Source: Alphaproteobacteria bacterium (lineage in GTDB: Bacteria; Pseudomonadota; Alphaproteobacteria; Rickettsiales; SXRF01). Taken from it: DNA of 64,000 nucleotides. Positions 1 to 64,000 of the stretch are shown here, piece after piece. A program made the translations under genes and the position numbers. The notes beneath the pieces are model-generated. The model was given only the letters and a program-made list of their open reading frames with translations, was not told the DNA's origin and did not search any database. The stretch lies in NCBI GenBank assembly GCA_025362975.1, contig JANYES010000019.1, positions 248,001-312,000 on the forward strand. The letters run 5' to 3'. Positions within the stretch are counted from its first letter, which is position 1, and every line of letters begins with the position of its first letter.

Positions 1-724
1 TATCGGCGTCGGCTAAAACAATATAAGCGTCGGAGCCGCCGAGTTCGAGTACGGTTTTCTTCAAATATTTTCCCGCGAGCGAGGCGACTGATTTACCCGC
101 CGGCGTGCTGCCGGTAAGGGTGACTGCGGCTACTTTCGGATTCGAAATGACCTCTTCGCAGCGTTTGCCGGGGATGAGCAGTGACTGGAAAGCATGCTCA
201 GGAAGTCCCGCATCGCGGAAGACCGATTCGATGGCCAGCGCGCAGCCGGGGGTGTTGGAGGCATGCTTGAGCAAACCGACATTGCCCGCCATCAGCGATG
301 GAAAGGCAAAACGTAAGACCTGCCAGAAAGGGAAGTTCCACGGCATGACGCCAAAAATGATGCCCAAAGGTTGGAAAGTGACGTAGCTTTTGCTATATTC
401 GGTAGGTATATGCTCATTTTTGAGGATGTTTGGGCCGTTATCGGCGAAATATATGGCCGTAGAGGCACATTTTTCGACCTCAGTAATAGCTTCTTTCAGG
501 GTTTTACCCATTTCCTCGCTGATTACCTGGCCAAACTGGTCTTTTTTAGCCAATAATATGGCATTGACCTTGCGCAGGTAGTCGCTTCGTTCCGCAATCG
601 AAACCTTTTTCCATTTCAGAAAGGCCTGATGGCCCTGTTCGATGATCTGCTGGACCTGTTCGGGCGTGTGCTCGGGATAGTCACGGATGACAGCTCCGGT
701 GGTGGGATTGATACTGGTTTGCAT
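1..724 (-). CDS. Aldehyde dehydrogenase, succinate-semialdehyde dehydrogenase-like (3' part outside window)
   Basis: The reading frame is open from an ATG at 724 to the window edge, giving about 241 residues of the N-terminal NAD(P)-binding part. It reads like an NAD-dependent succinate-semialdehyde dehydrogenase: an N-terminal INPTTG, the PWNFPFWQ segment of the aldehyde dehydrogenase fold, the LTGSTPAGK nucleotide-binding motif and the ELGG motif that precedes the catalytic cysteine. The cysteine itself lies beyond the window. It is transcribed after proA with a 66-base gap and may share its operon. The substrate is inferred from general family resemblance only. Confidence 0.9.
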   Translation of the reverse strand, partial: MQTSINPTTGAVIRDYPEHTPEQVQQIIEQGHQAFLKWKKVSIAERSDYLRKVNAILLAKKDQFGQVISEEMGKTLKEAITEVEKCASTAIYFADNGPNILKNEHIPTEYSKSYVTFQPLGIIFGVMPWNFPFWQVLRFAFPSLMAGNVGLLKHASNTPGCALAIESVFRDAGLPEHAFQSLLIPGKRCEEVISNPKVAAVTLTGSTPAGKSVASLAGKYLKKTVLELGGSDAYIVLADAD

Positions 725-790
725 AGGATTCTTCGAGGTTGTTATACCTCTTCATTCTAGCCAAAAAGTATTAATTTTCGATGTGCTTAG

Positions 791-2074
791 CTATGCGCGC
801 GTTTGCCCGTTCCCATAAATAACGTATTTATAGGTAGTTAGCTGCTCAGCGCCGACGGGTCCGCGAGCGTGGAGCCTGCCGGTGGAAATACCGATTTCGG
901 CACCGAAACCGAACTCGCCGCCGTCGGCAAATTGCGTGGAGGCGTTATGCATCACGATGGCGCTGTCGACTTTGCGCAGGAAGCTGCGGGCGGCTTTCAT
1001 ATCGGTGGTGATGATAGCATCGGTATGGTGCGAGCCGTGGCGGTTGACGTGATCGATAGCTTCGTCCAGATCTTTCACCAGCTTGATGGAGATTATGGGG
1101 GCGAGGTATTCGGTGTCCCAATCCTCGTCGGAAGCTTTTTTAATGCGCTTGTCGATCTTGCGAGACGCGTCGTCGCCGCGCATTTCGCAACCAGCTTTGG
1201 AAAGCGCCTCGGCGAGAGCGGGCAGGAAGGTTTTGGCAATGGTTTCGTCGATCAGCAACGATTCGGTGGCACCGCAAATGCTTACGCGGCGCATCTTGGC
1301 GTTCATGAGCACGGCCACCGCCATGTCCTTGTCGGCCTTTTTATGGATATAGGTGTGGCAGTTACCGTCGAGGTGCTGGATGGTCGGAATGCGGCTTTCT
1401 TCCATCACGCGCTTGGTCAGCGACTTGCCACCGCGCGGGACGATGATGTCGATCAGCCCGGTCATGGTGAGCATTTCGCCGACAGCGGCGCGATCGCGCG
1501 TAGGCACGAGCTGGACGGCGTCGACGGGGAGTTTAGCGGCTTTTAAGCCCGCATGCAGGCAGGCGACGATGGCTTGCGACGAGTGCAGCGATTCGGAACC
1601 ACAGCGCAGGATGGCGGCGTTGCCAGCCTTAAGGCTGAGTGCTGCCGCATCGGAGGTTACGCCCGGGCGGGCTTCGTAAATGATGCCGATGACGCCCAGC
1701 GGAATGCTGACGCGCTGGAGCACGAGGCCGTTGGGGCGCTCCCATTCATCGAGTTTTTTGTTCACGGGGTCGGGTAGGGTGACGACGGTTTCCAAGCCAG
1801 CCGCCATGCCCTCGATGCGTTTTTTGTCGAGGGTCAGGCGCTCAAGCTGGGCGCTGTCGAGCTTTTTGAGCGTGCCGTATTCGATGTCTTTTTCGTTGGC
1901 GGCGAGAATTTTATCGGCGTTATCGCGGATGGCCATCGCGGCATGGACGAGCGCTGCGTCCTTCTGCGCGTTTGTGGCTTCGGCCATGATAATGTACGCG
2001 GCGCGGGCTTTGCGGCCAATCGCTTGCATCTGATCATGAATTTCAGAATTGAGGGTCACGACTTTTGATTTCAT
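791..2074 (-). CDS. proA: Gamma-glutamyl phosphate reductase
   Basis: 427 residues, the usual family length. ProA reduces gamma-glutamyl phosphate to glutamate semialdehyde with NADPH, the second step of proline synthesis. Visible motifs include the aldehyde dehydrogenase-like substrate segment IYEARPGVT, the VPRGGKSL loop and the catalytic cysteine in ICGATES. It lies 21 bases after the RDD gene, which overlaps proB, so proB-RDD-proA is almost certainly one operon. The dense opposite-strand open frames here are shadows. Confidence 0.97.
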   Translation of the reverse strand: MKSKVVTLNSEIHDQMQAIGRKARAAYIIMAEATNAQKDAALVHAAMAIRDNADKILAANEKDIEYGTLKKLDSAQLERLTLDKKRIEGMAAGLETVVTLPDPVNKKLDEWERPNGLVLQRVSIPLGVIGIIYEARPGVTSDAAALSLKAGNAAILRCGSESLHSSQAIVACLHAGLKAAKLPVDAVQLVPTRDRAAVGEMLTMTGLIDIIVPRGGKSLTKRVMEESRIPTIQHLDGNCHTYIHKKADKDMAVAVLMNAKMRRVSICGATESLLIDETIAKTFLPALAEALSKAGCEMRGDDASRKIDKRIKKASDEDWDTEYLAPIISIKLVKDLDEAIDHVNRHGSHHTDAIITTDMKAARSFLRKVDSAIVMHNASTQFADGGEFGFGAEIGISTGRLHARGPVGAEQLTTYKYVIYGNGQTRA

Positions 2075-2095
2075 AGGGGGCTATTATAGCCTATC

Positions 2096-2746
2096 CTATT
2101 CCTTCTGGCTACCGGCGGCTTGCTCCGGCGCGGAAAGTGCGTTTTTACCGGATACGACAAGGGTTTGGCAAATAACATCGGGCAGCGACTTTCGCCGCGG
2201 ATGCAGCGCGATAAAAATGGCGCTGCCCGCAAGCGCCAACCCGGTCGCCTCCAAGGAAAGATTGCACGTTTCGTTGACCGGCTCCTGCACGTTGACCATA
2301 AAATCATGCCAGCGTTTCTGCTCGGCTTCGCTCAGCGCTTCATGGTTTTCCATCTTCGTGTGGATGCGCCCCGTACCCTCGCGGAAATCGTAACGGTCGC
2401 TAAGCACGAATGGCCAGTAAAGATAGTAAAACAGCAGGTACGGAATGAACGGCAACAAACCGTAAAAGGCGCGCGCCACGGTACGGTTCTGGGTGAGCCG
2501 CGTGCCGTCGGCATCGTCGACCACGGCAATCCGGCATAGCATTTTGCCGGGCGTAGCTCCCCATTTGCGCGGGATGCCGACATGATAGGAAAAATAGACG
2601 ATCAGGTTATTGACCAGCCCTAAGCCGATAGGCTGCCACGTATAGTAAATATGGTGCCACATCACCTTGTAGCATAAAAACAGAAGCGCGTAATCTATGG
2701 CGCCGGCGAGGTAACGTGACCCAGCGGATGCCGTGACCGCTCTCAC
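2096..2746 (-). CDS. RDD family membrane protein
   Basis: 216 residues if translation begins at the GTG at 2746, which overlaps the proB stop codon by four bases (GTGA). The frame stays open upstream inside proB, but that part is proB read out of frame and is very Arg/Pro-rich, so the coupled GTG is preferred. The N-terminal half has RDD-like features: an Arg and an Asp in the first helix (RYLAGAIDYAL), two more hydrophobic segments and the RKWGATPGKMLCR stretch typical of RDD proteins. A further hydrophobic segment sits near residue 175. Its role is unknown; its place between proB and proA may hint at osmolyte or ion transport (inference). Confidence 0.8.
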   Translation of the reverse strand: MRAVTASAGSRYLAGAIDYALLFLCYKVMWHHIYYTWQPIGLGLVNNLIVYFSYHVGIPRKWGATPGKMLCRIAVVDDADGTRLTQNRTVARAFYGLLPFIPYLLFYYLYWPFVLSDRYDFREGTGRIHTKMENHEALSEAEQKRWHDFMVNVQEPVNETCNLSLEATGLALAGSAIFIALHPRRKSLPDVICQTLVVSGKNALSAPEQAAGSQKE

Positions 2747-3852
2747 TCCAGCACCATGTCGTCGCGGTGCACGAGCACGTCTCGGCGCTTGAAGCCGAGG
2801 ATAGCCTCGATGTCGTGGCTTTTCTTGCCCTGAATGCGGCGGGCGTCTTCCGAAGCGTAGGCGATCAGGCCTTTGGCAACGATACGTTTCTGGCTGTCGC
2901 AAATCAGCACAGCGTCCCCGCGGGAAAACTCGCCGTCGATACCGGTGACACCCGCAGGCAGCAGGCTTTTGCCGGATTTGAGCGCGGTGACCGCACCGTC
3001 GTCGACGGTGATAGAACCGGCCGGATGCAGCGAGCCTGCAATCCAGTGTTTGCGGGCCGAAAGCGGGCTGACCGAGGCGCGGAACCGACTGCATTTGCCA
3101 CCGTCCACAAGAGTTTTCAGCGGATGCAGGAGGGTGCCGCGCGCGATGATCATGTTGCAACCGGCATGCATGGCGATCTTAGCGGCGGCAAGTTTGGTAA
3201 TCATGCCGCCAGTGCCGCCCGCATTGAGGGAGCCACCGGCCATGCCGTCGATTTCAGGGGTAATTTCTGAAATTTCTTCGATGAGAACGGCGTCCGGATT
3301 CGCTGTCGGGTCGGCAGTGTAAAGCCCGTCGATGTCGGAAAACAGGATAAGCAGATCGGCACCCGCCATCTGCGCGATGCGTGCGCTCAGGCGGTCGTTG
3401 TCGCCGAAACGGATTTCGGCGGTGGCCACCGTGTCGTTTTCGTTGATGATGGGGATGGCGTGCAGCTCCAGCAGCGTGTCGATGGTGTTGCGGGCGTTTA
3501 AATAACGGTCGCGCTCGATGCTGTCATCGGCTGTGAGCAGCAGCTGGGCGACTTTGATGCCGTGGCGGGCGAGCGATTTGGCCCATGCCTCGCACAGCGC
3601 AATCTGGCCGCAGGCGGCGGCGGCTTGTTTTTCTTCCAGATGCAGCAGGGATTTGGCTTTCAGCCCAAGCTGCAAGCGCCCCAGCGCCACAGCGCCCGAG
3701 GTGACGACAATGATTTCCTTTCCCGTAGCCTCCAACGCTTTGATATCGTCGGCCAGCGCATCCAGCCACGCGGTGCGCACGCTGCCCGCAGCCTCGTCGG
3801 CCAGCAGTGAGGACCCGATCTTAATGACAATGCGTTTGGCTGTGCTTATCAT
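2743..3852 (-). CDS. proB: Glutamate 5-kinase
   Basis: 369 residues. The first enzyme of proline synthesis, it phosphorylates the gamma-carboxyl of glutamate. The N-terminal amino-acid kinase domain (about residues 1-260) shows KIGSSLL and the ATP-site segment LFSDIDGLYTADP; the C-terminal PUA domain (about 280-360) carries SRGDAVLICDS and is typical of bacterial ProB. It begins the proB-RDD-proA operon and its stop overlaps the next start. In many alphaproteobacteria obg lies directly upstream; here a PP2C-like gene on the other strand separates them. Confidence 0.97.
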   Translation of the reverse strand: MISTAKRIVIKIGSSLLADEAAGSVRTAWLDALADDIKALEATGKEIIVVTSGAVALGRLQLGLKAKSLLHLEEKQAAAACGQIALCEAWAKSLARHGIKVAQLLLTADDSIERDRYLNARNTIDTLLELHAIPIINENDTVATAEIRFGDNDRLSARIAQMAGADLLILFSDIDGLYTADPTANPDAVLIEEISEITPEIDGMAGGSLNAGGTGGMITKLAAAKIAMHAGCNMIIARGTLLHPLKTLVDGGKCSRFRASVSPLSARKHWIAGSLHPAGSITVDDGAVTALKSGKSLLPAGVTGIDGEFSRGDAVLICDSQKRIVAKGLIAYASEDARRIQGKKSHDIEAILGFKRRDVLVHRDDMVLE

Positions 3853-4122
3853 GGTAAAGCCTTAAGGTTCAACTAGTTCCACCAGTAACACAGAAGAGTT
3901 AAATATGTCGATAGCCAGCTGGGATGATTTTTATGAAAATAGCGCTGCCAGCGGTTTTTTTATGGAAAGTGGCGATGAGATGCTAGCCGTGCCGGGATAA
4001 TTTATCCACCAACGGCAGCAAATTAGGTTAATTTTAAAGGCTTATTGCTAAACTTAACATATAAATTGACTAATCATAATAGACTATGTAGTATGATTAT
4101 GAATCATGCGGGGGAACAGCCT
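3853..4122. other. Divergent promoter region with one weak small open frame
   Basis: This 270-base gap separates proB (leftward) from the PP2C-like gene (rightward) and must hold the promoters of both. It includes a 31-codon open frame at 3905-4000 on the plus strand, starting MSIASWDDFYEN. That frame has only a weak purine-rich stretch before its ATG and no recognisable motif, so it is recorded as a possibility. No other structure was seen. Confidence 0.3.
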
Positions 4123-5322
4123 ATGCCGATGTGGAGTGAAAACCAGTCCAAAGCGAAATTCCAGCACGCCTCGCTCGGCGGCAATGACGTGTCGTTTTCC
4201 AGCGAGCCCAACTCCAAAGGCAACTACAAAGACGCCAACAACGACCCTCTCAACCACGATCGCGGCTTCATCGCCGAAATGCCGGTCAGCACCGAACATC
4301 GCACGAAGGAAATCATTACCGACGTGATCGAGGCGGGCAAGGTGGCCGCCGCCGCTGCGACCGAGGCGATGGATAATGCACGTCAGGCCGCGCAGAACGC
4401 CGGGGAAATTTTCGACCCGCGCGACGGGCTCGGCGGCACCACAGGCACCATTGTGATCTATAATCCGCAGAGCTTCACCGTCGACATCGGAAGCCGCGGC
4501 GACAGCCCCGCCTTCTTGATGCTGGACGACGGCAACAAAGTCGCAGCCATCAAACTCACCACCGGCGTCGACGCGCAGCGCAATAAAATTTCCAACAGCC
4601 TCAACGCCCCGCCGGGAACGAAACCCACACGCGAAGGAACCTACCAGATCGGCAGCAACCCGGAATTCATCGGCACCATCGATCTGCAAACCGTGATCGA
4701 TCAGGCCGTCGCTGAGTATGGGCTCAACACCGCCACCCTCACATCTGGTTTGCTGGTGGCCTCCGACGGCATCCTGAAGCCCTATCCGGCTAACGGCGAC
4801 CTGACCATGCAGGACGAACAGGAAATGGCCGTACGCCACTACGAACAAGCTAAACAGGCGTGCGCACATAACATCGCCGACGGCATTACCCGTGCTGTGA
4901 TCAAAGGCGGCAGCAAGGACAACATGACCAACCAGTTCGTCGCAGATATCCAGAAAGGCAAAGGCAAGCCGCTGGCGATGGTGGTGACCGACGGGTATTA
5001 CGTCAATGGCTTTCTCGTCGCTGAGCATGCAATTAAGGCGATGGAAAAAGTGGTGCAGAAAGAAATCGGTATCGCCGCCCTCAGCGAAGCCAGCGTGATC
5101 AAAAAAGGCACCGATTACTGTATCAGCTTCAGCGACCCGAGAATATCGCCGCCGGAAAAAATTAACTATTTAGAAGCAATCAAACACGAATTGCATGAGG
5201 GTAACCACGCCAATCCAATGGTGGCCGATATTTCACGCGATACGCTGGTGGTCAAAGGAGCTACGCCGCATGCGGCGAATTTGCTGGATGAGATTGCCAT
5301 GCAGCAGGGTGTCAGGCGCTAA
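4123..5322 (+). CDS. Divergent PP2C-type phosphatase-like protein
   Basis: 399 residues from the ATG at 4123, chosen because GGGGGAA lies about eight bases before it; in-frame starts at 4093 (ATG) and 4045 (TTG) are also possible. Three segments resemble protein phosphatase 2C: SRGDSPAFLMLDDG (compare GDSRAYLL), LLVASDGILKPY (compare LLCASDGL) and GGSKDNMTNQFV (compare GS-DNITVVVV). The second and third contain the Asp positions that bind metal in true PP2C enzymes, while the N-terminal RGxxRxxNED signature is not evident. It may therefore be a phosphatase with altered chemistry or an inactive relative. An Ala-rich helix spans about residues 75-105. No signal peptide is visible. The gene sits alone on the plus strand between obg and proB. 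Confidence 0.6.
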   Translation: MPMWSENQSKAKFQHASLGGNDVSFSSEPNSKGNYKDANNDPLNHDRGFIAEMPVSTEHRTKEIITDVIEAGKVAAAAATEAMDNARQAAQNAGEIFDPRDGLGGTTGTIVIYNPQSFTVDIGSRGDSPAFLMLDDGNKVAAIKLTTGVDAQRNKISNSLNAPPGTKPTREGTYQIGSNPEFIGTIDLQTVIDQAVAEYGLNTATLTSGLLVASDGILKPYPANGDLTMQDEQEMAVRHYEQAKQACAHNIADGITRAVIKGGSKDNMTNQFVADIQKGKGKPLAMVVTDGYYVNGFLVAEHAIKAMEKVVQKEIGIAALSEASVIKKGTDYCISFSDPRISPPEKINYLEAIKHELHEGNHANPMVADISRDTLVVKGATPHAANLLDEIAMQQGVRR

Positions 5323-5332
5323 TCACCAAGCA

Positions 5333-6810
<1,478 letters not shown>

Positions 6811-6855
6811 GCCGCCTTAGCTCAGTTGGTAGAGCACCGCATTCGTAATGCGGGG
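6811..6855 (+). pseudogene. 5' half of a tRNA-Thr(CGU) gene, first copy
   Basis: Bases 6811-6850 match the 5' half at 6998 except for one base in the acceptor stem (GCCGCCT instead of GCCGTCT). The D-arm, anticodon stem and CGT anticodon are present. After GCGGGG the sequence leaves the tRNA consensus and no T-arm or acceptor 3' strand follows, so this is a remnant. It lies exactly 187 bases before the second 5' half and probably records an earlier integration at the same target. Confidence 0.85.
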
Positions 6856-6921
6856 AGCGCCTGGGCAACCGTGGCAAAGAGTGTTTGATAGGTCAAAAGG
6901 TTAGAATATTATAATGTCGCT
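6841..6921 (+). repeat. Attachment-site-like repeat, copy 1
   Basis: Starting at the anticodon-loop core ATTCGTAATGCGG, about 80 bases resemble 39681-39758, which begins ATTCGTCATGCGG. Shared blocks include GTGGCAAAGAG, TAGGTCAAAAG and TAATGTCGCT. Because the similarity begins at the integration core and runs away from the tRNA, it may be the flank (attP arm) of an element that once used this site. Confidence 0.6.
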
Positions 6922-6997
6922 GATTTCTCTGCCGTGTCAGCGCCATGTCAGCAAAAGGTTTGCAATAGTTTGGTATTGTTTGTAAATCGCTTGTTAT

Positions 6998-7038
6998 GCC
7001 GTCTTAGCTCAGTTGGTAGAGCACCGCATTCGTAATGC
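6998..7038 (+). pseudogene. 5' half of split tRNA-Thr(CGU); left boundary of the island
   Basis: The acceptor strand GCCGTCT, D-arm, anticodon 5' stem and anticodon loop TTCGTAA of a threonine tRNA are present up to TGC, after which the sequence becomes unrelated. The missing 3' half lies at 28118-28162, where AGACGGC is the exact complement of GCCGTCT. The ten bases TTCGTAATGC (7029-7038) occur at both ends and form the shared attachment core. As it stands this gene cannot yield a tRNA. Confidence 0.92.
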
Positions 7039-7048
7039 TTAAGCCAAA

Positions 7049-8059
7049 CTATTTAAGCTTCACTCTTATCCGCAGAAATTCTCGTTTTATTAGTCCCCAT
7101 AGAATCTTCAATGTAGGAAAAGTACGGTATTGATACGGAGTCGCTGAATTTGTGCGCTCACCAGCCGCTTCGTTTGATAATAGTCCAGCGTGATGTGTAA
7201 GGGCGTAATGGTCGCCTTCATCTACCGCAACGTATTCTGAATGGGCAGGTAATATATTTTGAGCGATTGGATTAGGCGTATTGGGATTATGTACTAATGT
7301 CATTGGTCGAGAGCGGCCTAGCAACAGATTTTCGTCTACATCGACCGCCCAAATAGCACTTATCGATGAAAATTCTGGGTCTAGGAATGTATCTGTCGGC
7401 ACTTGAGCACCGTTAGGCTTAGGAATATAGGGGCGATCTTGATGCCCAGCACCAGTACTTTGCATTGTATTGCGATCAATACGAATTTCCCAAGGCCCTA
7501 CACGAAATGCTGCCTCAACTGCGAATGGGAACTGGCTAATCCCTTCTATTTGTGGAAATGCAGGCCCGCGTAATAATCGCCCATTTACCGCAATAACATA
7601 GGCATCGTCAGCGCCTATAATCCCATTTTCAATATAAGTTCTTTGCTTTAAGGCCTTTGTCTTAATAGCGGCTGTCCAACGCAGTAGCATTTCTACATGA
7701 GGAAACGTCCAAGAACCGTTTGTAAGTGGGTTAAGCCATTCAGCCGGAATGCCGTGAGGTTCCGGGCATATTACCTCTATCCATATTCTTTGCCCGTTGG
7801 AATCTAATAAGAAATCCGGCCCTTCATTTTGGTGAAGCGGTGTAAGCCCTACCTTTATTAGCTCCTGAGCCAGTAGGATTTCTGAGAGTTGCTGCCAATA
7901 TACGTAATCACTTTTGGAGCATATTCTTTGCTCGATATTGTTATCAGCAAGTCCAAGCGCAATATGCTGCTTATAAGCTGCTTCAATCTCGTCTGCCAAA
8001 GAAGAATCACTCGCGTTTGCATATCGTTGTTGAAGGGCGGTAGTAATAGCGCTGGACAT
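7049..8059 (-). CDS. Hypothetical protein with nuclease-like motif
   Basis: 336 residues from the ATG at 8059 (a TTG five codons earlier is also open). I do not recognise the family. Around residues 75-100 the segment EGPDFLL followed by RIWIEVICPEP resembles the D...E-x-V core of PD-(D/E)xK nucleases, but the usual lysine is not obvious, so catalysis is uncertain. The rest is mixed alpha/beta with no membrane segment. It is the last gene at the left end of the island and is separated from the defence operon by the tRNA-Thr gene. Confidence 0.6.
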   Translation of the reverse strand: MSSAITTALQQRYANASDSSLADEIEAAYKQHIALGLADNNIEQRICSKSDYVYWQQLSEILLAQELIKVGLTPLHQNEGPDFLLDSNGQRIWIEVICPEPHGIPAEWLNPLTNGSWTFPHVEMLLRWTAAIKTKALKQRTYIENGIIGADDAYVIAVNGRLLRGPAFPQIEGISQFPFAVEAAFRVGPWEIRIDRNTMQSTGAGHQDRPYIPKPNGAQVPTDTFLDPEFSSISAIWAVDVDENLLLGRSRPMTLVHNPNTPNPIAQNILPAHSEYVAVDEGDHYALTHHAGLLSNEAAGERTNSATPYQYRTFPTLKILWGLIKREFLRIRVKLK

Positions 8060-8156
8060 AAAGCTTCTCGACAATATGAATTTTCAGTCAAACTATAGAA
8101 AAAGTACGGAAGGTACGTGATTGAAAGATACAACAATCAAATAACCCTTTGAGAAA

Positions 8157-8232
8157 TGGTGCTGATGACAGGATTTGAACCTGCGACCCCCGCATTACGA
8201 ATGCGGTGCTCTACCAACTGAGCTACATCAGC
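8157..8232 (-). tRNA. tRNA-Thr(CGU), intact, carried by the island
   Basis: A complete 76-base cloverleaf with encoded CCA. Acceptor GCTGATG pairs with CATCAGC, the D-arm is GCTC/GAGC, the anticodon stem CCGCA/TGCGG encloses TTCGTAA (anticodon CGU), and the T-arm GCAGG/CCTGT encloses TTCAAAT. It lies inside the island in the opposite orientation to the split tRNA-Thr and has a different acceptor stem. It is therefore a separate gene that can replace the function lost by integration. Confidence 0.97.
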
Positions 8233-8308
8233 ATTATGGCGGAAAGCCTTCTAAGAGCGGGGATATTATACGGCAAGTGCGAAATCAACAAGTGGAAATC
8301 TTGGTGAG

Positions 8309-8917
8309 TTACCCGCTGATTTTATTAGATGTTTTTATACGGTAAGCTGGCTGTTCCATTAATTCGCTATAAATCTCATAGAACGTTGCAGCATTAAACA
8401 TATTAGAAAACGTCCTTTGCATCTTAGAAACCAAGCGAAGAAAGTCATCTTCCTCTCCCTTCAGAAGCAAATGGGGATATGCAGCCCCAAACCAGCTGGT
8501 AAACGTAGACATAGCAGGCGTCCAAGATTGTTCTAATAGTACAAAATTCTTTATCGCAAAGAAAATTAAGTAAGACAATTCTTGCACAGTTATATCTTCG
8601 ATTTCCGTATCATGATCATCGTCAGCATGTTTTAAGAAATTCTTGGTTTTATTTACCAATTTTACTGCATCCTTGAAATGTTCATCCTTAATGTGAATCT
8701 TGAGTTCATCCCAAAAATTTAGGCGAACTTTTAGTGCATCCCCTAATCGAATAGACTCCTTCTGAAATATCTCGTTCTTTTTCTTCTCGCACAGCTTGTC
8801 AGTAATTTCACGCGAAGCAGAGGCAAGCGTATACGCAGATATGTGATCCAGATTTTCGAAAAACAACCTTATTGCAGTATCAAGTTGTTCTTTAGCGGCC
8901 TTGGTTTTTGAAATCAT
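8309..8917 (-). CDS. Small helical protein, possibly HEPN-like
   Basis: 202 residues, almost entirely predicted helix, no signal peptide. The N-terminal segment AIRLFFEN and the later KNFLKHADDD recall helical HEPN-type proteins, with KNxxxH loosely resembling the RNxxxH ribonuclease motif (Lys in place of Arg). This resemblance is weak. It begins five bases after the cyclase-like gene and is probably co-translated with it, so it may be the effector or the partner of that protein (inference). Confidence 0.55.
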   Translation of the reverse strand: MISKTKAAKEQLDTAIRLFFENLDHISAYTLASASREITDKLCEKKKNEIFQKESIRLGDALKVRLNFWDELKIHIKDEHFKDAVKLVNKTKNFLKHADDDHDTEIEDITVQELSYLIFFAIKNFVLLEQSWTPAMSTFTSWFGAAYPHLLLKGEEDDFLRLVSKMQRTFSNMFNAATFYEIYSELMEQPAYRIKTSNKISG

Positions 8918-8922
8918 GACAA

Positions 8923-9810
8923 TTACGTAATCTCTATAAGCAAATCCATGTGATCTTTGGAAAAGTCAAACTCGGTAATAATTTGGTTGTAATATGATGC
9001 CAACCATCTCCATTTACCAATAATCCCATTCTCTATGGCACTGTTTATTTGGGATTCAACGGCCTGCTTTACCATTAATGCACCATCCGGATTTATTTCA
9101 CTAATTATTTTATCCGTTGGCTCGAACTTTGGGGTAAAACCATCACTTTCATATATTGTATTCCCTTCATCGTCAGTGACCTCAACCAACTCTGGATGGT
9201 GAAGCAAAACCACCCAATAAAGCCAATCGATAGAGTAAAATCCATCTTCGGCCCTTCTAAAGCCGTTAGCGGCATTATTTTTAATCAAAGCCGCTATGGA
9301 GTCTGAAAGAATGACGCGTGGATATATGGCGCACTTTTCTTCCATCTCATATGCTTCAACTAATGCTCTCCCAGAAACCACACCACCCTTATGATATAGT
9401 TCGCCCTTTGTGATAGCCCCCCTAAGAACAATACCACACTCAAATGCTTTGATGCAGAGATCGGCAATCAGCATCTTTAAATGCCCCAATTTCTTGAGGA
9501 TAAGATTATCTTCCGGGTTATAAGGAAATGAGATGACGATATGATCCGAGAAAGCAGCAATATCAAATTTATGAGAGCGAATTTTACGCTGATTTTCTGT
9601 ATCAGTACCAATATCCTCGATTACACTTCTCCACGTCGGGTCGAAAAGGAAAAGGCTTTTGCTTACATTCTTCTCTTCAATGCCGCCTTCCGTAATCAAT
9701 TTTGCAAAATCACCAATAAGCTTAGGCAATATTTCTTTTCTCTTATCATCATGCAAAAGTGCCTTAGTCCCTAATATATCGATGAAAGCAATAATTCTAT
9801 TTTCGAACAC
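8923..9810 (-). CDS. Class III nucleotide cyclase-like protein
   Basis: 295 residues from a GTG start with AGAGG before it. The N-terminal 170 residues follow the class III cyclase pattern: AFIDILG with the first metal-binding Asp (D11), FSDHIVISF with the second (D89), then LRGAITKGELYH (130-140) and SGRALVEAYEMEE (146-158), similar to the RxGI-x-G and G-x-A-x-x-A segments of cyclases. Families of this kind include the pyrimidine cyclases of Pycsar anti-phage systems, but substrate choice cannot be read here. It lies 16 bases after the helicase gene. The C-terminal 120 residues are of unknown fold. Confidence 0.65.
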   Translation of the reverse strand: MFENRIIAFIDILGTKALLHDDKRKEILPKLIGDFAKLITEGGIEEKNVSKSLFLFDPTWRSVIEDIGTDTENQRKIRSHKFDIAAFSDHIVISFPYNPEDNLILKKLGHLKMLIADLCIKAFECGIVLRGAITKGELYHKGGVVSGRALVEAYEMEEKCAIYPRVILSDSIAALIKNNAANGFRRAEDGFYSIDWLYWVVLLHHPELVEVTDDEGNTIYESDGFTPKFEPTDKIISEINPDGALMVKQAVESQINSAIENGIIGKWRWLASYYNQIITEFDFSKDHMDLLIEIT

Positions 9811-9826
9811 AAAGCACCTCTGGCAA

Positions 9827-12058
9827 TCATATATCTTTTAATAGAAAATTGGTGGTTTCTATTGTTTTTGACGTATCTAAACTAACACTAGCAAAGTTTC
9901 TGGTTTGAAGGTCTGGATCAAGGAAGTGATCGAATTTATCAATAATTTTTTCAGGCAGAAATTTAGCAAGTTCCTCGGCATTTATAGCGCCACTATCTGC
10001 AATTTTAGCCAGTGCTTTTTTAAGTTCATGTTTCTCGCATTTTTCTACAGAAATCGCAGTTGATTGCGAATTTGCATTTAGGCCTTGTGTCATAAGGGCT
10101 AACTGAAGCGTTCGCTGTCCTGCTGATCCTAACCAAGGAAAAAGAAGAAAACTATCTTCCCGCTGAATTACATAACGGCTAGCTAACTCATATTGTGTAA
10201 ATGTTCGCCGCGCTTGGTGAAGCAGATCGATAGCGTTTTTATCCAAATACCGTGGGATAGCAATATCCTCATAAATGCGACGCATTTCAGCAACCACTAT
10301 ATCGGATTGTGGGCCACCTTCTCCGCCGAATTTAGGAGGTATGCCGCCTTTACCCTTTTCAACTAAAATCTCTCGATGGCTCAAGTCAACTTGCAGAACT
10401 CGCCAATATCTACCACCAAAAATAAGCAGATTGCCTTCCTGATAAGGTAGCACCATAGGTAATCGGCCAAGTTCACGACCACCATGCATTACGCGATATT
10501 CTTCCGGTGTTTCAAAAACGGCATAGAAATCGAAAGAAGCAGTGATGCGCTCTCCTTCTGCTCCTAAGAGCAACGTGCCATCAGAGGCCTGTTCAAGCAA
10601 CTTAACCTCAGAATCGCCCATGCGTTTGAGAAGCTGAATAAAGAGTGGCTTATCAACATTGGGAAAAATTTTGCTTTCGATAAGTAGCGCCCATGCCTGT
10701 TGCGCTGTTATCCCTCCATGTTGGCAGATGAGAGCTAGAATTTGATGCATTAGTGTAGAAAGATGAAGCCGCTTGGTATTGGGCGGTTCATTCCAGCGTT
10801 TAAACATCAATTCGATCATGGCAATAGCCTGAATGGTATCTGGACGCAAAGCATCTGTAGGATGGATATTTTCTAAAAGCTCTTCTTCGATGGTATAAAC
10901 CCGGAATATGGCTTCTTGCCCGGGGCGGCGTCCTGAACGTCCTAACCGTTGCCGCATACCTGATACGGTATGCCCTGCACCGATCTGTGCAACACTTTCA
11001 ATATTGCCAATATCAATGCCTAATTCCAGTGTGGTTGTGCAGACGATAGAGGCAGGAAGCCGTTCATCCTTCATCCGGCGTTCAGCTTCCTCACGGTATG
11101 CCCGAGAAAGACTGCCATGATGAGTAAGAAATTCTCCAGGGACACCTGTACGCTCACAAATATCAGTCAATTTGGCAGAGACTATTTCCACCATTTTGCG
11201 AGAACCTGCGAAGATCAGATTCCGCGATCCCCTAAGCGTTTCAAATAAATGCTCACAAATGGCAGGGATAGCACTCGCTGTACCTCCTTCTGTTTCATCA
11301 TCCTGCTCTATCTTATGCTTAGATGGTTTAGCAGGCTCGATATAACCACGCAGTTGCAGTTTAAGTCCCTGACCGCTTGAAGCTGATTGAAGTATCTTTA
11401 CATTGCTAGAATCGAGCGGCCTAAGAAAACCAGCAGCAATTCGCATATCTGCCAGCGTTGCCGAAAGACCAACGCGCGGGATACGTCGTCCTGCCATACG
11501 TTCAATACGATTGAGTAGGGATTGGAGCTGCTTACCACGCGGGGCATCCATAAAGGCATGTAACTCATCAATGACGATATGCGAAAGCTTGCTGAAGAAA
11601 CGCGGCCCTTCAAGCCCACTTCGCATGAGCAATGCTTCAAGTGATTCCGGCGTGATAAGTACTATGCCTTCCGGCTTCTTACGGGCGCGAGCTTTAACCG
11701 ATGCAGGAACGTCGCCATGCCACTTGAAAACAGGTATTTCCATTTCGTCGCAAAGGCTTTCCAGCCGTCCGAATTGATCGTTAATTAGAGCGCGCAGAGG
11801 GCTGATATAAAGCGCTCCGAAACCTTCACCCGGTTTCATTTCAGCCCAACCAAGTCGTGAGACAATCGGCAGGAATGCTGCCTCTGTTTTACCGCTGGCT
11901 GTCGCTGCGGCGATAATAAGATCAGAATCACTCTCAATAAGTGCGGGAATGGCAAGTTCTTGTATATCTCGCAGCTCTTGCCAGCCCTGACGCCATATCC
12001 AACGCTGCACTTTGGGATGCAAGCGTTCAAATGTAGTGGATGCGTCAGCTTGTGACAT
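9827..12058 (-). CDS. Lhr-like DEAD/H-box helicase (BrxHI-like)
   Basis: 743 residues. A superfamily II helicase with Walker A ATASGKT (52-58), DELH box (164-167), SAT motif LSATLAD, and the C-terminal LELGIDIG and QRLGRSGRRPGQ motifs. The layout resembles the Lhr family and the BrxHI helicase of type 2 BREX. A long C-terminal extension (about 400-743) follows the helicase core. It starts two bases after the BrxD-like gene, so the two are almost certainly translated together. The role is inferred to be DNA remodelling during phage defence. Confidence 0.85.
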   Translation of the reverse strand: MSQADASTTFERLHPKVQRWIWRQGWQELRDIQELAIPALIESDSDLIIAAATASGKTEAAFLPIVSRLGWAEMKPGEGFGALYISPLRALINDQFGRLESLCDEMEIPVFKWHGDVPASVKARARKKPEGIVLITPESLEALLMRSGLEGPRFFSKLSHIVIDELHAFMDAPRGKQLQSLLNRIERMAGRRIPRVGLSATLADMRIAAGFLRPLDSSNVKILQSASSGQGLKLQLRGYIEPAKPSKHKIEQDDETEGGTASAIPAICEHLFETLRGSRNLIFAGSRKMVEIVSAKLTDICERTGVPGEFLTHHGSLSRAYREEAERRMKDERLPASIVCTTTLELGIDIGNIESVAQIGAGHTVSGMRQRLGRSGRRPGQEAIFRVYTIEEELLENIHPTDALRPDTIQAIAMIELMFKRWNEPPNTKRLHLSTLMHQILALICQHGGITAQQAWALLIESKIFPNVDKPLFIQLLKRMGDSEVKLLEQASDGTLLLGAEGERITASFDFYAVFETPEEYRVMHGGRELGRLPMVLPYQEGNLLIFGGRYWRVLQVDLSHREILVEKGKGGIPPKFGGEGGPQSDIVVAEMRRIYEDIAIPRYLDKNAIDLLHQARRTFTQYELASRYVIQREDSFLLFPWLGSAGQRTLQLALMTQGLNANSQSTAISVEKCEKHELKKALAKIADSGAINAEELAKFLPEKIIDKFDHFLDPDLQTRNFASVSLDTSKTIETTNFLLKDI

Positions 12059-12060
12059 GT

Positions 12061-13380
12061 TTAGAGCTTAAATGAGGCGAGTTCTTCTATGTTACTCGCC
12101 GTACTACTTGCATTATCATCAATATCGGCATCGGCTAATGGCGAATCCGCTGCAATATCTACAGATTTCAGCAGTTCTTCCCACCGCGCTTCCGGGTTCT
12201 GTTCCAGTACTGATAATAAATCAAGGAAAGCCTTGATGGTATTACGCGGAGTGCGGAAATATGCCTCGCCAATTCTCTGCGAACAATGCTCCATAAACGC
12301 AGTTAATGCGTTATCAGGCACAAGATATTTGGCGGCAGCGCCACAAGCAAAGAGGTGCCTAAGTTTGGTAAGAAGCACATATAATTCTTCCGGCGATAGA
12401 CTGCGTAGGCGTATAACTGGTCCCGACACATCAACAAATCCATCACGTGCAAAGCTATTCTCAGCAAGGCGTGAACGCAATGCCTCGTAGGAATAAAGGC
12501 CGCGTCGGCTATCCATCAAGAATTCGGGTGTGCCACCAAAGATCACGCCTAAATGCTCAACATTTCCTTGTAATACATCATTTACGATTCGCAGTATTTG
12601 CTCATAGTTTTGGTTACGTGCCTGAGCATTTACTAGCTTGAAGATATTGACCATTTCATCCAATACCACGAGAAAGCCATCATATCCTGCAAGTCGGACA
12701 AAACGTGCCATCAGCTTTAGATAATCATAGACACCTGCATCGTCGATAATAGAACGCACCCCCAAGGCTTCCCGCGCTTCGGTCTTCAGCGCATATTCGC
12801 CGCGCAACCATCGCAGCGCTGCAGCTTTGCCGTTCTCATTGCCTTCCTCAAATGCAAGCCAGTAATGCTCAATGACATTTGCAAAATCATACCCAGATAC
12901 TAGGTCTTGAAGTGGTGCAAGATGCTTATGAATGACAATATTGACACTTTCCCCAGATGCTGCTGCCGCTTTTTGAGCCTCGCTTATAAAACGCTCAACA
13001 ATGCTGGATAAGGCGCTGCCATCCGGCTTAGTGCGCGTTGACATATTACGCATAAGCTCTGCATAGAGACTCCTTGCCTGTCCACCCGTAGCATGGATAC
13101 GCCTATCTGGGGCAAGGTCAGCATGTACCGTGACTAGCTTCTTTTCCATGCCAATTAAGCGCGTAAGATTGAGAAAGAAAGTTTTACCGGAGCCATATTC
13201 GCCAATAATAAAACGTACCGAAGAGCTACCATCAGCAATACGTTCAATATCCCTGAGCATTTCATCCGTTTCACGCGCTCGCCCTACCTGAACATGGCGC
13301 AACCCGAGCCTTGGTACTACACCAGCCCTTAATGCTTGCACTACGGCATCGCGTTCTTTGAGTTTAATTGTCTCTGTCAT
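12061..13380 (-). CDS. BrxD-like P-loop ATPase (DUF2791-like)
   Basis: 439 residues. The N-terminus RAGVVPRLGLRHVQVGR and Walker A GEYGSGKT (60-67) are characteristic of BrxD/DUF2791 ATPases, which pair with Lhr-like helicases in BREX and in TerB-linked operons. Walker B is FLVVLDEM. The C-terminal half is helical and holds the FRTPRNTIKAFLDLL segment typical of the family. GGAG lies before the ATG. It sits between the TerB protein (21-base gap) and the helicase (2-base gap). Confidence 0.85.
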   Translation of the reverse strand: MTETIKLKERDAVVQALRAGVVPRLGLRHVQVGRARETDEMLRDIERIADGSSSVRFIIGEYGSGKTFFLNLTRLIGMEKKLVTVHADLAPDRRIHATGGQARSLYAELMRNMSTRTKPDGSALSSIVERFISEAQKAAAASGESVNIVIHKHLAPLQDLVSGYDFANVIEHYWLAFEEGNENGKAAALRWLRGEYALKTEAREALGVRSIIDDAGVYDYLKLMARFVRLAGYDGFLVVLDEMVNIFKLVNAQARNQNYEQILRIVNDVLQGNVEHLGVIFGGTPEFLMDSRRGLYSYEALRSRLAENSFARDGFVDVSGPVIRLRSLSPEELYVLLTKLRHLFACGAAAKYLVPDNALTAFMEHCSQRIGEAYFRTPRNTIKAFLDLLSVLEQNPEARWEELLKSVDIAADSPLADADIDDNASSTASNIEELASFKL

Positions 13381-13401
13381 GCCGTTCTCCGTCTCATTAA
13401 T

Positions 13402-16275
13402 TTATTCAACTAAGGCGCGATTAATTTCAATGGTATCGCCATCTTCGATAAAAGGCTCGTCAAAATGTTCGAAAGCCCATTCGTTAATAACCTCAAGTGC
13501 CCCGTCCGGCATTAAACGGAATTCACGCGCTATTTCCTCAAAAGCATCGCGTTTCCATTCAGGTTGCGTGATTAAGCGTGTAGCAAGCAAAGTGTGGTTG
13601 GCATCAAGTCCTGCAAAGCGAGAATTGGTCGGTTCCTCTGTTTTCATTGCATTGGGTGTGGTGGTTTGAGAAATCTCATGTTCATTAAAAACGCTCGTTA
13701 AAATCCCGGAAACTTGCTTTGTTTCCTCCAATATTTGGTCAATGCGCTTACGGTTAAGTGTTTGATTCGTATTTTTCTCAATATTGAGAACAGGGGCGGG
13801 TTTTATTTTATAACCTGCATTGGCACGTATAGATGATGATTCAACCGTCACTGGCATGGTGGCAGGTATTGCTTGTTCAGCAGCCATATCATGCAATGTT
13901 CCGTATAATTTGCTGCGCTCTACGCCTAACTCATCATAGACTTTCTCAAGAAATGCCACTTCGCTTTTTTCAATAACGCCATCAGCAGCAGCAACGGCGG
14001 CAGCAAAACGGGCGATAGTATCACGCTGATGTGCCGGAACCTCACTTAAAGCACGCTTTATTTGCCCCATAGTAAGGCGCTGGATAGCAAGCCATTCCAG
14101 ATAGGCACGTAGGCGTCTATCTTCATGTGCGGTAAGATTCAATGTCTTCTGAATCCATCCTAGCCAACGAATTTCAGCTTCGCCAAGACCAGTTTCCGAA
14201 GCACCTCCAATACCTGCCACTAATGTTGCAATCGCAGTTGCAAATGAATAATTGGTGCTGGCGGGTGTTCGTATATTTTTTAGGTCACGCGCATCAAAAA
14301 TAATACCTGTTTCACCTGCTTTGGTATTAGGGCGTCCGAAGTCTGGATCAGGTTCAAATCCATAGCCAAGACGCGCCAGTATTTCGGATATAGAGCGTAG
14401 TTTTCGCTGATCGATAGAATCAGTTTCCGCACCTATAATACGTTTCACTAAATCGGTTAACTTGATGCGGCCAATAGGATTGGCGATAGTTCCAAGCCAT
14501 TGTGATAGCGGCCTCTCGACAGTATTAAGTCGTTCGTCTGCAATTTCTGCAGGCAATAATAGAATTGCTTCCGGGCTATTTGCCAAAGCAGGATTACGGC
14601 CTATTGCACGTGCATATCCCGCCAAATCTTCTTCCACCTGTTCAGCCATTTTGACAAGTGCGGTCCAGATAAAGGACTGAGGATCAAGTAATTTATCCAT
14701 ACCCGCAGTTTTCATAAGATCGGATACGTACATATACCGACTAGCGCCTTTGAACGAATAAGTGAAAGCATGGGCATCCTTGCGGTATCGAGAAATATAA
14801 CCTTGAGGCCATTTTTTCTCGAAACGCTTACGCATAAGCGCAATGAATACTGGTCGAGCACGTTTAACGGCAACTTTGTACTGCGTTCCCGATGCTAGAA
14901 AATAGCCCACTAATGCCCATTCAAAAGAGAGTGGTACATTATCTTTAGTGCGATACGCCAATGCAGCAAGCTGCACCATACGTTCCGATGGCGCATCGTT
15001 TTCAATTTGAGGAAGAATGATTTCAAGATTTTTTGATTTACGGCACGATAATAGAAAAAATGCCGCTTCCAGCAAGCGCTGAGAATATCCGTCAAATGAA
15101 CGATTGCTTGAATAAACACTACGAAGTCGCTCAATTTCTTGGATGAGCGAAAGGATTTCATCCGTCGATTGTGCATCAGTTACAAGACGCCGTTCTAAAC
15201 CATAGAAATATAGAAAAACGTAGCCTATGGAAATGGCAGGATCGCATTTGCCACCAGCCAGCCATTGCACGTAGGCCAATCGACAAACAGGGCTAATTTC
15301 GCTATAGGATGGCCAATATCCCATATTAGCCCCTGCCGTATCAGGATCGCGGGCGGCTACTGGTAATGATGGATTAATAAGAGCCTGCTCCTGCGTATGA
15401 GAGGCACCATAATTTCCTGCTCCTACATCAGCAGATAGACTTGTACCAACGTAGATATATCCTGCCGAAATGCTATGGTTAGCTATAGTTACAATTTCGC
15501 CCGGTAATATCCAGCGAGCGTCTTTCTTAGAAATCGGCTTGGTTCCGCTCGTAGATACCGTCACAGTGATTGGGGTAGCATTTAGTTTCGGTGTAGGTTT
15601 CTTTTTCTTCGTCCCGAATACTTTGCTTAAAATCCACATCAATATTAAAAACCCAATAAAACTACCTGCGCCTGATGAGGATTCCTTAGAAGAAGTAACA
15701 GGAATAGGTCTGGATAAAACTTTTGGCGCTACAGTGTCAGGAGCTTTTATCGGGCTTTGTGTTTCATGTGGGTGCCTGAAATCGCTTACTGTTGGAATTT
15801 TTGTAGGTTGTTGGTGAATAGGAGTGATGATGTTGTTAGACGCCCCCGCTGATGGGGTAATTGCTGCGGCATTTACTGGGAATTGTTCCGGCGTGTGATC
15901 GGCAAGATTAGCTAACTGTTTCCGCAGTACATCAAGCCTAAAGCTATAGTGACCTTTTAAGCACGTTATGATGCTGTTAGTTTCACTTTCAGATAATTCG
16001 GATTTATCCGAAATAGGGCAGAATTGACTTCTTTCCTTTAAGAATTGCCTTTGTTCATGCAAGAGCCGAGTACTATCTTTACTTCCTTCGGGTACTAATG
16101 ACCGAATCTGAGCATATCTCTGTCCCACCTCATCATCCAACGATGACATTGCCGGATCAGCACATATTAGTACTTCCAAGGTATATTTTGCGTGATGACA
16201 ATCGAAGCTAGCAGCATTGGCTGCAAGCGGCGCAAATAATACTGCCGATATGAACAGAGAAGAAAATATCTTCAT
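13402..16275 (-). CDS. Signal peptide - LprI-like - TM - TerB-N/TerB/TerB-C protein
   Basis: 957 residues from the ATG at 16275, chosen because a signal peptide begins there (an upstream TTG adds nine residues). Order: signal peptide 1-22; LprI/DUF1311-like domain about 23-115 with six cysteines or so and LHEQRQFLKERSQFC; a Pro/Ser linker; one membrane helix about 203-220 followed by KKKK; TerB-N about 250-460 (SISAGYIYVG, YWPSYSEISP, GYVFLYFYGLERR); TerB-like helices about 715-800 (AVAAADGVIEKSE); and a TerB-C-like end. The charges predict a periplasmic LprI part and a cytoplasmic TerB part. TerB-N/C proteins often accompany a BrxD-like ATPase and a helicase, as here; the periplasmic sensor half is unusual. 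Confidence 0.85.
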   Translation of the reverse strand: MKIFSSLFISAVLFAPLAANAASFDCHHAKYTLEVLICADPAMSSLDDEVGQRYAQIRSLVPEGSKDSTRLLHEQRQFLKERSQFCPISDKSELSESETNSIITCLKGHYSFRLDVLRKQLANLADHTPEQFPVNAAAITPSAGASNNIITPIHQQPTKIPTVSDFRHPHETQSPIKAPDTVAPKVLSRPIPVTSSKESSSGAGSFIGFLILMWILSKVFGTKKKKPTPKLNATPITVTVSTSGTKPISKKDARWILPGEIVTIANHSISAGYIYVGTSLSADVGAGNYGASHTQEQALINPSLPVAARDPDTAGANMGYWPSYSEISPVCRLAYVQWLAGGKCDPAISIGYVFLYFYGLERRLVTDAQSTDEILSLIQEIERLRSVYSSNRSFDGYSQRLLEAAFFLLSCRKSKNLEIILPQIENDAPSERMVQLAALAYRTKDNVPLSFEWALVGYFLASGTQYKVAVKRARPVFIALMRKRFEKKWPQGYISRYRKDAHAFTYSFKGASRYMYVSDLMKTAGMDKLLDPQSFIWTALVKMAEQVEEDLAGYARAIGRNPALANSPEAILLLPAEIADERLNTVERPLSQWLGTIANPIGRIKLTDLVKRIIGAETDSIDQRKLRSISEILARLGYGFEPDPDFGRPNTKAGETGIIFDARDLKNIRTPASTNYSFATAIATLVAGIGGASETGLGEAEIRWLGWIQKTLNLTAHEDRRLRAYLEWLAIQRLTMGQIKRALSEVPAHQRDTIARFAAAVAAADGVIEKSEVAFLEKVYDELGVERSKLYGTLHDMAAEQAIPATMPVTVESSSIRANAGYKIKPAPVLNIEKNTNQTLNRKRIDQILEETKQVSGILTSVFNEHEISQTTTPNAMKTEEPTNSRFAGLDANHTLLATRLITQPEWKRDAFEEIAREFRLMPDGALEVINEWAFEHFDEPFIEDGDTIEINRALVE

Positions 16276-16415
16276 CGATACGCCTAATTTGGTTGGCGTC
16301 AACCTAACTCATTGTTTTTCCTTTTGCAAAGCGTATCGATGCCAAGGAATAGGTGGCATTTTTGCTTATGGCGAGTCTGTATTCACTTTAATTCTATATA
16401 TCATAATATTATTGT

Positions 16416-17261
16416 TTATACGAATCCTAGTATCTGACTCTTTTTCTTACTGAATTCTTCTTCGGAAATGATATTTTTATCTCGCAATTCCGCCAATTTC
16501 TTGAGCTGGTCGAAGGAGTCAATTCCCGCTATCTGTGCTGACATTGGCTGATCTAAGACTGCTTCTGGCGAATACAATTCGGCCCTTTTGCTCATGATTT
16601 TAGCCTTGATCTTTTTGTTCCGGTAATCGTCAAAAAGTGCTTCCTGAATGAAGGAATCCCGATCACCCTGCTTATACTGGAATACAAGTGGGTTCCTCTG
16701 CATAAATGAAGCGGCTACGCCAGTTATGATTCCATCGCTTATTTTCCTAGAGTTTACAGCCATCCCCGTAAGTATTGATTGGCTACTTTGGCTCATCTCT
16801 TTTGAACTAACGATACCGACCAAATGCTGCCAAGGAATGTGAACTACTATTTTTGAAGTAAAGGGCTTCATGAATAACACGCCCTCTTTACACGCTGCGA
16901 TGTCGAAAGATTTACTAAAACCCTTCCCTACATTTGGAAATCCGCCTTTATAACTAACATTACGATATAATTTGATTTTCTTCTTTATATGTTTGTAGTC
17001 ATCCTTAGGGGTAAAGGCTTTAATAAGTTTGGTATTTGCTTTATATAAAAGGCTCTCACCCGCTGATTCAGTAGGAGTTTTAGCTACATCAGAGGACTTG
17101 CCTCGTAAAAGGTAGAATCCGATTTTTATGGGAACTATCCCTAGAATCAGAATAATGAATATTTTTGTAATCAAATCATCATGGGATGTGCCTACTGCAA
17201 GAGTGATGATTATTCCCACACCTATAAAAAAAATGGCAGAAGTACGCCTTAAAATTCGCAT
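16416..17261 (-). CDS. Two-TM protein with C-terminal SHOCT domain
   Basis: 281 residues. Two hydrophobic helices at about 8-25 and 30-52, then a soluble region of unknown fold, ending in a SHOCT domain (FDQLKKLAELRDKNIISEEEF, about 248-278). SHOCT is a short C-terminal module found in many oligomeric or membrane-associated bacterial proteins. It lies 140 bases upstream of the TerB gene on the same strand and may belong to the defence operon or be an independent cargo gene. Confidence 0.75.
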   Translation of the reverse strand: MRILRRTSAIFFIGVGIIITLAVGTSHDDLITKIFIILILGIVPIKIGFYLLRGKSSDVAKTPTESAGESLLYKANTKLIKAFTPKDDYKHIKKKIKLYRNVSYKGGFPNVGKGFSKSFDIAACKEGVLFMKPFTSKIVVHIPWQHLVGIVSSKEMSQSSQSILTGMAVNSRKISDGIITGVAASFMQRNPLVFQYKQGDRDSFIQEALFDDYRNKKIKAKIMSKRAELYSPEAVLDQPMSAQIAGIDSFDQLKKLAELRDKNIISEEEFSKKKSQILGFV

Positions 17262-17371
17262 ATAAGCTTTCCCGCTTTACTGATATTAAACCGCCAATAA
17301 ATTCAGCAACATCCGTTGCCGCAACAATAATTGCCTATAACGGCTTATACGATCCCTTTAACTTCATCAAC

Positions 17372-17617
17372 ATGAAAAATGATGATGTTAACGAACTGGT
17401 TACTAGACTGATTGCAGTCTTGAAGGAATTGCGGCAGAAGCAAGGCCTTAGCCATGAGAAATTAGCAAAGTTAAGCGGCCTCACCCGGCAATCTATTGGG
17501 GTGATAGAGAGTGGCCAGCGTGTTCCTTCTATCGTCTCCTGCCTGAAGATCGCTAAAGGGCTGGGAATTAGTTTACAAAAGCTGCTGGATATGGCTGAGG
17601 GAAAAACTAAGAAGTGA
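17372..17617 (+). CDS. Xre-type helix-turn-helix regulator
   Basis: 81 residues forming a single HTH_3 domain. The recognition region GLTRQSIGVIESGQRVPS is typical of Cro/C1-like repressors that bind short palindromes. It is divergent from the SHOCT gene, with starts 110 bases apart, so it probably controls that promoter and its own. Confidence 0.9.
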   Translation: MKNDDVNELVTRLIAVLKELRQKQGLSHEKLAKLSGLTRQSIGVIESGQRVPSIVSCLKIAKGLGISLQKLLDMAEGKTKK

Positions 17618-17685
17618 ATTGATTAAGCGTATAAATGCATTCAACGAAATAGTAGGCGGCATTCTACATAATCGCCGCCTGCTAA

Positions 17686-17946
17686 TTAGTTAATGGTATA
17701 TTCCTGCCAAGGAATAGCCCGTAACGGAACGTTTGCCATGAATTGCGCGATATCACGCCTTCCATAGTATTTTGCCCGTCCATATGGATCCTGCGTCATC
17801 AGCACGACCGGAATCCCACCAAAAACAGGGTATAACGAAGAAATGGCTTCATTTGCCATACTTGAATTATCCAGCACTTGAGATTTTACACACGCAATTG
17901 CAAATGTAATTCCCTGTTCCCGAATCACCGCACCTTGTAACTTCAT
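17686..17946 (-). CDS. Conserved small hypothetical protein
   Basis: 86 residues with AAAGGAGAT ahead of the ATG. The protein has GITFAIACVK near the start and GGIPVVLMTQDPYGRAKYYG in the middle, a pattern I associate with small hypothetical proteins of proteobacterial genomes. The fold may be alpha/beta. No function can be given. It follows the 46-residue gene by 11 bases and is likely co-transcribed. Confidence 0.7.
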   Translation of the reverse strand: MKLQGAVIREQGITFAIACVKSQVLDNSSMANEAISSLYPVFGGIPVVLMTQDPYGRAKYYGRRDIAQFMANVPLRAIPWQEYTIN

Positions 17947-17957
17947 CTCTATCTCCT

Positions 17958-18098
17958 TTATTTACGCTTAACACGCTGGGTTAAAGCCGAAGCAGCAGCT
18001 GTTTTAGCAGCTTTGCTGGAGTTGGGGTTACTGAGTACTTTGGAAGCTGCTGTCGCCGCTTTTTTACTGGTAGTTTCATTCTTGCCTTTGTTAGACAT
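17958..18098 (-). CDS. Small Lys/Ala-rich protein
   Basis: 46 residues starting MSNKGKNETTSKK; the ATG at 18098 follows AGGAG at a good spacing. The frame is open further upstream but without a ribosome site. The composition (Ala, Lys, Ser) resembles small basic proteins often annotated as hypothetical; nucleic-acid binding is conceivable but unproven. Confidence 0.6.
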   Translation of the reverse strand: MSNKGKNETTSKKAATAASKVLSNPNSSKAAKTAAASALTQRVKRK

Positions 18099-18238
18099 TA
18101 AAAGTCTCCTATAGTTCTGTCGGTTAATGTGCAGCAATATTGATGCACATATAGTAAGGCGGAAGGAAATCGTAAACGCGGACACAGAATATGTCCGCGA
18201 TGCATATTTTTATCCGCCTATGGGGTAAGGAGCGATTC

Positions 18239-18802
18239 ATGACAACATTAAAAGCGGTCAAATCTGACCATCTAACCCCGGACGAATTGCAGGACGAAAT
18301 TAATACCCTGCTGGATGCGGACATATTTCGGCTAAAAGAAATCGCAAGAAAATATGTCGGTGGTCATGAACTGGCAGCAGATGATCTAGTGCAAGAAGCC
18401 ATATACCGAGCCTTAAGCGGGAAACGCAAAACATGTCCTAGTGGCTTATCGATCATTAGCTTCTTGGCTGGAGTAATGAAAAGCATCACTTATGATGCAC
18501 GACAAGAGGCCTCACATTTAGTTCATTTTACAAAAGACGAAACCTGGGAAAAATTCAGCGATGCCGCTGATACGCAAGAGGTTGCACTGCTAAAGGCAGA
18601 GCAAGAGCGAGAATATTATCAGGCATTGGAGGTATTCTTCGATGGAGATGATGAATCACTTCTCATGACTTTTTATCTTCAGAATGGGTATTCTCCTGCC
18701 GGAATTAGAAAGGCAGAAAATTGGAATAAAACCCAGTATGACACTATTCGAAAACGTATAAGGAGGAAAATAAACGATTATTTAAAAGGAAAAAAGTTAT
18801 GA
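18239..18802 (+). CDS. ECF-like RNA polymerase sigma factor
   Basis: 187 residues from the ATG at 18239, preceded by AAGGAG. Region 2 is visible as ADDLVQEAIYRAL, and the C-terminal segment from about residue 140 (LMTFYLQNGYSPAGIR, then TIRKRIRRKINDYL) resembles a region 4 helix-turn-helix. It overlaps the next gene by four bases and begins a three-gene set ending in an ImmA/IrrE protease. That arrangement suggests a self-contained stress or induction switch for the island. Confidence 0.75.
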   Translation: MTTLKAVKSDHLTPDELQDEINTLLDADIFRLKEIARKYVGGHELAADDLVQEAIYRALSGKRKTCPSGLSIISFLAGVMKSITYDARQEASHLVHFTKDETWEKFSDAADTQEVALLKAEQEREYYQALEVFFDGDDESLLMTFYLQNGYSPAGIRKAENWNKTQYDTIRKRIRRKINDYLKGKKL

Positions 18803-19224
18803 CGCAGGACAAAAAAAATGAACGACTACTACCCGAAGCCATAATTGATCTTTTGGTAGAAGATATAATTGAATCTTCGGACGAGAATATTCTTGAAGAA
18901 GCTAGGATAAAATATGGTAATGCACCTGCTGAAGCAGAAAGAATAAGAAGCCTCATAGCCTCCGCGATAATAAGAGCTAAAAAAGAACAGTTTTTATTGG
19001 CTAAAAAAGAATTGAATGCATCTAGAAGCGCAAAATCTGAAAATCAAATTTTAAATTTTTCGCTTGATACTAAAAAAGCACTTATTAATAAGGCAAAAGA
19101 GCATACGCCGAGTTTAACTTTAGCTGCTAGAAACGGAGAAGAGCTAACTGAGAATGATGCAAATTGTTTCTTACAAGATTTAATAGATTTAGGCGTTCTT
19201 GATAAGGATGGAAATCTTAAATGA
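18799..19224 (+). CDS. Hypothetical acidic helical protein, possible sigma-factor partner
   Basis: 141 residues, strongly helical and charged; no known domain was recognised. It overlaps the sigma-like gene (ATGA) and the ImmA/IrrE gene (ATGATG), so the three are translationally coupled. By position it could be an anti-sigma-like protein or the substrate of the protease (inference only). Confidence 0.65.
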   Translation: MTQDKKNERLLPEAIIDLLVEDIIESSDENILEEARIKYGNAPAEAERIRSLIASAIIRAKKEQFLLAKKELNASRSAKSENQILNFSLDTKKALINKAKEHTPSLTLAARNGEELTENDANCFLQDLIDLGVLDKDGNLK

Positions 19225-20003
19225 TGCAATTATCACTTGCGGAGAAATTATTGCAATCATTAGGGATAACGGAACCTTCCGAAATAGATTTGGAAACCAT
19301 TGCATATCATTGTGGCGCAGAAGTGAAGTATCGGATGCTTGACGGATGTGAAGCAAAAATTATTGGTGTTGGCAATAAGGCCATTATTACCGTGCAATCC
19401 AATGCTAATGAACGTAGGAAACGGTTTTCAATTGGACATGAACTTGGACATTGGCAACATCATAAAGGGCAATCGTTTTCATGCCGAAAAGAAGATATAG
19501 GAAATTATTCTGCTACAAAATTACATGATCCTGAACTGGTAGCAGATAGGTATTCCGCCGATCTCCTACTACCAATGTATATTTTTAATAAAATTGCCAA
19601 TCAATATAAACAGGCGGGTTTTAAAACAATTTTTGAAATCGCTGATATTTTTAATGTTAGCAGAACAGCGACCGCGATTCGATATGCGGAACGTGGTCCC
19701 ACTCCATGCTTGTTAGTATGCCATGACAATAATGGAAGACGATGGTTCAAACGGCACAAGGATATTTCTCCTAATATTTTTCCAAATGACACTTTAAACT
19801 CACAATCAGCAGCTTTTGATGTAGTATTTGGGCCTAAAGACAAAACTCATCGTAGTATAATTGGGGCAGATGCTTGGTTTGATTTATGGTTTGCAGATCG
19901 TTATGAAGTATTCGAAGAAACTATTAAAATCTCATCTGACACAGGATTAACTTTACTCACTTGGAAGGATGATAAGATGCTTGCAAAAGCGGCAGCTTGT
20001 TAA
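19221..20003 (+). CDS. ImmA/IrrE family metallopeptidase
   Basis: 260 residues. The zinc-protease motif HELGHWQHH (HExxH) lies at about residues 74-82, and DPELVADRYSADLLLP supplies the downstream Glu/Asp region of the family. ImmA-type proteases cleave repressors or anti-sigma factors to induce mobile elements or stress genes. The last 120 residues are less conserved. It is the third gene of the coupled set with the sigma-like gene. Confidence 0.9.
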   Translation: MMQLSLAEKLLQSLGITEPSEIDLETIAYHCGAEVKYRMLDGCEAKIIGVGNKAIITVQSNANERRKRFSIGHELGHWQHHKGQSFSCRKEDIGNYSATKLHDPELVADRYSADLLLPMYIFNKIANQYKQAGFKTIFEIADIFNVSRTATAIRYAERGPTPCLLVCHDNNGRRWFKRHKDISPNIFPNDTLNSQSAAFDVVFGPKDKTHRSIIGADAWFDLWFADRYEVFEETIKISSDTGLTLLTWKDDKMLAKAAAC

Positions 20004-20149
20004 CGCCATATACTTAAGAATGCACCCTGCTTTCAAAGTGGCATTTTTTCCTCATCTCCTACTCATAGCCGTTGCCGTGGTGCACAGGTGCCTAGGTGTA
20101 AGCGTATGGGAAGTATTTAGGGTCGATGCTGTCCTTTTTATTTGAAACA

Positions 20150-20659
20150 TCATATGGAAGAAAATTCACTCGATATAACAAATTGTTCGTATCGTTCGTG
20201 GCATTGCAGTTCCTTAGTGATATAGCAGGAGATATTCTCGTAATCGCCCTTTCCTGCTCCCTGCTCTTTCAGATTCACAATATGTAAGCTTCCAGACGGT
20301 ACGAGTGATTCCCATGTTTTTAACGCCGTAGAAGAGAAATCCGAGTTTTGGGTACGAAGCAGCGCATGGTAGTGTAAATTGCTTTCTACATGCTCCGGAA
20401 ACGCAATAAACAGGGTTCTCTCATCAAATCTGAGATCATTAAAATTTCTACCATATAGTTGACGGTCAATTTTGGCATGGAATCGTTTCAGGGTAGTTTT
20501 ACCTGATACCAGTGAGGTATGGGCGTTAAAATTGAAGGTAACGAAGCAATGCCAATCTTCCTGTGATAACCATACTTTCATGGCATCCTGCCTCTCTTGT
20601 CGAGATCCAAGAGGTGTAGGAATAGCTTCAGGAAATGTTATCTGGAGGGGGTTTATCAT
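20150..20659 (-). CDS. HUH-like replication or mobilisation protein
   Basis: 169 residues from the ATG at 20659 (a GTG five codons upstream is also open). Three ordered motifs recall HUH endonucleases: motif I HCFVTFNFN (about 36-44), motif II LHYHALLR (His-x-His) and motif III NISCYITKEL (Tyr with a Lys three residues later). These match the metal-binding and nicking residues of rolling-circle Rep proteins. The protein is shorter than most Rep proteins, so it could be a nickase domain alone. Confidence 0.55.
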   Translation of the reverse strand: MINPLQITFPEAIPTPLGSRQERQDAMKVWLSQEDWHCFVTFNFNAHTSLVSGKTTLKRFHAKIDRQLYGRNFNDLRFDERTLFIAFPEHVESNLHYHALLRTQNSDFSSTALKTWESLVPSGSLHIVNLKEQGAGKGDYENISCYITKELQCHERYEQFVISSEFSSI

Positions 20660-20753
20660 ATAATTATTTATCACGGCGACGACATTTCTGCATTTATTCT
20701 CATAAGGGAAGAAACGCTAAACGCTCAGTGCCCATGCATTTCGTAGGATATTA

Positions 20754-21122
20754 TTATTTTACAGATTTTTTCTTGGGGAGTACAAAGCCTTGAAGCTCCT
20801 TCGCCTTATCCCATTGGGTAGTATATCTGCCACTTAAGGTCATAAGAGCTGACATAAACTCACGGCTTTCCATGTTTAGAAGCACGGTGTAGAGCTTATT
20901 AACAACCTCCTGCATTAACTGTTTCATCTCATCGTCATTTATGCGAGACAATTCATTCCATGCAATTTCCCCGTCGGGGGTAATCACTGCCACATCGGAG
21001 TAATCCCCGGTCTTTGACTGGACTCCTTTACCGCAATGCAACTCTTCCAGAAAGCCATTACGCACACATGCCAGTGCAAGAGCTTTAGCCAGTTTTTCAG
21101 CGCTTTTTCTATCCATGCTCAT
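20754..21122 (-). CDS. Hypothetical protein
   Basis: 122 residues from the ATG at 21122 (the frame opens at a TTG ten codons earlier). Mixed alpha/beta, no membrane helix, basic tail KKKSVK. No family recognised. It lies between the HUH-like gene and the integrase and is transcribed away from the latter. Confidence 0.55.
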   Translation of the reverse strand: MSMDRKSAEKLAKALALACVRNGFLEELHCGKGVQSKTGDYSDVAVITPDGEIAWNELSRINDDEMKQLMQEVVNKLYTVLLNMESREFMSALMTLSGRYTTQWDKAKELQGFVLPKKKSVK

Positions 21123-21226
21123 TAAAATACCAGATGCATAATTGAGTGGCAATATACGAAGTAAAATTGCGAGTAATTTATCATGAGGTTGCTTATCTCA
21201 TAGGATGCTGATGGAACCGCGTTTAA

Positions 21227-21255
21227 GCGTTTATCCCCCTAAAGGGGGTAAACGC
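21227..21255. repeat. Inverted repeat before the integrase gene
   Basis: GCGTTTA-t-CCCCC pairs with GGGGGTAAACGC around TAAA. No T-run follows, so it may be a protein-binding site rather than a terminator. A second short inverted repeat, CCGTA/TACGG at 21340-21357, lies just before the integrase start. Either could be an arm-type or regulator site for integrase expression. Confidence 0.55.
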
Positions 21256-21364
21256 TAAAACGCACCCATTCCTCAGAAAATAATTGCCGTTTAACGGCGA
21301 GGGGATGTTGTCATTTAGGGTGTAAGACCGGAAGCTAATCCGTATAGAAAAGTACGGAGCTAAC

Positions 21365-22645
21365 ATGACTAATGAGAAGAAAAAAACGGTATATAAACTT
21401 GATCAAAAATTTGTTGATCAATTGCCACTAATTACAGAAGGAAATGCAAAAATCTATTTCGATCACGCTCTGAAGGGATTTGGTGTATCAGTAGGCAAGA
21501 CTGCAAAAAGCTATATTTTGCAACGTGAGGTTAATCGTCGTTCTGTTCGCGTGACTATTGCAAGAAGCTATGAAATATCCGTAGCTAGGGCACGGGAAGA
21601 AGCAAGAAATTTACTTCATGAAATGCGCGGTGGGCATAACCCTAATGCCGTTAAAAAGGCAGCAATAGAAGCTGCATATCAGAAAGACTCTATAACGCTA
21701 CGGCACTTATTGAATCAGCATATACAGTCGTTGACCGCAAAGGGATGCGAGTATTCAAGTGAAACATATCCTAAAACGTTAGAATTACATGTTCCCGATT
21801 GGTTAGATAAATCTGTGGCATCCATCACCCGTGAACTTGTCATTGAATATCACCGGAAGATCGGCTTGCACAGTCAAGCGGCCGCCAATACCACGTTTCG
21901 AATTATCCGTGCCCTGTTAAATCAACACCGTATCGATAATCCAGACTGTCATAACCCAGTAGAGATACTAAGCCTGAAAAAGCTATGGTTCACAGAGAAG
22001 TCCCGCGAGATTCGTATTAAACAACATGAAATGAAGCCATGGATACAGGCATTGGCGACACAAGTAGCGAATCCTGTGCATCGCGATTATATGCTTTTCT
22101 TATTATTGACAGGACTTCGCAGGAATGAAGCAATGCGCTTGACGTGGAAACAAGTAGATTTCACAGGAAAGAGTTTCCGTATCGAGAAGACTAAAAATAA
22201 AAAACCGCTAGAACTGCCTATGACGGATTTTATCGAGGCATTGTTAAGGCGATTATGGAATATGCGTGATGCTGAGTGCGATAAAACAGCGGTATGGGTA
22301 TTTCCTAGCCATCTGAGCAAAACGGGGCATCTCTGCGAACCCAAAAAATCACTGGCGGCAATTAATAAACATGCCGGAATGTCACTTCGTCTGCATGACC
22401 TGCGCCGAACCTTTGTTTCCGTGGCGACCAGTATTAAGATTTCACCCTATACGATAAAAAAATTGGTCAATCATAGTGTATCCGGCGATGTAACGGCAGC
22501 GGTTTACAACGTTATGGACGTAGAAGATTTACGTGAACCGATGCATCAGATTACCAATCAGTTAAAAACGCTGATGGAAATCGATACAAGTCATGACGAC
22601 AAGGTGATTAATCTGCCACTTCTGGCGCAGGCAATAGGGCAATAA
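21365..22645 (+). CDS. int: Tyrosine-type site-specific integrase
   Basis: 426 residues. The N-terminus resembles the DUF4102-like arm-binding domain of P4-type integrases, a core-binding region covers about 110-200 and the catalytic domain about 215-400. Catalytic residues are visible: Arg in LTGLRRNEAMRL, HDLRRTF (HxxR), the later His in VNHSVSGD and Tyr in AAVYNVMD. Enzymes of this group integrate elements into tRNA genes, in agreement with the split tRNA-Thr. It lies 14 kb from the left and 5.5 kb from the right end of the island, not next to an att site as is usual. Confidence 0.93.
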   Translation: MTNEKKKTVYKLDQKFVDQLPLITEGNAKIYFDHALKGFGVSVGKTAKSYILQREVNRRSVRVTIARSYEISVARAREEARNLLHEMRGGHNPNAVKKAAIEAAYQKDSITLRHLLNQHIQSLTAKGCEYSSETYPKTLELHVPDWLDKSVASITRELVIEYHRKIGLHSQAAANTTFRIIRALLNQHRIDNPDCHNPVEILSLKKLWFTEKSREIRIKQHEMKPWIQALATQVANPVHRDYMLFLLLTGLRRNEAMRLTWKQVDFTGKSFRIEKTKNKKPLELPMTDFIEALLRRLWNMRDAECDKTAVWVFPSHLSKTGHLCEPKKSLAAINKHAGMSLRLHDLRRTFVSVATSIKISPYTIKKLVNHSVSGDVTAAVYNVMDVEDLREPMHQITNQLKTLMEIDTSHDDKVINLPLLAQAIGQ

Positions 22646-22820
22646 CGCCCTCAGCATCACGTTTAATGCAGGTAAGATAGGCTGCTGCAGCGGAATCAAG
22701 TGCGGTATCCTTGCGTTCCCACTGCCGAAGCGTGTGTAAGTTTATACCAAATTTCCTCGAAAATTCCGCTTGGCTTATATTCAAATCCTCACGAATTTGT
22801 GTTACTTCAGAACCTTGCAT
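22608..22820 (-). CDS. Xre/HigA-like antisense regulator
   Basis: 70 residues with one helix-turn-helix (LNISQAEFSRKFGINLHTLRQWE), typical of NadS/HigA-like regulators. It is convergent with the integrase and overlaps its last 38 bases. No toxin gene (HigB-like) lies next to it, so it is probably a regulator of the element. Confidence 0.85.
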   Translation of the reverse strand: MQGSEVTQIREDLNISQAEFSRKFGINLHTLRQWERKDTALDSAAAAYLTCIKRDAEGVIALLPAPEVAD

Positions 22821-22901
22821 ATGTTTCTCCTTTCAGAATGGTTGCCATACGCGTCAAGGGAGATTACAAATAGGACAACACTTAATTTTGTATGAGATTA
22901 T

Positions 22902-23363
22902 ATGGCCCGCCCATCTTCTATTATTGAACGAATTGAATGCCCAAAATGTGGCAGTGGACTTATCATTAGGTCAGGCATCATGAGTGGCCGCCAACGATAC
23001 CACTGTAAAAATTGTTCCTCCTATTTTTTTACAGAGCTAAAAGGCACGCGCAGGGATGCATCTCAGCAATTTGCGGCTGCATTAATGCACTTAGCCGGAG
23101 CGCCTAAGAAGGATATTAGAGAAAAATTAAATGGGATATCGCAAGTTAAGCTTAAGGAATGGCTATCTAAGCTAGATGAATATTTAAAAAACGAAAGTGA
23201 TCTCGACGCGGTTCGCATTCCCGAGAGAAAATCGGTAAAACTTGTGCGTTCGCTCGATAAGGTGCCTTCAGCTTTAAACAAGCGCTGGCTTGTCATCGAA
23301 CTCGATTTGGACGATGAAATCGCCGATGGTAAGTCCATCGTGATCTCCCGGAACGATACGTAA
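22902..23363 (+). CDS. Zinc-ribbon protein, InsA-like N-terminus
   Basis: 153 residues. The first 45 carry a zinc ribbon of the IS1 InsA type (CPKCGS, then RYHCKNCSSYF). The remainder does not show a DDE transposase domain and ends in an acidic stretch. No IS1 terminal repeats or second frame were seen, so it is more likely a DNA-binding accessory protein than an active insertion sequence. Confidence 0.65.
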   Translation: MARPSSIIERIECPKCGSGLIIRSGIMSGRQRYHCKNCSSYFFTELKGTRRDASQQFAAALMHLAGAPKKDIREKLNGISQVKLKEWLSKLDEYLKNESDLDAVRIPERKSVKLVRSLDKVPSALNKRWLVIELDLDDEIADGKSIVISRNDT

Positions 23364-23668
23364 TTCCTAGCTCTTCCGGCGAAAAATAAAATACTTTAGA
23401 ATTTAAAAAATAGCTATTGCGTTTAACTACGAAATAGATATTATAGTAGTCACTAGGCGCAAATGGCCGCATTAAGCGGCCATTCACGTAAGAGAAAGGT
23501 GACTATATGACTTAGCCCCATCAACAGACGGGAAAATGACGATACAGCGAGTTGACGCTAGCAGTATCCTCATTTCACCACTTCAGCACAACGCAATTTT
23601 TTGATGCCTACCGCTAATTCGAAGTCGAATTGGTGGCAGAAAAACTTAACCAAAAATGGATGGATTTT
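23364..23668. other. Intergenic gap, no gene seen
   Basis: About 300 bases between two small DNA-binding genes. A short inverted repeat (ATGGCCGC...GCGGCCAT, about 23463-23484) is present. No reading frame or RNA gene was recognised. Confidence 0.5.
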
Positions 23669-24169
23669 ATGAGCGATACTAGAGGACTATTACTGGAAAA
23701 CGATAATTTTAAATTGATAAAAGCCCGATTTGCTAATGCAGTAAAAAATCTGGCTGGTAACTTCGAACAGTTCAATTATCCGAGAAACAGCTTTGATAGT
23801 GCAGATTTAGAAGATTTATTTGTTATCGAAACTCATGCGACGGTATTCAAACTATTGTGCCTGAGATCCTTACAACAATTCCCTGATTATTTAACACCTG
23901 CTCAGGCCTCCAAAATATTATCAATTCCTGTTCCTAGACTTGCATATGAACGCAGGGAGGAAATGGGTCTTGCGTTTACAAAAGTGGGCTCCAGAGTCTT
24001 CTATAAAACTGAAGATGTAATTGCTCTTCTCCTTCAGAATACGGCTGTATCGCCGTGGGTAATAAATGCATTGGATCGTGACAGGATCTTTAGTCAGTCC
24101 GCCGCTTCCAGCCCCTATTTAGGCAGCAACGTAATCCCATTTCAAAAGGGTTTGGGGCCAAGCGAATAG
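23669..24169 (+). CDS. DNA-binding protein with excisionase-like helix-turn-helix
   Basis: 166 residues from the ATG at 23669, preceded by GGATGGA (earlier in-frame TTG, GTG and ATG exist). A MerR/excisionase-type HTH covers about 85-130: YLTPAQASKILSIPVPRLAY followed by a wing ending VFYKTEDVIALL. It starts a run of rightward genes that ends in the replication module and may be its regulator. Confidence 0.65.
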   Translation: MSDTRGLLLENDNFKLIKARFANAVKNLAGNFEQFNYPRNSFDSADLEDLFVIETHATVFKLLCLRSLQQFPDYLTPAQASKILSIPVPRLAYERREEMGLAFTKVGSRVFYKTEDVIALLLQNTAVSPWVINALDRDRIFSQSAASSPYLGSNVIPFQKGLGPSE

Positions 24170-24278
24170 GGATGATTTGGCCGCCTCTCAAGCTGTAATT
24201 TTTTCTAAACATACTATTCACTGGCCGGGACTTTCCCTGTAGTGGATAGCGAAAATTTGTGTCCAAAAGGAATGGAAA

Positions 24279-24530
24279 ATGATCGAACAAGGAACCATCT
24301 CGACTTTGAAGCCAGAAAAGCCTCAGGCAAATAACACTTATCTTGCAGATGACTTACTGACCACCAGTCAATTATCGAAATTAATCGGGCGGTCCAACAC
24401 TAGTTTGGAACGGGATCGAAGGTACGGCATCGGTATCCCCTACATCACAATCGGCAAACGCTCGATCCGGTACAGGTATAGCGATGTGATCGCGTACCTT
24501 GAAAAACAACGCATTAACACCCAAAATTAG
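24279..24530 (+). CDS. AlpA-like helix-turn-helix regulator/excisionase
   Basis: 83 residues. The HTH (LTTSQLSKLIGRSNTSLERD) and wing (GKRSIRYRYSDVIAYLE) match AlpA/Xis-type proteins, which control integrase expression or direct excision in satellites and integrative elements. AAGGA lies before the ATG. It is 12 bases from the TOPRIM gene. Confidence 0.85.
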   Translation: MIEQGTISTLKPEKPQANNTYLADDLLTTSQLSKLIGRSNTSLERDRRYGIGIPYITIGKRSIRYRYSDVIAYLEKQRINTQN

Positions 24531-24542
24531 AAAGATAACATT

Positions 24543-25319
24543 ATGTTGGTAGATGACTATTTTGCGAAAGATAACCGAAAATATAAGGCGACTTATTATG
24601 TAAATAGCCAATTCAGCATGTCAATTGAAGCCCGGAAATATTGGGTAAAACTGGCCGAAGCCGATAATAACCATCAGTTCCTGAAAGACCGCAAAATTGA
24701 GGCTTTCGGTCTGCGTCAAAATGAAAAAGTGCTATTTTTACCGGCCAGAGATGGCACTGGAAGCATTACCACGCTTATGGGGATTGCCCCCGATGGAAGA
24801 AGCCGCTTCATGAAGGGCGGGAAGGTAATTGGGTCTTCATATCGGATAGGTGATGTCCGACCTCATGAATATGTCTTTTTTTGTGAGGACTTTGCATCTG
24901 CTGCCACGATCCATATGGCAACCCAAGCAGCTGTAGTGGTGGTATTGGCGAATTGGAATTTTATGCCGGTAGTAAAATGCTATCAGCATAATCTGAAAAC
25001 GGGCCTCATGATAATGGCAGATGCCGCAGATCCCGATGGCGAACGTGACCTAAACGAAAAGAGTGCTTATCAGGTTATTCAGGGGATGGGCTGCAAGTTG
25101 ATCCGACCAATGTTTAAAGAAGAAATGGTGTCAAAGAGTCTTGCTGATAGAGGATTGGTTCCCACAACATGGAATGACCTTCTGCTATTAGGTGGTATGG
25201 AAGAAGTGAAAGCGCAGTTATTTACGCTTGATGTGCAATGGCCAGCATCGCCAGTCGCTCCAGCTTTTGGACCCAGAAAATTTACGCCACTCTCAAAACT
25301 CATGGAAAAAACAGCCTAA
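24543..25319 (+). CDS. TOPRIM-domain protein (primase-like)
   Basis: 258 residues. The N-terminal part (FLKDRKIEAFGLRQNEKVLFLPARD) resembles the region before the TOPRIM domain in plasmid and phage primases. A TOPRIM-like core follows: VFFCEDFASAATIH (about 117-130) with the catalytic-type Glu, and ADAADPDGERD (about 160-170) with the Asp cluster. It is followed by a shorter paralogue and a RepA-like ATPase. Probably initiates or primes replication of the excised element. Confidence 0.7.
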   Translation: MLVDDYFAKDNRKYKATYYVNSQFSMSIEARKYWVKLAEADNNHQFLKDRKIEAFGLRQNEKVLFLPARDGTGSITTLMGIAPDGRSRFMKGGKVIGSSYRIGDVRPHEYVFFCEDFASAATIHMATQAAVVVVLANWNFMPVVKCYQHNLKTGLMIMADAADPDGERDLNEKSAYQVIQGMGCKLIRPMFKEEMVSKSLADRGLVPTTWNDLLLLGGMEEVKAQLFTLDVQWPASPVAPAFGPRKFTPLSKLMEKTA

Positions 25320-25337
25320 TCATAGAAAGAACACATC

Positions 25338-26030
25338 ATGCAACACGTCGAAAAATCGCTTAAGAGCGAACAGGGATTTTCAGCCTATGAACAATCCTTC
25401 ATCTACGCCTGCCAGCTATATGAAAAAATTGGCCCGGGATCACGCAAAAAGAGAGAGCGGGTAATCGAACATGCGGAGTATGCAAACTCAGTATGGTTTG
25501 GCTCTGATCCATGCCAAACCCATGAATATCTGATTGCAAAGGGTGTAAAGTCCTTCGGCCTTAGAAAGCATAATGGGATGCTAATTGCTCCCATCCATGA
25601 CTTTCAGCATGTGATTTGGAATTTCTACCCCATTCAGCATGATTTATATTACCCTCTGGTTGGCCGATTAGAGGGGGGTTATTTCCATATAGGTATGCGG
25701 GATATGCACAAGAAATTGTTTGTTTGTGTCGATTACGAATCGGCGGCTAGCATACATGAGGCAACGGGGGCGCAGGTTGTTGTCGTATTCAGGTTCCCCA
25801 ATATACCCAGCGTGCTTAATCAATTTTTACAAAGGCACAAAAGCGACCAAATCATCTTAGCCATTAGTTCTCCGGCAGAGCCACAGGGTACGGAAGAGGT
25901 GGCGATACGGCAATTGGTAAAAGCAACTGGTTGTCAGTTGCGTATGCCCGAAGAGCCTATGACAAGCTGGAATGATGTGCATGTGAAACACGGCCTGCAA
26001 GCGATGGCCCAACAACTGAATTGGGAGTGA
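25338..26030 (+). CDS. Second TOPRIM-like protein, probably degenerate paralogue
   Basis: 230 residues. Its layout repeats that of the preceding gene: EYLIAKGVKSFGLRKHNGMLIAPI in place of IEAFGLRQNEKVLFLPA, VCVDYESAASIHEAT in place of FCEDFASAATIHMAT, and a C-terminal MTSWNDVHVKHGLQAM in place of TTWNDLLLLGGMEEV. The Asp cluster of motif II is replaced by SSPAEPQG. It probably arose by tandem duplication and may have lost catalysis while keeping a structural role. Confidence 0.65.
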   Translation: MQHVEKSLKSEQGFSAYEQSFIYACQLYEKIGPGSRKKRERVIEHAEYANSVWFGSDPCQTHEYLIAKGVKSFGLRKHNGMLIAPIHDFQHVIWNFYPIQHDLYYPLVGRLEGGYFHIGMRDMHKKLFVCVDYESAASIHEATGAQVVVVFRFPNIPSVLNQFLQRHKSDQIILAISSPAEPQGTEEVAIRQLVKATGCQLRMPEEPMTSWNDVHVKHGLQAMAQQLNWE

Positions 26031-26035
26031 TCGCC

Positions 26036-27013
26036 ATGACAACAGCCAATGGATTGATCCCGGTCAACGGCAATGATTTTATCAATATGCAGTACCCGGC
26101 CAGAACCAAATTAATTGACCCTATTATCGCGGAAAAATCGATCAATATGATTTATGCTACTCGTGGGTTCGGTAAGACAAATTTTGCCCTTACCCTTGCC
26201 ATAGGGGTAGCCTGCGGAAAGGATATGTTCGATGGACGGTGGAAAGTTAGCGAACCCAAAAAAGTTTTATATCTTGAGGGAGAAACCGACAAACAGCAGC
26301 TTCAGAGGCGCATAAAAAGCATTAGGAATTATTATGGCACTGACACTGACATCAGCAATTTTCATCTGCTGAACCCCGATATACTGATAGATGGTGTTTA
26401 TATGCCCAATTTGGCAACGCTGGAAGGGCAAGCAGCAATCGAGCAGGCACTTGAGGGTGTTTCCCTAGTCGTCGTTGATAACATCTCCTGTCTTTGCGAA
26501 AATGGCCGGGAAAATGAAGCGGAAAGCTGGAATCCGGTGCTACATTGGACGTTAATGTTAAGAAGGCGGGGGATAGCTATCATTTTTGTGCATCATGCGA
26601 ATAAAAATGGTGGTCAACGGGGAAGCAATAAAAAGGAAGATGCGATGGATATTATCATATCCTTGAAACGCCCGTCCGACTACGAGTCGTCGCAAGACCT
26701 GCGTTGCGAAGTGAATTTTGAAAAGGCACGTGGCATTTATGGCCGGAATACAGACCCGTTTGAATTGCAGATGGTTGATGAAGACAAAGGCATCACATGG
26801 AAGGTCAGCGCACCCGCTGGTGATGTTCTTACCAAGGAAAGAATCGCTAAGATTTTACTGCTTACTGAGCAAGGTATAAGCCAACGCGAAATAGGTAAGA
26901 AACTGGATATAAGTGGATCCAAGGTAAATCAGTTGTTAAAGGAATATCGCAGCAAAGAAACGGCCACAAAAATAGAGACTGCTATTGGGCTGGAAGCTGT
27001 AGTTTGCGTATGA
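26036..27013 (+). CDS. RepA-like hexameric ATPase/helicase
   Basis: 325 residues from the ATG at 26036, preceded by GGGAG. A RecA-type core: Walker A ATRGFGKT (about 43-50), Walker B VSLVVVDNISCL, and the IIFVHHANKNGGQRGS segment typical of RSF1010 RepA and phage-type helicases. A C-terminal HTH-like region (QGISQREIGKKLDISGSKVN) ends the protein. With the TOPRIM proteins it forms a replication module. Confidence 0.85.
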   Translation: MTTANGLIPVNGNDFINMQYPARTKLIDPIIAEKSINMIYATRGFGKTNFALTLAIGVACGKDMFDGRWKVSEPKKVLYLEGETDKQQLQRRIKSIRNYYGTDTDISNFHLLNPDILIDGVYMPNLATLEGQAAIEQALEGVSLVVVDNISCLCENGRENEAESWNPVLHWTLMLRRRGIAIIFVHHANKNGGQRGSNKKEDAMDIIISLKRPSDYESSQDLRCEVNFEKARGIYGRNTDPFELQMVDEDKGITWKVSAPAGDVLTKERIAKILLLTEQGISQREIGKKLDISGSKVNQLLKEYRSKETATKIETAIGLEAVVCV

Positions 27014-27066
27014 TGGATGTTGATTTTATGATTGCTGTAACGTCTAAGCAATTAAATTCCTAACTA

Positions 27067-27969
27067 ATGGAGAAAGCTGTGCCGAAATTTACGATAGTAG
27101 AAAATTTAGCTGAGATAAAAAAAGCTGATAAAGTTCTTCGTGAGGATTTTGATGAAAAGGCCAATTCTTCTGTTCGTCGCGGATCACAAGATGCTGAATA
27201 CCGTGTTGCAGGTCGCAAAGGGCAGGTATGCATAAGGTTATATGAGAAACCTGATCCTCAAAATCGTGGCGGCATCTTACTTACGGATGGGAAGAAAAAT
27301 TATATCGCCCATACAGGGAATTTTAGTGTCACGGGACAGGGAATCCGAGAATATTATTTAGAAAATACTCTTCGGCATAAAGTTTCCGTACAATGGAAAG
27401 GCGATTCTTATGAAATTGTCCTCATTGATGCAGTTGACGCGAAGAGTTTTTATAAAGAAATGGAAAACTTTATTGCTGAAGTTTTAGACATAAAGGATAG
27501 GCATGCGGATGAAAATGATGTAACTCCCCAAGAGAAAAAAGAAATCGAGATAATAAACAAATCCAAAGATATAACGGAGACAGAGCGGTATGCGCTTCTT
27601 AAATCCCGGCGAGGACAAGGCCAATTTAAATCTGGCGTGTTGAAATTAAGTCCCACATGTCTCTTTACGGGTATAAAATACCCAACACTTTTAACTGCTG
27701 GTCATATAAAACCTTGGGTAGACTCTGATAATAAGGAAAAACTGGACCCACATAATGGCTTTTTACTTACCCCGACCTATGATCGTTTATTTGATAGGAA
27801 TCTCATTTCGTTTGATAAAATGGGAAAACTGTTAGTTTCCTCCCTCCTCGATAAGTCCATATGCCAACAGTTAAACCTTAAGGTAGGAACACTTTATGCT
27901 ATAGAAGCATTAGCTAAGCGTGAGAAATATCTTGCGTTCCACCGCCAACGTTTTTTTCAGATAGCATAA
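27067..27969 (+). CDS. HNH restriction endonuclease
   Basis: 300 residues. The C-terminal HNH domain (about 175-265) reads RRGQGQFKSGVLK, CLFTG, LLTAGHIKPW, LDPHNGFLLTPTYDRLFD, the standard order for the HNH_2 family of restriction enzymes. The N-terminal 150 residues are an unrecognised, probably sensor or DNA-reading part. The ATG at 27067 is used here; a GTG four codons on follows GGAG and could be the true start. No methyltransferase lies nearby, so it may target modified or foreign DNA. Last gene before the right island boundary. Confidence 0.85.
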   Translation: MEKAVPKFTIVENLAEIKKADKVLREDFDEKANSSVRRGSQDAEYRVAGRKGQVCIRLYEKPDPQNRGGILLTDGKKNYIAHTGNFSVTGQGIREYYLENTLRHKVSVQWKGDSYEIVLIDAVDAKSFYKEMENFIAEVLDIKDRHADENDVTPQEKKEIEIINKSKDITETERYALLKSRRGQGQFKSGVLKLSPTCLFTGIKYPTLLTAGHIKPWVDSDNKEKLDPHNGFLLTPTYDRLFDRNLISFDKMGKLLVSSLLDKSICQQLNLKVGTLYAIEALAKREKYLAFHRQRFFQIA

Positions 27970-28117
27970 GGTACGGAAAAAGTAAGACCTTTATTATCTT
28001 GTCTGCTTGCCTCAGGAGGCGATAGCTGCTTTCGTAGATTTTAAATCTATCTTTTCAGGATACGTAGGATGGTTCTTGCTTGCCATTTACTAGGTGTGAT
28101 GGCTAATGGGGTAACCC

Positions 28118-28162
28118 TTCGTAATGCGGGGGTCGGGTGTTCGAGTCACCTAGACGGCACCA
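28118..28162 (+). pseudogene. 3' half of split tRNA-Thr(CGU); right boundary of the island
   Basis: After TTCGTAATGC come the anticodon 3' stem, variable loop, T-arm (GGGTG TTCGAGT CACCT) and acceptor strand AGACGGC with encoded ACCA. Joined to 6998-7038 it makes a regular 76-base tRNA-Thr. The bases before the core (GGGGTAACCC) are unrelated to a tRNA, so this half cannot be transcribed as part of a functional gene. Confidence 0.92.
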
Positions 28163-28248
28163 TTTCCTAAAGAAATTACTAAACGATGCGCTCTTTGATA
28201 TGCCTGCGAGGCCTAAACCCGCAGGCTTAGCAACAAACAAAAGAGATA

Positions 28249-28431
28249 CCAGTACAGTACTTGTACCAGGAGTTCTGTAAAACCTAAAAACGGGTGCAGG
28301 ACTATTTCCCTTTGGGGTATTGTATTCGACCTACTCCCAGCATAAGCGGAAGTAGGTCATTCCGATATGAGCCTACTTAAAATCGCAGTTCTTAGGGGAT
28401 TAGTCTCCCCCAAGCGACAAGCTGTAGAGAA
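28249..28431 (+). ncRNA. Candidate structured RNA, copy A
   Basis: About 180 bases align along their whole length with 32951-33139. The conserved blocks include CCAGGAGT, ACGGG-GCAGG, ACTCCC, GAGCCTACTTAAA and ATCGCAGTT. Predicted helices: GACCTACT/AGTAGGTC, and GGGGA/TCCCC near the end. In copy B the equivalent positions change in compensating ways (A-T to G-C and T-A to C-G in the first helix), which supports an RNA structure. No open frame spans it. It has a loose feel of 6S RNA (CCTACTTAAAA-TCGCAG), but I could not establish identity. Strand is assigned from that resemblance only. Confidence 0.55.
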
Positions 28432-28454
28432 CATTGTCCCCCAAGTCAAAGTAC

Positions 28455-28754
28455 TCAGGCTACGAGTTTACGATCTGCAAATAGCAGCACCTTCGTTTCT
28501 TTCAGCTTCATGTTTATCTTCATGCGCTCTCTCTGCGACTCGTGCTTTCTGAGTTCTAGCAATATGTCCTTCATTGCTTCAATGAGAGCACATTCAATTT
28601 CTTTTTTTGTAAGCTCTATTTTGCTTGATATGCCGCATAATTTTTCTTCAAACTCATCCTCTATTTTACACAATATACACTCACTTAAGTGTTTTAGCTC
28701 GAATGGGTTAAGGCCGCTGAAGTTTTCTGCGAATTTCAGATATATTTTACTCAT
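28455..28754 (-). CDS. Hypothetical helical protein
   Basis: 99 residues; AGGGGAG lies at good spacing before the ATG. The protein is mostly helix with a Lys/Glu-rich second half that may form a coiled coil. No family recognised. It lies next to structured RNA copy A and downstream of the dioxygenase gene. Confidence 0.6.
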   Translation of the reverse strand: MSKIYLKFAENFSGLNPFELKHLSECILCKIEDEFEEKLCGISSKIELTKKEIECALIEAMKDILLELRKHESQRERMKINMKLKETKVLLFADRKLVA

Positions 28755-28830
28755 AAGAGACTCCCCTAATACATGTTGTACTCCTTGATTTTCTTATTTT
28801 TATTGTAATTTCTTATTCAGTTATAGCTCG

Positions 28831-29679
28831 TTATGCCTTCAGATTATGCGATGTGACCGCGATATCGGCGCCACTTTTATATTCAGCCAACAGTGCCTGT
28901 TGCGCGTCGGTAAGGAAATCCTCAGCACCCAGGTGATCTTTATTCTCGCCGGTAAGCAGATCGGTGGGGTTATGCCCGAATACCCAGCCAAGATTGGGCT
29001 TATGCACTCCATAGCCCAACAGATGCTGGAGCTTCGTGTCGAATGTCCTGACAACATCGATCGGATAGGAAAGGTACTGATTCTCCGACTGGCGCAGCCA
29101 GCCCAGGCTGTAGCTGATGGTGATACCGGTGCGCGGCTCGTCGGTAATATTGGCGCCGCCCGCGTGTAATAATGAGCCGGCATAGATCAGCACCGATCCG
29201 GGCGGCATTTCCGCATACATGATTTCATTCGGGCTGGGTTGCCTACCTTCCGTCCATTTATGACTTCCCGGCACAATGAGTGTCGCGCCATTCTCCTTCT
29301 TGAAGGCGCTGTATGCCCATAGTGCATTGACCATGAACTCGAAGGGCTTATTCGGCAGCGGGAACATGGCGCTATCGGGATGAATGATCTGCGCCTTCTC
29401 GCCAGGATTTATGCGTATGCCCTGCGTCAGATTAATCTGGATATGGTCGCAATGCTTTCCCAGTATGTGATTCACCAACTGCAGCACCAGATCGTCCGCT
29501 GCCATACGCTGGCAGGTGACCGATTTGGAGAAGAGCGCTTCGATGCGCTTGGTGTTGAATCCGAAGAAAGGGGCTTGGCTATTCGCCCGCTCATCAAAAT
29601 AGGGTTCCAGTTCTTTATGCAGCTGCCGGACAGCCGTAAAGTCGATGGCGTCCTGCAGAATGACATAACCGTTCTTCAT
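28831..29679 (-). CDS. Phytanoyl-CoA dioxygenase (PhyH) family protein
   Basis: 282 residues from the ATG at 29679. It shows the PhyH-type Fe(II)/2-oxoglutarate fold: IIHPDSAMF supplies the His-x-Asp metal pair, SLLHAGGAN the distal His and RTGITISYS the Arg that binds 2-oxoglutarate. These enzymes hydroxylate lipids or small metabolites. Upstream there is GGAGGAG with an ATG at 29740 in a different frame (MKLASFNARK...), so either the 5' end is frameshifted or a leader frame overlaps the gene; the ATG at 29679 has no ribosome site. A lux box lies 54 bases before 29740, so quorum control is likely. Confidence 0.8.
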   Translation of the reverse strand: MKNGYVILQDAIDFTAVRQLHKELEPYFDERANSQAPFFGFNTKRIEALFSKSVTCQRMAADDLVLQLVNHILGKHCDHIQINLTQGIRINPGEKAQIIHPDSAMFPLPNKPFEFMVNALWAYSAFKKENGATLIVPGSHKWTEGRQPSPNEIMYAEMPPGSVLIYAGSLLHAGGANITDEPRTGITISYSLGWLRQSENQYLSYPIDVVRTFDTKLQHLLGYGVHKPNLGWVFGHNPTDLLTGENKDHLGAEDFLTDAQQALLAEYKSGADIAVTSHNLKA

Positions 29680-29793
29680 CAAGAACGGGGATAAGATGAT
29701 CAATATGCGATTTTCTGGCGTTAAAGCTGGCTAATTTCATAGATACTCCTCCACTATGGAGGCATAGCTTTAGCCTTTAAGCAGCATTTCCTC

Positions 29794-29813
29794 ACCTATA
29801 CGTTCGTATAGGT
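29794..29813. promoter_or_regulatory. lux box 1
   Basis: ACCTATACGTTCGTATAGGT, 9-base arms around TT, is the size and form of a LuxR-type binding site. It lies in the divergent gap between the dioxygenase and luxR and is identical to 30673-30692. Confidence 0.9.
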
Positions 29814-29929
29814 TTCATAGAAAACAGCCCGTTCGCCGGTAGCACTTCTTTAATCAAATATCTTTTCAGAGTTGTGTGTTGTTGTGGTATCTTGTTGTTA
29901 CTGCTGCCAAAACTAAATTGTTTGTGCCA

Positions 29930-30670
29930 ATGCTCTTAGAGGAATTCATAAAGCAGACGAATGCGGCGGAAACACCTGACGATGTTTTTGCCTATTACTG
30001 CGATGCCCTGGCAAAACTTGGCTTCGACAAGGTTGTCTATACCCTCATCACCGATCATATGCAGATCAATCGCCGGGCCGGACACGCCGTCAAGGGCAAT
30101 TATCCGGAAGAATGGATGTAATATTACACGGCGAAAGATTATTACAAGATCGATCCGGTCGTGAAATACGCCTTTAGAACCTCCGCGCCTTTTACCTGAA
30201 AGGAAATGGAGCATTCGCGGCTCTTTTCCAGGCAGCAATTACACATCTTATCCGAGGCACAAGAGGCAGGAGTCACCAATGGCGTGGGCGTGCCTCTTTA
30301 CGGCGCAAGGGGCGAAATGGCGGGCGTGGGGCTGGCCAGCAGCGTGCCGGATGTGAATATGGATGCCAACACCCTGTCCAAGCTCAAGCTGCTCACCGAA
30401 CAGTTTCATCTGGCTTATTGTAAAAAGCATCCCACTGTGCCGGAGGAAATCGTACTGCTTTCCGATAGAGAGAACGAAATGCTGAAATGGTGGGCGTCAG
30501 GTAAAACGGCGGCGGAGATAGGAATTATCCTGAATTGCTCCGAGATCAATGTCAAAAAGCATATGCAGAACGTCTATACTAAATTGGGCGTCAATTCAAA
30601 AATAACCGCCATTGTGAAAGCGATCTGGCTGGGGCTTATTCCGTTGGACTGCATAAAGTTCAGGGATTGA
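29930..30670 (+). pseudogene. luxR: LuxR-type quorum-sensing regulator with two nonsense codons
   Basis: Read through, the frame encodes a standard LuxR protein of about 246 residues: autoinducer domain (NYPEEWM, YYKIDPVV, GVTNGVGVPLYG) and C-terminal HTH (LSDRENEMLKWWASGKTAAEI to VKKHMQNVYTKLGV). It is interrupted by TAA at 30119 and TGA at 30197; the TGA lies where the family has a Trp (PFT-W), so TGG changed to TGA. An ATG at 30206 could still make a 154-residue C-terminal piece with intact HTH but no complete signal-binding domain. Confidence 0.88.
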
Positions 30671-30672
30671 AG

Positions 30673-30692
30673 ACCTATACGTTCGTATAGGT
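30673..30692. promoter_or_regulatory. lux box 2
   Basis: An exact second copy of ACCTATACGTTCGTATAGGT, starting three bases after the luxR stop and 53 bases before the luxI start, the position expected for autoinduction of luxI. Confidence 0.92.
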
Positions 30693-30744
30693 GATTTTTC
30701 TTCGAAAATAGTTTTGTTGTCGTGTTGCCCAACCGAGAGGCGAC

Positions 30745-31389
30745 ATGACCATCGAGTGCGTTACCATTGCGACGAACCATTTATTCTCAGGCAACCCTAT
30801 CGCTGCCCAGCATAGGTTGCACTATCGCACGATTATCGAGCGCCAGAGTTGGTCAGTGCCACAGTATGAGCGCATGGAATACGATCAATACGATAATCCC
30901 GCGACCACCTATCTGGTCTGGCGGGATGAGGCGGGAGAGGCCAGAGGGGTTTCCCGGCTTTACCCCACCGACCGGCCATTCATGCTGCAGGAACACTTTA
31001 GCCATATGGTAACCAATGAATCCCTGTCCTGCGGCGCCGATGTGCTGGAGGGATCCCGCTTCTGCATCGACCATACGCTGGAGAGCAAGCAGCGCGAACG
31101 TGTCGCCAGGGAGTTGATCCTGGCGTATCTGGAATTCGGCCTCGATCATAGCATCGCCCGTATCATCGGCCTGATGTACCCCATCTACTGGCGCAATCTG
31201 TTTATCAAGGCCGGATGGCAACCATTCTGGCTGGGGGAAGCCACTGCTACGGATGACGGCAAGCGGGCGCGGGCGGGCGGCGTCATCATCAGCCAGGCGA
31301 ATCTGGATACGGTGCGGAATAATACCGGCATCAGCGAGCGCGTTATTGCCTACGGTGTCAGCGAGAAAAACTATGTTGTGGCAGCTTAG
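30745..31389 (+). CDS. luxI: LuxI-type acyl-homoserine lactone synthase
   Basis: 214 residues. The family makes N-acyl-homoserine lactones from SAM and acyl-ACP or acyl-CoA. Diagnostic parts are the Arg after the start region (RLHYRTI), W near residue 32, YDQYDNPATTYLVWRD, GVSRLYPTDRPFMLQEHF and EGSRFCID. Length matches the family. GAGAGG lies before the ATG and lux box 2 in the promoter. The gene looks intact although its luxR partner is broken, so the cell may make a signal that another regulator reads. Confidence 0.93.
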   Translation: MTIECVTIATNHLFSGNPIAAQHRLHYRTIIERQSWSVPQYERMEYDQYDNPATTYLVWRDEAGEARGVSRLYPTDRPFMLQEHFSHMVTNESLSCGADVLEGSRFCIDHTLESKQRERVARELILAYLEFGLDHSIARIIGLMYPIYWRNLFIKAGWQPFWLGEATATDDGKRARAGGVIISQANLDTVRNNTGISERVIAYGVSEKNYVVAA

Positions 31390-31441
31390 AAGATTTTTGC
31401 ATTAACCTTTATAGGAAACATAAGAACAGGAAGCATAGGAA

Positions 31442-31747
31442 ATGAAAGATAATAAATCGGGCGAGCTCGATGCCGTTATGACGAGCCTGCATTACCTGGA
31501 GTCAGAGGTAAGCAAAGTCGGCCTGAAGGAAGTAAGCGGTATTCTGAAAAAAACCATCAGCGACATTGAAGGGTGGATAAATACCGGTTCGTGCTGCGGA
31601 TCGAACTTCCATGAGATTATCATTGGCTATGAGCTATTCAATATATTAGAATTGCTGCACAAGCTGTCTCAGAATTACAAATATGATTTGGCAGCCATTT
31701 TAAGAGCCATCGAATCTTACACTGCGCAGCAGAAAATGGCTGGCTAA
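31442..31747 (+). CDS. Small helical hypothetical protein
   Basis: 101 residues, AGGAA before the ATG, 52 bases after luxI on the same strand. Predicted helical with two cysteines (SCCGS). No family recognised. It probably shares the luxI transcript. Confidence 0.55.
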   Translation: MKDNKSGELDAVMTSLHYLESEVSKVGLKEVSGILKKTISDIEGWINTGSCCGSNFHEIIIGYELFNILELLHKLSQNYKYDLAAILRAIESYTAQQKMAG

Positions 31748-31964
31748 TATAAAGTAAGCAGCCCTGATGGAAATGCATCCTCATCAGGCGCAAATTCAAC
31801 CGCGGTGACAGACGCCAGATTATCATTCTCAGGCGGGTGTGACTGGATGAACTCCTCAAAAATGAGAAGAGAGAGGTTTTCTATCGCTAAAACTATTATC
31901 ATCGGTACGCTCCAGCATATATACAATCAACACCGCTGCATAAATTAGCAACAGGGTATTGCCG

Positions 31965-32288
31965 TTAGCTCGTCAGATTTTCCAAATCATGCATCGCGGC
32001 GATAATGGCGCGCGGGCGGATTAGTGTACAGGTAGGGTCGAGCGCATCTGCCATATAGTCCTCAAATTTGCAGGCAACGCGCAGTTTCAGCAGGATGCCC
32101 TGCAGGGAGGATAAGGGTTTGCGCAGAAATGCATGCAGCGCTATATTGGATTCCTTTCCTGCCTCGATATAGCGCGGATCGCTTTCGTTATCATGTATTT
32201 CCTCAAAGATCTGGGGTGCCTTGGATTCTGCTGTGCGCCAAGTTTGATATAATTGTTGCAAAACCTCGTCAGCGCAGCCTATCCCCAT
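31965..32288 (-). CDS. Hypothetical helical protein
   Basis: 107 residues with AGGAG before the ATG. Predicted all-helical, no recognised domain or membrane segment. It is isolated by more than 150 bases on both sides. Confidence 0.55.
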   Translation of the reverse strand: MGIGCADEVLQQLYQTWRTAESKAPQIFEEIHDNESDPRYIEAGKESNIALHAFLRKPLSSLQGILLKLRVACKFEDYMADALDPTCTLIRPRAIIAAMHDLENLTS

Positions 32289-32451
32289 CTTGTTGCTCCT
32301 GTTTACAACGTTGACTATTATAGGCCATCTTCGCTCCGATCATCACACCGATGCCTGCGCAAATGCTTCGCATAACGCCCTGGCTAACCACTCCCCATGA
32401 TACCAATACCCATGCGCCACCGTTATAGATGCAGATGTACGCCAGCCCATA

Positions 32452-32889
32452 TCATTCCCCGACGGCCCGATGCATTTCCACGCCCTTCAGATCAAGGAAG
32501 CGAAAAATACCCGCCATGCCAATGACGAGATTGTAAATGCTGTCGCGCAAATCCTGATCGCTGATATCGGCCAGCTGCCGGATCAGATCATGGCTTTGCA
32601 GGTTATTGATGATCTTAAGCCGGTCGCCATTGGCGTTGCCGCCTGACCGCTTGGCATGCTGCTCGTCGTATATGCCGAGGAAAAGGTCATCCACAGCGCA
32701 GTTGAATGCCCGCGCCAGCTGGTACAGTACATGCGATGGTGCGCCGCCACCCGCGAGTACGGTTTTGGCCTGTTGTTTGGTAAGACCGGAAATCTCCGGC
32801 AGATCACTTTCGTGCATATGCGACCGCTCCAGCCGCATCAGCACATTCCTGGCAATGGTCTGATTGAGTAGTTTTTCGTCCGGTTCCAT
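32452..32889 (-). CDS. Xre-like DNA-binding protein
   Basis: 145 residues from the ATG at 32889, which follows GGAGG (an ATG five codons earlier lies inside the hairpin arm). The HTH is LPEISGLTKQQAKTVLAGGG then LYQLARAFNCAVDDLF. The C-terminal 60 residues form an extra helical part. A perfect 16-base inverted repeat ends 15 bases upstream and could be its operator. Confidence 0.7.
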   Translation of the reverse strand: MEPDEKLLNQTIARNVLMRLERSHMHESDLPEISGLTKQQAKTVLAGGGAPSHVLYQLARAFNCAVDDLFLGIYDEQHAKRSGGNANGDRLKIINNLQSHDLIRQLADISDQDLRDSIYNLVIGMAGIFRFLDLKGVEMHRAVGE

Positions 32890-32904
32890 ACTCCCTCCGC
32901 GCAT

Positions 32905-32940
32905 GGTGGTTCCGCGAAGCCGGAGCTTCGCGGAACCACC
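32905..32940. repeat. Perfect 16-base inverted repeat
   Basis: GGTGGTTCCGCGAAGC and its exact complement enclose the loop CGGA. No T-run follows on either strand. It lies between the Xre-like gene and structured RNA copy B and could be a regulator site, a REP-like element or part of the RNA unit. Confidence 0.85.
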
Positions 32941-32950
32941 TGTTAAATAT

Positions 32951-33139
32951 GCACCAACCGCAGCTGGTGCCAGGAGTCGAAAATCGCCGTAAACGGGCGC
33001 AGGCGTATTCCCCTTTCGGGTGTTCTATTCGGCCCACTCCCGACGCAGATGCGCGGAAGCAGGGCTTGAGATACGAGCCTACTTAAATAATCGCAGTTTA
33101 CGGGGATTTTCGACCCCCTCAAGGCACACTGTAGCGTAA
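32951..33139 (+). ncRNA. Candidate structured RNA, copy B
   Basis: Diverged second copy of the repeat at 28249-28431. It opens with the hairpin GCACCA/TGGTGC, then CCAGGAGT, ACGGGCGCAGG and a GGCCC-type helix closing on GGGCT around a CCG-CGC/GCG-CGG stem, then GAGCCTACTTAAA, ATCGCAGTT and the hairpin GGGG/CCCC. Several paired positions differ from copy A in ways that keep pairing. No reading frame spans it. Confidence 0.55.
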
Positions 33140-33238
33140 CTAACTGGTTGAAGTCAAAAGCATGTTTTTATAAAAATTTTATGCTTAAGTGTTATGTGCC
33201 AGGTTGATTAATGGGCGAAATCCAGTTATAGACGGTAC

Positions 33239-33577
33239 ATGCGTCTGGTAAAAAACATTGCTATTATAGTGCTTTCCCTCAGTATTGCTTTGGTCGGGCT
33301 TCCCGCGCAAGCGCATCAGGAATGCCTTGGTAACGGCGATGCCAATCATCATGAAACGCATCACGCTGGTACAACGCAAGCGCATCATGATCATGATAAA
33401 GCGCATGGCGACCATGCAAATTGTTGCCTAAGCTGCAGCACCAGTGCCATTCTACCAAGCGGCACCTTCGCACTTCCCCGTTCAACCGGAACAACGGACA
33501 GCCAATATCCGGCGACACAGACTTTGCTCTCTCGCCTCTTTCAGGCTCAAGACAGGCCTCCCAAACTTTTCTCTTAA
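33239..33577 (+). CDS. Periplasmic His-rich, copper-associated protein (DUF2946-like)
   Basis: 112 residues. A signal peptide ends at PAQAH; the mature part is rich in His (HHETHHAG, HHDHDKAH) and then has CCLSCSTS, a pattern seen in small DUF2946-type proteins near copper genes. It probably binds copper in the periplasm and opens the operon with the multicopper oxidase. Confidence 0.75.
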   Translation: MRLVKNIAIIVLSLSIALVGLPAQAHQECLGNGDANHHETHHAGTTQAHHDHDKAHGDHANCCLSCSTSAILPSGTFALPRSTGTTDSQYPATQTLLSRLFQAQDRPPKLFS

Positions 33578-33687
33578 ACGCGATCACGCCCGCATTCCAT
33601 CTGGCGCTTGCCATGTGGGTGCCGTCCGGCGCATGTTGTTATGTCCTGCGCATAATGGACTCACCGTAATTTGATAATAGTTTGTAT

Positions 33688-35286
33688 ATGAACATAAAAT
33701 TCGCATTGCCATTGGTATGGCTTGTATCGCTGGCGTCACCAGCACTAGCTAATAATTACAATCTTGATATTGCCCGGAAGCCGGTGAATATCACCGGCAC
33801 GCCGATTAGCAAAATCACCATCAACGACGGCATTCCGGGGCCGACGCTTCGCTTTACCGAGGACGAGGACGTGACCATTAATGTCACCAACAAACTAGAT
33901 GAGCCTACATCGATTCACTGGCACGGCCTGATTGTGCCGGGCGAAATGGACGGGGTGACGAGCTTCAACGGCTTTCCCGGCATCAAGCCCGGCGAAACCT
34001 TCACCTATCATTTCAGGGTCAAGCAAACCGGCACCTACTGGTATCACTCGCACACGATGGGTCAGGAGCAAGACGGGCTTTACGGCTCTATCATCATTGC
34101 TCCCAAAGGCGGAGATCATATTAAAGCCGACCGCGATTATGTGGTGGTGCTGTCTGATTTTAGTGAAGAAGAATCGGATGAGATCATGGGTAACCTGAAA
34201 AAATCATCGGATTATTACAGCACCGCACGGCGTACCTTAGCCGATTTTTTCCATGATATAAAAACCGAGGGCTTCGACAAGGCGTGGAAAACGGCCAAGG
34301 AATGGGGAGCTATGCGCATGGCGCAGACCGATCTCGCTGACGTTACCGGCTACACTTTTCTCGTTAATGGCAAATCCCCGCAACAAAACTGGACGGGGTT
34401 ATTCAAGCCCGGTGAGCGTGTGCGCCTGCGCGTTATCAATGCATCGGCCATGTCGTTTTTCGATGTGCGGATTCCCGGCCTTAAAATGAACGTAGTACAA
34501 TCCGATGGCCAGAATATTGAGCCAGTCAAGGTAGATGAATTCCGCTTCGCCCCCGCCGAAACCTACGATGTAATAGTGATGCCGAAGGACGACAAAGCCT
34601 ACACCATCGCCGCCGAGCCTATCGATCGCACCGGCTTTGCAATCGGCACCTTGGCGACCGCCAAAGGCATGCGCGGCGAAATTCCTAAGCAGCGCGAACG
34701 CGCCTCGCTCAAAATGGGCGATATGGGCGGCATGGATATGAGCGACATGGAAATGACGCCCGCCGACATGAAAAGTGGCTGGATTGAGGCCGGTACGCCT
34801 CCCGGCGACAAGGCGCTTTCCTATGCTGATCTGCGCTATGCGGGCATTCAGAAAGATCAGCGTAAGCCTGAACGCACCATCGAAGTGCATTTAGGCGGTA
34901 ACATGGAGCGGTATATCTGGACGATCAACGATAAGAAGTTTTCCGAAGCCGAACCCATCCGTCTTAAATACGGCGAACGGGTGAGGCTTAACTTCACAAA
35001 CGACACCATGATGGCGCATCCGATGCATTTGCACGGCATGTTCGTGCAGTTGGAAAACGGCCAGCCTGCTGCGAAAATGCCTAATAAGCACACCGTCATC
35101 ATACCGCCTGGCCAATCCTACTCAGTGCTGCTTACCGCCGATGCTGCTGGCGAGTGGGCGTTCCACTGTCATCTCTTCTACCACATGATGTCCGGCATGA
35201 TGCGAAAAGTGGTGGTCGCCAAGCTCGACCCCAGCGATGTTCCGGCAACGCCCGCACTAGCGGAAGGAGGCCACCATGCGCATTAA
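33688..35286 (+). CDS. copA: CopA-type multicopper oxidase
   Basis: 532 residues from the ATG at 33688 (a TTG two codons earlier is open). A Sec-type signal peptide ends at PALA. All four copper-ligand blocks are visible: IHWHGL, YWYHSH, HPMHLHG and HCHLFYH near the C-terminus. A Met-rich segment (MGDMGGMDMSDMEM, about 345-360) is typical of CopA/PcoA Cu(I) handling. It oxidises periplasmic Cu(I). The C-terminus overlaps copB by 11 bases. Confidence 0.95.
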   Translation: MNIKFALPLVWLVSLASPALANNYNLDIARKPVNITGTPISKITINDGIPGPTLRFTEDEDVTINVTNKLDEPTSIHWHGLIVPGEMDGVTSFNGFPGIKPGETFTYHFRVKQTGTYWYHSHTMGQEQDGLYGSIIIAPKGGDHIKADRDYVVVLSDFSEEESDEIMGNLKKSSDYYSTARRTLADFFHDIKTEGFDKAWKTAKEWGAMRMAQTDLADVTGYTFLVNGKSPQQNWTGLFKPGERVRLRVINASAMSFFDVRIPGLKMNVVQSDGQNIEPVKVDEFRFAPAETYDVIVMPKDDKAYTIAAEPIDRTGFAIGTLATAKGMRGEIPKQRERASLKMGDMGGMDMSDMEMTPADMKSGWIEAGTPPGDKALSYADLRYAGIQKDQRKPERTIEVHLGGNMERYIWTINDKKFSEAEPIRLKYGERVRLNFTNDTMMAHPMHLHGMFVQLENGQPAAKMPNKHTVIIPPGQSYSVLLTADAAGEWAFHCHLFYHMMSGMMRKVVVAKLDPSDVPATPALAEGGHHAH

Positions 35287-36019
35287 AACCTTACTTATAG
35301 CGTCATGCCTGGCGCTTTCGGTGGCGCAGCCTACGCTGGCGGCGGATGACATGGCTGCAATGACGCCGGACGAAATGGCGAAAAAGCATGGCGGCAGCAT
35401 TTTCCATATGTTCCGCTCGGAAACCGACATAGGCGCTAATAACCACGGAAGCACCATCGCCAGCTGGGACGTAAAAGGCTGGGTCGGCACGGATGAAGAC
35501 AAACTCTGGCTCAAAACCGAGGGCGAACATGCGGACGGCAAACTGCAAACGGGTGAAGCCTGGGCGCTCTATAGCCGCAACATCGCCACCTTCTGGGATG
35601 CACAGGCCGGTGTGCGTTATGATTTTAAGCCCCATTCCACTACCTATCTGGCTCTCGGCTTTAATGGTCTTGCTCCCTATTATTTTGATACCGAAGCGCA
35701 TTTGTTTGTCAGCGACAAAGGCCATGTCAGCGCGCGCTTGCGCGAGGAAAATGACTTTTTGCTGACGCAAAAGCTGATCATCCAGCCCTATGCCGAGTTT
35801 AATCTTTCTCTGCAGGACGCGCCGGAAAGCGAGGCCGCTGCTGGCTTAGGGGATGGCAAGATCGGCTTACAGACCCGCTACGAAATCACACGGAAATTTG
35901 CGCCTTATGTGGATGTCCACTATGGTCGCAAATTCGGTGAAACCGCGTCCATCGTCAAACGCAATGGCGAGGAAAAAGAAGAGTTGGTGGGCGCTGTCGG
36001 CCTGCGACTAATGTTTTAA
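35276..36019 (+). CDS. copB: CopB/PcoB outer-membrane copper resistance protein
   Basis: 247 residues. A signal peptide (to TLAA) is followed by a short Met-containing segment and a beta-rich domain typical of CopB (WDVKGWVGTDEDKLWLKTEG, AQAGVRYDF, EFNLSLQ, GLQTRYEITRKFAPYVDVHY) ending in a Phe. Its ribosome site AAGGAGG lies inside copA, so the pair is coupled. It probably forms an outer-membrane barrel that binds or exports copper. Confidence 0.92.
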   Translation: MRIKTLLIASCLALSVAQPTLAADDMAAMTPDEMAKKHGGSIFHMFRSETDIGANNHGSTIASWDVKGWVGTDEDKLWLKTEGEHADGKLQTGEAWALYSRNIATFWDAQAGVRYDFKPHSTTYLALGFNGLAPYYFDTEAHLFVSDKGHVSARLREENDFLLTQKLIIQPYAEFNLSLQDAPESEAAAGLGDGKIGLQTRYEITRKFAPYVDVHYGRKFGETASIVKRNGEEKEELVGAVGLRLMF

Positions 36020-36046
36020 TTAACCAAAACCTTAAAGGAGAACGCT

Positions 36047-36727
36047 ATGAAGAAATTTCTACTGACAACCGCGCTGATGCTGGCGGCAGCACCTGCTTTT
36101 GCTAAAGAAGTCATCGTCAAAGAAATCACCGATGCCAACGGCAAAGCCTATTTCTCGCCGGACAAGCTGACCGTGCAACCTGGCGACACGGTGACTTTCG
36201 AGAACGCACAGGATTCACCGCATGAGGTAATGTTCATTAACGTGCCGAAACAGGTGGACGAAATGATTATGAGTCCGATGCAGAACAAGAAGGGGGATAA
36301 ATTCTCCTACACCTTCACCATTCCCGGCACTTATCAGTTCCATTGCCATCCGCATGAGGCGGCGGGCATGAAAGGCACGCTCATTGTCGGCCAAGCCTCG
36401 AAACCCGGCGAAACCAAAGCAACGGATCATCACAAATTGACGAAGAAGTTGGAAGATGGCGAAGCTGCCACAAACACTAAACCTACCGCTGGCTCAAGCA
36501 TGCCGCAAGGTATCGGGAAAGTGATAAGCGTGAATGCGGAAAAGCACACTATCAAGTTGAAGCATGATCCCATTAAAGCGCTGGGTTGGCCGGTCATGAC
36601 AATGCTGTTCACAGCAGATAGCAGCGTTGACCTCTCCGGCTATCAGCCGGGCGATGAAGTTTCCTTCACGCTGAAACTAGTGGGTAAGGATGACTATACC
36701 GTTATTAATTTGAAGAAAAGCCAGTAG
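36047..36727 (+). CDS. Cupredoxin fused to a CusF-like copper-binding domain
   Basis: 226 residues. Signal peptide 1-19. Residues about 22-113 form a plastocyanin-like cupredoxin with the ligand set His in DSPHEV and FHCHPHEAAGM. A linker follows, then a CusF-like domain (about 150-225: GIGKVISVNAEKHTIKLKHDPI, GWPVMTMLF). CusF uses a Trp, two Met and a His for Cu(I), and W, M and M are in place here. The fusion probably passes copper between oxidation states or partners. It ends the operon. Confidence 0.9.
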   Translation: MKKFLLTTALMLAAAPAFAKEVIVKEITDANGKAYFSPDKLTVQPGDTVTFENAQDSPHEVMFINVPKQVDEMIMSPMQNKKGDKFSYTFTIPGTYQFHCHPHEAAGMKGTLIVGQASKPGETKATDHHKLTKKLEDGEAATNTKPTAGSSMPQGIGKVISVNAEKHTIKLKHDPIKALGWPVMTMLFTADSSVDLSGYQPGDEVSFTLKLVGKDDYTVINLKKSQ

Positions 36728-37026
36728 AGACTATGAACTCATCCCGGCTCTTGACGTAAGTTGGGGGCTGGGATTTCCGGACTGCTTGCTTCTTTGCTGC
36801 AGAGCATTCCATCGAAAGCGGCTCGATCAATTGCCCCGAACGTTGCAGGAATAAATGCACTGTGTCGGCATCAATCGCCACGATCCAGATGATGATATTG
36901 CCGCCTTTATCCTAGGACGTTGCATTACCACAGCGATTGCGCTGGCAGTCGGATTGAGCGGAAGTATTACAAGATGAAGAACATATTAACCTCTCTCTAT
37001 GTCAGAATTAAATGGATAGCCTTATC
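36728..37026. other. Gap after the copper operon with decayed sequence
   Basis: No complete gene. On the minus strand about 36730-36910 reads IIIWIVAIDADTVHLFL and onward without stop for some 55 codons, weakly like the start of a host-attachment-type protein, but it has no proper start. It is probably a gene fragment. No terminator hairpin with a T-run was seen. Confidence 0.4.
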
Positions 37027-37140
37027 AGTCTCAAGTTAAGTCGTGCCGAAGCTGCAGGTTGTATTGATTTCGTTCTGCCACCGCATAAAATTTCAGAGGA
37101 GCTTGCCAGAATTGGAGTGCGCTTCCCTCATCCTCATTGA
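37027..37140 (+). pseudogene. Remnant of a CheB-type methylesterase C-terminus
   Basis: The 37 codons before the stop at 37138 read SRAEAAGCIDFVLPP and EELARIG, which corresponds to the end of the CheB methylesterase domain (compare A-E-A-G-L-V-D-F-V-L-P). No start or catalytic part precedes it. It lies just upstream of a PAS hybrid kinase, in keeping with decay of a CheB/CheR-PAS sensory protein. Confidence 0.6.
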
Positions 37141-37246
37141 TTATTTATGGTTTTCATCTTCATCTTCCGTAGATTAGCAGTTATAGAAGTGCTACCATAG
37201 CAATACCCCCAAATTGTGAGGCAAATCCGACAACAGGAATTCATGT

Positions 37247-39634
37247 ATGGCGATTAAAATCGAATCAGGGAATCGCCAGATAAAAGATCATGCGGGCTAT
37301 AATTATTTAAAGAATTTACTTGATAATATAGCTGACCCCATTTTTGTAAAAAATCAAAATCATTGCTGGATTGATGGGAATAAGGCTTTTTGGGAATTGA
37401 TGGGTGGGCCAAAAGAAACATTCATTGGCAAAACGGATTACGAATTCTTTCCAAAAGAAGAAGCGGATGTCTTTTGGGAAAAAGACAATAATGTCTTCCA
37501 ATCCAAACGCCCGGTAATCAATGAGGAATTTCTAACGGATCGCCTGGGTAAACGTCACATTATTTCTACTAAGAAATCCCTTTTCCTGAATGAAAAGGGA
37601 GAAGAGGTATTAGTTGGCATCATCAGGGATATTACCGCGGAAAAAGAACTTGAAGTACTTAAACGTAGTGAAGAAACCCTACGCGAATCCGAGGAGCAAT
37701 TCCGACAATTAGCTAATGCCATACCGCAGCTGGCATGGATTACCGACGAAACGGGATCGATTCATTGGTATAATCAACGCTGGTATGATTTTACAGGCAC
37801 CGATCTGGAAGAAATGCAAGGCTGGGGTTGGCAGAGTGTTCACCATCCCGATTACGTGGAAGGTGTTACAAAGCGCTTTAAAAAAGCGATAGCAATGCAA
37901 TTAGCATGGGAAGATACATTTCCTATTCGGAGCAAGACTGGTGATTATCGCTGGTTTCTGTCACGCGCGTTTCCAATCCATGACGCAAATGGTTGTATTG
38001 TGCATTGGTTCGGTACGAATACGGATATAACCGATCAACGCTATGCATTGCAGGAGCTTTACGAAGCACAAGAACGCTCGCGCCTGATGGTGGAAAGCAT
38101 CAAAGATTACGCCATCATCTCCATGGACACAAAAGGCATCATCAACGCCTGGAATTCAGGTGCTGAGGAAATTTTTGGTTATACAGCCACCGAAGTTATT
38201 GGCAGTACTATCTCATTTATTTTTACCCCTGAAGACCGGGCGGACAAAGCTAATGAAAAAGAAATTAATGTAGCATCTGAAACGGGACGGGCTGCTGATG
38301 AAAGATGGCATATTCGCAAAGATGGCAGCCGCTTTTTTGCCAGCGGCATTTTCTCGGCAGTTAAGGACAATACCGGTAAGTTGCTAGGATTTACGAAAAT
38401 TGCACGTGATATTACTCCCAGAAAAGAAGCGGAAGAACTGCTGATTAAGGCACGTAATGCAGCCGAAGCCGCCAGTATCGCTAAATCTGACTTTCTAGCT
38501 AATATGTCTCATGAAATACGCACGCCGATGAATGCCGTCATTGGCCTATCCAGCATTCTAGCCATGAGTGAGCCATTAACTCCTAAACAAATGGAATTTA
38601 TAAAAACCCTGCAGCTATCAGCGGATTCGCTTTTAAGCCTGATCAATGACCTTCTGGATATCGCCAAAATCGAAGCCCATACCGTTGAAATCGAACATAT
38701 TCCTTTTAGTATGACGCAGATGATCCAAGAGGTAATCAGTATCATGTCGGTTCAGGCAGAGGAGAAGAATTTAGCATTAACCATGGACGACGAATGCATC
38801 AGGGACAGGATGTTCATTGGCGATCCGGCGATGCTAAGACAGATTATAATGAACTTATGCAGCAATGCGGTGAAATTTACTGAAAAGGGCACTATCGACA
38901 TAAGCATTACCTGCAAATCATTAGTGGAAGAAAAGCTTGAGAATATTTGTATCTCCATTCAAGACACCGGTATCGGTATAGCACCGGATATGCTGGCTAC
39001 AATTTTTGAAAAATTTACCCAGGCCGATAGCTCGATAAACCGTAAATATGGTGGCACCGGGCTAGGACTTGCTATCACCAAGACGCTTGCTGAGATTATG
39101 GGTGGCACCATTAAAGTTGAAAGCACGGTAGGCAAAGGTTCGACATTTCTTTTATGCATAAAGTTACCCTTGGCTATTGAGGGGATGGACAAAGCTTTTT
39201 CGGATGGGGTGCATATTACACCTCCAGAACAGGATAAAAGTTTAGCCCGACAAAACATCCTGATTGTCGAGGATTACGTACCTAACATCACTGTTGCCCA
39301 AGCATTTTTAGAACAATTTGGCTATCATACGAATGTCGCCACAAGCGGAAAAGAGGCATTCGAAAAGATAAAAACTACAAAATATTCAGCGGTGCTAATG
39401 GACGTGCAAATGCCGGGTACGAACGGTTTTGATGCTACGCGGCTAATACGAGAGCATGAGAAGGAAAATAATCTTCCGCGATTACCCATCATAGGTATGA
39501 CGGCCCATGCTTTATCCGGTGATCGTGAGCGTTGTCTAAGCGTTGGGATGGATGATTATATTTCTAAACCCTTCAATCCTGACGTATTGAAGGAAAAGCT
39601 TAGTACTCTCATTACGCAACAGTATCCTGCTTAG
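37247..39634 (+). CDS. PAS hybrid sensor histidine kinase
   Basis: 795 residues with no membrane helix, so probably cytoplasmic. Three PAS domains: about 18-130, 148-270 ([20 protein letters not shown]) and 280-395. The HisKA motif [10 protein letters not shown] has the phospho-His at about 422; the ATPase domain has N box [10 protein letters not shown]1 DTGIGI and GTGLGL; a C-terminal receiver has DVQMPG with the acceptor Asp at about 719 and a late Lys in ISKPF. The second PAS is of the common PAS-PAC (PAS_3) type. No output regulator lies next to it. Confidence 0.93.
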
Positions 39635-39680
39635 TTATCTTTGGACCCGATATCACGATGATTAATTGAATTGCATTTTG

Positions 39681-39758
39681 ATTCGTCATGCGGTGAGCAC
39701 TTGGGTAGCGGTGGCAAAGAGAGTTTGTTAGGTCAAAAGTTTGGAATATAATGTCGCT
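39681..39758 (+). repeat. Attachment-site-like repeat, copy 2
   Basis: ATTCGTCATGCGG and the following 65 bases correspond to 6841-6921. The core differs from the tRNA core by one base, and there is no tRNA half next to it. It may be a secondary integration scar or shared ancient sequence. Confidence 0.55.
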
Positions 39759-40008
39759 ATCGATTACCATCCACGAGCTAGTTCCGTCGATTGGCCTGCA
39801 AGCTGAACTGTTTGATGCACCGCGGCAATCCGATATGCGCGAACGCGCCAAGGCGGTGATAACCTCACGTGCGCTCGATAAATCAACTATTGCTTTGGGC
39901 GCCACTCTGTATCCGTCGGCATGTTACTATCCCTAAGGCCGCAGCTTTTTCGCATTCACACGCATTCCGGACGTTGAAGGAGTTTTTAGAGTAACCATTA
40001 ATGGTTAA
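39751..40008 (+). pseudogene. Possible C-terminal fragment of a Y-family DNA polymerase
   Basis: The frame reads SLSITIHELVPSIGLQAELFD, then TIALGATLYPSACYYP, a TAA at 39934, then FAFTRIPDVEGVF. The first part recalls the little-finger end of Y-family polymerases (G-V-x-L-H-x-L-V-P, Q-x-x-LF). No catalytic part precedes it. The assignment is weak; that it is a broken gene is more secure because the frame continues sensibly past the stop. Confidence 0.4.
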
Positions 40009-40042
40009 CTCTCTGTTATATACTTAACTCTCTTTTATATAC
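39993..40042. repeat. Palindrome plus two tandem 19-base units
   Basis: AACCATTAATGGTT (39993-40006) is a perfect palindrome; it runs into two tandem copies of TTAACTCTCTNTTATATAC (40005-40023 and 40024-40042) that differ at one base. It lies about 80 bases before the small gene at 40121 and may be its operator region. Confidence 0.6.
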
Positions 40043-40120
40043 ATAGTGTCAAAGTCAATTCCACATAGATAAAAGATTCATAAGCGCGCAGACTAAATGG
40101 AACATCTTATGGAGGATATC

Positions 40121-40327
40121 ATGACATATTATGTAATAGGTGGCTTTGACGGCCCGGCTAGCGAGTGTAAATCATTATCGGAAGCGGAAACGCTTGCCAC
40201 GGAACTGACCCACGCCATTCACGAGATAGAAGTCACCCATCCATTTGGCGATAAACCAGCTGGGTGCAAACTTCCAGTGGAAATATTTACGGAAGCAGAA
40301 TGGACAAACGCGCGGCGGTGCGATTGA
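40121..40327 (+). CDS. Small conserved-looking hypothetical protein
   Basis: 68 residues starting MTYYVIGGFDGP; GGAGG lies five bases before this ATG, so it is preferred over an ATG eight codons upstream. Composition is ordinary for a soluble alpha/beta protein. No domain recognised. Confidence 0.65.
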   Translation: MTYYVIGGFDGPASECKSLSEAETLATELTHAIHEIEVTHPFGDKPAGCKLPVEIFTEAEWTNARRCD

Positions 40328-40354
40328 CGCCAAAAAATCTTACGCGATTTGCCT

Positions 40355-42001
40355 TTACAGGCCGCGCTTCTCAAGTTTTGCATCCCATTTGTAAATATCA
40401 TCGTAAAAATGCAGATGGCCATCCTGATCGACTCTGGCGGTAAGGTACATAATATGTACTGGCAGCGGTTGTTGAAGAGTAACAGCTGTCGGTTGGGTAT
40501 CAGAGGTGACAGGCGCATTATACAAATTATCCACGCGGCTTTGTGGCCAATCCGGCTCATTACGCAAAACGAATTCAGCTAGTGCTTGCGGCTGTGCAAG
40601 ACGGATACAACCGTTGCTTAAACTACGTGTGTTGCGGTTAAACAATTTTGGATTGGATGTATCGTGTAGGTAGATGTCGTCCGTATTGATCACGCGGAAT
40701 TTAATCGCACCCAGCGCATTTTTGGGGCCAGGACGCTGACGAAAGCCATATTGCTTCAAATCTGTTTTTGTCAGTTTATGCAAGTTGATAGTGGATAGAT
40801 CGACTTGCGTGCGTTCTCCGTCTTCTACGCGCAGCATTTCATACCCTTTATTCGCCGCCACCTCAGGGTCTTTAAGCAATTGCGGCAAAATATCTTCTTC
40901 GCCCAGCCGTTTCGGCGCATACCAGTAGGGATGAAAAATCACTTCCGACATAGTGCTGCTGAATACGGGTGTACGATGCTGCTCCTGACCCACAATGATA
41001 CGCATCTGCAAGGTGGTATGGTTATCCTCCACCGCTTCAAGGTCAAATCCGGCGATATTAATAAGCAGATGTCGTTCTCCCAGATCATCGGGCAGCCAAC
41101 GCCAGCGCTCCATATTCAAGCCTATCTGCTTGATACGTACGCTTGCGGGAGCATTAATGAGCTTTAGGATACGCGCGCCGATAACGCCATCGGGCTTTAG
41201 GTCGTGGTCGCGCTGAAAAGCCTCTACTCCTTGCACCAGCGCTTCGGAATAATAGTTGTCAGTTGGCGGGGCGGCATCTGGCAGATAGCCTTCGCGGCGT
41301 AAGCGTTCATATAATAAAGGCATGCGCGGATCATCCATACCGGGTTTAAGCATTGGACCGGCAGGCAGTTGTGGCCATCCTCCAGCGGCAGCGATAACTC
41401 GGTATTCTGCCAGTTTTTTATGCAAGCTTGCGTATTCACTATGCGAAGGTGCAAAGCTCCGCAAGATAGCGGATAAATCGTTCGCGGCCAGCGCCTGCTC
41501 TAGTAATGCGGGAACGTCAATGCTGCGTGGCGGCAGGATAATATCTGGAACTATTTTTTTTGGGGAGAAGCGGCCGATTTTCAGGTCGCTGATATATTGC
41601 ATCGCACGGTCACTTAAAAGCAATTCCGTCATGAGATTATCATCTGTACTGGTAAAAGCTTCTACCCGTTCGTTAAGCTGATTTGCTGCATAAACCTCCG
41701 GTAAGAGGCCGTCTTCGTCTGCATGTTCAAGTGCTTCAGCAAACGGTATTGCTTGCCGGGTGAATGACTGCCCCTCGCCAGTTAAAGTAGACAACCAAAA
41801 GGGCTGATATTGCCGGGCTGCATAAAAAGCCTGTAAACGTTTCCAATTGATTTTTATGCCGTCAATTTTTCGGGGCGGCGTAGCTGCATCTACATTCCGT
41901 GTAATTTCTACTTCTATGGAATTGTCTTCTGCCAATGCGGGAACAGAAAAAAGCAGCGATAGCGACACCAATAACGGCGTGAGGTTTACCTTATACCGCA
42001 T
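40355..42001 (-). CDS. L,D-transpeptidase, YcbB-like
   Basis: 548 residues. A signal peptide ends at PALA; a helical domain is followed by a PG_binding_1-like segment (VEAFQRDHDLKPDGVIGARILKL, about 260-285) and a YkuD domain (about 310-500) with the catalytic HDTSNPKLF and SNGCIRLA motifs. Such enzymes form 3-3 cross-links in peptidoglycan. Its start overlaps the DUF882 gene by 11 bases, so the two peptidoglycan genes are coupled. Confidence 0.93.
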   Translation of the reverse strand: MRYKVNLTPLLVSLSLLFSVPALAEDNSIEVEITRNVDAATPPRKIDGIKINWKRLQAFYAARQYQPFWLSTLTGEGQSFTRQAIPFAEALEHADEDGLLPEVYAANQLNERVEAFTSTDDNLMTELLLSDRAMQYISDLKIGRFSPKKIVPDIILPPRSIDVPALLEQALAANDLSAILRSFAPSHSEYASLHKKLAEYRVIAAAGGWPQLPAGPMLKPGMDDPRMPLLYERLRREGYLPDAAPPTDNYYSEALVQGVEAFQRDHDLKPDGVIGARILKLINAPASVRIKQIGLNMERWRWLPDDLGERHLLINIAGFDLEAVEDNHTTLQMRIIVGQEQHRTPVFSSTMSEVIFHPYWYAPKRLGEEDILPQLLKDPEVAANKGYEMLRVEDGERTQVDLSTINLHKLTKTDLKQYGFRQRPGPKNALGAIKFRVINTDDIYLHDTSNPKLFNRNTRSLSNGCIRLAQPQALAEFVLRNEPDWPQSRVDNLYNAPVTSDTQPTAVTLQQPLPVHIMYLTARVDQDGHLHFYDDIYKWDAKLEKRGL

Positions 42002-42551
42002 GCGCTGGTTGTTCCCAGCGGCGTACGTGACCAGTGTCTATATGTATGAAATCCGACGCAGGATAATAACCAACGCCACCCGCCTGCATACTGAGCGCGG
42101 CGTTATGCAGATGGGTAAGGTCTTTGCCCGGCAAGCGGATGTCGATGGCGCGTCCCTGAAGATGCATGCTGTTATTGGCGACGCCATTTGAATGGGCATG
42201 CAATAATCCATTGGTTTCAGGTGAGCGATAGCCGGAAATCACATGGAATGGTCCTGGCATTTGCACCCGTTGCTGTAATTCATACAACTGCTCAAGCAGT
42301 GCCTTGTCGATAGAATGAACATCGCCCGTGCGGTAATCGCGCAATAAATGGTTGATGGCCTCCATTGCCTGCGGGACATAGCGGCCTTGCTCATAGAACG
42401 TAAGACGCAATTTTTCTCCGGTATGCAGATTATAAAACCCCAGCTCTTTCGCGGAAGTGCCAGCCAGCGCCAGTTTTGGCAGCGGTAGCGCCATTGCAGC
42501 GAGAGTGCAAAGGCCATATTTAACGAATTGGCGGCGCGAATGGTTCTGCAT
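41991..42551 (-). CDS. DUF882/YcbK-like M15 peptidase
   Basis: 186 residues from the ATG at 42551. The N-terminus has a twin-arginine signal (SRRQFVKYG, then ALA). The M15-like zinc fold is seen in ISGYRSPETN, MHLQGRAIDIRLPG and GGVGYYPASDFIHID. YcbK-type proteins act on peptidoglycan. It is coupled with the L,D-transpeptidase, as in many proteobacteria. Confidence 0.92.
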   Translation of the reverse strand: MQNHSRRQFVKYGLCTLAAMALPLPKLALAGTSAKELGFYNLHTGEKLRLTFYEQGRYVPQAMEAINHLLRDYRTGDVHSIDKALLEQLYELQQRVQMPGPFHVISGYRSPETNGLLHAHSNGVANNSMHLQGRAIDIRLPGKDLTHLHNAALSMQAGGVGYYPASDFIHIDTGHVRRWEQPAHAV

Positions 42552-42697
42552 GATACGCAATAAAACTAATGATCTGGAATAAGTTAAGCCATAGCAGAAA
42601 ATAAGCTGCGCACCTATCCCTTATGTCTATTTATGCCATCAATTACTTAACGGACGATAAAGGGGAACATAGAGTTGTGGAATGACTGTTCATTGAT

Positions 42698-42711
42698 TTG
42701 ACCGCGATCAA
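42698..42711. promoter_or_regulatory. FNR/FixK-type site upstream of usp
   Basis: TTGACCGCGATCAA, one base from the ideal TTGAT-N4-ATCAA, 57 bases before the Usp start. Confidence 0.85.
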
Positions 42712-42768
42712 ACCTATACCGCGACTTTAAGATTAAAGTACTTTTTCTCATAAGAAATAAGCACATTT

Positions 42769-43641
42769 ATGACTACCCAATCAATTCTCTGCATTTTCGG
42801 CGGCTCGGAAAGCGAATTAAATGCCGTGAACACGGCATTTATATTAGGAAAATCCTATGAAGCGCATCTCCGGTTTCTTCATATCTCAACCGATCCAAAT
42901 TCCTATGCGACTGCTTATGGAGGTGGCGATGCCATGGCATTCTCGACTTTGCGCGACACTATCGACAAAGAAAATGAGGAGCGGATGCAACAGGCGAAAA
43001 ATCATATCGAATCCTTAGCTGCGCGCTATCATGTTTTACTAGAGAGCGTAAAAATACCAGCGCATCACTCCTCCGCTTGCTTTGTGCATCTGACAGGCCG
43101 TCTTGAAGCCATTATTGCTGAGGAAGGTCGTCTTTGTGATCTGATCGTTACCGGACGCGCAGGAAAAGATGCGCTTTACGATGATGTTGTTATTCCCGCG
43201 CTATTCGATACCGGGCATCCCGTTATGTTACTGCCGGTGCAAAAGGAACCGTTAGGACAGGATGGTTATAAAACAGTAGTAATATCCTGGAAAAGTAGCA
43301 AGGAAGCAGCGCGGGCAATTTACAATGCCATGCCGTTTCTGGAAAAAGCAGAAAAGGTTTTCGTGCTGACCGCGAACGGAAACGGCGAAACCTATGATTT
43401 AGCGGCGGAAGCGGCGCTGCTGGCGTATCTGCATACGCATAATATCCATGCGCAAGGAATCGTCGTCGCTGCTGGTAGCCTTACCGCAGGTGAATCGCTG
43501 CTGGCTAGAGCCAGGGAATTAAAGGCTGATTTGTTTGTGATGGGTGCTTACGGCCATACCCGCTTCCGCGAGATGATGCTGGGCGGCGTCACAAACTACA
43601 TGCTGGAAAAGGCGGATATTCCGCTTTTGTTATCACATTAG
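42769..43641 (+). CDS. Tandem universal stress protein (UspA family)
   Basis: 290 residues: two Usp domains, about 1-155 and 165-290. The second has the ATP-type motif GAYGHTRFREMMLGGVTNYML (G-2x-G-9x-G-S/T). The first is less regular. In many bacteria, tandem Usp proteins are induced under oxygen limitation by FNR-type regulators; the site at 42698 supports this here. The next gene follows 14 bases later. Confidence 0.9.
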   Translation: MTTQSILCIFGGSESELNAVNTAFILGKSYEAHLRFLHISTDPNSYATAYGGGDAMAFSTLRDTIDKENEERMQQAKNHIESLAARYHVLLESVKIPAHHSSACFVHLTGRLEAIIAEEGRLCDLIVTGRAGKDALYDDVVIPALFDTGHPVMLLPVQKEPLGQDGYKTVVISWKSSKEAARAIYNAMPFLEKAEKVFVLTANGNGETYDLAAEAALLAYLHTHNIHAQGIVVAAGSLTAGESLLARARELKADLFVMGAYGHTRFREMMLGGVTNYMLEKADIPLLLSH

Positions 43642-43655
43642 ATAATGGAGGAATT

Positions 43656-44198
43656 ATGCGTAATAGAACAGTATTGGCTAAAAAGAATAAGACACCGGTG
43701 ACGTGGATTCTCGTCGCCGATGGAAAACAAGCACAGATCTATGCACGCGAAATGCGAGAAAAAAGAATTCCTATAGGCGGTGGAGCAAAACATCGTCATT
43801 ACGATGAATCATTTGTGCAGGACTTGGTTGAAGTGCCGGACATGGCATGGCAGGCGGAATCGCCGACAATCTACGAAGCTGGTCGTGATCGATTGGGTCG
43901 GGTATTTGAAAGTGGCAACTCCGCGCACCATATGAGTGAGCCGCGCATGGGCATTCATGAAGAAATTAAGCAGCACTTCATGAAAATGATCGCGGATCGA
44001 CTAAACGAAGCAAGAGCTAAAAAAATGTTTGACCGCCTGGTGCTCGTCGCACCCGCCAGGATGTTAGGAGAATTAAAAGATCATCTTGATAAAACGGTGC
44101 TTAAGGCTGTAGCGGCAGAACTGCCCAAGGATCTGACCCGCTGTGACAACGGTACGCTATTACATCATTTGCAAGATACTGGATTAGAGAGCGCCTGA
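43656..44198 (+). CDS. Host-attachment-type (baeRF) protein
   Basis: 180 residues with GGAGG before the ATG. The VTWILVADGKQAQIY start, the RVFESG segment and the FDRLVLVAPARMLGEL region identify the family named host attachment protein after an Agrobacterium protein, related to archaeal release-factor-like proteins. Its biochemical role is not known. It is in the Usp transcript. Confidence 0.85.
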   Translation: MRNRTVLAKKNKTPVTWILVADGKQAQIYAREMREKRIPIGGGAKHRHYDESFVQDLVEVPDMAWQAESPTIYEAGRDRLGRVFESGNSAHHMSEPRMGIHEEIKQHFMKMIADRLNEARAKKMFDRLVLVAPARMLGELKDHLDKTVLKAVAAELPKDLTRCDNGTLLHHLQDTGLESA

Positions 44199-44224
44199 CA
44201 GAAATCCCCTAAATGGAGAAAGCC

Positions 44225-44830
44225 ATGACCAACCCTCAGAAAACCACACAGCCCGAAACTGCCATGAGCGTTATGGATGCCATCTACCAGCGTCGCGCCG
44301 TGCGTGACTATACGCCTCAGAAAATCGACCAGGCTATCATTCGCACGTTGATCGATGCTGCCATTCACGCTCCCACCGCCATGCATGAAGAACCATGGGC
44401 ATTCGCTGTCATTCAGGATAAGAACATGCTGAATCGCCTGTCGTATAGCGCCAAAGAACTGGTGCGAAGCGAGGCGCATGGTTCCGATTCATATCAAGCA
44501 AAGCATGCGCTTGATCTCGTGAGCAAGCCGGATTTTCATGTATTTTATAACGCTGGTGCCTTGATTGTCATTTACAGCAGATTACAGGGGCCATTTGTCG
44601 CGGCGGACTGCTGGCTGTCAGCTGAAAACCTAATGCTTGCCGCTTGCGCAAAAGGGCTTGGCACCTGCGTCATCGGCTTTGCGGTTTCGGCGCTAAATAT
44701 GCCGGAATGGAAGGCTGAATTGAAAATTCCTGCTGAAATGACGGCCATTGCGCCAATCATTATGGGCATGCCCGCAGGCGAAACACCTCTTGTACCCCGC
44801 AAGCAGCCAGAAATTATTAGTTGGAACTAA
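44225..44830 (+). CDS. Nitroreductase family protein
   Basis: 201 residues from the ATG at 44225, preceded by GGAG (an ATG four codons earlier is open). FMN-binding features: RRAVRDYTPQKID, HAPTAMHEEPWAF and the C-terminal GLGTCVIGF. Such enzymes use NAD(P)H to reduce nitro or quinone compounds. It follows the host-attachment gene by 26 bases and probably shares the FNR-controlled transcript. Confidence 0.9.
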   Translation: MTNPQKTTQPETAMSVMDAIYQRRAVRDYTPQKIDQAIIRTLIDAAIHAPTAMHEEPWAFAVIQDKNMLNRLSYSAKELVRSEAHGSDSYQAKHALDLVSKPDFHVFYNAGALIVIYSRLQGPFVAADCWLSAENLMLAACAKGLGTCVIGFAVSALNMPEWKAELKIPAEMTAIAPIIMGMPAGETPLVPRKQPEIISWN

Positions 44831-44844
44831 TTTAGTTAATTAGA

Positions 44845-45612
44845 TTAGATTTGAGTTGTGCTGTGCTGTGCTGTGGCGATTCTTCTCGCCATCGCCTGAT
44901 GCGTCGGGCAATCTTCGGAGACGGAGCACAGGCTGCAAACATACTGCTCAATATGTTTCAAGTCGTGAATCATCACGTGCGTGCCTTCCACGGTAATCCC
45001 CTGTTCTTTCAGTTTGGCCAGCGTGCGTGAGAAGGTTTCAAGCTCCATGCCAAGGCGCGAGGCAATCAATGTTTTAGTATAAGGCAGATCGAAACCTGCC
45101 GGTTCGAAATCATATAATACGCAAAGCCGTTGCATAAAACAGGCCACTAGTTGTGTAGCCGACATGGTTGCCTGATGCTCCGCCTCGACTTCAGCCAGAT
45201 GGGCCTGATGTGAAATGGAGGAAAGCAAGTTGAGTGCAAACGCCGTATGTTTCTTAGCCGCATCCTTGAGCCATGCCATTGGGAATTCCATTACCGCGAC
45301 ATCATCCAAGGCGATGGCATTCACGCGGTGATGACGGCAGGCATCCATGATCTCGCTCTCGCACATGGTCTGCCCCGCCTTAAAAACATCGATTGTTTTT
45401 TCGTGACCATCGGGATTCTCACGGAAAAATTGCACGGTGCCGCTAATAATGATGTAAAAATGCGTTACCGGATCGCCGTGATGGAACAAAAGCTGGCCGC
45501 GTTTACACTGGCAAATTCGTCCGCCCGTAAGTAATGCAGCTTTATCCTGTTCATGTAATCCTGAGAATAATGGCAGCGCCCTGATTATATCAGGATAAAT
45601 TGTAGGAGGCAT
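44845..45612 (-). CDS. FNR/FixK-type transcription regulator with C-terminal Cys cluster
   Basis: 255 residues from the ATG at 45612, six bases after AGGAG. A cNMP-type sensor domain (about 10-125), dimer helix and Crp-type HTH. The recognition helix ETFSRTLAKL has the E-x-x-S-R signature that reads TTGAT. The usual N-terminal FNR cysteines are absent; instead CSLCSVSEDC near the C-terminus (Cys 226, 229, 235) repeats the C-x2-C-x5-C spacing of FNR ligands. Other Cys are at positions in RICQCK and TMCESE. It is the best candidate to bind the six palindromes in this window. Confidence 0.9.
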   Translation of the reverse strand: MPPTIYPDIIRALPLFSGLHEQDKAALLTGGRICQCKRGQLLFHHGDPVTHFYIIISGTVQFFRENPDGHEKTIDVFKAGQTMCESEIMDACRHHRVNAIALDDVAVMEFPMAWLKDAAKKHTAFALNLLSSISHQAHLAEVEAEHQATMSATQLVACFMQRLCVLYDFEPAGFDLPYTKTLIASRLGMELETFSRTLAKLKEQGITVEGTHVMIHDLKHIEQYVCSLCSVSEDCPTHQAMARRIATAQHSTTQI

Positions 45613-45725
45613 CATGACTCCTAACATGAAAACTAAACGATTGAGACTGCACCATATTAAAAAAGGTATAAGTTTTCAATATGTTATTGTGGCTATAGCT
45701 TTTATTTGACGCTTTTGTACTGACT

Positions 45726-45739
45726 TTGATCCAAGTCAA
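45726..45739. promoter_or_regulatory. FNR/FixK-type site upstream of small gene
   Basis: TTGATCCAAGTCAA lies 57 bases before the 51-residue gene at 45797 and 114 bases before the divergent regulator gene, so it may serve both. Confidence 0.8.
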
Positions 45740-45796
45740 ACGCTTTCCACAAATCCCGGTCTAGGGTGATCCAGTCAATCAGTTTAGGAGAAAACC

Positions 45797-45952
45797 ATGC
45801 CCCATGCCCCACTAATCCGTTCATCCGTGATAGCTCGACCGACATTAAAGTTGGCTCTGCCTGTACCGGAAACTCGCCAAGATATCGAGCGCTATGTCTA
45901 TAATCTACTGACCAGCAAAGAAGAATATGCTTGCAATATGGCAACGGATTAA
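45797..45952 (+). CDS. 51-residue hypothetical protein
   Basis: ATG at 45797 follows TTTAGGAG at ideal spacing; stop at 45950. The protein starts MPHAPLIRSSVIARP and has PVPETRQDIERYVYNLL. No family recognised. The FNR-type site at 45726 and a CBS gene 37 bases later suggest a real, oxygen-controlled gene. Confidence 0.65.
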   Translation: MPHAPLIRSSVIARPTLKLALPVPETRQDIERYVYNLLTSKEEYACNMATD

Positions 45953-45989
45953 TTCCTGACCATAAACTTATACTCAAAGGAGAAACTTT

Positions 45990-46412
45990 ATGAAATCGCT
46001 CAAAGTTAAAAAGATCATGACTGCTAACCCTTTCATTATCAGCCCGACACAGACAATTAAAGAAGCATCGCAGCAGATGAAGAAAATCGATTGCGGTGTC
46101 CTGCCTATTGGTGAACAGGACAAAATAATCGGCATTATTACCGACCGCGATATCGTCCTTCGCGTCGTTGCCACAGGCCTCTCTCCTGACAAAGTGACTG
46201 TACAGGAAGTAATGACCAAGAAAGTCCATAGCTGCGACGAGGATGATGATATCGAAGATGCGGCAGAACAAATGCGCAAGCGCAATGTCGCCCGCCTGAT
46301 CGTTACCCACGACAAAAAGACCACCGGTATAATCACTATGAAATGCCTATTGCAGGGCAAGGGAAAGCAGAAAAAAAGCAACAAGGTGCTGCACGAGCTG
46401 CTCAGGGCATAG
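45990..46412 (+). CDS. Tandem CBS-domain protein
   Basis: 140 residues, two CBS motifs (about 7-65 and 75-130) with VGIITDRDIVLR-like GIITDRDIVLRV and TTGIITMKCLL segments. Such proteins bind adenine nucleotides and are common in hypoxia regulons. AAAGGAG precedes the ATG. Probably in the FNR-controlled transcript starting near 45740. Confidence 0.92.
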   Translation: MKSLKVKKIMTANPFIISPTQTIKEASQQMKKIDCGVLPIGEQDKIIGIITDRDIVLRVVATGLSPDKVTVQEVMTKKVHSCDEDDDIEDAAEQMRKRNVARLIVTHDKKTTGIITMKCLLQGKGKQKKSNKVLHELLRA

Positions 46413-46462
46413 CATCGCTAATAAACATTATGAAACATTTTACTTAATCACCGGAGAATTTT

Positions 46463-46825
46463 ATGAAAACATTGATCGCAACCATTGCCTTAGCTCTGCT
46501 ACTTACGGCCTGCACTCAACCCACCGCCAGCAGCGGCGGAATGATATCGGCCGATATGATGCAAAACTGCCAGAGTAATATGAAAGACGGCAAAATGATG
46601 GGTAGCATGCCGAAGGATATGATGGCCCAGTGCCAACAGATGATGAAGAACTGCCAAGGCATGATGGCGAAAAATGGGATGATGCAGAAAAAAAACGCTA
46701 TGTCCGGTGACATGATGAACCAGTGTCAGCAGATGATGCAGGGCGACAATACTGCACCATTACCCGCCATATCACCGAACGATACAAGCGCCACAGATCA
46801 CAAAAAACACCATCCGGCACAATAA
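46463..46825 (+). CDS. Met-rich lipoprotein, probable copper binder
   Basis: 120 residues. The lipobox LLTAC at residues 13-17 predicts a lipid anchor. The mature part is full of Met pairs and MxxxC repeats (MMQNCQ, MMAQCQQMMKNCQGMM, MMNQCQQMM). These would suit Cu(I) binding. It lies at the head of a second copper gene group. Confidence 0.8.
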   Translation: MKTLIATIALALLLTACTQPTASSGGMISADMMQNCQSNMKDGKMMGSMPKDMMAQCQQMMKNCQGMMAKNGMMQKKNAMSGDMMNQCQQMMQGDNTAPLPAISPNDTSATDHKKHHPAQ

Positions 46826-46843
46826 AAAGGGACATGTATCTAT

Positions 46844-47182
46844 ATGGAACACTCCCACAATCATGATGCCATAACCGGTAACGGCGAAAGCTGGCTGTTT
46901 TCGCGCACCGGTGTGGCTACCCTCGTTGCTGTGTCCGTCCTGGGTTTTCTGATTTACGAAGGCCATGGAGCGCACCTGCTCGGCGCGCTACCATACCTGT
47001 TGATTCTGTCTTGCCCACTGATGCATATCTTCATGCATGGTGGGCACGGAGGGCATGGCGGACACCAGCATGGTGGCAACGAAGAAGAAAATACTCCCGC
47101 GCAGCAGCAGGCAGCAAATACTCAACAATCTAATGCTACGCAGCAGGACAAGCAACATCAGCACAAGAGAGGATGCCACTAA
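46844..47182 (+). CDS. DUF2933-like membrane protein
   Basis: 112 residues with a His-rich start (HSHNHD), one or two membrane helices (about 22-58), then HMFMHGGHGGHGGHQHGG-like His/Gly repeats and a Gln-rich tail. DUF2933 proteins accompany copper or heavy-metal ATPases. Its stop overlaps the next ATG by one base (TAATG). Confidence 0.8.
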   Translation: MEHSHNHDAITGNGESWLFSRTGVATLVAVSVLGFLIYEGHGAHLLGALPYLLILSCPLMHIFMHGGHGGHGGHQHGGNEEENTPAQQQAANTQQSNATQQDKQHQHKRGCH

Positions 47183-47838
47183 TGGAATACGCAGGCGATG
47201 TACCGGCTTACGGCCTATGGGGACTCGTCATCCTCAATTCTGTGATCTTTATCGGCTTTGCCTTCAGCTTCTTTAAGCCGCAGACAAAAACCGACTGGCG
47301 CAGTTTCAATGCCTTTTCGGCCTTTATTATAGCGCTGTTCGTCGAGATGTACGGGTTCCCGCTATCGATCTACCTGTTTTCCGGGTGGCTTACCACCAGA
47401 TATTCTGGTGTCGATTTCCTATCACACGACAACGGCCACCTGCTGCACACACTGCTTGGCATGAAGGGTAATCCACATTGGGATATCTTCCATATCTTAA
47501 GCAATGTGTTCATCATCGCTGGCTTTATCATGCTGTCCAATGCATGGAATGTTCTATGGACGGCACAGCGTGCACACACACTGGCTTCCACCGGCATTTA
47601 CGCCCGCATGCGCCATCCGCAATATGTGGCGTTCATTGCCATCATGTTCGGGTTCCTACTGCAATGGCCAACGCTCGTGACGCTTATCATGTTCCCGATC
47701 CTAACCACTATGTATGTCAGGCTTTCGCTTAAGGAAGAAAAGATTTCCGAAGCCGAATTCGGTGAGGAATGGCGGCTTTATGCGGCAGTGACTCCTCGTT
47801 TCTTTCCTAAATTCGGGGAAACGCACGCACATGCCTAA
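47182..47838 (+). CDS. Isoprenylcysteine methyltransferase-like membrane protein
   Basis: 218 residues from the ATG at 47182 (an ATG three codons earlier is possible). Five or so membrane helices; the [14 protein letters not shown] segment and C-terminal [25 protein letters not shown] are diagnostic for the ICMT/PEMT group. The substrate is unknown; similar proteins sit beside copper ATPases. Confidence 0.88.
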
Positions 47839-47855
47839 CAGAAAGAGTATCCATT

Positions 47856-50576
47856 ATGAAATCCCATGCAAAGCAGCCGAATGCTTCCGATCCCAAGCCT
47901 GAATTGAAACACGAGGCCAAAACGCGACCGAAGCCTGAAGCCGATATCGACGTTGCGACATTGATGAACACGCCGCTCGGTGACGTTCTCTTGGATGGCC
48001 TTCTTAAAGACCCGGAGGATGCCGGTCGTATCATAGCCAAGGCGATCAACCAGGCTGAGGGACATATGGCTACTGCGAAGGCAACTGAAACCAAAGTTGA
48101 ACCTAAGCCCGAAGGCAAAATCGCTCCCAATCTTGAAACAAAAAGCGATTCTAAAATCGGGCTACCACCTGAGACTAAATCCGAACCCCCAAAAGACACC
48201 CGATCAGATACCGGAGTAATGTACACCTGCCCGATGCACCCACAAGTGCGACAGAAAGAGCCGGGCAAGTGTTCTATCTGTGGCATGACGCTGGAGCCTT
48301 CGGGGGCTTCAACCAATTCCGAAGCCAAAATCGAGACCGAACCTAAACTTCAAGCCCAAATTGAAACCAAGTTTAAATGCAAACTCGATCCTAAACCTGA
48401 AGCAAAAATTGAAGCCAAGCCTGAAGCCAAAGCTGAGTCCAAAAAAGAACCCCTTACAAGTGCGAATGGCTTTTATACCTGCCCGATGCACTCTCAGATA
48501 CACCAGAAAGGGCCGGGCAATTGCCCGATCTGCGGCATGACGCTGGAGCCGGAGAAAGTTTCATTGGACGTTGGCCCCAATCATGAACTGATCGATATGA
48601 CGCGCCGTTTTTGGGTGTCGGCAGTGCTGGCCGGGCCGCTGGCGCTCTTTGTCATGGGCGCCCATCTCATCCCAAACATTTCGCATGAATGGATGGATGG
48701 GGCGCTTTCGCATTGGATACAGATGCTTATCGCCACGCCGGTGGTGCTATGGGGTGGTTGGCCGTTTTATGTGCGGGCGGTTGCGTCGATCAAGCATCGT
48801 AGCCTCAATATGTTCACTCTGATCGCGCTCGGCGTCGGCGTAGCTTATATCTACAGCCTAATCATCACAATATTCCCGCAAGCGGTGGCCCAATTTTCCG
48901 GCGGCATGATGCTTGACGTGTATTTTGAAGCCGCCGCGGTGATCACTGCGCTGGTACTGCTCGGCCAGGTGCTGGAGCTAAAAGCCCGTGCCAATGCCAG
49001 CAACTCCATGCGCGCATTGCTTGATCTGGCTCCCAAAATGGCGCGCATTATTCGCGAAGGCGGCAAGGAAGAAGATGTGCCGTTATCCGAAGTGGAAACA
49101 GGCGATCTGCTCCGCGTACGCCCCGGTGAAAAGGTCCCGGTCGACGGCGTAGTAGTGGAAGGACATAGCAGCGTCGATCAATCCATGCTGACTGGCGAAT
49201 CGATGCCAGTGGAGAAAAGCCCCAGCGATAAAGTGACGGGCGCGACCCTCAATGGCACCGGCGGCTTCACCATGCACGCCGAGCGCGTGGGCAATGAAAC
49301 CATGCTGGCGCAGATAGTGGATATGGTTGCCAAAGCACAGCGCACGCGCGCACCGATCCAGCGCATGGCCGATACCGTGTCTGGCTATTTCGTGCCAGCG
49401 GTGGTGACGATTGCATTGCTTACCGCGTTTGCGTGGGGAGTATGGGGGCCGGAACCAAAACTGGCTTACGCCATTGTCAACGCGGTGGCGGTTTTGATCA
49501 TCGCCTGCCCCTGCGCTTTAGGCCTGGCTACACCCATGTCGATAATGACTGGGACTGGCAGAGGCGCGCAGGTAGGGGTGCTGATTAGAGATGCCCAAAG
49601 CCTGGAGATCATGGAGAAAGTCGATACGCTCATCATAGACAAGACCGGCACCCTAACCGAAGGTAAGCCCGAATTGATGGAAGTGGTAACAAACGAAGGT
49701 TTTGAACAAATGGAAGTATTGCGGTTGGTCGCCAGCTTGGAGAAAAGCAGTGAGCATCCTCTTGCCAGTGCGATTGTTAAAGGTGCGGAGGGAAATGGCA
49801 TCACCCTTTCACCAACCAACGATTTTGCTTCGATCACCGGCAAGGGCATATCAGGTAAGATTGATGGCCATGCAGTTGCGCTTGGTAATGCTGCTCTGCT
49901 TTCTACGCTCGGTATTGATTCCGCACCGCTTGTCGCAATCGCAGAGACGCTACGCGCCAAAGGTCAAACCGCCATGTTCGCCGCCATCGATGGCAAGGCT
50001 GCCGCTGTGATCAGCGTCGCCGATCCTATTAAAGCCACTACGGCGGAAGCACTAAAGCAATTAAAGGCCGAAGGTCTACACATTATCATGCTAACCGGCG
50101 ATAGCAAAGCCACCGCAGAGGCGATTGCCAAACAACTAGGTATTGATGATTTTGAGGCAGAGGTGCTTCCCGACCGCAAAAGCGAAGTAATACGCCAGCT
50201 GCAGGAGAAGGGCAAAAAAGTTGCTATGGCTGGTGACGGGGTGAATGACGCCCCGGCGCTTGCGCAAGCACAGGTAGGCATCGCTATGGGCACCGGCACC
50301 GATGTGGCGATGGAAAGCGCAGGCGTGACCTTGGTCAAAGGTGACCTGATTGGCATCGTGCGCGCGCGCCGCCTAAGTCACGCCACCATGCGCAATATCC
50401 GGCAGAATATGTTTTTCGCGTTTATTTATAACGCACTCGGCGTGCCATTGGCAGCGGGCGCTCTGTATCCCTTTTTGGGCATTCTTTTAAGTCCTATAAT
50501 AGCTAGTGCAGCGATGGCGTTAAGTTCCGTTTCGGTTGTTTTGAATGCTTCACGGCTTAAGCGGGTAAAATTATGA
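47856..50576 (+). CDS. copA: Copper-exporting P1B-type ATPase with repetitive N-terminus
   Basis: 906 residues. Catalytic motifs are all present: TGES, CPC in [26 protein letters not shown] (HP), MLTGDSK and GDGVNDAPA. The N-terminus has two heavy-metal-binding motifs of the YTCPMHP...CSICGM(T)LEP type (about 124-150 and 207-233) separated by a stretch of near-repeating EAKIEAKPE-type units, instead of a ferredoxin-like MxCxxC domain. Six or more membrane helices match CopB/CopA-type pumps. The stop overlaps the fabI start by four bases. The symbol is shared with the oxidase family above by convention only. Confidence 0.92.
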
Positions 50577-51343
50577 CGGGTATCTTGGCAGGTAAAAAAG
50601 GGCTGGTGGTCGGTATCGCCAACGAGCATTCCATCGCCTGGGGTTGCGCGAAAGCCTTTCATGAAGCGGGTGCGGAACTTGCCGTAACATATTTGAACGA
50701 TAAAGCTCATACATATGTATATCCGCTATCTAAACAAATAGAGGCACCGATTGTTCTGCGGCTGGATGTGCGCGAAGATGCGCAGATGAAGGCGTTATTT
50801 GATGCCATCGAAGCGGAGTGGGGAAAGCTGGACTTTTTGCTGCACGCCATAGCCTTCGCGCCACAGCAGGATTTACAAGGACGTTTCGTGGATACGTCGC
50901 GCGTCGGATTCTTAGAGGCGATGGATATTTCCTGTTACTCCTTCATCCGCTTTGCGCATCTGGCTGAGCCCTTGATGAAAGATGGCGGCTGCCTGCTTAC
51001 CACCACCTATTACGGTGGTGAAAAAGTCATCCCGCATTATGGCCTGATGGGGCCAGTGAAATCAGCACTGGAAGGCTCGGTGCGTTATCTCGCCGCTGAG
51101 TTAGGTTTAAAAAATATCCGCGTCAATGCGCTCTCGCCTGGCCCGATTATGACACGCGCTGCTAGCGGCATTGCCAATTTTAATGAATTACTTGAACTCG
51201 CCCGCCAAAAATCACCCCAGCACAAAACTATCCGCATCGATTGCGTGGGTGCCTATGCACGTTTCTTAGTAAGCGACGAAGCCCGTCTGGTGACCGGCAG
51301 TATCGCTTACGTCGATGCAGGTTACAACATTATAGGAGGTTAA
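50573..51343 (+). CDS. fabI: Enoyl-ACP reductase
   Basis: 256 residues. SDR-fold enzyme of the FabI group that reduces enoyl-[18 protein letters not shown] cofactor loop, HAIAFAPQ, and the active site [21 protein letters not shown] (Tyr-x6-Lys). Translation is coupled to the copper ATPase (ATGA). A location beside PHA and copper genes suggests an accessory copy rather than the sole FabI, though that cannot be tested here. Confidence 0.93.
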
Positions 51344-51345
51344 TT

Positions 51346-51619
51346 ATGGCTATGTTCATGGCACATCTTGCGTCGATTCTAGATAATGGCAATTGCTGCA
51401 GGCTCGATCGCACTGCATTATGCGACCCAGATGAAAGCAAAGCTCATCAAAGCGGCAGGCATCATTCTCGTTGTCGCTGGCATAATCAGCCTTGGCTGTA
51501 CCTGGTATTATGGTGCCAAATATTTCTTCATGGGGCATTTCGAGCATGCCTATGATTTTAATATGACGATAGAAGGCAATGGCCCACACTATCACTGCAG
51601 CGGCAGCGTTGGGGACTAA
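51346..51619 (+). pseudogene. Small membrane protein with a frameshift
   Basis: AGGAGG precedes the ATG at 51346, whose frame reads MAMFMAHLASILD and then shifts: the sensible continuation AIAAGSIALHYATQMKAKLIKAAGIILVV lies in the +1 frame from about 51386 and ends at 51617. Two hydrophobic helices are visible. Either a one-base error or a true frameshift; an independent start at 51386 has no ribosome site. Confidence 0.6.
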
Positions 51620-51841
51620 AATAAACCTATATTAAATGGAAAGTTTATGTAAACCTCGTTTACTCCTCAAAAAAAGTCCGGCATTGTTCCCAATAACAGA
51701 AACTTAACAATTGCGTCGCCGGACAACCAACCCAAGCTACAGGCTGCGATCGCTCCTTCATCGGAAGAACATATACTGGATCATATACTGCATGCCGCCG
51801 TCGCCAAGCTAACCGGCAACCTTTCGCCCGCCGCACTGGGA

Positions 51842-53473
51842 ATGGCAGGGCACGACTGGTGGATGCACCTGGCATTCTCGCCTGACAAGATACTCTCATT
51901 GCAAAAAAGCTTCTTTAAAAAAACCGCCCAGGTCGGCTGGTATGGAATGCAAGTAGCGGCGGGAAAAGAGACGAAACCGTTGGCGTTGCCATCGCCGGGC
52001 GACCGACGCTTCGAAAGTGAGGCTTGGCAGGGCCGGCCGTTTAATTTCATGTATCAGGGATTCCTGCTTTACGAAGATTGGTGGGAGGAAGCCACCAGCG
52101 ACGTGCGCGGTGTATCACCCCATCATCAGGATGTAGTGTCATTCATGGCTCGTCAATGTCTGGACGTGTTTTCACCTTCCAATAATCCGCTGACCAACCC
52201 TGATGTGATCGCCGCCACCGTGAGCAAAGGCGGTGCTAATTGCTGGCATGGCTTCCTATACTGGATGGACGATGTATCACGCTCCGCTGCCGACCGGTCG
52301 CCTGCTGGGACGGAGGCGTTTAAAGTCGGCGAAAATATTGCCGCCACCAAAGGCAAGGTGGTTTTCCGCAACCGGCTGATCGAGCTAATCCAGTATAGCC
52401 CTACTACATCCGAGGCCTACGCCGAGCCGGTGCTAATCGTTCCGGCATGGATCATGAAATATTATATCCTTGATCTGTCGACGGGTAATTCTCTGGTGAA
52501 ATACCTGGTGGATAAGGGACATACCGTATTCATGATTTCGTGGAAAAATCCCGATGCCTCCGACCGCGATCTCGGCATGGAAGATTATGTGCATCTGGGG
52601 CTGGAGGAAGCGCTGAAAGCGGTGAAAGCCATCACTGGCCAGCCTGTGCATGCGGTAGGCTACTGCATCGGCGGCACACTGCTTTCTATCATGGCGGCAA
52701 CGCTTGCCCGCAATGACGATGGAGCGCTTAAAACCATGACGCTTTTTGCCGCGCAGACCGATTTCGAGGAACCGGGTGAGTTACAATTGTTCATTGATGA
52801 TAGCCAACTCTCCTTTCTGGAAGACGTAATGTGGCAGCAGGGCTACCTAGATAAATCCCAGATGGCGGGCGCTTTTCAGATGCTGCGCTCCAACGACCTG
52901 ATTTGGTCGCGCCTCGTCAATGACTACCTGCAAGGCAAGCGGCAAGGCATGAATGATCTCATGGCTTGGAACGCAGATGCCACGCGCATGCCTTACCGCA
53001 TGCACAGCGAATACCTGAATACCCTGTTCCTTAAAAATGATCTTGCTGAGAACCGCTACTCCGTAAATGCTATACCGGTGGCGCTTGAGGATATCCGTAT
53101 TCCCACCTTCAGCGTAGGCACTCTACGCGACCATGTGGCACCATGGAAATCGGTCTATAAGATTAATCTGCAGGTCGAGGCCGATGTAACGTTCGTACTA
53201 ACCAGCGGCGGGCATAACGCCGGTATCGTCAGCGAGCCAGGCCATAAGGGCCGCACCTACCAGATCGCCACTAAACTGCGCGATGCGCGCTATATACCGC
53301 CCGGCCAGTGGCAGCGCCAGACGCCAGTAAAAGAAGGATCATGGTGGGAAGCTTGGCAGCAATGGCTGGTGGATCACTCCGAGGGTAAACGCAAGCCGCC
53401 CGCTATGGGCAACGATGCCAAAGGGTGTACACCGCTGGACAATGCGCCGGGAACCTATGTGTTCTTGAAATAA
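51842..53473 (+). CDS. phaC: Polyhydroxyalkanoate synthase, class I
   Basis: 543 residues from the ATG at 51842. PhaC polymerises 3-hydroxyacyl-CoA at the PHA granule. The lipase-like box GYCIGGTL carries the catalytic Cys, with Asp in TLRDHVAPW and His in SGGHNAGI. The coding frame is open back to 51653, and just before it the sequence is ATG TAA (51647-51652), so the normal start seems to be followed by a stop. About 63 family-like residues (TSFTPQKK ... LTGNLSPAALG) would be lost with the 51842 start, including part of the PhaC N-terminal domain. Confidence 0.93.
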   Translation: MAGHDWWMHLAFSPDKILSLQKSFFKKTAQVGWYGMQVAAGKETKPLALPSPGDRRFESEAWQGRPFNFMYQGFLLYEDWWEEATSDVRGVSPHHQDVVSFMARQCLDVFSPSNNPLTNPDVIAATVSKGGANCWHGFLYWMDDVSRSAADRSPAGTEAFKVGENIAATKGKVVFRNRLIELIQYSPTTSEAYAEPVLIVPAWIMKYYILDLSTGNSLVKYLVDKGHTVFMISWKNPDASDRDLGMEDYVHLGLEEALKAVKAITGQPVHAVGYCIGGTLLSIMAATLARNDDGALKTMTLFAAQTDFEEPGELQLFIDDSQLSFLEDVMWQQGYLDKSQMAGAFQMLRSNDLIWSRLVNDYLQGKRQGMNDLMAWNADATRMPYRMHSEYLNTLFLKNDLAENRYSVNAIPVALEDIRIPTFSVGTLRDHVAPWKSVYKINLQVEADVTFVLTSGGHNAGIVSEPGHKGRTYQIATKLRDARYIPPGQWQRQTPVKEGSWWEAWQQWLVDHSEGKRKPPAMGNDAKGCTPLDNAPGTYVFLK

Positions 53474-53482
53474 GCGTCCGAA

Positions 53483-53869
53483 TTATACGCCTATTGCACA
53501 GCTATTAAGCCATTCCCATTTAAGCTGGGCTGGATTGTTGATATAGGCCTGCGGATCTTGCGCCACTTCTTCCAGAAAATGCCTGGTAATCCGCCAGGGA
53601 CATTTGACAGGTGGTTTTTTATGCGGCGGTTTTACGCCCAGGCGCTGATCATGGATAATCAGATCGTACAGGGCTTCCGGATGATTCTCATTTTTATCGT
53701 ATATGGCGACCTGGACCACATGGCTCTTTAGCATATCCTCAATTTCCACCAAGATACGATTATAGGGGAAGCAATCCTTATTGGCCTCCAATGCTTCATT
53801 GCAGACGAGGAGATATTCCCGAAACAAGGCATCATAATTTACGGATTCTTTTTGAGATATCGTATTCAT
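53483..53869 (-). CDS. Hypothetical protein of the PHA region
   Basis: 128 residues from the ATG at 53869, after GGGAGG. Helical N-terminus and Pro/Lys-rich middle (PPHKKPPVKCP). I do not recognise the family. It follows the membrane protein gene by 18 bases and likely shares its FNR-controlled promoter. Confidence 0.65.
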   Translation of the reverse strand: MNTISQKESVNYDALFREYLLVCNEALEANKDCFPYNRILVEIEDMLKSHVVQVAIYDKNENHPEALYDLIIHDQRLGVKPPHKKPPVKCPWRITRHFLEEVAQDPQAYINNPAQLKWEWLNSCAIGV

Positions 53870-53887
53870 TTTTCCTCCCATCGTTAT

Positions 53888-54295
53888 TTAAGGTAAGGCA
53901 TGACTTATTGCAATTAGCTGCCACCATTCGCAGAAAGCTACTAATGCGATGGCAATCAGTACGATGCTGGCCAAAAGCAGAATTGCACGGCAATGATCTT
54001 CCAACAGCCTTAATACCCCTGGAAGCCAGTTGGGAAAGAGCATGTAGATAGTTCCCATGATAGTGGCGAAAACACCGACCACGCTTAAGACCAGCGCTAA
54101 TCCTTCCCATTTCCAGTGAAATCCAAGGATAAAGCCGCCGATCAGCACGTTGATCATGCCTATGGTCAACGATCCCCGTCGTTCCTGTTTCTGCAGATGC
54201 GAAATCCATGCGATCCAGTCACCTGAATTAAAGAAATAGGACAGGCCAAGCACCAAAAAACTGGTTCCGGCAATGAATGCGACGGCTTGTTCCAT
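53888..54295 (-). CDS. Four-helix membrane protein
   Basis: 135 residues from the ATG at 54295, after AAAGGAGAA. Four hydrophobic helices (about 5-22, 47-60, 66-88, 103-122) and no other motif. It diverges from the erythromycin esterase, and the FNR-type site at 54348 lies 53 bases before its start. Confidence 0.7.
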   Translation of the reverse strand: MEQAVAFIAGTSFLVLGLSYFFNSGDWIAWISHLQKQERRGSLTIGMINVLIGGFILGFHWKWEGLALVLSVVGVFATIMGTIYMLFPNWLPGVLRLLEDHCRAILLLASIVLIAIALVAFCEWWQLIAISHALP

Positions 54296-54347
54296 AAATT
54301 CTCCTTTCAACGGTGTTTAAAGCATAGCCCTTCTAGTCCAATGCGAT

Positions 54348-54361
54348 TTGATTGCGATCAA
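54348..54361. promoter_or_regulatory. FNR/FixK-type site in divergent promoter
   Basis: TTGATTGCGATCAA is a perfect TTGAT-N4-ATCAA palindrome between the membrane protein gene (leftward) and the esterase (rightward). Confidence 0.92.
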
Positions 54362-54429
54362 AGTAGTAAAAAAAGAAGCATATTAGATTGGCGCGATGTA
54401 TTTGCATGACCGAAAAAAGGCGAGAAACC

Positions 54430-55789
54430 ATGTCTAAGATTGCAGCCCATTCGCATCTGATTCAGGAAATCCGCAATAACACCATTGCGTTAACTGGCCA
54501 GCCCGCCGATTACACCCCGCTGCTCGACATGATCGGTGATGCCAGATATGTGCTGATCGGCGAAGCGACACATGGCACGGATGAATTCTACCGCATCCGC
54601 GCTGATCTCACGAAACAGCTAATCCGTTATTACGGATTTTCCGCCGTAGCAGTGGAAGCCGACTGGCCGGATGCCTACCGTGTGAACCGCTACGTGCGCG
54701 GTAGTGTCCGCAATATTCATAATGCCAACAGCGCCTTGAATGAATTCCTACGCTTCCCTACCTGGATGTGGCGTAACGAAGTCGTAGTCGAATTCCTCGA
54801 CTGGCTGCGCGAATATAATGAGAAAAAACTATCCTATCAGGAAAAGGCGGGCTTTTATGGCCTTGATCTTTATAGCCTGCACGCCTCGATCCGCGCCGCA
54901 CTCGACTATCTTGACAAAGTCGATCCCTAAGCAGCCCGCCGCGCGCGGGATTATTACGGTTGCTTTGACCATCACTATGCCGAAAATCCGCAGGAATATG
55001 GCTATGCCACCAATTTCGGCCTGACGCCCACCTGCGAGCGCGAGGTGCTCCACGAACTGACCACCCTGCAGCAACGGCGATTCGATTATATGAAGCGCGA
55101 CGGCTTTGCGGCAGGCGAGGATTTCTTCTGCGCCGAGCAGAACGCCAAGCTTATCATCGACGCTGAACGGTATTATCGCACTATGTTCCAAGGGCGCGCA
55201 GTTTTCCTGGAATCTGCGCGATAAGCACATGACGGATACGTTATATGCACTTAGTGACCATCTAAGCCGACAGCGCCAGGAGCAAGCAAAAATCGTGGTA
55301 TGGGCGCATAATTCGCATATCGGCGATGCGCGCGCCACTGAGATGGGGACGCAAGGAAAATGGAATATCGGCCAGTTGGTGCGGGAAGCGCATGGCAGTG
55401 ATGCTGTGCTGATCGGCTTTTCCACCTATCGCGGTACGGTGACCGCCGCCTCACAGTGGGATGGTGACGCGCAGTGCAAAATTGTGCGTCCGGCTGAGAA
55501 GGAAAGCTACGAAGCATTGTTCCATGAAACCGGTATCCCAAATTTCCTTCTGATGCTGCGCGACAATAAAGAATTGGCGCGGCATCTTGATCTTTCCCGC
55601 CTGCAGCGAGCCGTCGGCGTGCTTTACCTGCCGGAGACCGAGCGCCAGAGCCATTATTTCTTCTCCAAGCTGCCGGAGCAGTTCGACGCCATCATCCATC
55701 TCGACACGACGCGCGCCCTCAAGCCGCTGGAAACAACCGGGCTGTGGCATAAGGGGGAAGTGTTCGAGACGTACCCGGCGGGACTGTGA
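54430..55789 (+). pseudogene. Erythromycin esterase family protein, inactivated
   Basis: Similarity runs from VLIGEATHGTDEFYRIRADLTK to the C-terminal VGVLYLPETERQSHYF and FDAIIHLDTTRALKPL, so a full-length gene of about 450 codons was present. It is broken by TAA at 54928 (LDKVDP-stop-AARRARDYYGCF) and by a shift of frame near 55195 (between YRTMFQGRA and SWNLRDKHM). The active-site Glu/His segment GEATHG is intact. The family often lies in low-oxygen regulons beside Usp genes. Confidence 0.88.
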
Positions 55790-55806
55790 GTTCTCTAAGA
55801 GCCGAG

Positions 55807-55820
55807 TTGACCGTGATCAA
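55807..55820. promoter_or_regulatory. FNR/FixK-type site upstream of phaB
   Basis: TTGACCGTGATCAA, 64 bases before the acetoacetyl-CoA reductase start; same half-site variant as at 42698. Confidence 0.85.
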
Positions 55821-55884
55821 AGTAGGTACATTGTGCACCTGTTAGTCTCTGGCCATCGCAACTATTATAACTAAGGAGGATACC

Positions 55885-56613
55885 ATGGCGAAAAGACTAG
55901 CATTGGTCACAGGCGGCACTACCGGTATCGGCGCGGCCATTTGCAAGGCATTAAAGAACGCCGGATATAATATTGCCGCCAATTATGTTGCCAATGACGA
56001 TGCAGCAAAGGCATTCGAGCAGCTAACCGGCGTCAAAACCTATCAATGGGACGTGACTAATTTCGACCAATGCGCCAAAGGTGTAGAGAAAATCTGCGCC
56101 GATTTCGGCGGCAATGTAGAAATCCTGGTCAACAACGCCGGTATCACCAGAGACGGCATGTTGCATAAGATGACGCCGGAAAACTGGAATGCCGTCCTTA
56201 CGACCAATCTGACCTCATGCTTCAATATGTCGCGCGCGGTTATCAACGCCATGCGTGAGAAGGGTTTCGGTCGCATCGTCAGTATCAGTTCGGTGAACGG
56301 GCAACTGGGGCAGATCGGCCAAACCAACTATTCGGCATCAAAGACAGGCATCATTGGGTTTACCAAGGCACTCGCCCGCGAAAGCGCTACCAAAGGCATC
56401 ACTGTCAATGCCGTCGCACCTGGCTATACCGATACCACCATGCTTAAATCCATACCGGAGGATATCATGAAATCCCTGATCGCTCAGATCCCGATCGGCA
56501 GGCTTATGAAACCGGAGGAAATCGCCCGCATGGTAGTATTTCTAGTGGCCGATGAATCCGGTGCCATCACCGGTGAAACGCTTCCGGTTAATGGCGGCCA
56601 ATACATGCAATAA
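55885..56613 (+). CDS. phaB: Acetoacetyl-CoA reductase
   Basis: 242 residues. An SDR enzyme that makes (R)-3-hydroxybutyryl-CoA for PHA. TGGTTGIG cofactor loop, NNAGITRDGMLHKMT, the Ser in ISSVNGQLGQ and YSASK active site all match PhaB/FabG, and the Q-W-D segment after the second strand favours PhaB. AAGGAGG precedes the ATG. An FNR-type site in the promoter ties PHA synthesis to low oxygen. Confidence 0.93.
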   Translation: MAKRLALVTGGTTGIGAAICKALKNAGYNIAANYVANDDAAKAFEQLTGVKTYQWDVTNFDQCAKGVEKICADFGGNVEILVNNAGITRDGMLHKMTPENWNAVLTTNLTSCFNMSRAVINAMREKGFGRIVSISSVNGQLGQIGQTNYSASKTGIIGFTKALARESATKGITVNAVAPGYTDTTMLKSIPEDIMKSLIAQIPIGRLMKPEEIARMVVFLVADESGAITGETLPVNGGQYMQ

Positions 56614-56714
56614 CTCAAAAATTGAAAATCATTATAAAAGCTCTCGTTTATCAAGGCCCCGTAGGCCTCCGGTGCAATATGGGCGCGTTCGCCAAACGCA
56701 AACAATCAAATAAT

Positions 56715-57509
56715 TCAGCTCGCAAATGCATAGGCGTCCATCGCCAATACACCCAGCGCCGTATCCTCATGCAGATGCTTTGCCTGGAACGGGCTACCGG
56801 CAGCGCCCAATGCGACGAAGAAAGGCAGAAAATGCTCTGGCGTGTGGTGATTCTCCCGCGCATACGGTGCCAACGTCTGCCAATCCAATAAGCTGGCGAT
56901 ATCGCCTTTTGCCACACAGTTAGCCACCCATTCGGCGAATGCGGTAACCCATGGAGGCGTTTTTGTATGATGGCCGCGAAAGGCCTCGCGCAGATTATGG
57001 GTAAGGTTGCCGGTTCCGATAATCAGAATATTTTCTTTCCTGAGCGGTGCGAGCATCTGCCCAATACGGTAATGCCAGTGTGTATCCTGCTTAGGTTGTA
57101 CCGATAGTTCAATCACAGGAATATTGGCCACTGGATACATCAGCAGCAACGGATTCCATACTCCATGATCCAGGCCGCGCGTCGGATCAATAGCGGCTTT
57201 AAATCCGGCAACAGCCAGCAGGGATTGCACACGGTTAGCAAGCGCCGGATTGCCGGAAACAGGATAGCGCAATGTATAAAGTTTTTCTGGAAAACCTTGA
57301 AAGTCATGGATCGTTTCCGGGCGCACAGCACCCGTCACCATTGGGTCGTCAGTCTCCCAATGCGCAGAAGCAATAATAATTGCGCTTGGTTTTGGCAATT
57401 CAGCAGCGAATCCGCGCAGAAACTTTGTCGTCGGCGCATTCTCCAATGCCAGCATCGGAGAGCCATGTGAGATAAAGAGCGTGGGGATCAGAAGATTAAT
57501 TGCTGGCAT
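56715..57509 (-). CDS. Extradiol dioxygenase, DODA type (YgiD-like)
   Basis: 264 residues. Metal-ligand segments FISHGSPMLALEN, ASAHWE and GLDHGVWNPLLLMYP correspond to the class III extradiol family; the C-terminal ends in GALGVLAMDAYAF-like sequence. Such enzymes cleave catechol-type rings (4,5-DOPA is a test substrate for YgiD). It follows ppk2 by six bases. Confidence 0.9.
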   Translation of the reverse strand: MPAINLLIPTLFISHGSPMLALENAPTTKFLRGFAAELPKPSAIIIASAHWETDDPMVTGAVRPETIHDFQGFPEKLYTLRYPVSGNPALANRVQSLLAVAGFKAAIDPTRGLDHGVWNPLLLMYPVANIPVIELSVQPKQDTHWHYRIGQMLAPLRKENILIIGTGNLTHNLREAFRGHHTKTPPWVTAFAEWVANCVAKGDIASLLDWQTLAPYARENHHTPEHFLPFFVALGAAGSPFQAKHLHEDTALGVLAMDAYAFAS

Positions 57510-57515
57510 ATGCCC

Positions 57516-58349
57516 TTACGTCCCCTTTTTTACTGCATGGTATTTTTTGCAAATTTGATCGATATCAACTGAAGGCGGCGGAAACTTCATGTGCAGTCCT
57601 TCGAGATATTCCACCATGATCTGCGATACCGCCAGATCACGAAACCATTTATGGTTAGCGGGGATAACGAACCATGGAGCATATTCGGTGCTGCATTTTG
57701 AAAGCATATCCTCGAATGCAGCCATATACTCATTCCATCGTTCGCGTTCGGTGTAGTCGCTTTCGTTGATCTTCCAATGCTTGGTCGGGTCGTCCAGCCT
57801 TTCCTCGAAACGCTTGAGTTGCTCATCCTTGCTGATATGCAGGAAAAATTTGATAATGTGAGTACCGTTCTCGGAGAGGCATTGTTCAAAGTCATTAATC
57901 TGGTCGTAATGCTTTGACCAGACGGGCTTGAGAACCAGATCATGAATCCGCACCACCAGTACATCCTCATAATGGGAACGGTTGAAAATGGTGACCTCGC
58001 CCTTGGCCGGAACATCCCGGTGGGCGCGCCACAGGAAGTCGTGGTCACGCTTCAGGCTGGTCGGCTGCCGGAAAGAAGCCACCTTGCAACCCTGAGGATT
58101 CATGGCACCGAGCACATGCCGGATAGTGCCGTCTTTGCCGCCCGAATCTATGGCCTGCAAGCAGATAAGCAGCGACCGCTTATTTTCAGCATACAGAAGC
58201 TCCTGTAGCTCGCGCAGCCATGAGTTATTGCGTTCAATAATCTTAAGGGCATCTTTTTTGGTCTCATGTTTGTCTTTGAAGTCGGGATCGATAGCGTTTA
58301 GCTTTACCCTGGAGCCGTGTTTGACGAGGAAATGCTGGGAGTAATTCAT
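57516..58349 (-). CDS. ppk2: Polyphosphate kinase 2
   Basis: 277 residues. PPK2 transfers phosphate between polyphosphate and nucleotides. Walker-like AIDSGGKDGTIRH (about 65-77), the FNRSHYEDVLVVR segment with the catalytic Asp/Arg, and SKDEQLKRFEERLDDPTKHWK are characteristic of the class III/I single-domain type. The start overlaps the CbpM-like gene by four bases. Confidence 0.95.
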   Translation of the reverse strand: MNYSQHFLVKHGSRVKLNAIDPDFKDKHETKKDALKIIERNNSWLRELQELLYAENKRSLLICLQAIDSGGKDGTIRHVLGAMNPQGCKVASFRQPTSLKRDHDFLWRAHRDVPAKGEVTIFNRSHYEDVLVVRIHDLVLKPVWSKHYDQINDFEQCLSENGTHIIKFFLHISKDEQLKRFEERLDDPTKHWKINESDYTERERWNEYMAAFEDMLSKCSTEYAPWFVIPANHKWFRDLAVSQIMVEYLEGLHMKFPPPSVDIDQICKKYHAVKKGT

Positions 58350-58690
58350 GGTGTTTCACCTGTCTTTGCCAATTGTTTTATGACCATCATAATTTCCGTC
58401 TGGATGTGGGTTGGTTGCTGTGTGATTGCATGAGTAAGCTTCTGCATATGCACGCGCAGGCCATAAAGCTGATCGAGCAGCGATAGCACCACATCCATGC
58501 CTTCATCGTTAACTTCTATATCCTGTGTGAGATGGCAAAGCAGTTCCAGGCGGGCGATATCAATCTCTTCGAAATGCCAGCCCGCCTGACTGGAAACGGG
58601 ACTCAGCCATTGCCGCGCGATATAACCCTCAAGCGTTGGGCGATCGATGCGCGCTTCCAGCATTTCCAAAACTTCCTCAAGCGTTTTCAT
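58346..58690 (-). CDS. cbpM: CbpM-like chaperone modulator
   Basis: 114 residues with the MerR-like N-terminus of CbpM (WHFEEIDIARLELLCHL) and a helical dimer region. CbpM controls the DnaJ-like CbpA that is coded just upstream; both overlaps are four bases, so the three genes are coupled. Confidence 0.85.
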   Translation of the reverse strand: MKTLEEVLEMLEARIDRPTLEGYIARQWLSPVSSQAGWHFEEIDIARLELLCHLTQDIEVNDEGMDVVLSLLDQLYGLRVHMQKLTHAITQQPTHIQTEIMMVIKQLAKTGETP

Positions 58691-59589
58691 GTGGCTGCCT
58701 CCATGTGCTTGCGTGGGTTATAGCCATGCGTTTCTGACCATTTCCGGATGGCATCTTCCAGTTCGGCGTCGATGTCTTTGGGCATGATGAGTTTCAACGT
58801 GATATACTGGTCGCCGCCTTTGATGCCCTTGCGTTTCAACCGCAGGGTCACACCTGAGCTGGCTCCTTTGGGAATAGTCATATCGACCGGGCCGTGAATC
58901 GTCGACACCTGAATTTTCCCGCCCAGAACGCTTTCATGCAAGGCAATCGGCACTTCGATGCTGATATCTTTGCCCTTACGGGTAAAAAATGGATGCGGGC
59001 GAATATGCACCTCAACATAGGCATCACCCGCCTTCGGAGTTTGTCTTCCTTGGCCTTTAAGGCGCAGTTTCTGGCCTTCTTCAATGCCTTCTGGGATATT
59101 GATATCAAGCGTTTTGCCATCCGGCATGGTTATGCGTTTTTTCGCGGCGCATGCCGCTTCAAGAAAATCCACTTCAATACTGTAATGCACATCGGCAGGC
59201 GGCGGGCGGTCAAACCCAGCGCCTCCGGCTCTGCCGCCCAATCCGCCAAATAATCCCTCCAGGTCGGATAAATCAAAATCTCCGCCATTGAAATTATACC
59301 GGCCTCCCTGCGGTCCTTCGGCAAAATCGCGGTAAGTATGTTGCTGTTGCTGCCGGTATTGCGGCTGCCCTTCCATGTCTATTTCACCGCGATCAAACGC
59401 CGCGCGTTTATCCTTATCGGAAAGCAGAGCGTTCGCTGCGTTCAGTTCCTTGAATTTGGCATCGGCTTCTTTATTACCCGGATTCAAATCAGGATGATGT
59501 TTTTTAGCAAGCTTGCGATAAGCGGCTTTGATGTCCGCTTCGCTTGCGTCCTTATTTACACCTAATATTTCGTAAGGATTTTTTGCCAT
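58687..59589 (-). CDS. cbpA: DnaJ-class co-chaperone CbpA
   Basis: 300 residues. J domain 1-70 with the HPD motif (KKHHPDLNPG), a Gly/Phe-rich linker and two C-terminal beta domains; no zinc finger, as in CbpA. It works with DnaK. It leads the cbpA-cbpM-ppk2-dioxygenase operon. Two tandem copies of TATCACTAACTG (59589-59612) lie right before its start. Confidence 0.94.
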   Translation of the reverse strand: MAKNPYEILGVNKDASEADIKAAYRKLAKKHHPDLNPGNKEADAKFKELNAANALLSDKDKRAAFDRGEIDMEGQPQYRQQQQHTYRDFAEGPQGGRYNFNGGDFDLSDLEGLFGGLGGRAGGAGFDRPPPADVHYSIEVDFLEAACAAKKRITMPDGKTLDINIPEGIEEGQKLRLKGQGRQTPKAGDAYVEVHIRPHPFFTRKGKDISIEVPIALHESVLGGKIQVSTIHGPVDMTIPKGASSGVTLRLKRKGIKGGDQYITLKLIMPKDIDAELEDAIRKWSETHGYNPRKHMEAAT

Positions 59590-59687
59590 ATCACTAACTG
59601 TATCACTAACTGTTTTTGCTTTATCACCTTTTTTACTTATGAGGGTTATAAAGCCGTGTGATAACTTATGTCGTTGCTATAACTGAC

Positions 59688-59716
59688 AGGGAACCGGGCC
59701 GTGTGCCCAGTTCCCT
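59688..59716. terminator. Strong hairpin after small gene
   Basis: AGGGAAC-c-GGGC pairs with GCCC-a-GTTCCCT. It lies after the stop of the minus-strand 66-residue gene and before cbpA. No T-run follows, so termination is likely but not certain. Confidence 0.6.
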
Positions 59717-59730
59717 ATGATCAGTGATAC

Positions 59731-59931
59731 TTAAGCCTCGGGTGACTTAGTGCCGCACTCTGAAGAATTATCTTTAGAGGTTGAGCAAGATCCGTCTTTC
59801 ATGCCACCGGTTTTCTTCTCGGCAATCGGTTCGACTTTACCTTTGGTGAGGTCAACTTTACCAGTGTTACCCTGGTTGGAAGACGGAGCGTTCTGAGCTG
59901 GCTTATTTTGTTGTTGTGGTGCGTTCGACAT
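59731..59931 (-). CDS. Small disordered protein
   Basis: 66 residues, Gln/Asn/Lys/Ser-rich with three Cys near the end (GSCSTSKDNSSEC). AGGAGAA precedes the ATG. Probably unfolded. An FNR-type site 80 bases upstream suggests oxygen control. No family recognised. Confidence 0.6.
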   Translation of the reverse strand: MSNAPQQQNKPAQNAPSSNQGNTGKVDLTKGKVEPIAEKKTGGMKDGSCSTSKDNSSECGTKSPEA

Positions 59932-60010
59932 AATATTCTCCTAAACGTTGGTTACGCTGAGTAATGCAGCGGTAGCGTGAAGGAGTATAGCGTGGCGGAT
60001 GCCCGTGTAT

Positions 60011-60024
60011 TTGATCCCGATCAA
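60011..60024. promoter_or_regulatory. FNR/FixK-type site, divergent region
   Basis: TTGATCCCGATCAA, a perfect palindrome 80 bases before the small minus-strand gene. Confidence 0.9.
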
Positions 60025-60093
60025 ATCATTCCATACTGTTGTTCCTGTGCCGCTTATATACGCCATCCGAATCTATCTTTTAGCCAAGGTTGT

Positions 60094-60107
60094 TTGATTA
60101 TGATCAA
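60094..60107. promoter_or_regulatory. FNR/FixK-type site upstream of phasin gene
   Basis: TTGATTATGATCAA, a perfect palindrome about 97 bases before the phasin start and 83 bases from the previous site. Confidence 0.9.
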
Positions 60108-60204
60108 ATCGTATTATGCCCGGTCATGGTAGTAAGGGATTAGACAACCCGCGCGGGTTCGCCGGTGTTATGTTCTTAACCCTCAATAACTAAGGATCAA
60201 TTTT

Positions 60205-60714
60205 ATGACCCAGCACGCAAAGAAATTCACAAACACCCCATCTTCCAAGAAGCATCACTCCGAGTTTAAGCCGGTTGAAGCCGTTCAAAGCGCTCAGAAA
60301 AAAGTGTACGAAATGGAGCGCGAGAATGTGGACAATCTCCTGCGTACCGCTGATGGTTTTAACCGCGCCGCGACGGAAGGCATGGACATTTGCTCAGGCA
60401 ATATCGGCGCGTTTGTCGAATCAGGCAATGTGGCCTCGCGCATCTTTCAGGATATAAGCATCGAAATGGTGGAAAGCTGCAATCGCACTCTCTCCGATTT
60501 CGCGGAATTTTCTCAAGAGGCCTTTGCCTGTAGATCGATCAACGATGTGGTCGAAGTGCAAAATAGAGCGGTACAACAACTATGCGATAACTACTTTGCC
60601 ACGACGAATAAGATGTGCGGCATGCTGTTTGATTCATGCGCTGAAGCGCTGGTGCCTATCAACAAGCGCACGGCCATAGCTTCGGATCAAATCCGCAAAA
60701 CGCTGGCGGCGTAA
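60205..60714 (+). CDS. phaP: Phasin
   Basis: 169 residues, all helical. The NVASRIFQDISIEM and FAEFSQEAFACRSINDVVEVQNRAVQQL segments match the phasin_2 family that coats PHA granules. The FNR-type site upstream fits with the phaC and phaB genes. Confidence 0.85.
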   Translation: MTQHAKKFTNTPSSKKHHSEFKPVEAVQSAQKKVYEMERENVDNLLRTADGFNRAATEGMDICSGNIGAFVESGNVASRIFQDISIEMVESCNRTLSDFAEFSQEAFACRSINDVVEVQNRAVQQLCDNYFATTNKMCGMLFDSCAEALVPINKRTAIASDQIRKTLAA

Positions 60715-60811
60715 CGCAGTGATTCTGGAAATAATGGCTGGGGCTACCGGTTGCCCTGCATTTTAGATGCAGAGCTTTCCCAGCTACAATGATTTTACCT
60801 TGGAGGCTTTT

Positions 60812-61201
60812 ATGAAACGACTCGCCATTTCGACTTTAGCGCTTATGTCTTTTTTATCTCCAGCAATGGCTTCGCCTGCAGAATTTACTTGTAGCATTCA
60901 TCCGCCTGCAGATACTGCGGATAAAAAACTTCCGGGTCTTACTAAGATTTCTCTTTCTAAGGCTAAAAAAATTGCTCTTCGGGCCATTAAGTCCCCATCA
61001 AAGAAAGTTGAGGATGGTGAACTTGAGATTGAGCAGGGATGCCTTTTATATTCCTTCGATATCAGAGTATCTCATTCCGGGATAGAAGAAATTATGGTCG
61101 ATGCTGGCACGGGGGAGATACTTTCGCAGAAGCATGAAACTGCTAAGAAAGAGGCGGATGAGCAGGCTCAAGACAAAGCGGCTATAAGTAAATCAAAGTA
61201 A
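60812..61201 (+). CDS. PepSY-domain periplasmic protein
   Basis: 129 residues from the ATG at 60812, after GGAGG. A signal peptide ends at AMASP; the C-terminal half has a PepSY-type segment (ISLSKAKKIALRAI, then LLYSFDIRV...IMVDAGTGEIL). PepSY proteins act as inhibitors or metal-linked accessory parts in the periplasm. Confidence 0.82.
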   Translation: MKRLAISTLALMSFLSPAMASPAEFTCSIHPPADTADKKLPGLTKISLSKAKKIALRAIKSPSKKVEDGELEIEQGCLLYSFDIRVSHSGIEEIMVDAGTGEILSQKHETAKKEADEQAQDKAAISKSK

Positions 61202-61266
61202 TTTTGCACAGGTTATGTTCCGCACGCCACCGCAGACTTATTATTAACAAAAAAAGGAGAATATTT

Positions 61267-61839
61267 ATGGAAAATGATACAAACAATGCCGTGGTTGCCG
61301 TCTATGACAGCCACGATAGCGCAGAAAGCGCGATCAAGAAACTGGCAGAAGCCAGTATCCCGATGGAAAAACTCAGCGTTATCGGCAAGGGGTATCATAC
61401 AGATGAAAAAGTCGTCGGTTTCTACAACACTGGCGACCGCATGAAGTTGTGGGGTAAGTTTGGTGCATTCTGGGGTGGATTATGGGGCTTGATGGCAGGC
61501 GGACTATACCTGACGGTTCCCGCTATCGGGCCAGTTGTCGTGCTCGGCCATATCGCCGCAATGGTGTTTGTTGGTATCGAGGGAGCAGTTGTAGCCGGAA
61601 GCGCAAGTGCATTGGGCGCCGCTCTTTTCAGCATTGGTATTCCCAAAGACACTATCTTGCAATACGAGCAGGCCATTAAGGCCGATGGATTCCTGGTTCT
61701 GGTGCATGGAACGGCGGACGAAGTAGAACATGCCCGTACCATTCTTAAAACCAGCAATGCCAAACAGGTCGATTCACATTGCTGTCAAGATAAAAGCATG
61801 AATGAATGTGCTACGCCAAAGGTAAAGATAGCAAGCTAA
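61267..61839 (+). CDS. General stress protein 17M-like, DUF1269-type membrane protein
   Basis: 190 residues from the ATG at 61267, after AAAAGGAG. The N-terminus AVVAVYDSHDSAESAIKKL is the GSP17M/YflT type; the middle is a Gly-rich hydrophobic region (GLWGLMAGGLYL, GHIAAMVFVG). A terminator follows. Likely a stress-inducible membrane-associated protein. Confidence 0.75.
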   Translation: MENDTNNAVVAVYDSHDSAESAIKKLAEASIPMEKLSVIGKGYHTDEKVVGFYNTGDRMKLWGKFGAFWGGLWGLMAGGLYLTVPAIGPVVVLGHIAAMVFVGIEGAVVAGSASALGAALFSIGIPKDTILQYEQAIKADGFLVLVHGTADEVEHARTILKTSNAKQVDSHCCQDKSMNECATPKVKIAS

Positions 61840-61848
61840 CCTTGAGTA

Positions 61849-61875
61849 GAGGCGAAGGCAAATGGCCTTCGCCTC
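61849..61875 (+). terminator. Terminator-like hairpin
   Basis: GAGGCGAAGGC and its exact complement enclose a five-base loop; CTTGCTTTAA follows. It ends the DUF1269-type gene. Confidence 0.75.
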
Positions 61876-61963
61876 CTTGCTTTAATATTATGGCACTGGA
61901 GTATGGCTATCATAGGATACATAAAGTATAAAAATTTATTATTAACGTAAATGAGGTAACATT

Positions 61964-62545
61964 ATGAATCGCAATCTATGGTGGATTATCGCCCTTGCCG
62001 TAATCGGCCTTTTCGTCGTCAGTGGCGTCAATACCATCCCCCGGCTCGATGAAAAGGTAAATGCTTCGTGGGCGGAGGTGCAGAACCAGTACCAACGCCG
62101 CATGGATTTGATCCCCAATCTGGTGGAAACGGTAAAAGGCTTTGCCAATTTCGAGCAGAAAACTCTGACCGATGTTATCAATGCCCGCGCCAATGCAACT
62201 AAGGTGACGCTTACCACCGATCAGCTTTCCGATCCAGAGGCGGTCAAAAAGTTTGAACAAGCGCAGGGCAACGTGTCTTCATCTTTATCACGGTTAATGG
62301 TGGTGGTCGAACAATACCCTGACCTTAAAGCAAATCAGAACTTTCTTGCATTGCAGTCCCAGCTTGAGGGTACGGAGAACCGCATTACTATCGCACGCAA
62401 AGATTACATTGAAACCATACAGGAATATAATACCACGGTGCGTACATTCCCCGGCGTGATTTGGGCGAAGATTTATGGCGCGAAGGCCAAAGCAACTTTT
62501 GCTGCGACCGAAGGGTCTGAGAAGCCACCTACCGTTAAGTTTTAG
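61964..62545 (+). CDS. LemA family protein
   Basis: 193 residues. One N-terminal membrane helix (4-22), then the LemA coiled helices with NQYQRRMDLIPNLVETVKGF and EGTENRITIARKDYIE. LemA proteins often pair with TPM-domain proteins, as here; the next gene begins three bases after its stop. Confidence 0.94.
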   Translation: MNRNLWWIIALAVIGLFVVSGVNTIPRLDEKVNASWAEVQNQYQRRMDLIPNLVETVKGFANFEQKTLTDVINARANATKVTLTTDQLSDPEAVKKFEQAQGNVSSSLSRLMVVVEQYPDLKANQNFLALQSQLEGTENRITIARKDYIETIQEYNTTVRTFPGVIWAKIYGAKAKATFAATEGSEKPPTVKF

Positions 62546-62548
62546 GTC

Positions 62549-63247
62549 ATGCGTCGCGCCCTCCTATTCATTGTTTTCCTACTGGTGGGCGCGGTTGCCA
62601 TTGCCGCGCCGCAATTCCCTGCGCTTACCGGACGCGTGGTGGATGACGCGCATGTTCTCTCCGCGTCCACGGTGCAATCCTTGGATCAGATGCTGGAGGG
62701 TTATGAGCGTGGCACAACCAACCAGGTGGTCGTCGTCACCATCCCCTCGCTACAGGGTACTTCCATCGAGGACTATGGTTATCAGCTGGGCCGTGCTTGG
62801 CAAATTGGTCAAAAGGATAAGAACACTGGCGCACTACTGATCGTCGCCCCCAAAGAAAGGAAAGTACGCATCGAAGTCGGATACGGATTAGAACCGGTGC
62901 TGACCGACGCTGCGTCCAGCCAGATTGTCAATGGTACCATCCTGCCCGCCTTTCGCGCAGGCAACATGGAGCAAGGCATTATCGACGGTACACAAGCCAT
63001 GCTTTCCGTTTTAGGCGGAAAAAGTATATCGGACAATCAGCAGTCCGACGGTCCCCTATCAGGCATACAGATAGTGTTCCTACTATTATTTGGCATTTTA
63101 TTTATTTGGTTTGCAATTAGACATCCTTTTCTTGCCGTCCTGCTGCTCTCCAATCATTCCTCCCGCTTCGGCAGTTCACGGATGGGTGGCGGGTTCAGCG
63201 GTGGCGGCGGTAGCTTTGGCGGCGGAGGCGCATCCGGCTCATGGTAA
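62549..63247 (+). CDS. TPM-domain protein (YgcG-like)
   Basis: 232 residues. Signal peptide to about 20, TPM domain about 25-150 (LTGRVVDDAHVLS, GALLIVAPKERKVRIEVGYGLE), one membrane helix about 172-190 and a Gly-rich tail (GGGFSGGGGSFGGGGASG). Works with LemA in envelope maintenance or photosystem-like repair families; the exact role in bacteria is unclear. Confidence 0.92.
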   Translation: MRRALLFIVFLLVGAVAIAAPQFPALTGRVVDDAHVLSASTVQSLDQMLEGYERGTTNQVVVVTIPSLQGTSIEDYGYQLGRAWQIGQKDKNTGALLIVAPKERKVRIEVGYGLEPVLTDAASSQIVNGTILPAFRAGNMEQGIIDGTQAMLSVLGGKSISDNQQSDGPLSGIQIVFLLLFGILFIWFAIRHPFLAVLLLSNHSSRFGSSRMGGGFSGGGGSFGGGGASGSW

Positions 63248-63864
63248 AAATCTTATCCAAAACCGATAAAGAAGCGTTGACGCAAGCCATTTCCGAAGCC
63301 GAACATGTAACCAGTGCTGAGTTAGTGGTGGTGGTTTCACCGGCCAGCGATGCCTATCAGAGCTATATTCTGCTCTATGGCCTAATGGCGGGCAGCACCG
63401 TTACAGTAGGTTTATGGGCAGCGCAACTGGTCACACTCTTTCCTTTGCTTCTTGCCATTCAGCTTGCGGTCATCGCTCTGCTTTCTTTCATTCCCTGGTT
63501 GCGGCATCTATGCTTGCGACTGGTGCCTAAGCGCATTCGCCATCATCGAGCAGCGCACCGCGCTTATGAGGAATATTTAAACGTTTCACGCCACGTTTCA
63601 GCAACGACGCCCATCGTGCTGCTTTACGTTTCGCTTGCTGAGCACTACACCCATATCCTGAACAGCCGATCCGTGCGAGAGCATATACCGGACAAAAACT
63701 GGAACGCAGTCATTGATGAATGGATAGCTGCCATGCAATCGGAAGGATTGAGAAATGGCTGTATCAAGGCTATCCGGCACGCTACGGAGTTACTGATACC
63801 CCATTTTCCCGAAAAGGGTGAAATCCACAATCTTGGTAATACCGTTATCAAAATCGGGCATTAG
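63241..63864 (+). CDS. TPM-domain membrane protein, second
   Basis: 207 residues; overlaps the previous gene by seven bases. A TPM-like start (EHVTSAELVVVVSPASDAY), two membrane helices (about 42-62 and 66-82) and a soluble part (VLLYVSLAEHYTHILNSRSVREHIPDKNW). It completes the LemA-TPM-TPM set. Confidence 0.88.
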   Translation: MVKILSKTDKEALTQAISEAEHVTSAELVVVVSPASDAYQSYILLYGLMAGSTVTVGLWAAQLVTLFPLLLAIQLAVIALLSFIPWLRHLCLRLVPKRIRHHRAAHRAYEEYLNVSRHVSATTPIVLLYVSLAEHYTHILNSRSVREHIPDKNWNAVIDEWIAAMQSEGLRNGCIKAIRHATELLIPHFPEKGEIHNLGNTVIKIGH

Positions 63865-63866
63865 CC

Positions 63867-64000
63867 ATGGCCATGAATTCTACATCGCTCCCTGAAATCC
63901 CATTCTGGAATCTACCGCTTAAGCAAATCCTGCAGGACACAGGCGTAAGCGGCGAGCACGGTCTTTCCAGTTCCGAAGTGGAAGCGCGCTTGCGGCAATA
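63867..64000 (+). CDS. Cation-transporting P-type ATPase, N-terminal fragment
   Basis: The frame opens at 63867 (or ATG 63873) and runs off the window. The 44 residues visible have FWNLPLKQILQDTGVS and GLSSSEVEARLRQ, the cation-ATPase N-terminal domain of Mg/Ca-type P-ATPases. The start is two bases after the previous stop, so it belongs to the same operon. Confidence 0.8.
   Translation, partial: MAMNSTSLPEIPFWNLPLKQILQDTGVSGEHGLSSSEVEARLRQ

What the first reader, a model, noticed from the sequence alone, without database searches (positions are those of the whole stretch)
28249..33139. Two diverged copies of a structured RNA-like element flanking the quorum-sensing genes
28249-28431 and 32951-33139 align over about 180 bases. 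Paired positions change together (for example A-T to G-C and T-A to C-G in the helix around 28328-28358 versus 33030-33065), the mark of selected RNA structure. They are in direct orientation and bracket 4.5 kb that could be lost or amplified by recombination. Some motifs recall 6S RNA.
Basis: partly seen in the sequence, partly recalled or inferred. Interest (0 to 1): 0.7.

Follow-up and report, generated by a model that had tools for sequence, protein, structure and literature searches.

The report
C4-like phage immunity RNA, two copies
The two repeats are real RNA genes, but on the opposite strand: they are relatives of a little-understood bacterial RNA family that looks like the antisense RNAs phages use to keep their antirepressor genes off, here in a longer form that carries its own target.

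Summary
The repeats are real (77% over 118 bases, E 3.4e-16) and structured, but the RNA lies on the minus strand and is not 6S. The 3' halves match Rfam sRNA-Xcc1 (RF02221) below its cut-off (47.4 and 35.0 bits against 53). Six more full-length copies (one in this genome, five in relatives) share a TTTGAC promoter and a rod fold whose long helix has 12 of 22 pairs changed on both sides.

sRNA-Xcc1 has been read as an integron-borne, virulence-linked sRNA. Here 130 of 140 distinct members precede an ORF (median 49 nt), and antirepressor families lead among 110 such proteins. RNA loops pair with their own gene's ribosome-binding site (59 of 97 loops, 16.5% in mismatched controls) and with a second target upstream. 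That is the plan of phage P1's C4 antisense RNA, though its Rfam model does not match.

The window copies are a variant: the upstream target is fused to the antisense RNA without a T-run terminator, so rod and C4-like fold exclude each other. No ribosome-binding-site target was found at the window genes. Expression, RNase P processing and action in trans are inferred.

The parts
32960..33122 (-). Copy 2: full-length RNA element (long type), 163 nt; 5' end at about 33121 is a guess from the promoter
   Evidence: 8-copy alignment and rod structure; R1 170.5 bits (the model was built from it)
33128..33157 (-). Copy 2 promoter-like site: TTGACT 33157-33152, spacer 18, TACAGT 33133-33128
   Evidence: TTTGAC and a TA box present upstream of 8 of 8 copies; consensus match 9 of 12 (where the region holds no more such sites than shuffles)
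33096..33118 (-). Copy 2 a1b1-like target arm: a1 hairpin 33118-33102, b1 33103-33096
   Evidence: helix 1 covariation; 14-nt run of pairs with a'; positions
32961..33044 (-). Copy 2 C4-like / sRNA-Xcc1 core: P1 5' strand 33044-33036, P2 hairpin 33021-33010, b' 32994-32987, a' 32985-32977, P1 3' strand 32977-32969, then ACCA 32968-32965
   Evidence: RF02221 47.4 bits, E 2.2e-6, below gathering 53; positions
32905..32940 (-). 36-base hairpin after copy 2, without T-run
   Evidence: sequence
32452..32889 (-). HTH-like gene just downstream of copy 2 (ORF can start at 32904 or 32889)
   Evidence: HTH_26 E 0.002, 18.8 bits, below Pfam cut-off 22; no NCBIfam match
28256..28414 (-). Copy 1: full-length RNA element (long type), 159 nt, the most diverged
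   Evidence: 8-copy alignment; R1 125.3 bits; 5' arm does not prefer its own 3' arm
28421..28449 (-). Copy 1 promoter-like site: TTGACT 28449-28444, spacer 17, TACAGC 28426-28421
   Evidence: conserved in 8 of 8 copies; not listed by the consensus scan
28388..28411 (-). Copy 1 a1b1-like arm: a1 hairpin 28411-28395, b1 28396-28388
   Evidence: b1 still pairs with b' over 9 nt, a1/a' pairing lost
28257..28341 (-). Copy 1 C4-like / sRNA-Xcc1 core: P1 28341-28333 with 28273-28265, b' 28291-28283
   Evidence: RF02221 35.0 bits, E 0.0019, below gathering
28202..28226 (-). Hairpin after copy 1; a terminator-like site also at 28269-28249
   Evidence: sequence; consensus scan, number of sites not above shuffles
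28455..28754 (-). Small protein gene (99 aa) just upstream of copy 1; relatives of it precede 4 of the 8 copies
   Evidence: alignment 22-55% identity; no Pfam or NCBIfam match

Best explanation
Each copy is a minus-strand small RNA gene of the sRNA-Xcc1 kind, and that kind works like the C4 antisense RNA of phages P1 and P7. Supported by sequence: the 3' half resembles sRNA-Xcc1; its specificity segments (b' in the P3 region, a' just before the closing stem) are complementary, in the right order, to a target (a1 in a hairpin, then b1) upstream on the same transcript. In phage and prophage members the same segments also pair with the ribosome-binding site of the antirepressor gene downstream. 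In the window copies the a1b1 target is joined to the antisense RNA without a T-run terminator, so the transcript has two mutually exclusive folds: a rod, in which a1b1 pairs with b'/a', and a C4-like fold closed by a 9-bp stem followed (copy 2) by ACCA. Inferred: RNase P cuts at the 5' side of that stem, as published for C4; the freed RNA binds a1b1 or RBS targets of matching specificity on transcripts of the same locus or of incoming relatives and so gives locus-specific immunity. Copy 2 would be co-transcribed with an HTH-like gene; copy 1 looks autonomous and partly decayed.
For: RF02221 on the minus strand of both. Eight copies, shared promoter, helix 1 with 12 of 22 two-sided pairs; whole structure covariation 0.371 against 0.176 (sd 0.017), 0 of 500 shuffles. 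Family function: 23 members, cognate pairing with the downstream leader and (energy) with the upstream region beats 100000 permutations; 126 segments from a target-blind pattern beat 20000 permutations on both sides; 59 of 97 loops against 16.5% of 376 controls at 0-15 nt before the start codon; antirepressor families lead among 110 downstream proteins. P1 has the same order a1b1 - C4 - target. In this genome three of four loci pair best with their own 5' arm.
Against: Both window copies are below the RF02221 cut-off and RF01695 does not match. The sRNA-Xcc1 fold counted on the 8 copies is not better than shuffles on covariation (46 of 500 reach it), and its P3 helix is paired in only 58% of cells. 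No RBS target was seen at window genes; long types as a set pair only slightly better with their own downstream region (p 0.002). Copy 1 prefers another copy's arm. A same-genus genome keeps the site with the RNA internally deleted, so it is dispensable there. Of 21 long types 5 do have a T-run in the linker, two of them after a hairpin by eye (L042, L045). No expression data.
Confidence: 0.72

Rival explanations
1. Decayed remnants: prophage or island leftovers of a C4-like system that no longer do anything in this host.
For: Copy 1 has lost a1/a' pairing; a same-genus genome has an internally deleted copy at the same place and a more distant one only the promoter and a1b1 arm; no downstream antirepressor in the window.
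Against: Copy 2 keeps a near-perfect arm pairing (-38.4 kcal/mol), promoters are kept in 8 of 8, and two-sided changes across copies point to selection on pairing.
Confidence: 0.2
2. A cis-acting leader (attenuator or riboswitch-like) of the gene downstream, with no antisense role.
For: Four of eight copies, copy 2 included, have a gene start just downstream, an HTH gene in two; two exclusive folds fit a switch.
Against: Four other copies have no such gene and three end in a hairpin with a T-run; the variable segments pair with targets on both sides in the wider family, which a ligand-binding leader does not explain.
Confidence: 0.12
3. One reading: 6S-like RNA on the plus strand, or a repeat acting in recombination of the quorum-sensing block.
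For: Rod-like outline; direct repeats about 4.7 kb apart.
Against: No 6S match up to E 10; promoter, Rfam match and covariation are on the minus strand.
Confidence: 0.03

Closest known systems
sRNA-Xcc1 (Rfam RF02221)
   Same: Core sequence and P1/P2 of the 3' half; minus-strand match to both copies
   Different: Both below the gathering score; the window RNA is about twice as long, with a 5' arm paired to the core; in 129 of 140 compact members a T-run lies in the 110 nt before the RNA, in the window copies none
C4 antisense RNA of phages P1/P7 (RF01695) with its a1b1 targets (RF03163)
   Same: Order a1b1, antisense RNA, downstream target; stem-loop plan; a'/b' segments; closing stem followed by CCA in copy 2 and others
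   Different: No RF01695 match in the window; RF02221 not among matches at P1's C4; target fused to the antisense RNA; no antirepressor downstream
Group 1 sRNAs of Acinetobacter baumannii (PMC5320573, passages only)
   Same: Multi-copy chromosomal C4-like RNAs with a 5' region apparently removed by processing
   Different: Reported there as matching the C4 motif; whether their 5' region holds a paired target was not checked here

Membership tests
sRNA-Xcc1 (RF02221) | Score at or above the gathering cut-off (53 bits) | tested here: not met
   47.4 and 35.0 bits; copy 3 30.8, fourth locus 42.7
sRNA-Xcc1 (RF02221) | Closing stem P1 of 9 bp | tested here: met
   97.2% of cells paired in 8 copies, changes one-sided
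sRNA-Xcc1 (RF02221) | P3 hairpin | tested here: inconclusive
   58.3% of cells paired as drawn by hand
C4 antisense RNA (RF01695) | Match to the Rfam model | tested here: not met
   Not among matches up to E 10 in 28100-33250
C4-type system (works like) | Upstream a1b1 target complementary to a'/b' | tested here: met
   Copy 2 yes; copy 1 only b1/b'
C4-type system (works like) | a2b2 target at the ribosome-binding site of a downstream gene | tested here: not met
   Nothing convincing at the window genes; met in the compact phage family
C4-type system (works like) | Downstream antirepressor gene | tested here: not met
   HTH-like gene after copy 2, none after copy 1; met for many compact members
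C4-type system (works like) | RNase P processing at the 5' side of P1 | not testable with these tools
   Stem followed by ACCA in copy 2, CAAG after the stem as found by the script in copy 1
6S RNA | Match to an Rfam 6S model | tested here: not met
   None up to E 10

The most novel reading that the evidence does not exclude
The sRNA-Xcc1 family as a whole is a second C4-type immunity system of phages, not a virulence sRNA; and alphaproteobacteria carry a form in which antisense and target are one molecule, a self-gated RNA that matures into an immunity RNA only when its target arm is displaced, with several privately matched copies per genome acting as a repertoire against related phages.
Probability: 0.35. 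Interest if true: 0.75.

Novelty: new variant of a known kind. Interest (0 to 1): 0.6.

Why it matters
sRNA-Xcc1 has been discussed as a virulence-linked sRNA with many predicted targets, and its Xylella homologues as RNAs carried in vesicles (PMC2996969, PMC12189769, PMC12444791; passages only). If it is a C4-type antisense RNA, a natural target lies tens of bases away and those target lists need rethinking. It also turns a vague 'structured repeat' into a system with a simple genetic test: swap loops and see whether regulation follows.

Tried and rejected
6S RNA: no match. Plus-strand structure from the two copies: 2 of 38 pairs with a two-sided change. A link from the RNA to the upstream small-protein gene: the 5' arm pairs with that gene's leader beyond shuffles for copy 1 (0 of 500) but not for the other three (0.112, 0.114, 0.246), so dropped. 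Twister-P3, Methylosinus-1 and snoJ33 matches (E 2.4, 5.3, 8.2) were treated as chance. A hairpin that blocks P1 in long types: compact members show up to 9 such paired bases too, so no separate claim.

Limits of the counts. R1 hits of 20-42 bits (12 of 385 genomes, own included) are not all long types: of 19 loci outside the close family I set 13 aside as long types and 6 as terminator or unclear types by eye; a later count of T-runs of 5 or more shows this is imperfect (5 of 21 long types have one, one of five counted 'terminator' loci has none). R1 rewards arm pairing, so one search is partly circular for those 13. and one search used 23 of 43 loci (my core pattern missed 20). One search took the first 110 of 113 ORFs. 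could analyse 14 of 20 copies (6 of 9, 4 of 5, 4 of 6); upstream pairing p 0.002, 0.04 and 0.13 for the three genomes, downstream 0.18, 0.67 and 0.04; the closing stem was probably misplaced in three rows.

Full report
OBSERVATION. The two stretches align over about 180 bases; blastn inside the genome gives 77% over 118 bases, E 3.4e-16. A third copy lies about 100 kb further on the same contig (C20:382651-382822). The strand and the example of covariation in the finding do not hold: on the minus strand the helix near 28328-28358 has no two-sided change in 8 copies (helix 3).

WHAT IT IS. A permissive Rfam scan puts sRNA-Xcc1 (RF02221) on the minus strand of both copies: 33044-32961, 47.4 bits, E 2.2e-6, and 28341-28257, 35.0 bits, E 0.0019, below the gathering score of 53. 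At gathering level only two tRNAs are found in the window. Blastn over 55 relatives finds matches in 4 genomes: full-length copies in three (3 here, 1 and 4) and a 36-base piece in a fourth. All 8 full-length copies have TTTGAC, about 17-18 nt and a TA box just upstream. RNAalifold on the 8 gives a rod of 45 pairs, 14 with a two-sided change. On that MAFFT alignment helix 1 (5' arm with 3' arm) has 12 of 22 pairs with two-sided changes; for the whole structure the covariation score is 0.371 against 0.176 (sd 0.017), 0 of 500 shuffles, and at most 0.102 when partners are slid by 1-3 columns. Helices 2 and 3 have one-sided changes only. The sRNA-Xcc1 fold on the same rows keeps P1 in 97.2% of cells but does not stand out from shuffles in covariation (46 of 500) and pairs P3 in 58.3%.

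TWO CLASSES. Four copies (copy 1, L016, L025a, L026) follow a gene for a protein of about 100 aa without known family, and three of them are followed by a hairpin with a T-run (by eye). The other four (copy 2, L024, L025b, L027) have a gene start just downstream; it is HTH-like in copy 2 (weak, E 0.002) and L024.

WHAT THE FAMILY DOES. Blastn of copy 2 hit two phages and one plasmid in the core only. Each core lies upstream of a KilA-N, ant or BRO gene and scores 72.6-79.7 bits for RF02221. Of ten further phage regions nine carry annotation; in seven the next gene, or the gene overlapping the RNA, is named antirepressor or KilA-N, in two 'hypothetical protein'. In plasmid locus L052 the loop CCUCUGCUUGG faces CCAAGCAGAGG at the Shine-Dalgarno site. 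In a phylum-wide draw RF02221 occurs in 62 of 398 genomes, 39 over the cut-off. For 23 members (of 43 loci tried) cognate pairing with the downstream leader beats 100000 of 100000 permutations; with the upstream region likewise for energy, p 0.006 for run length. A pattern made only of the P2 hairpin, blind to targets, then gave 140 distinct RNAs (199 of 239 stretches read). Of these 130 have an ORF with an SD-like motif a median 49 nt on. For 126 distinct segments cognate pairing beats 20000 of 20000 permutations downstream and upstream, the upstream one more sharply (median rank 4.5 against 35.5 of 126; rank 1 in 30 and 5). Of 97 distinct loops 59 have a run of 6 or more ending 0-15 nt before the start codon, against 16.5% of 376 mismatched pairs. 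Of 110 downstream proteins Pfam finds P22_AR_C in 18, Rha 11, KilA-N 11, AntA 10, Bro-N 10, ORF6N 7, P22_AR_N 5 and SymE 1 (overlapping counts); PHROG anti-repressor families lead. In 11 Xanthomonas members shown, the upstream target tracks the loop by eye while six of them share nearly one leader downstream. In one genome with nine copies all six analysable RNAs rank their own upstream target first (p 0.002); in two others the result is weaker (p 0.04, 0.13).

COMPARISON WITH C4. P1 has C4 (RF01695) and, 67 nt before it, RF03163, 'a1, b1 targets of C4 antisense RNA'. PMC5320573 (passages) describes C4 as three stem-loops, cut by RNase P at the 5' end of P1, with b' over ribosome-binding sites and a' giving specificity. 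The sRNA-Xcc1 system has the same parts in the same order, yet the two Rfam models do not cross-match at the sites tested; phage Aaphi23 carries both at different places. So it works like C4; membership is not claimed. Weinberg 2010 lists C4 and c4-a1b1 (PMC2864571, passages).

THE WINDOW VARIANT. The 5' arm is an a1b1-like target: a G/C hairpin with a1 in its loop, then b1. A T-run of 5 or more lies in the 110 nt before the RNA in 129 of 140 compact members and 20 of 23 of the first set, and in the linker of 5 of 21 long types; neither window copy has one. So target and antisense RNA form one molecule. Own-arm pairing in the 21 long types is -34.0 against -21.5 kcal/mol, 0 of 100000 permutations (partly circular for the 13 found with R1). 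In this genome four loci (these two, copy 3, and a fourth at C16:197977-198061 next to a Phage_integrase gene) have distinct arms; copy 2, copy 3 and the fourth pair best with their own, copy 1 does not. The rod uses both strands of P1 for other partners, so rod and C4-like fold exclude each other; that this gates RNase P is inference.

CONTEXT. In a same-genus genome the copy 1 site has the same upstream genes, an internally deleted RNA and an intact tRNA-Thr. In the window a 3' tRNA fragment at 28118-28168 recurs, 96% over 51 nt, at C20:328002-328052; no tRNA is called at either. This fits island insertion at the tRNA gene beside copy 1.

LITERATURE. sRNA-Xcc1 is described as an 88-nt Xcc sRNA (PMC2996969, passages), as part of the most widespread Xanthomonas cassette, with symE (PMC12444791, passages), and in Xylella as largely vesicle-borne with predicted bacterial and plant targets (PMC12189769, passages; its table also lists C4, unlinked). 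The 2011 paper on its integron origin was not held. No held paper has both sRNA-Xcc1 and antirepressor; sRNA-Xcc1 with prophage gives one paper, seen as a listing only; a four-term search gave none joining Xcc1 to antirepressor or KilA-N. This covers open-licence papers only.

Noticed in passing
window 29876-30670 (+): The luxR-like gene is interrupted by two in-frame stop codons (30119-30121 and 30197-30199); its C-terminal part keeps GerE and Autoind_bind matches. The luxI-like gene at 30745-31389 is open.
   Followed up: partly
window 29794-29813 and 30673-30692: Two identical 20-base palindromes (acctatacgttcgtataggt), lux-box-like by eye, flank the luxR-like gene.
   Followed up: no
window 28455-28754 (-); L016, L025, L026: A family of about 100-aa proteins without Pfam match, often two genes in tandem, found in 4 of 55 relatives; seven of eight places lie beside a full RNA copy and the eighth beside a deleted one.
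   Followed up: partly
L363 about 720-830: Same-genus genome with the copy 1 neighbourhood but an internally deleted RNA: -35 box, 3' arm and end hairpin remain.
   Followed up: partly
L020:1501-1535: A more distant relative keeps a promoter and an isolated a1b1-like arm joined to unrelated sequence.
   Followed up: partly
window 28118-28168: 3' tRNA fragment repeated at C20:328002-328052, a likely attachment-site pair of an island that would hold both copies.
   Followed up: partly
L025: Two RNA copies in one relative stand near an AAA_13 protein and ORFs that look by eye like type I restriction genes; L016 also has an hsdR-like ORF by eye.
   Followed up: no
L084 / L095 (phage Aaphi23): One phage carries both a C4 (RF01695) and an sRNA-Xcc1-type RNA at different places.
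   Followed up: no
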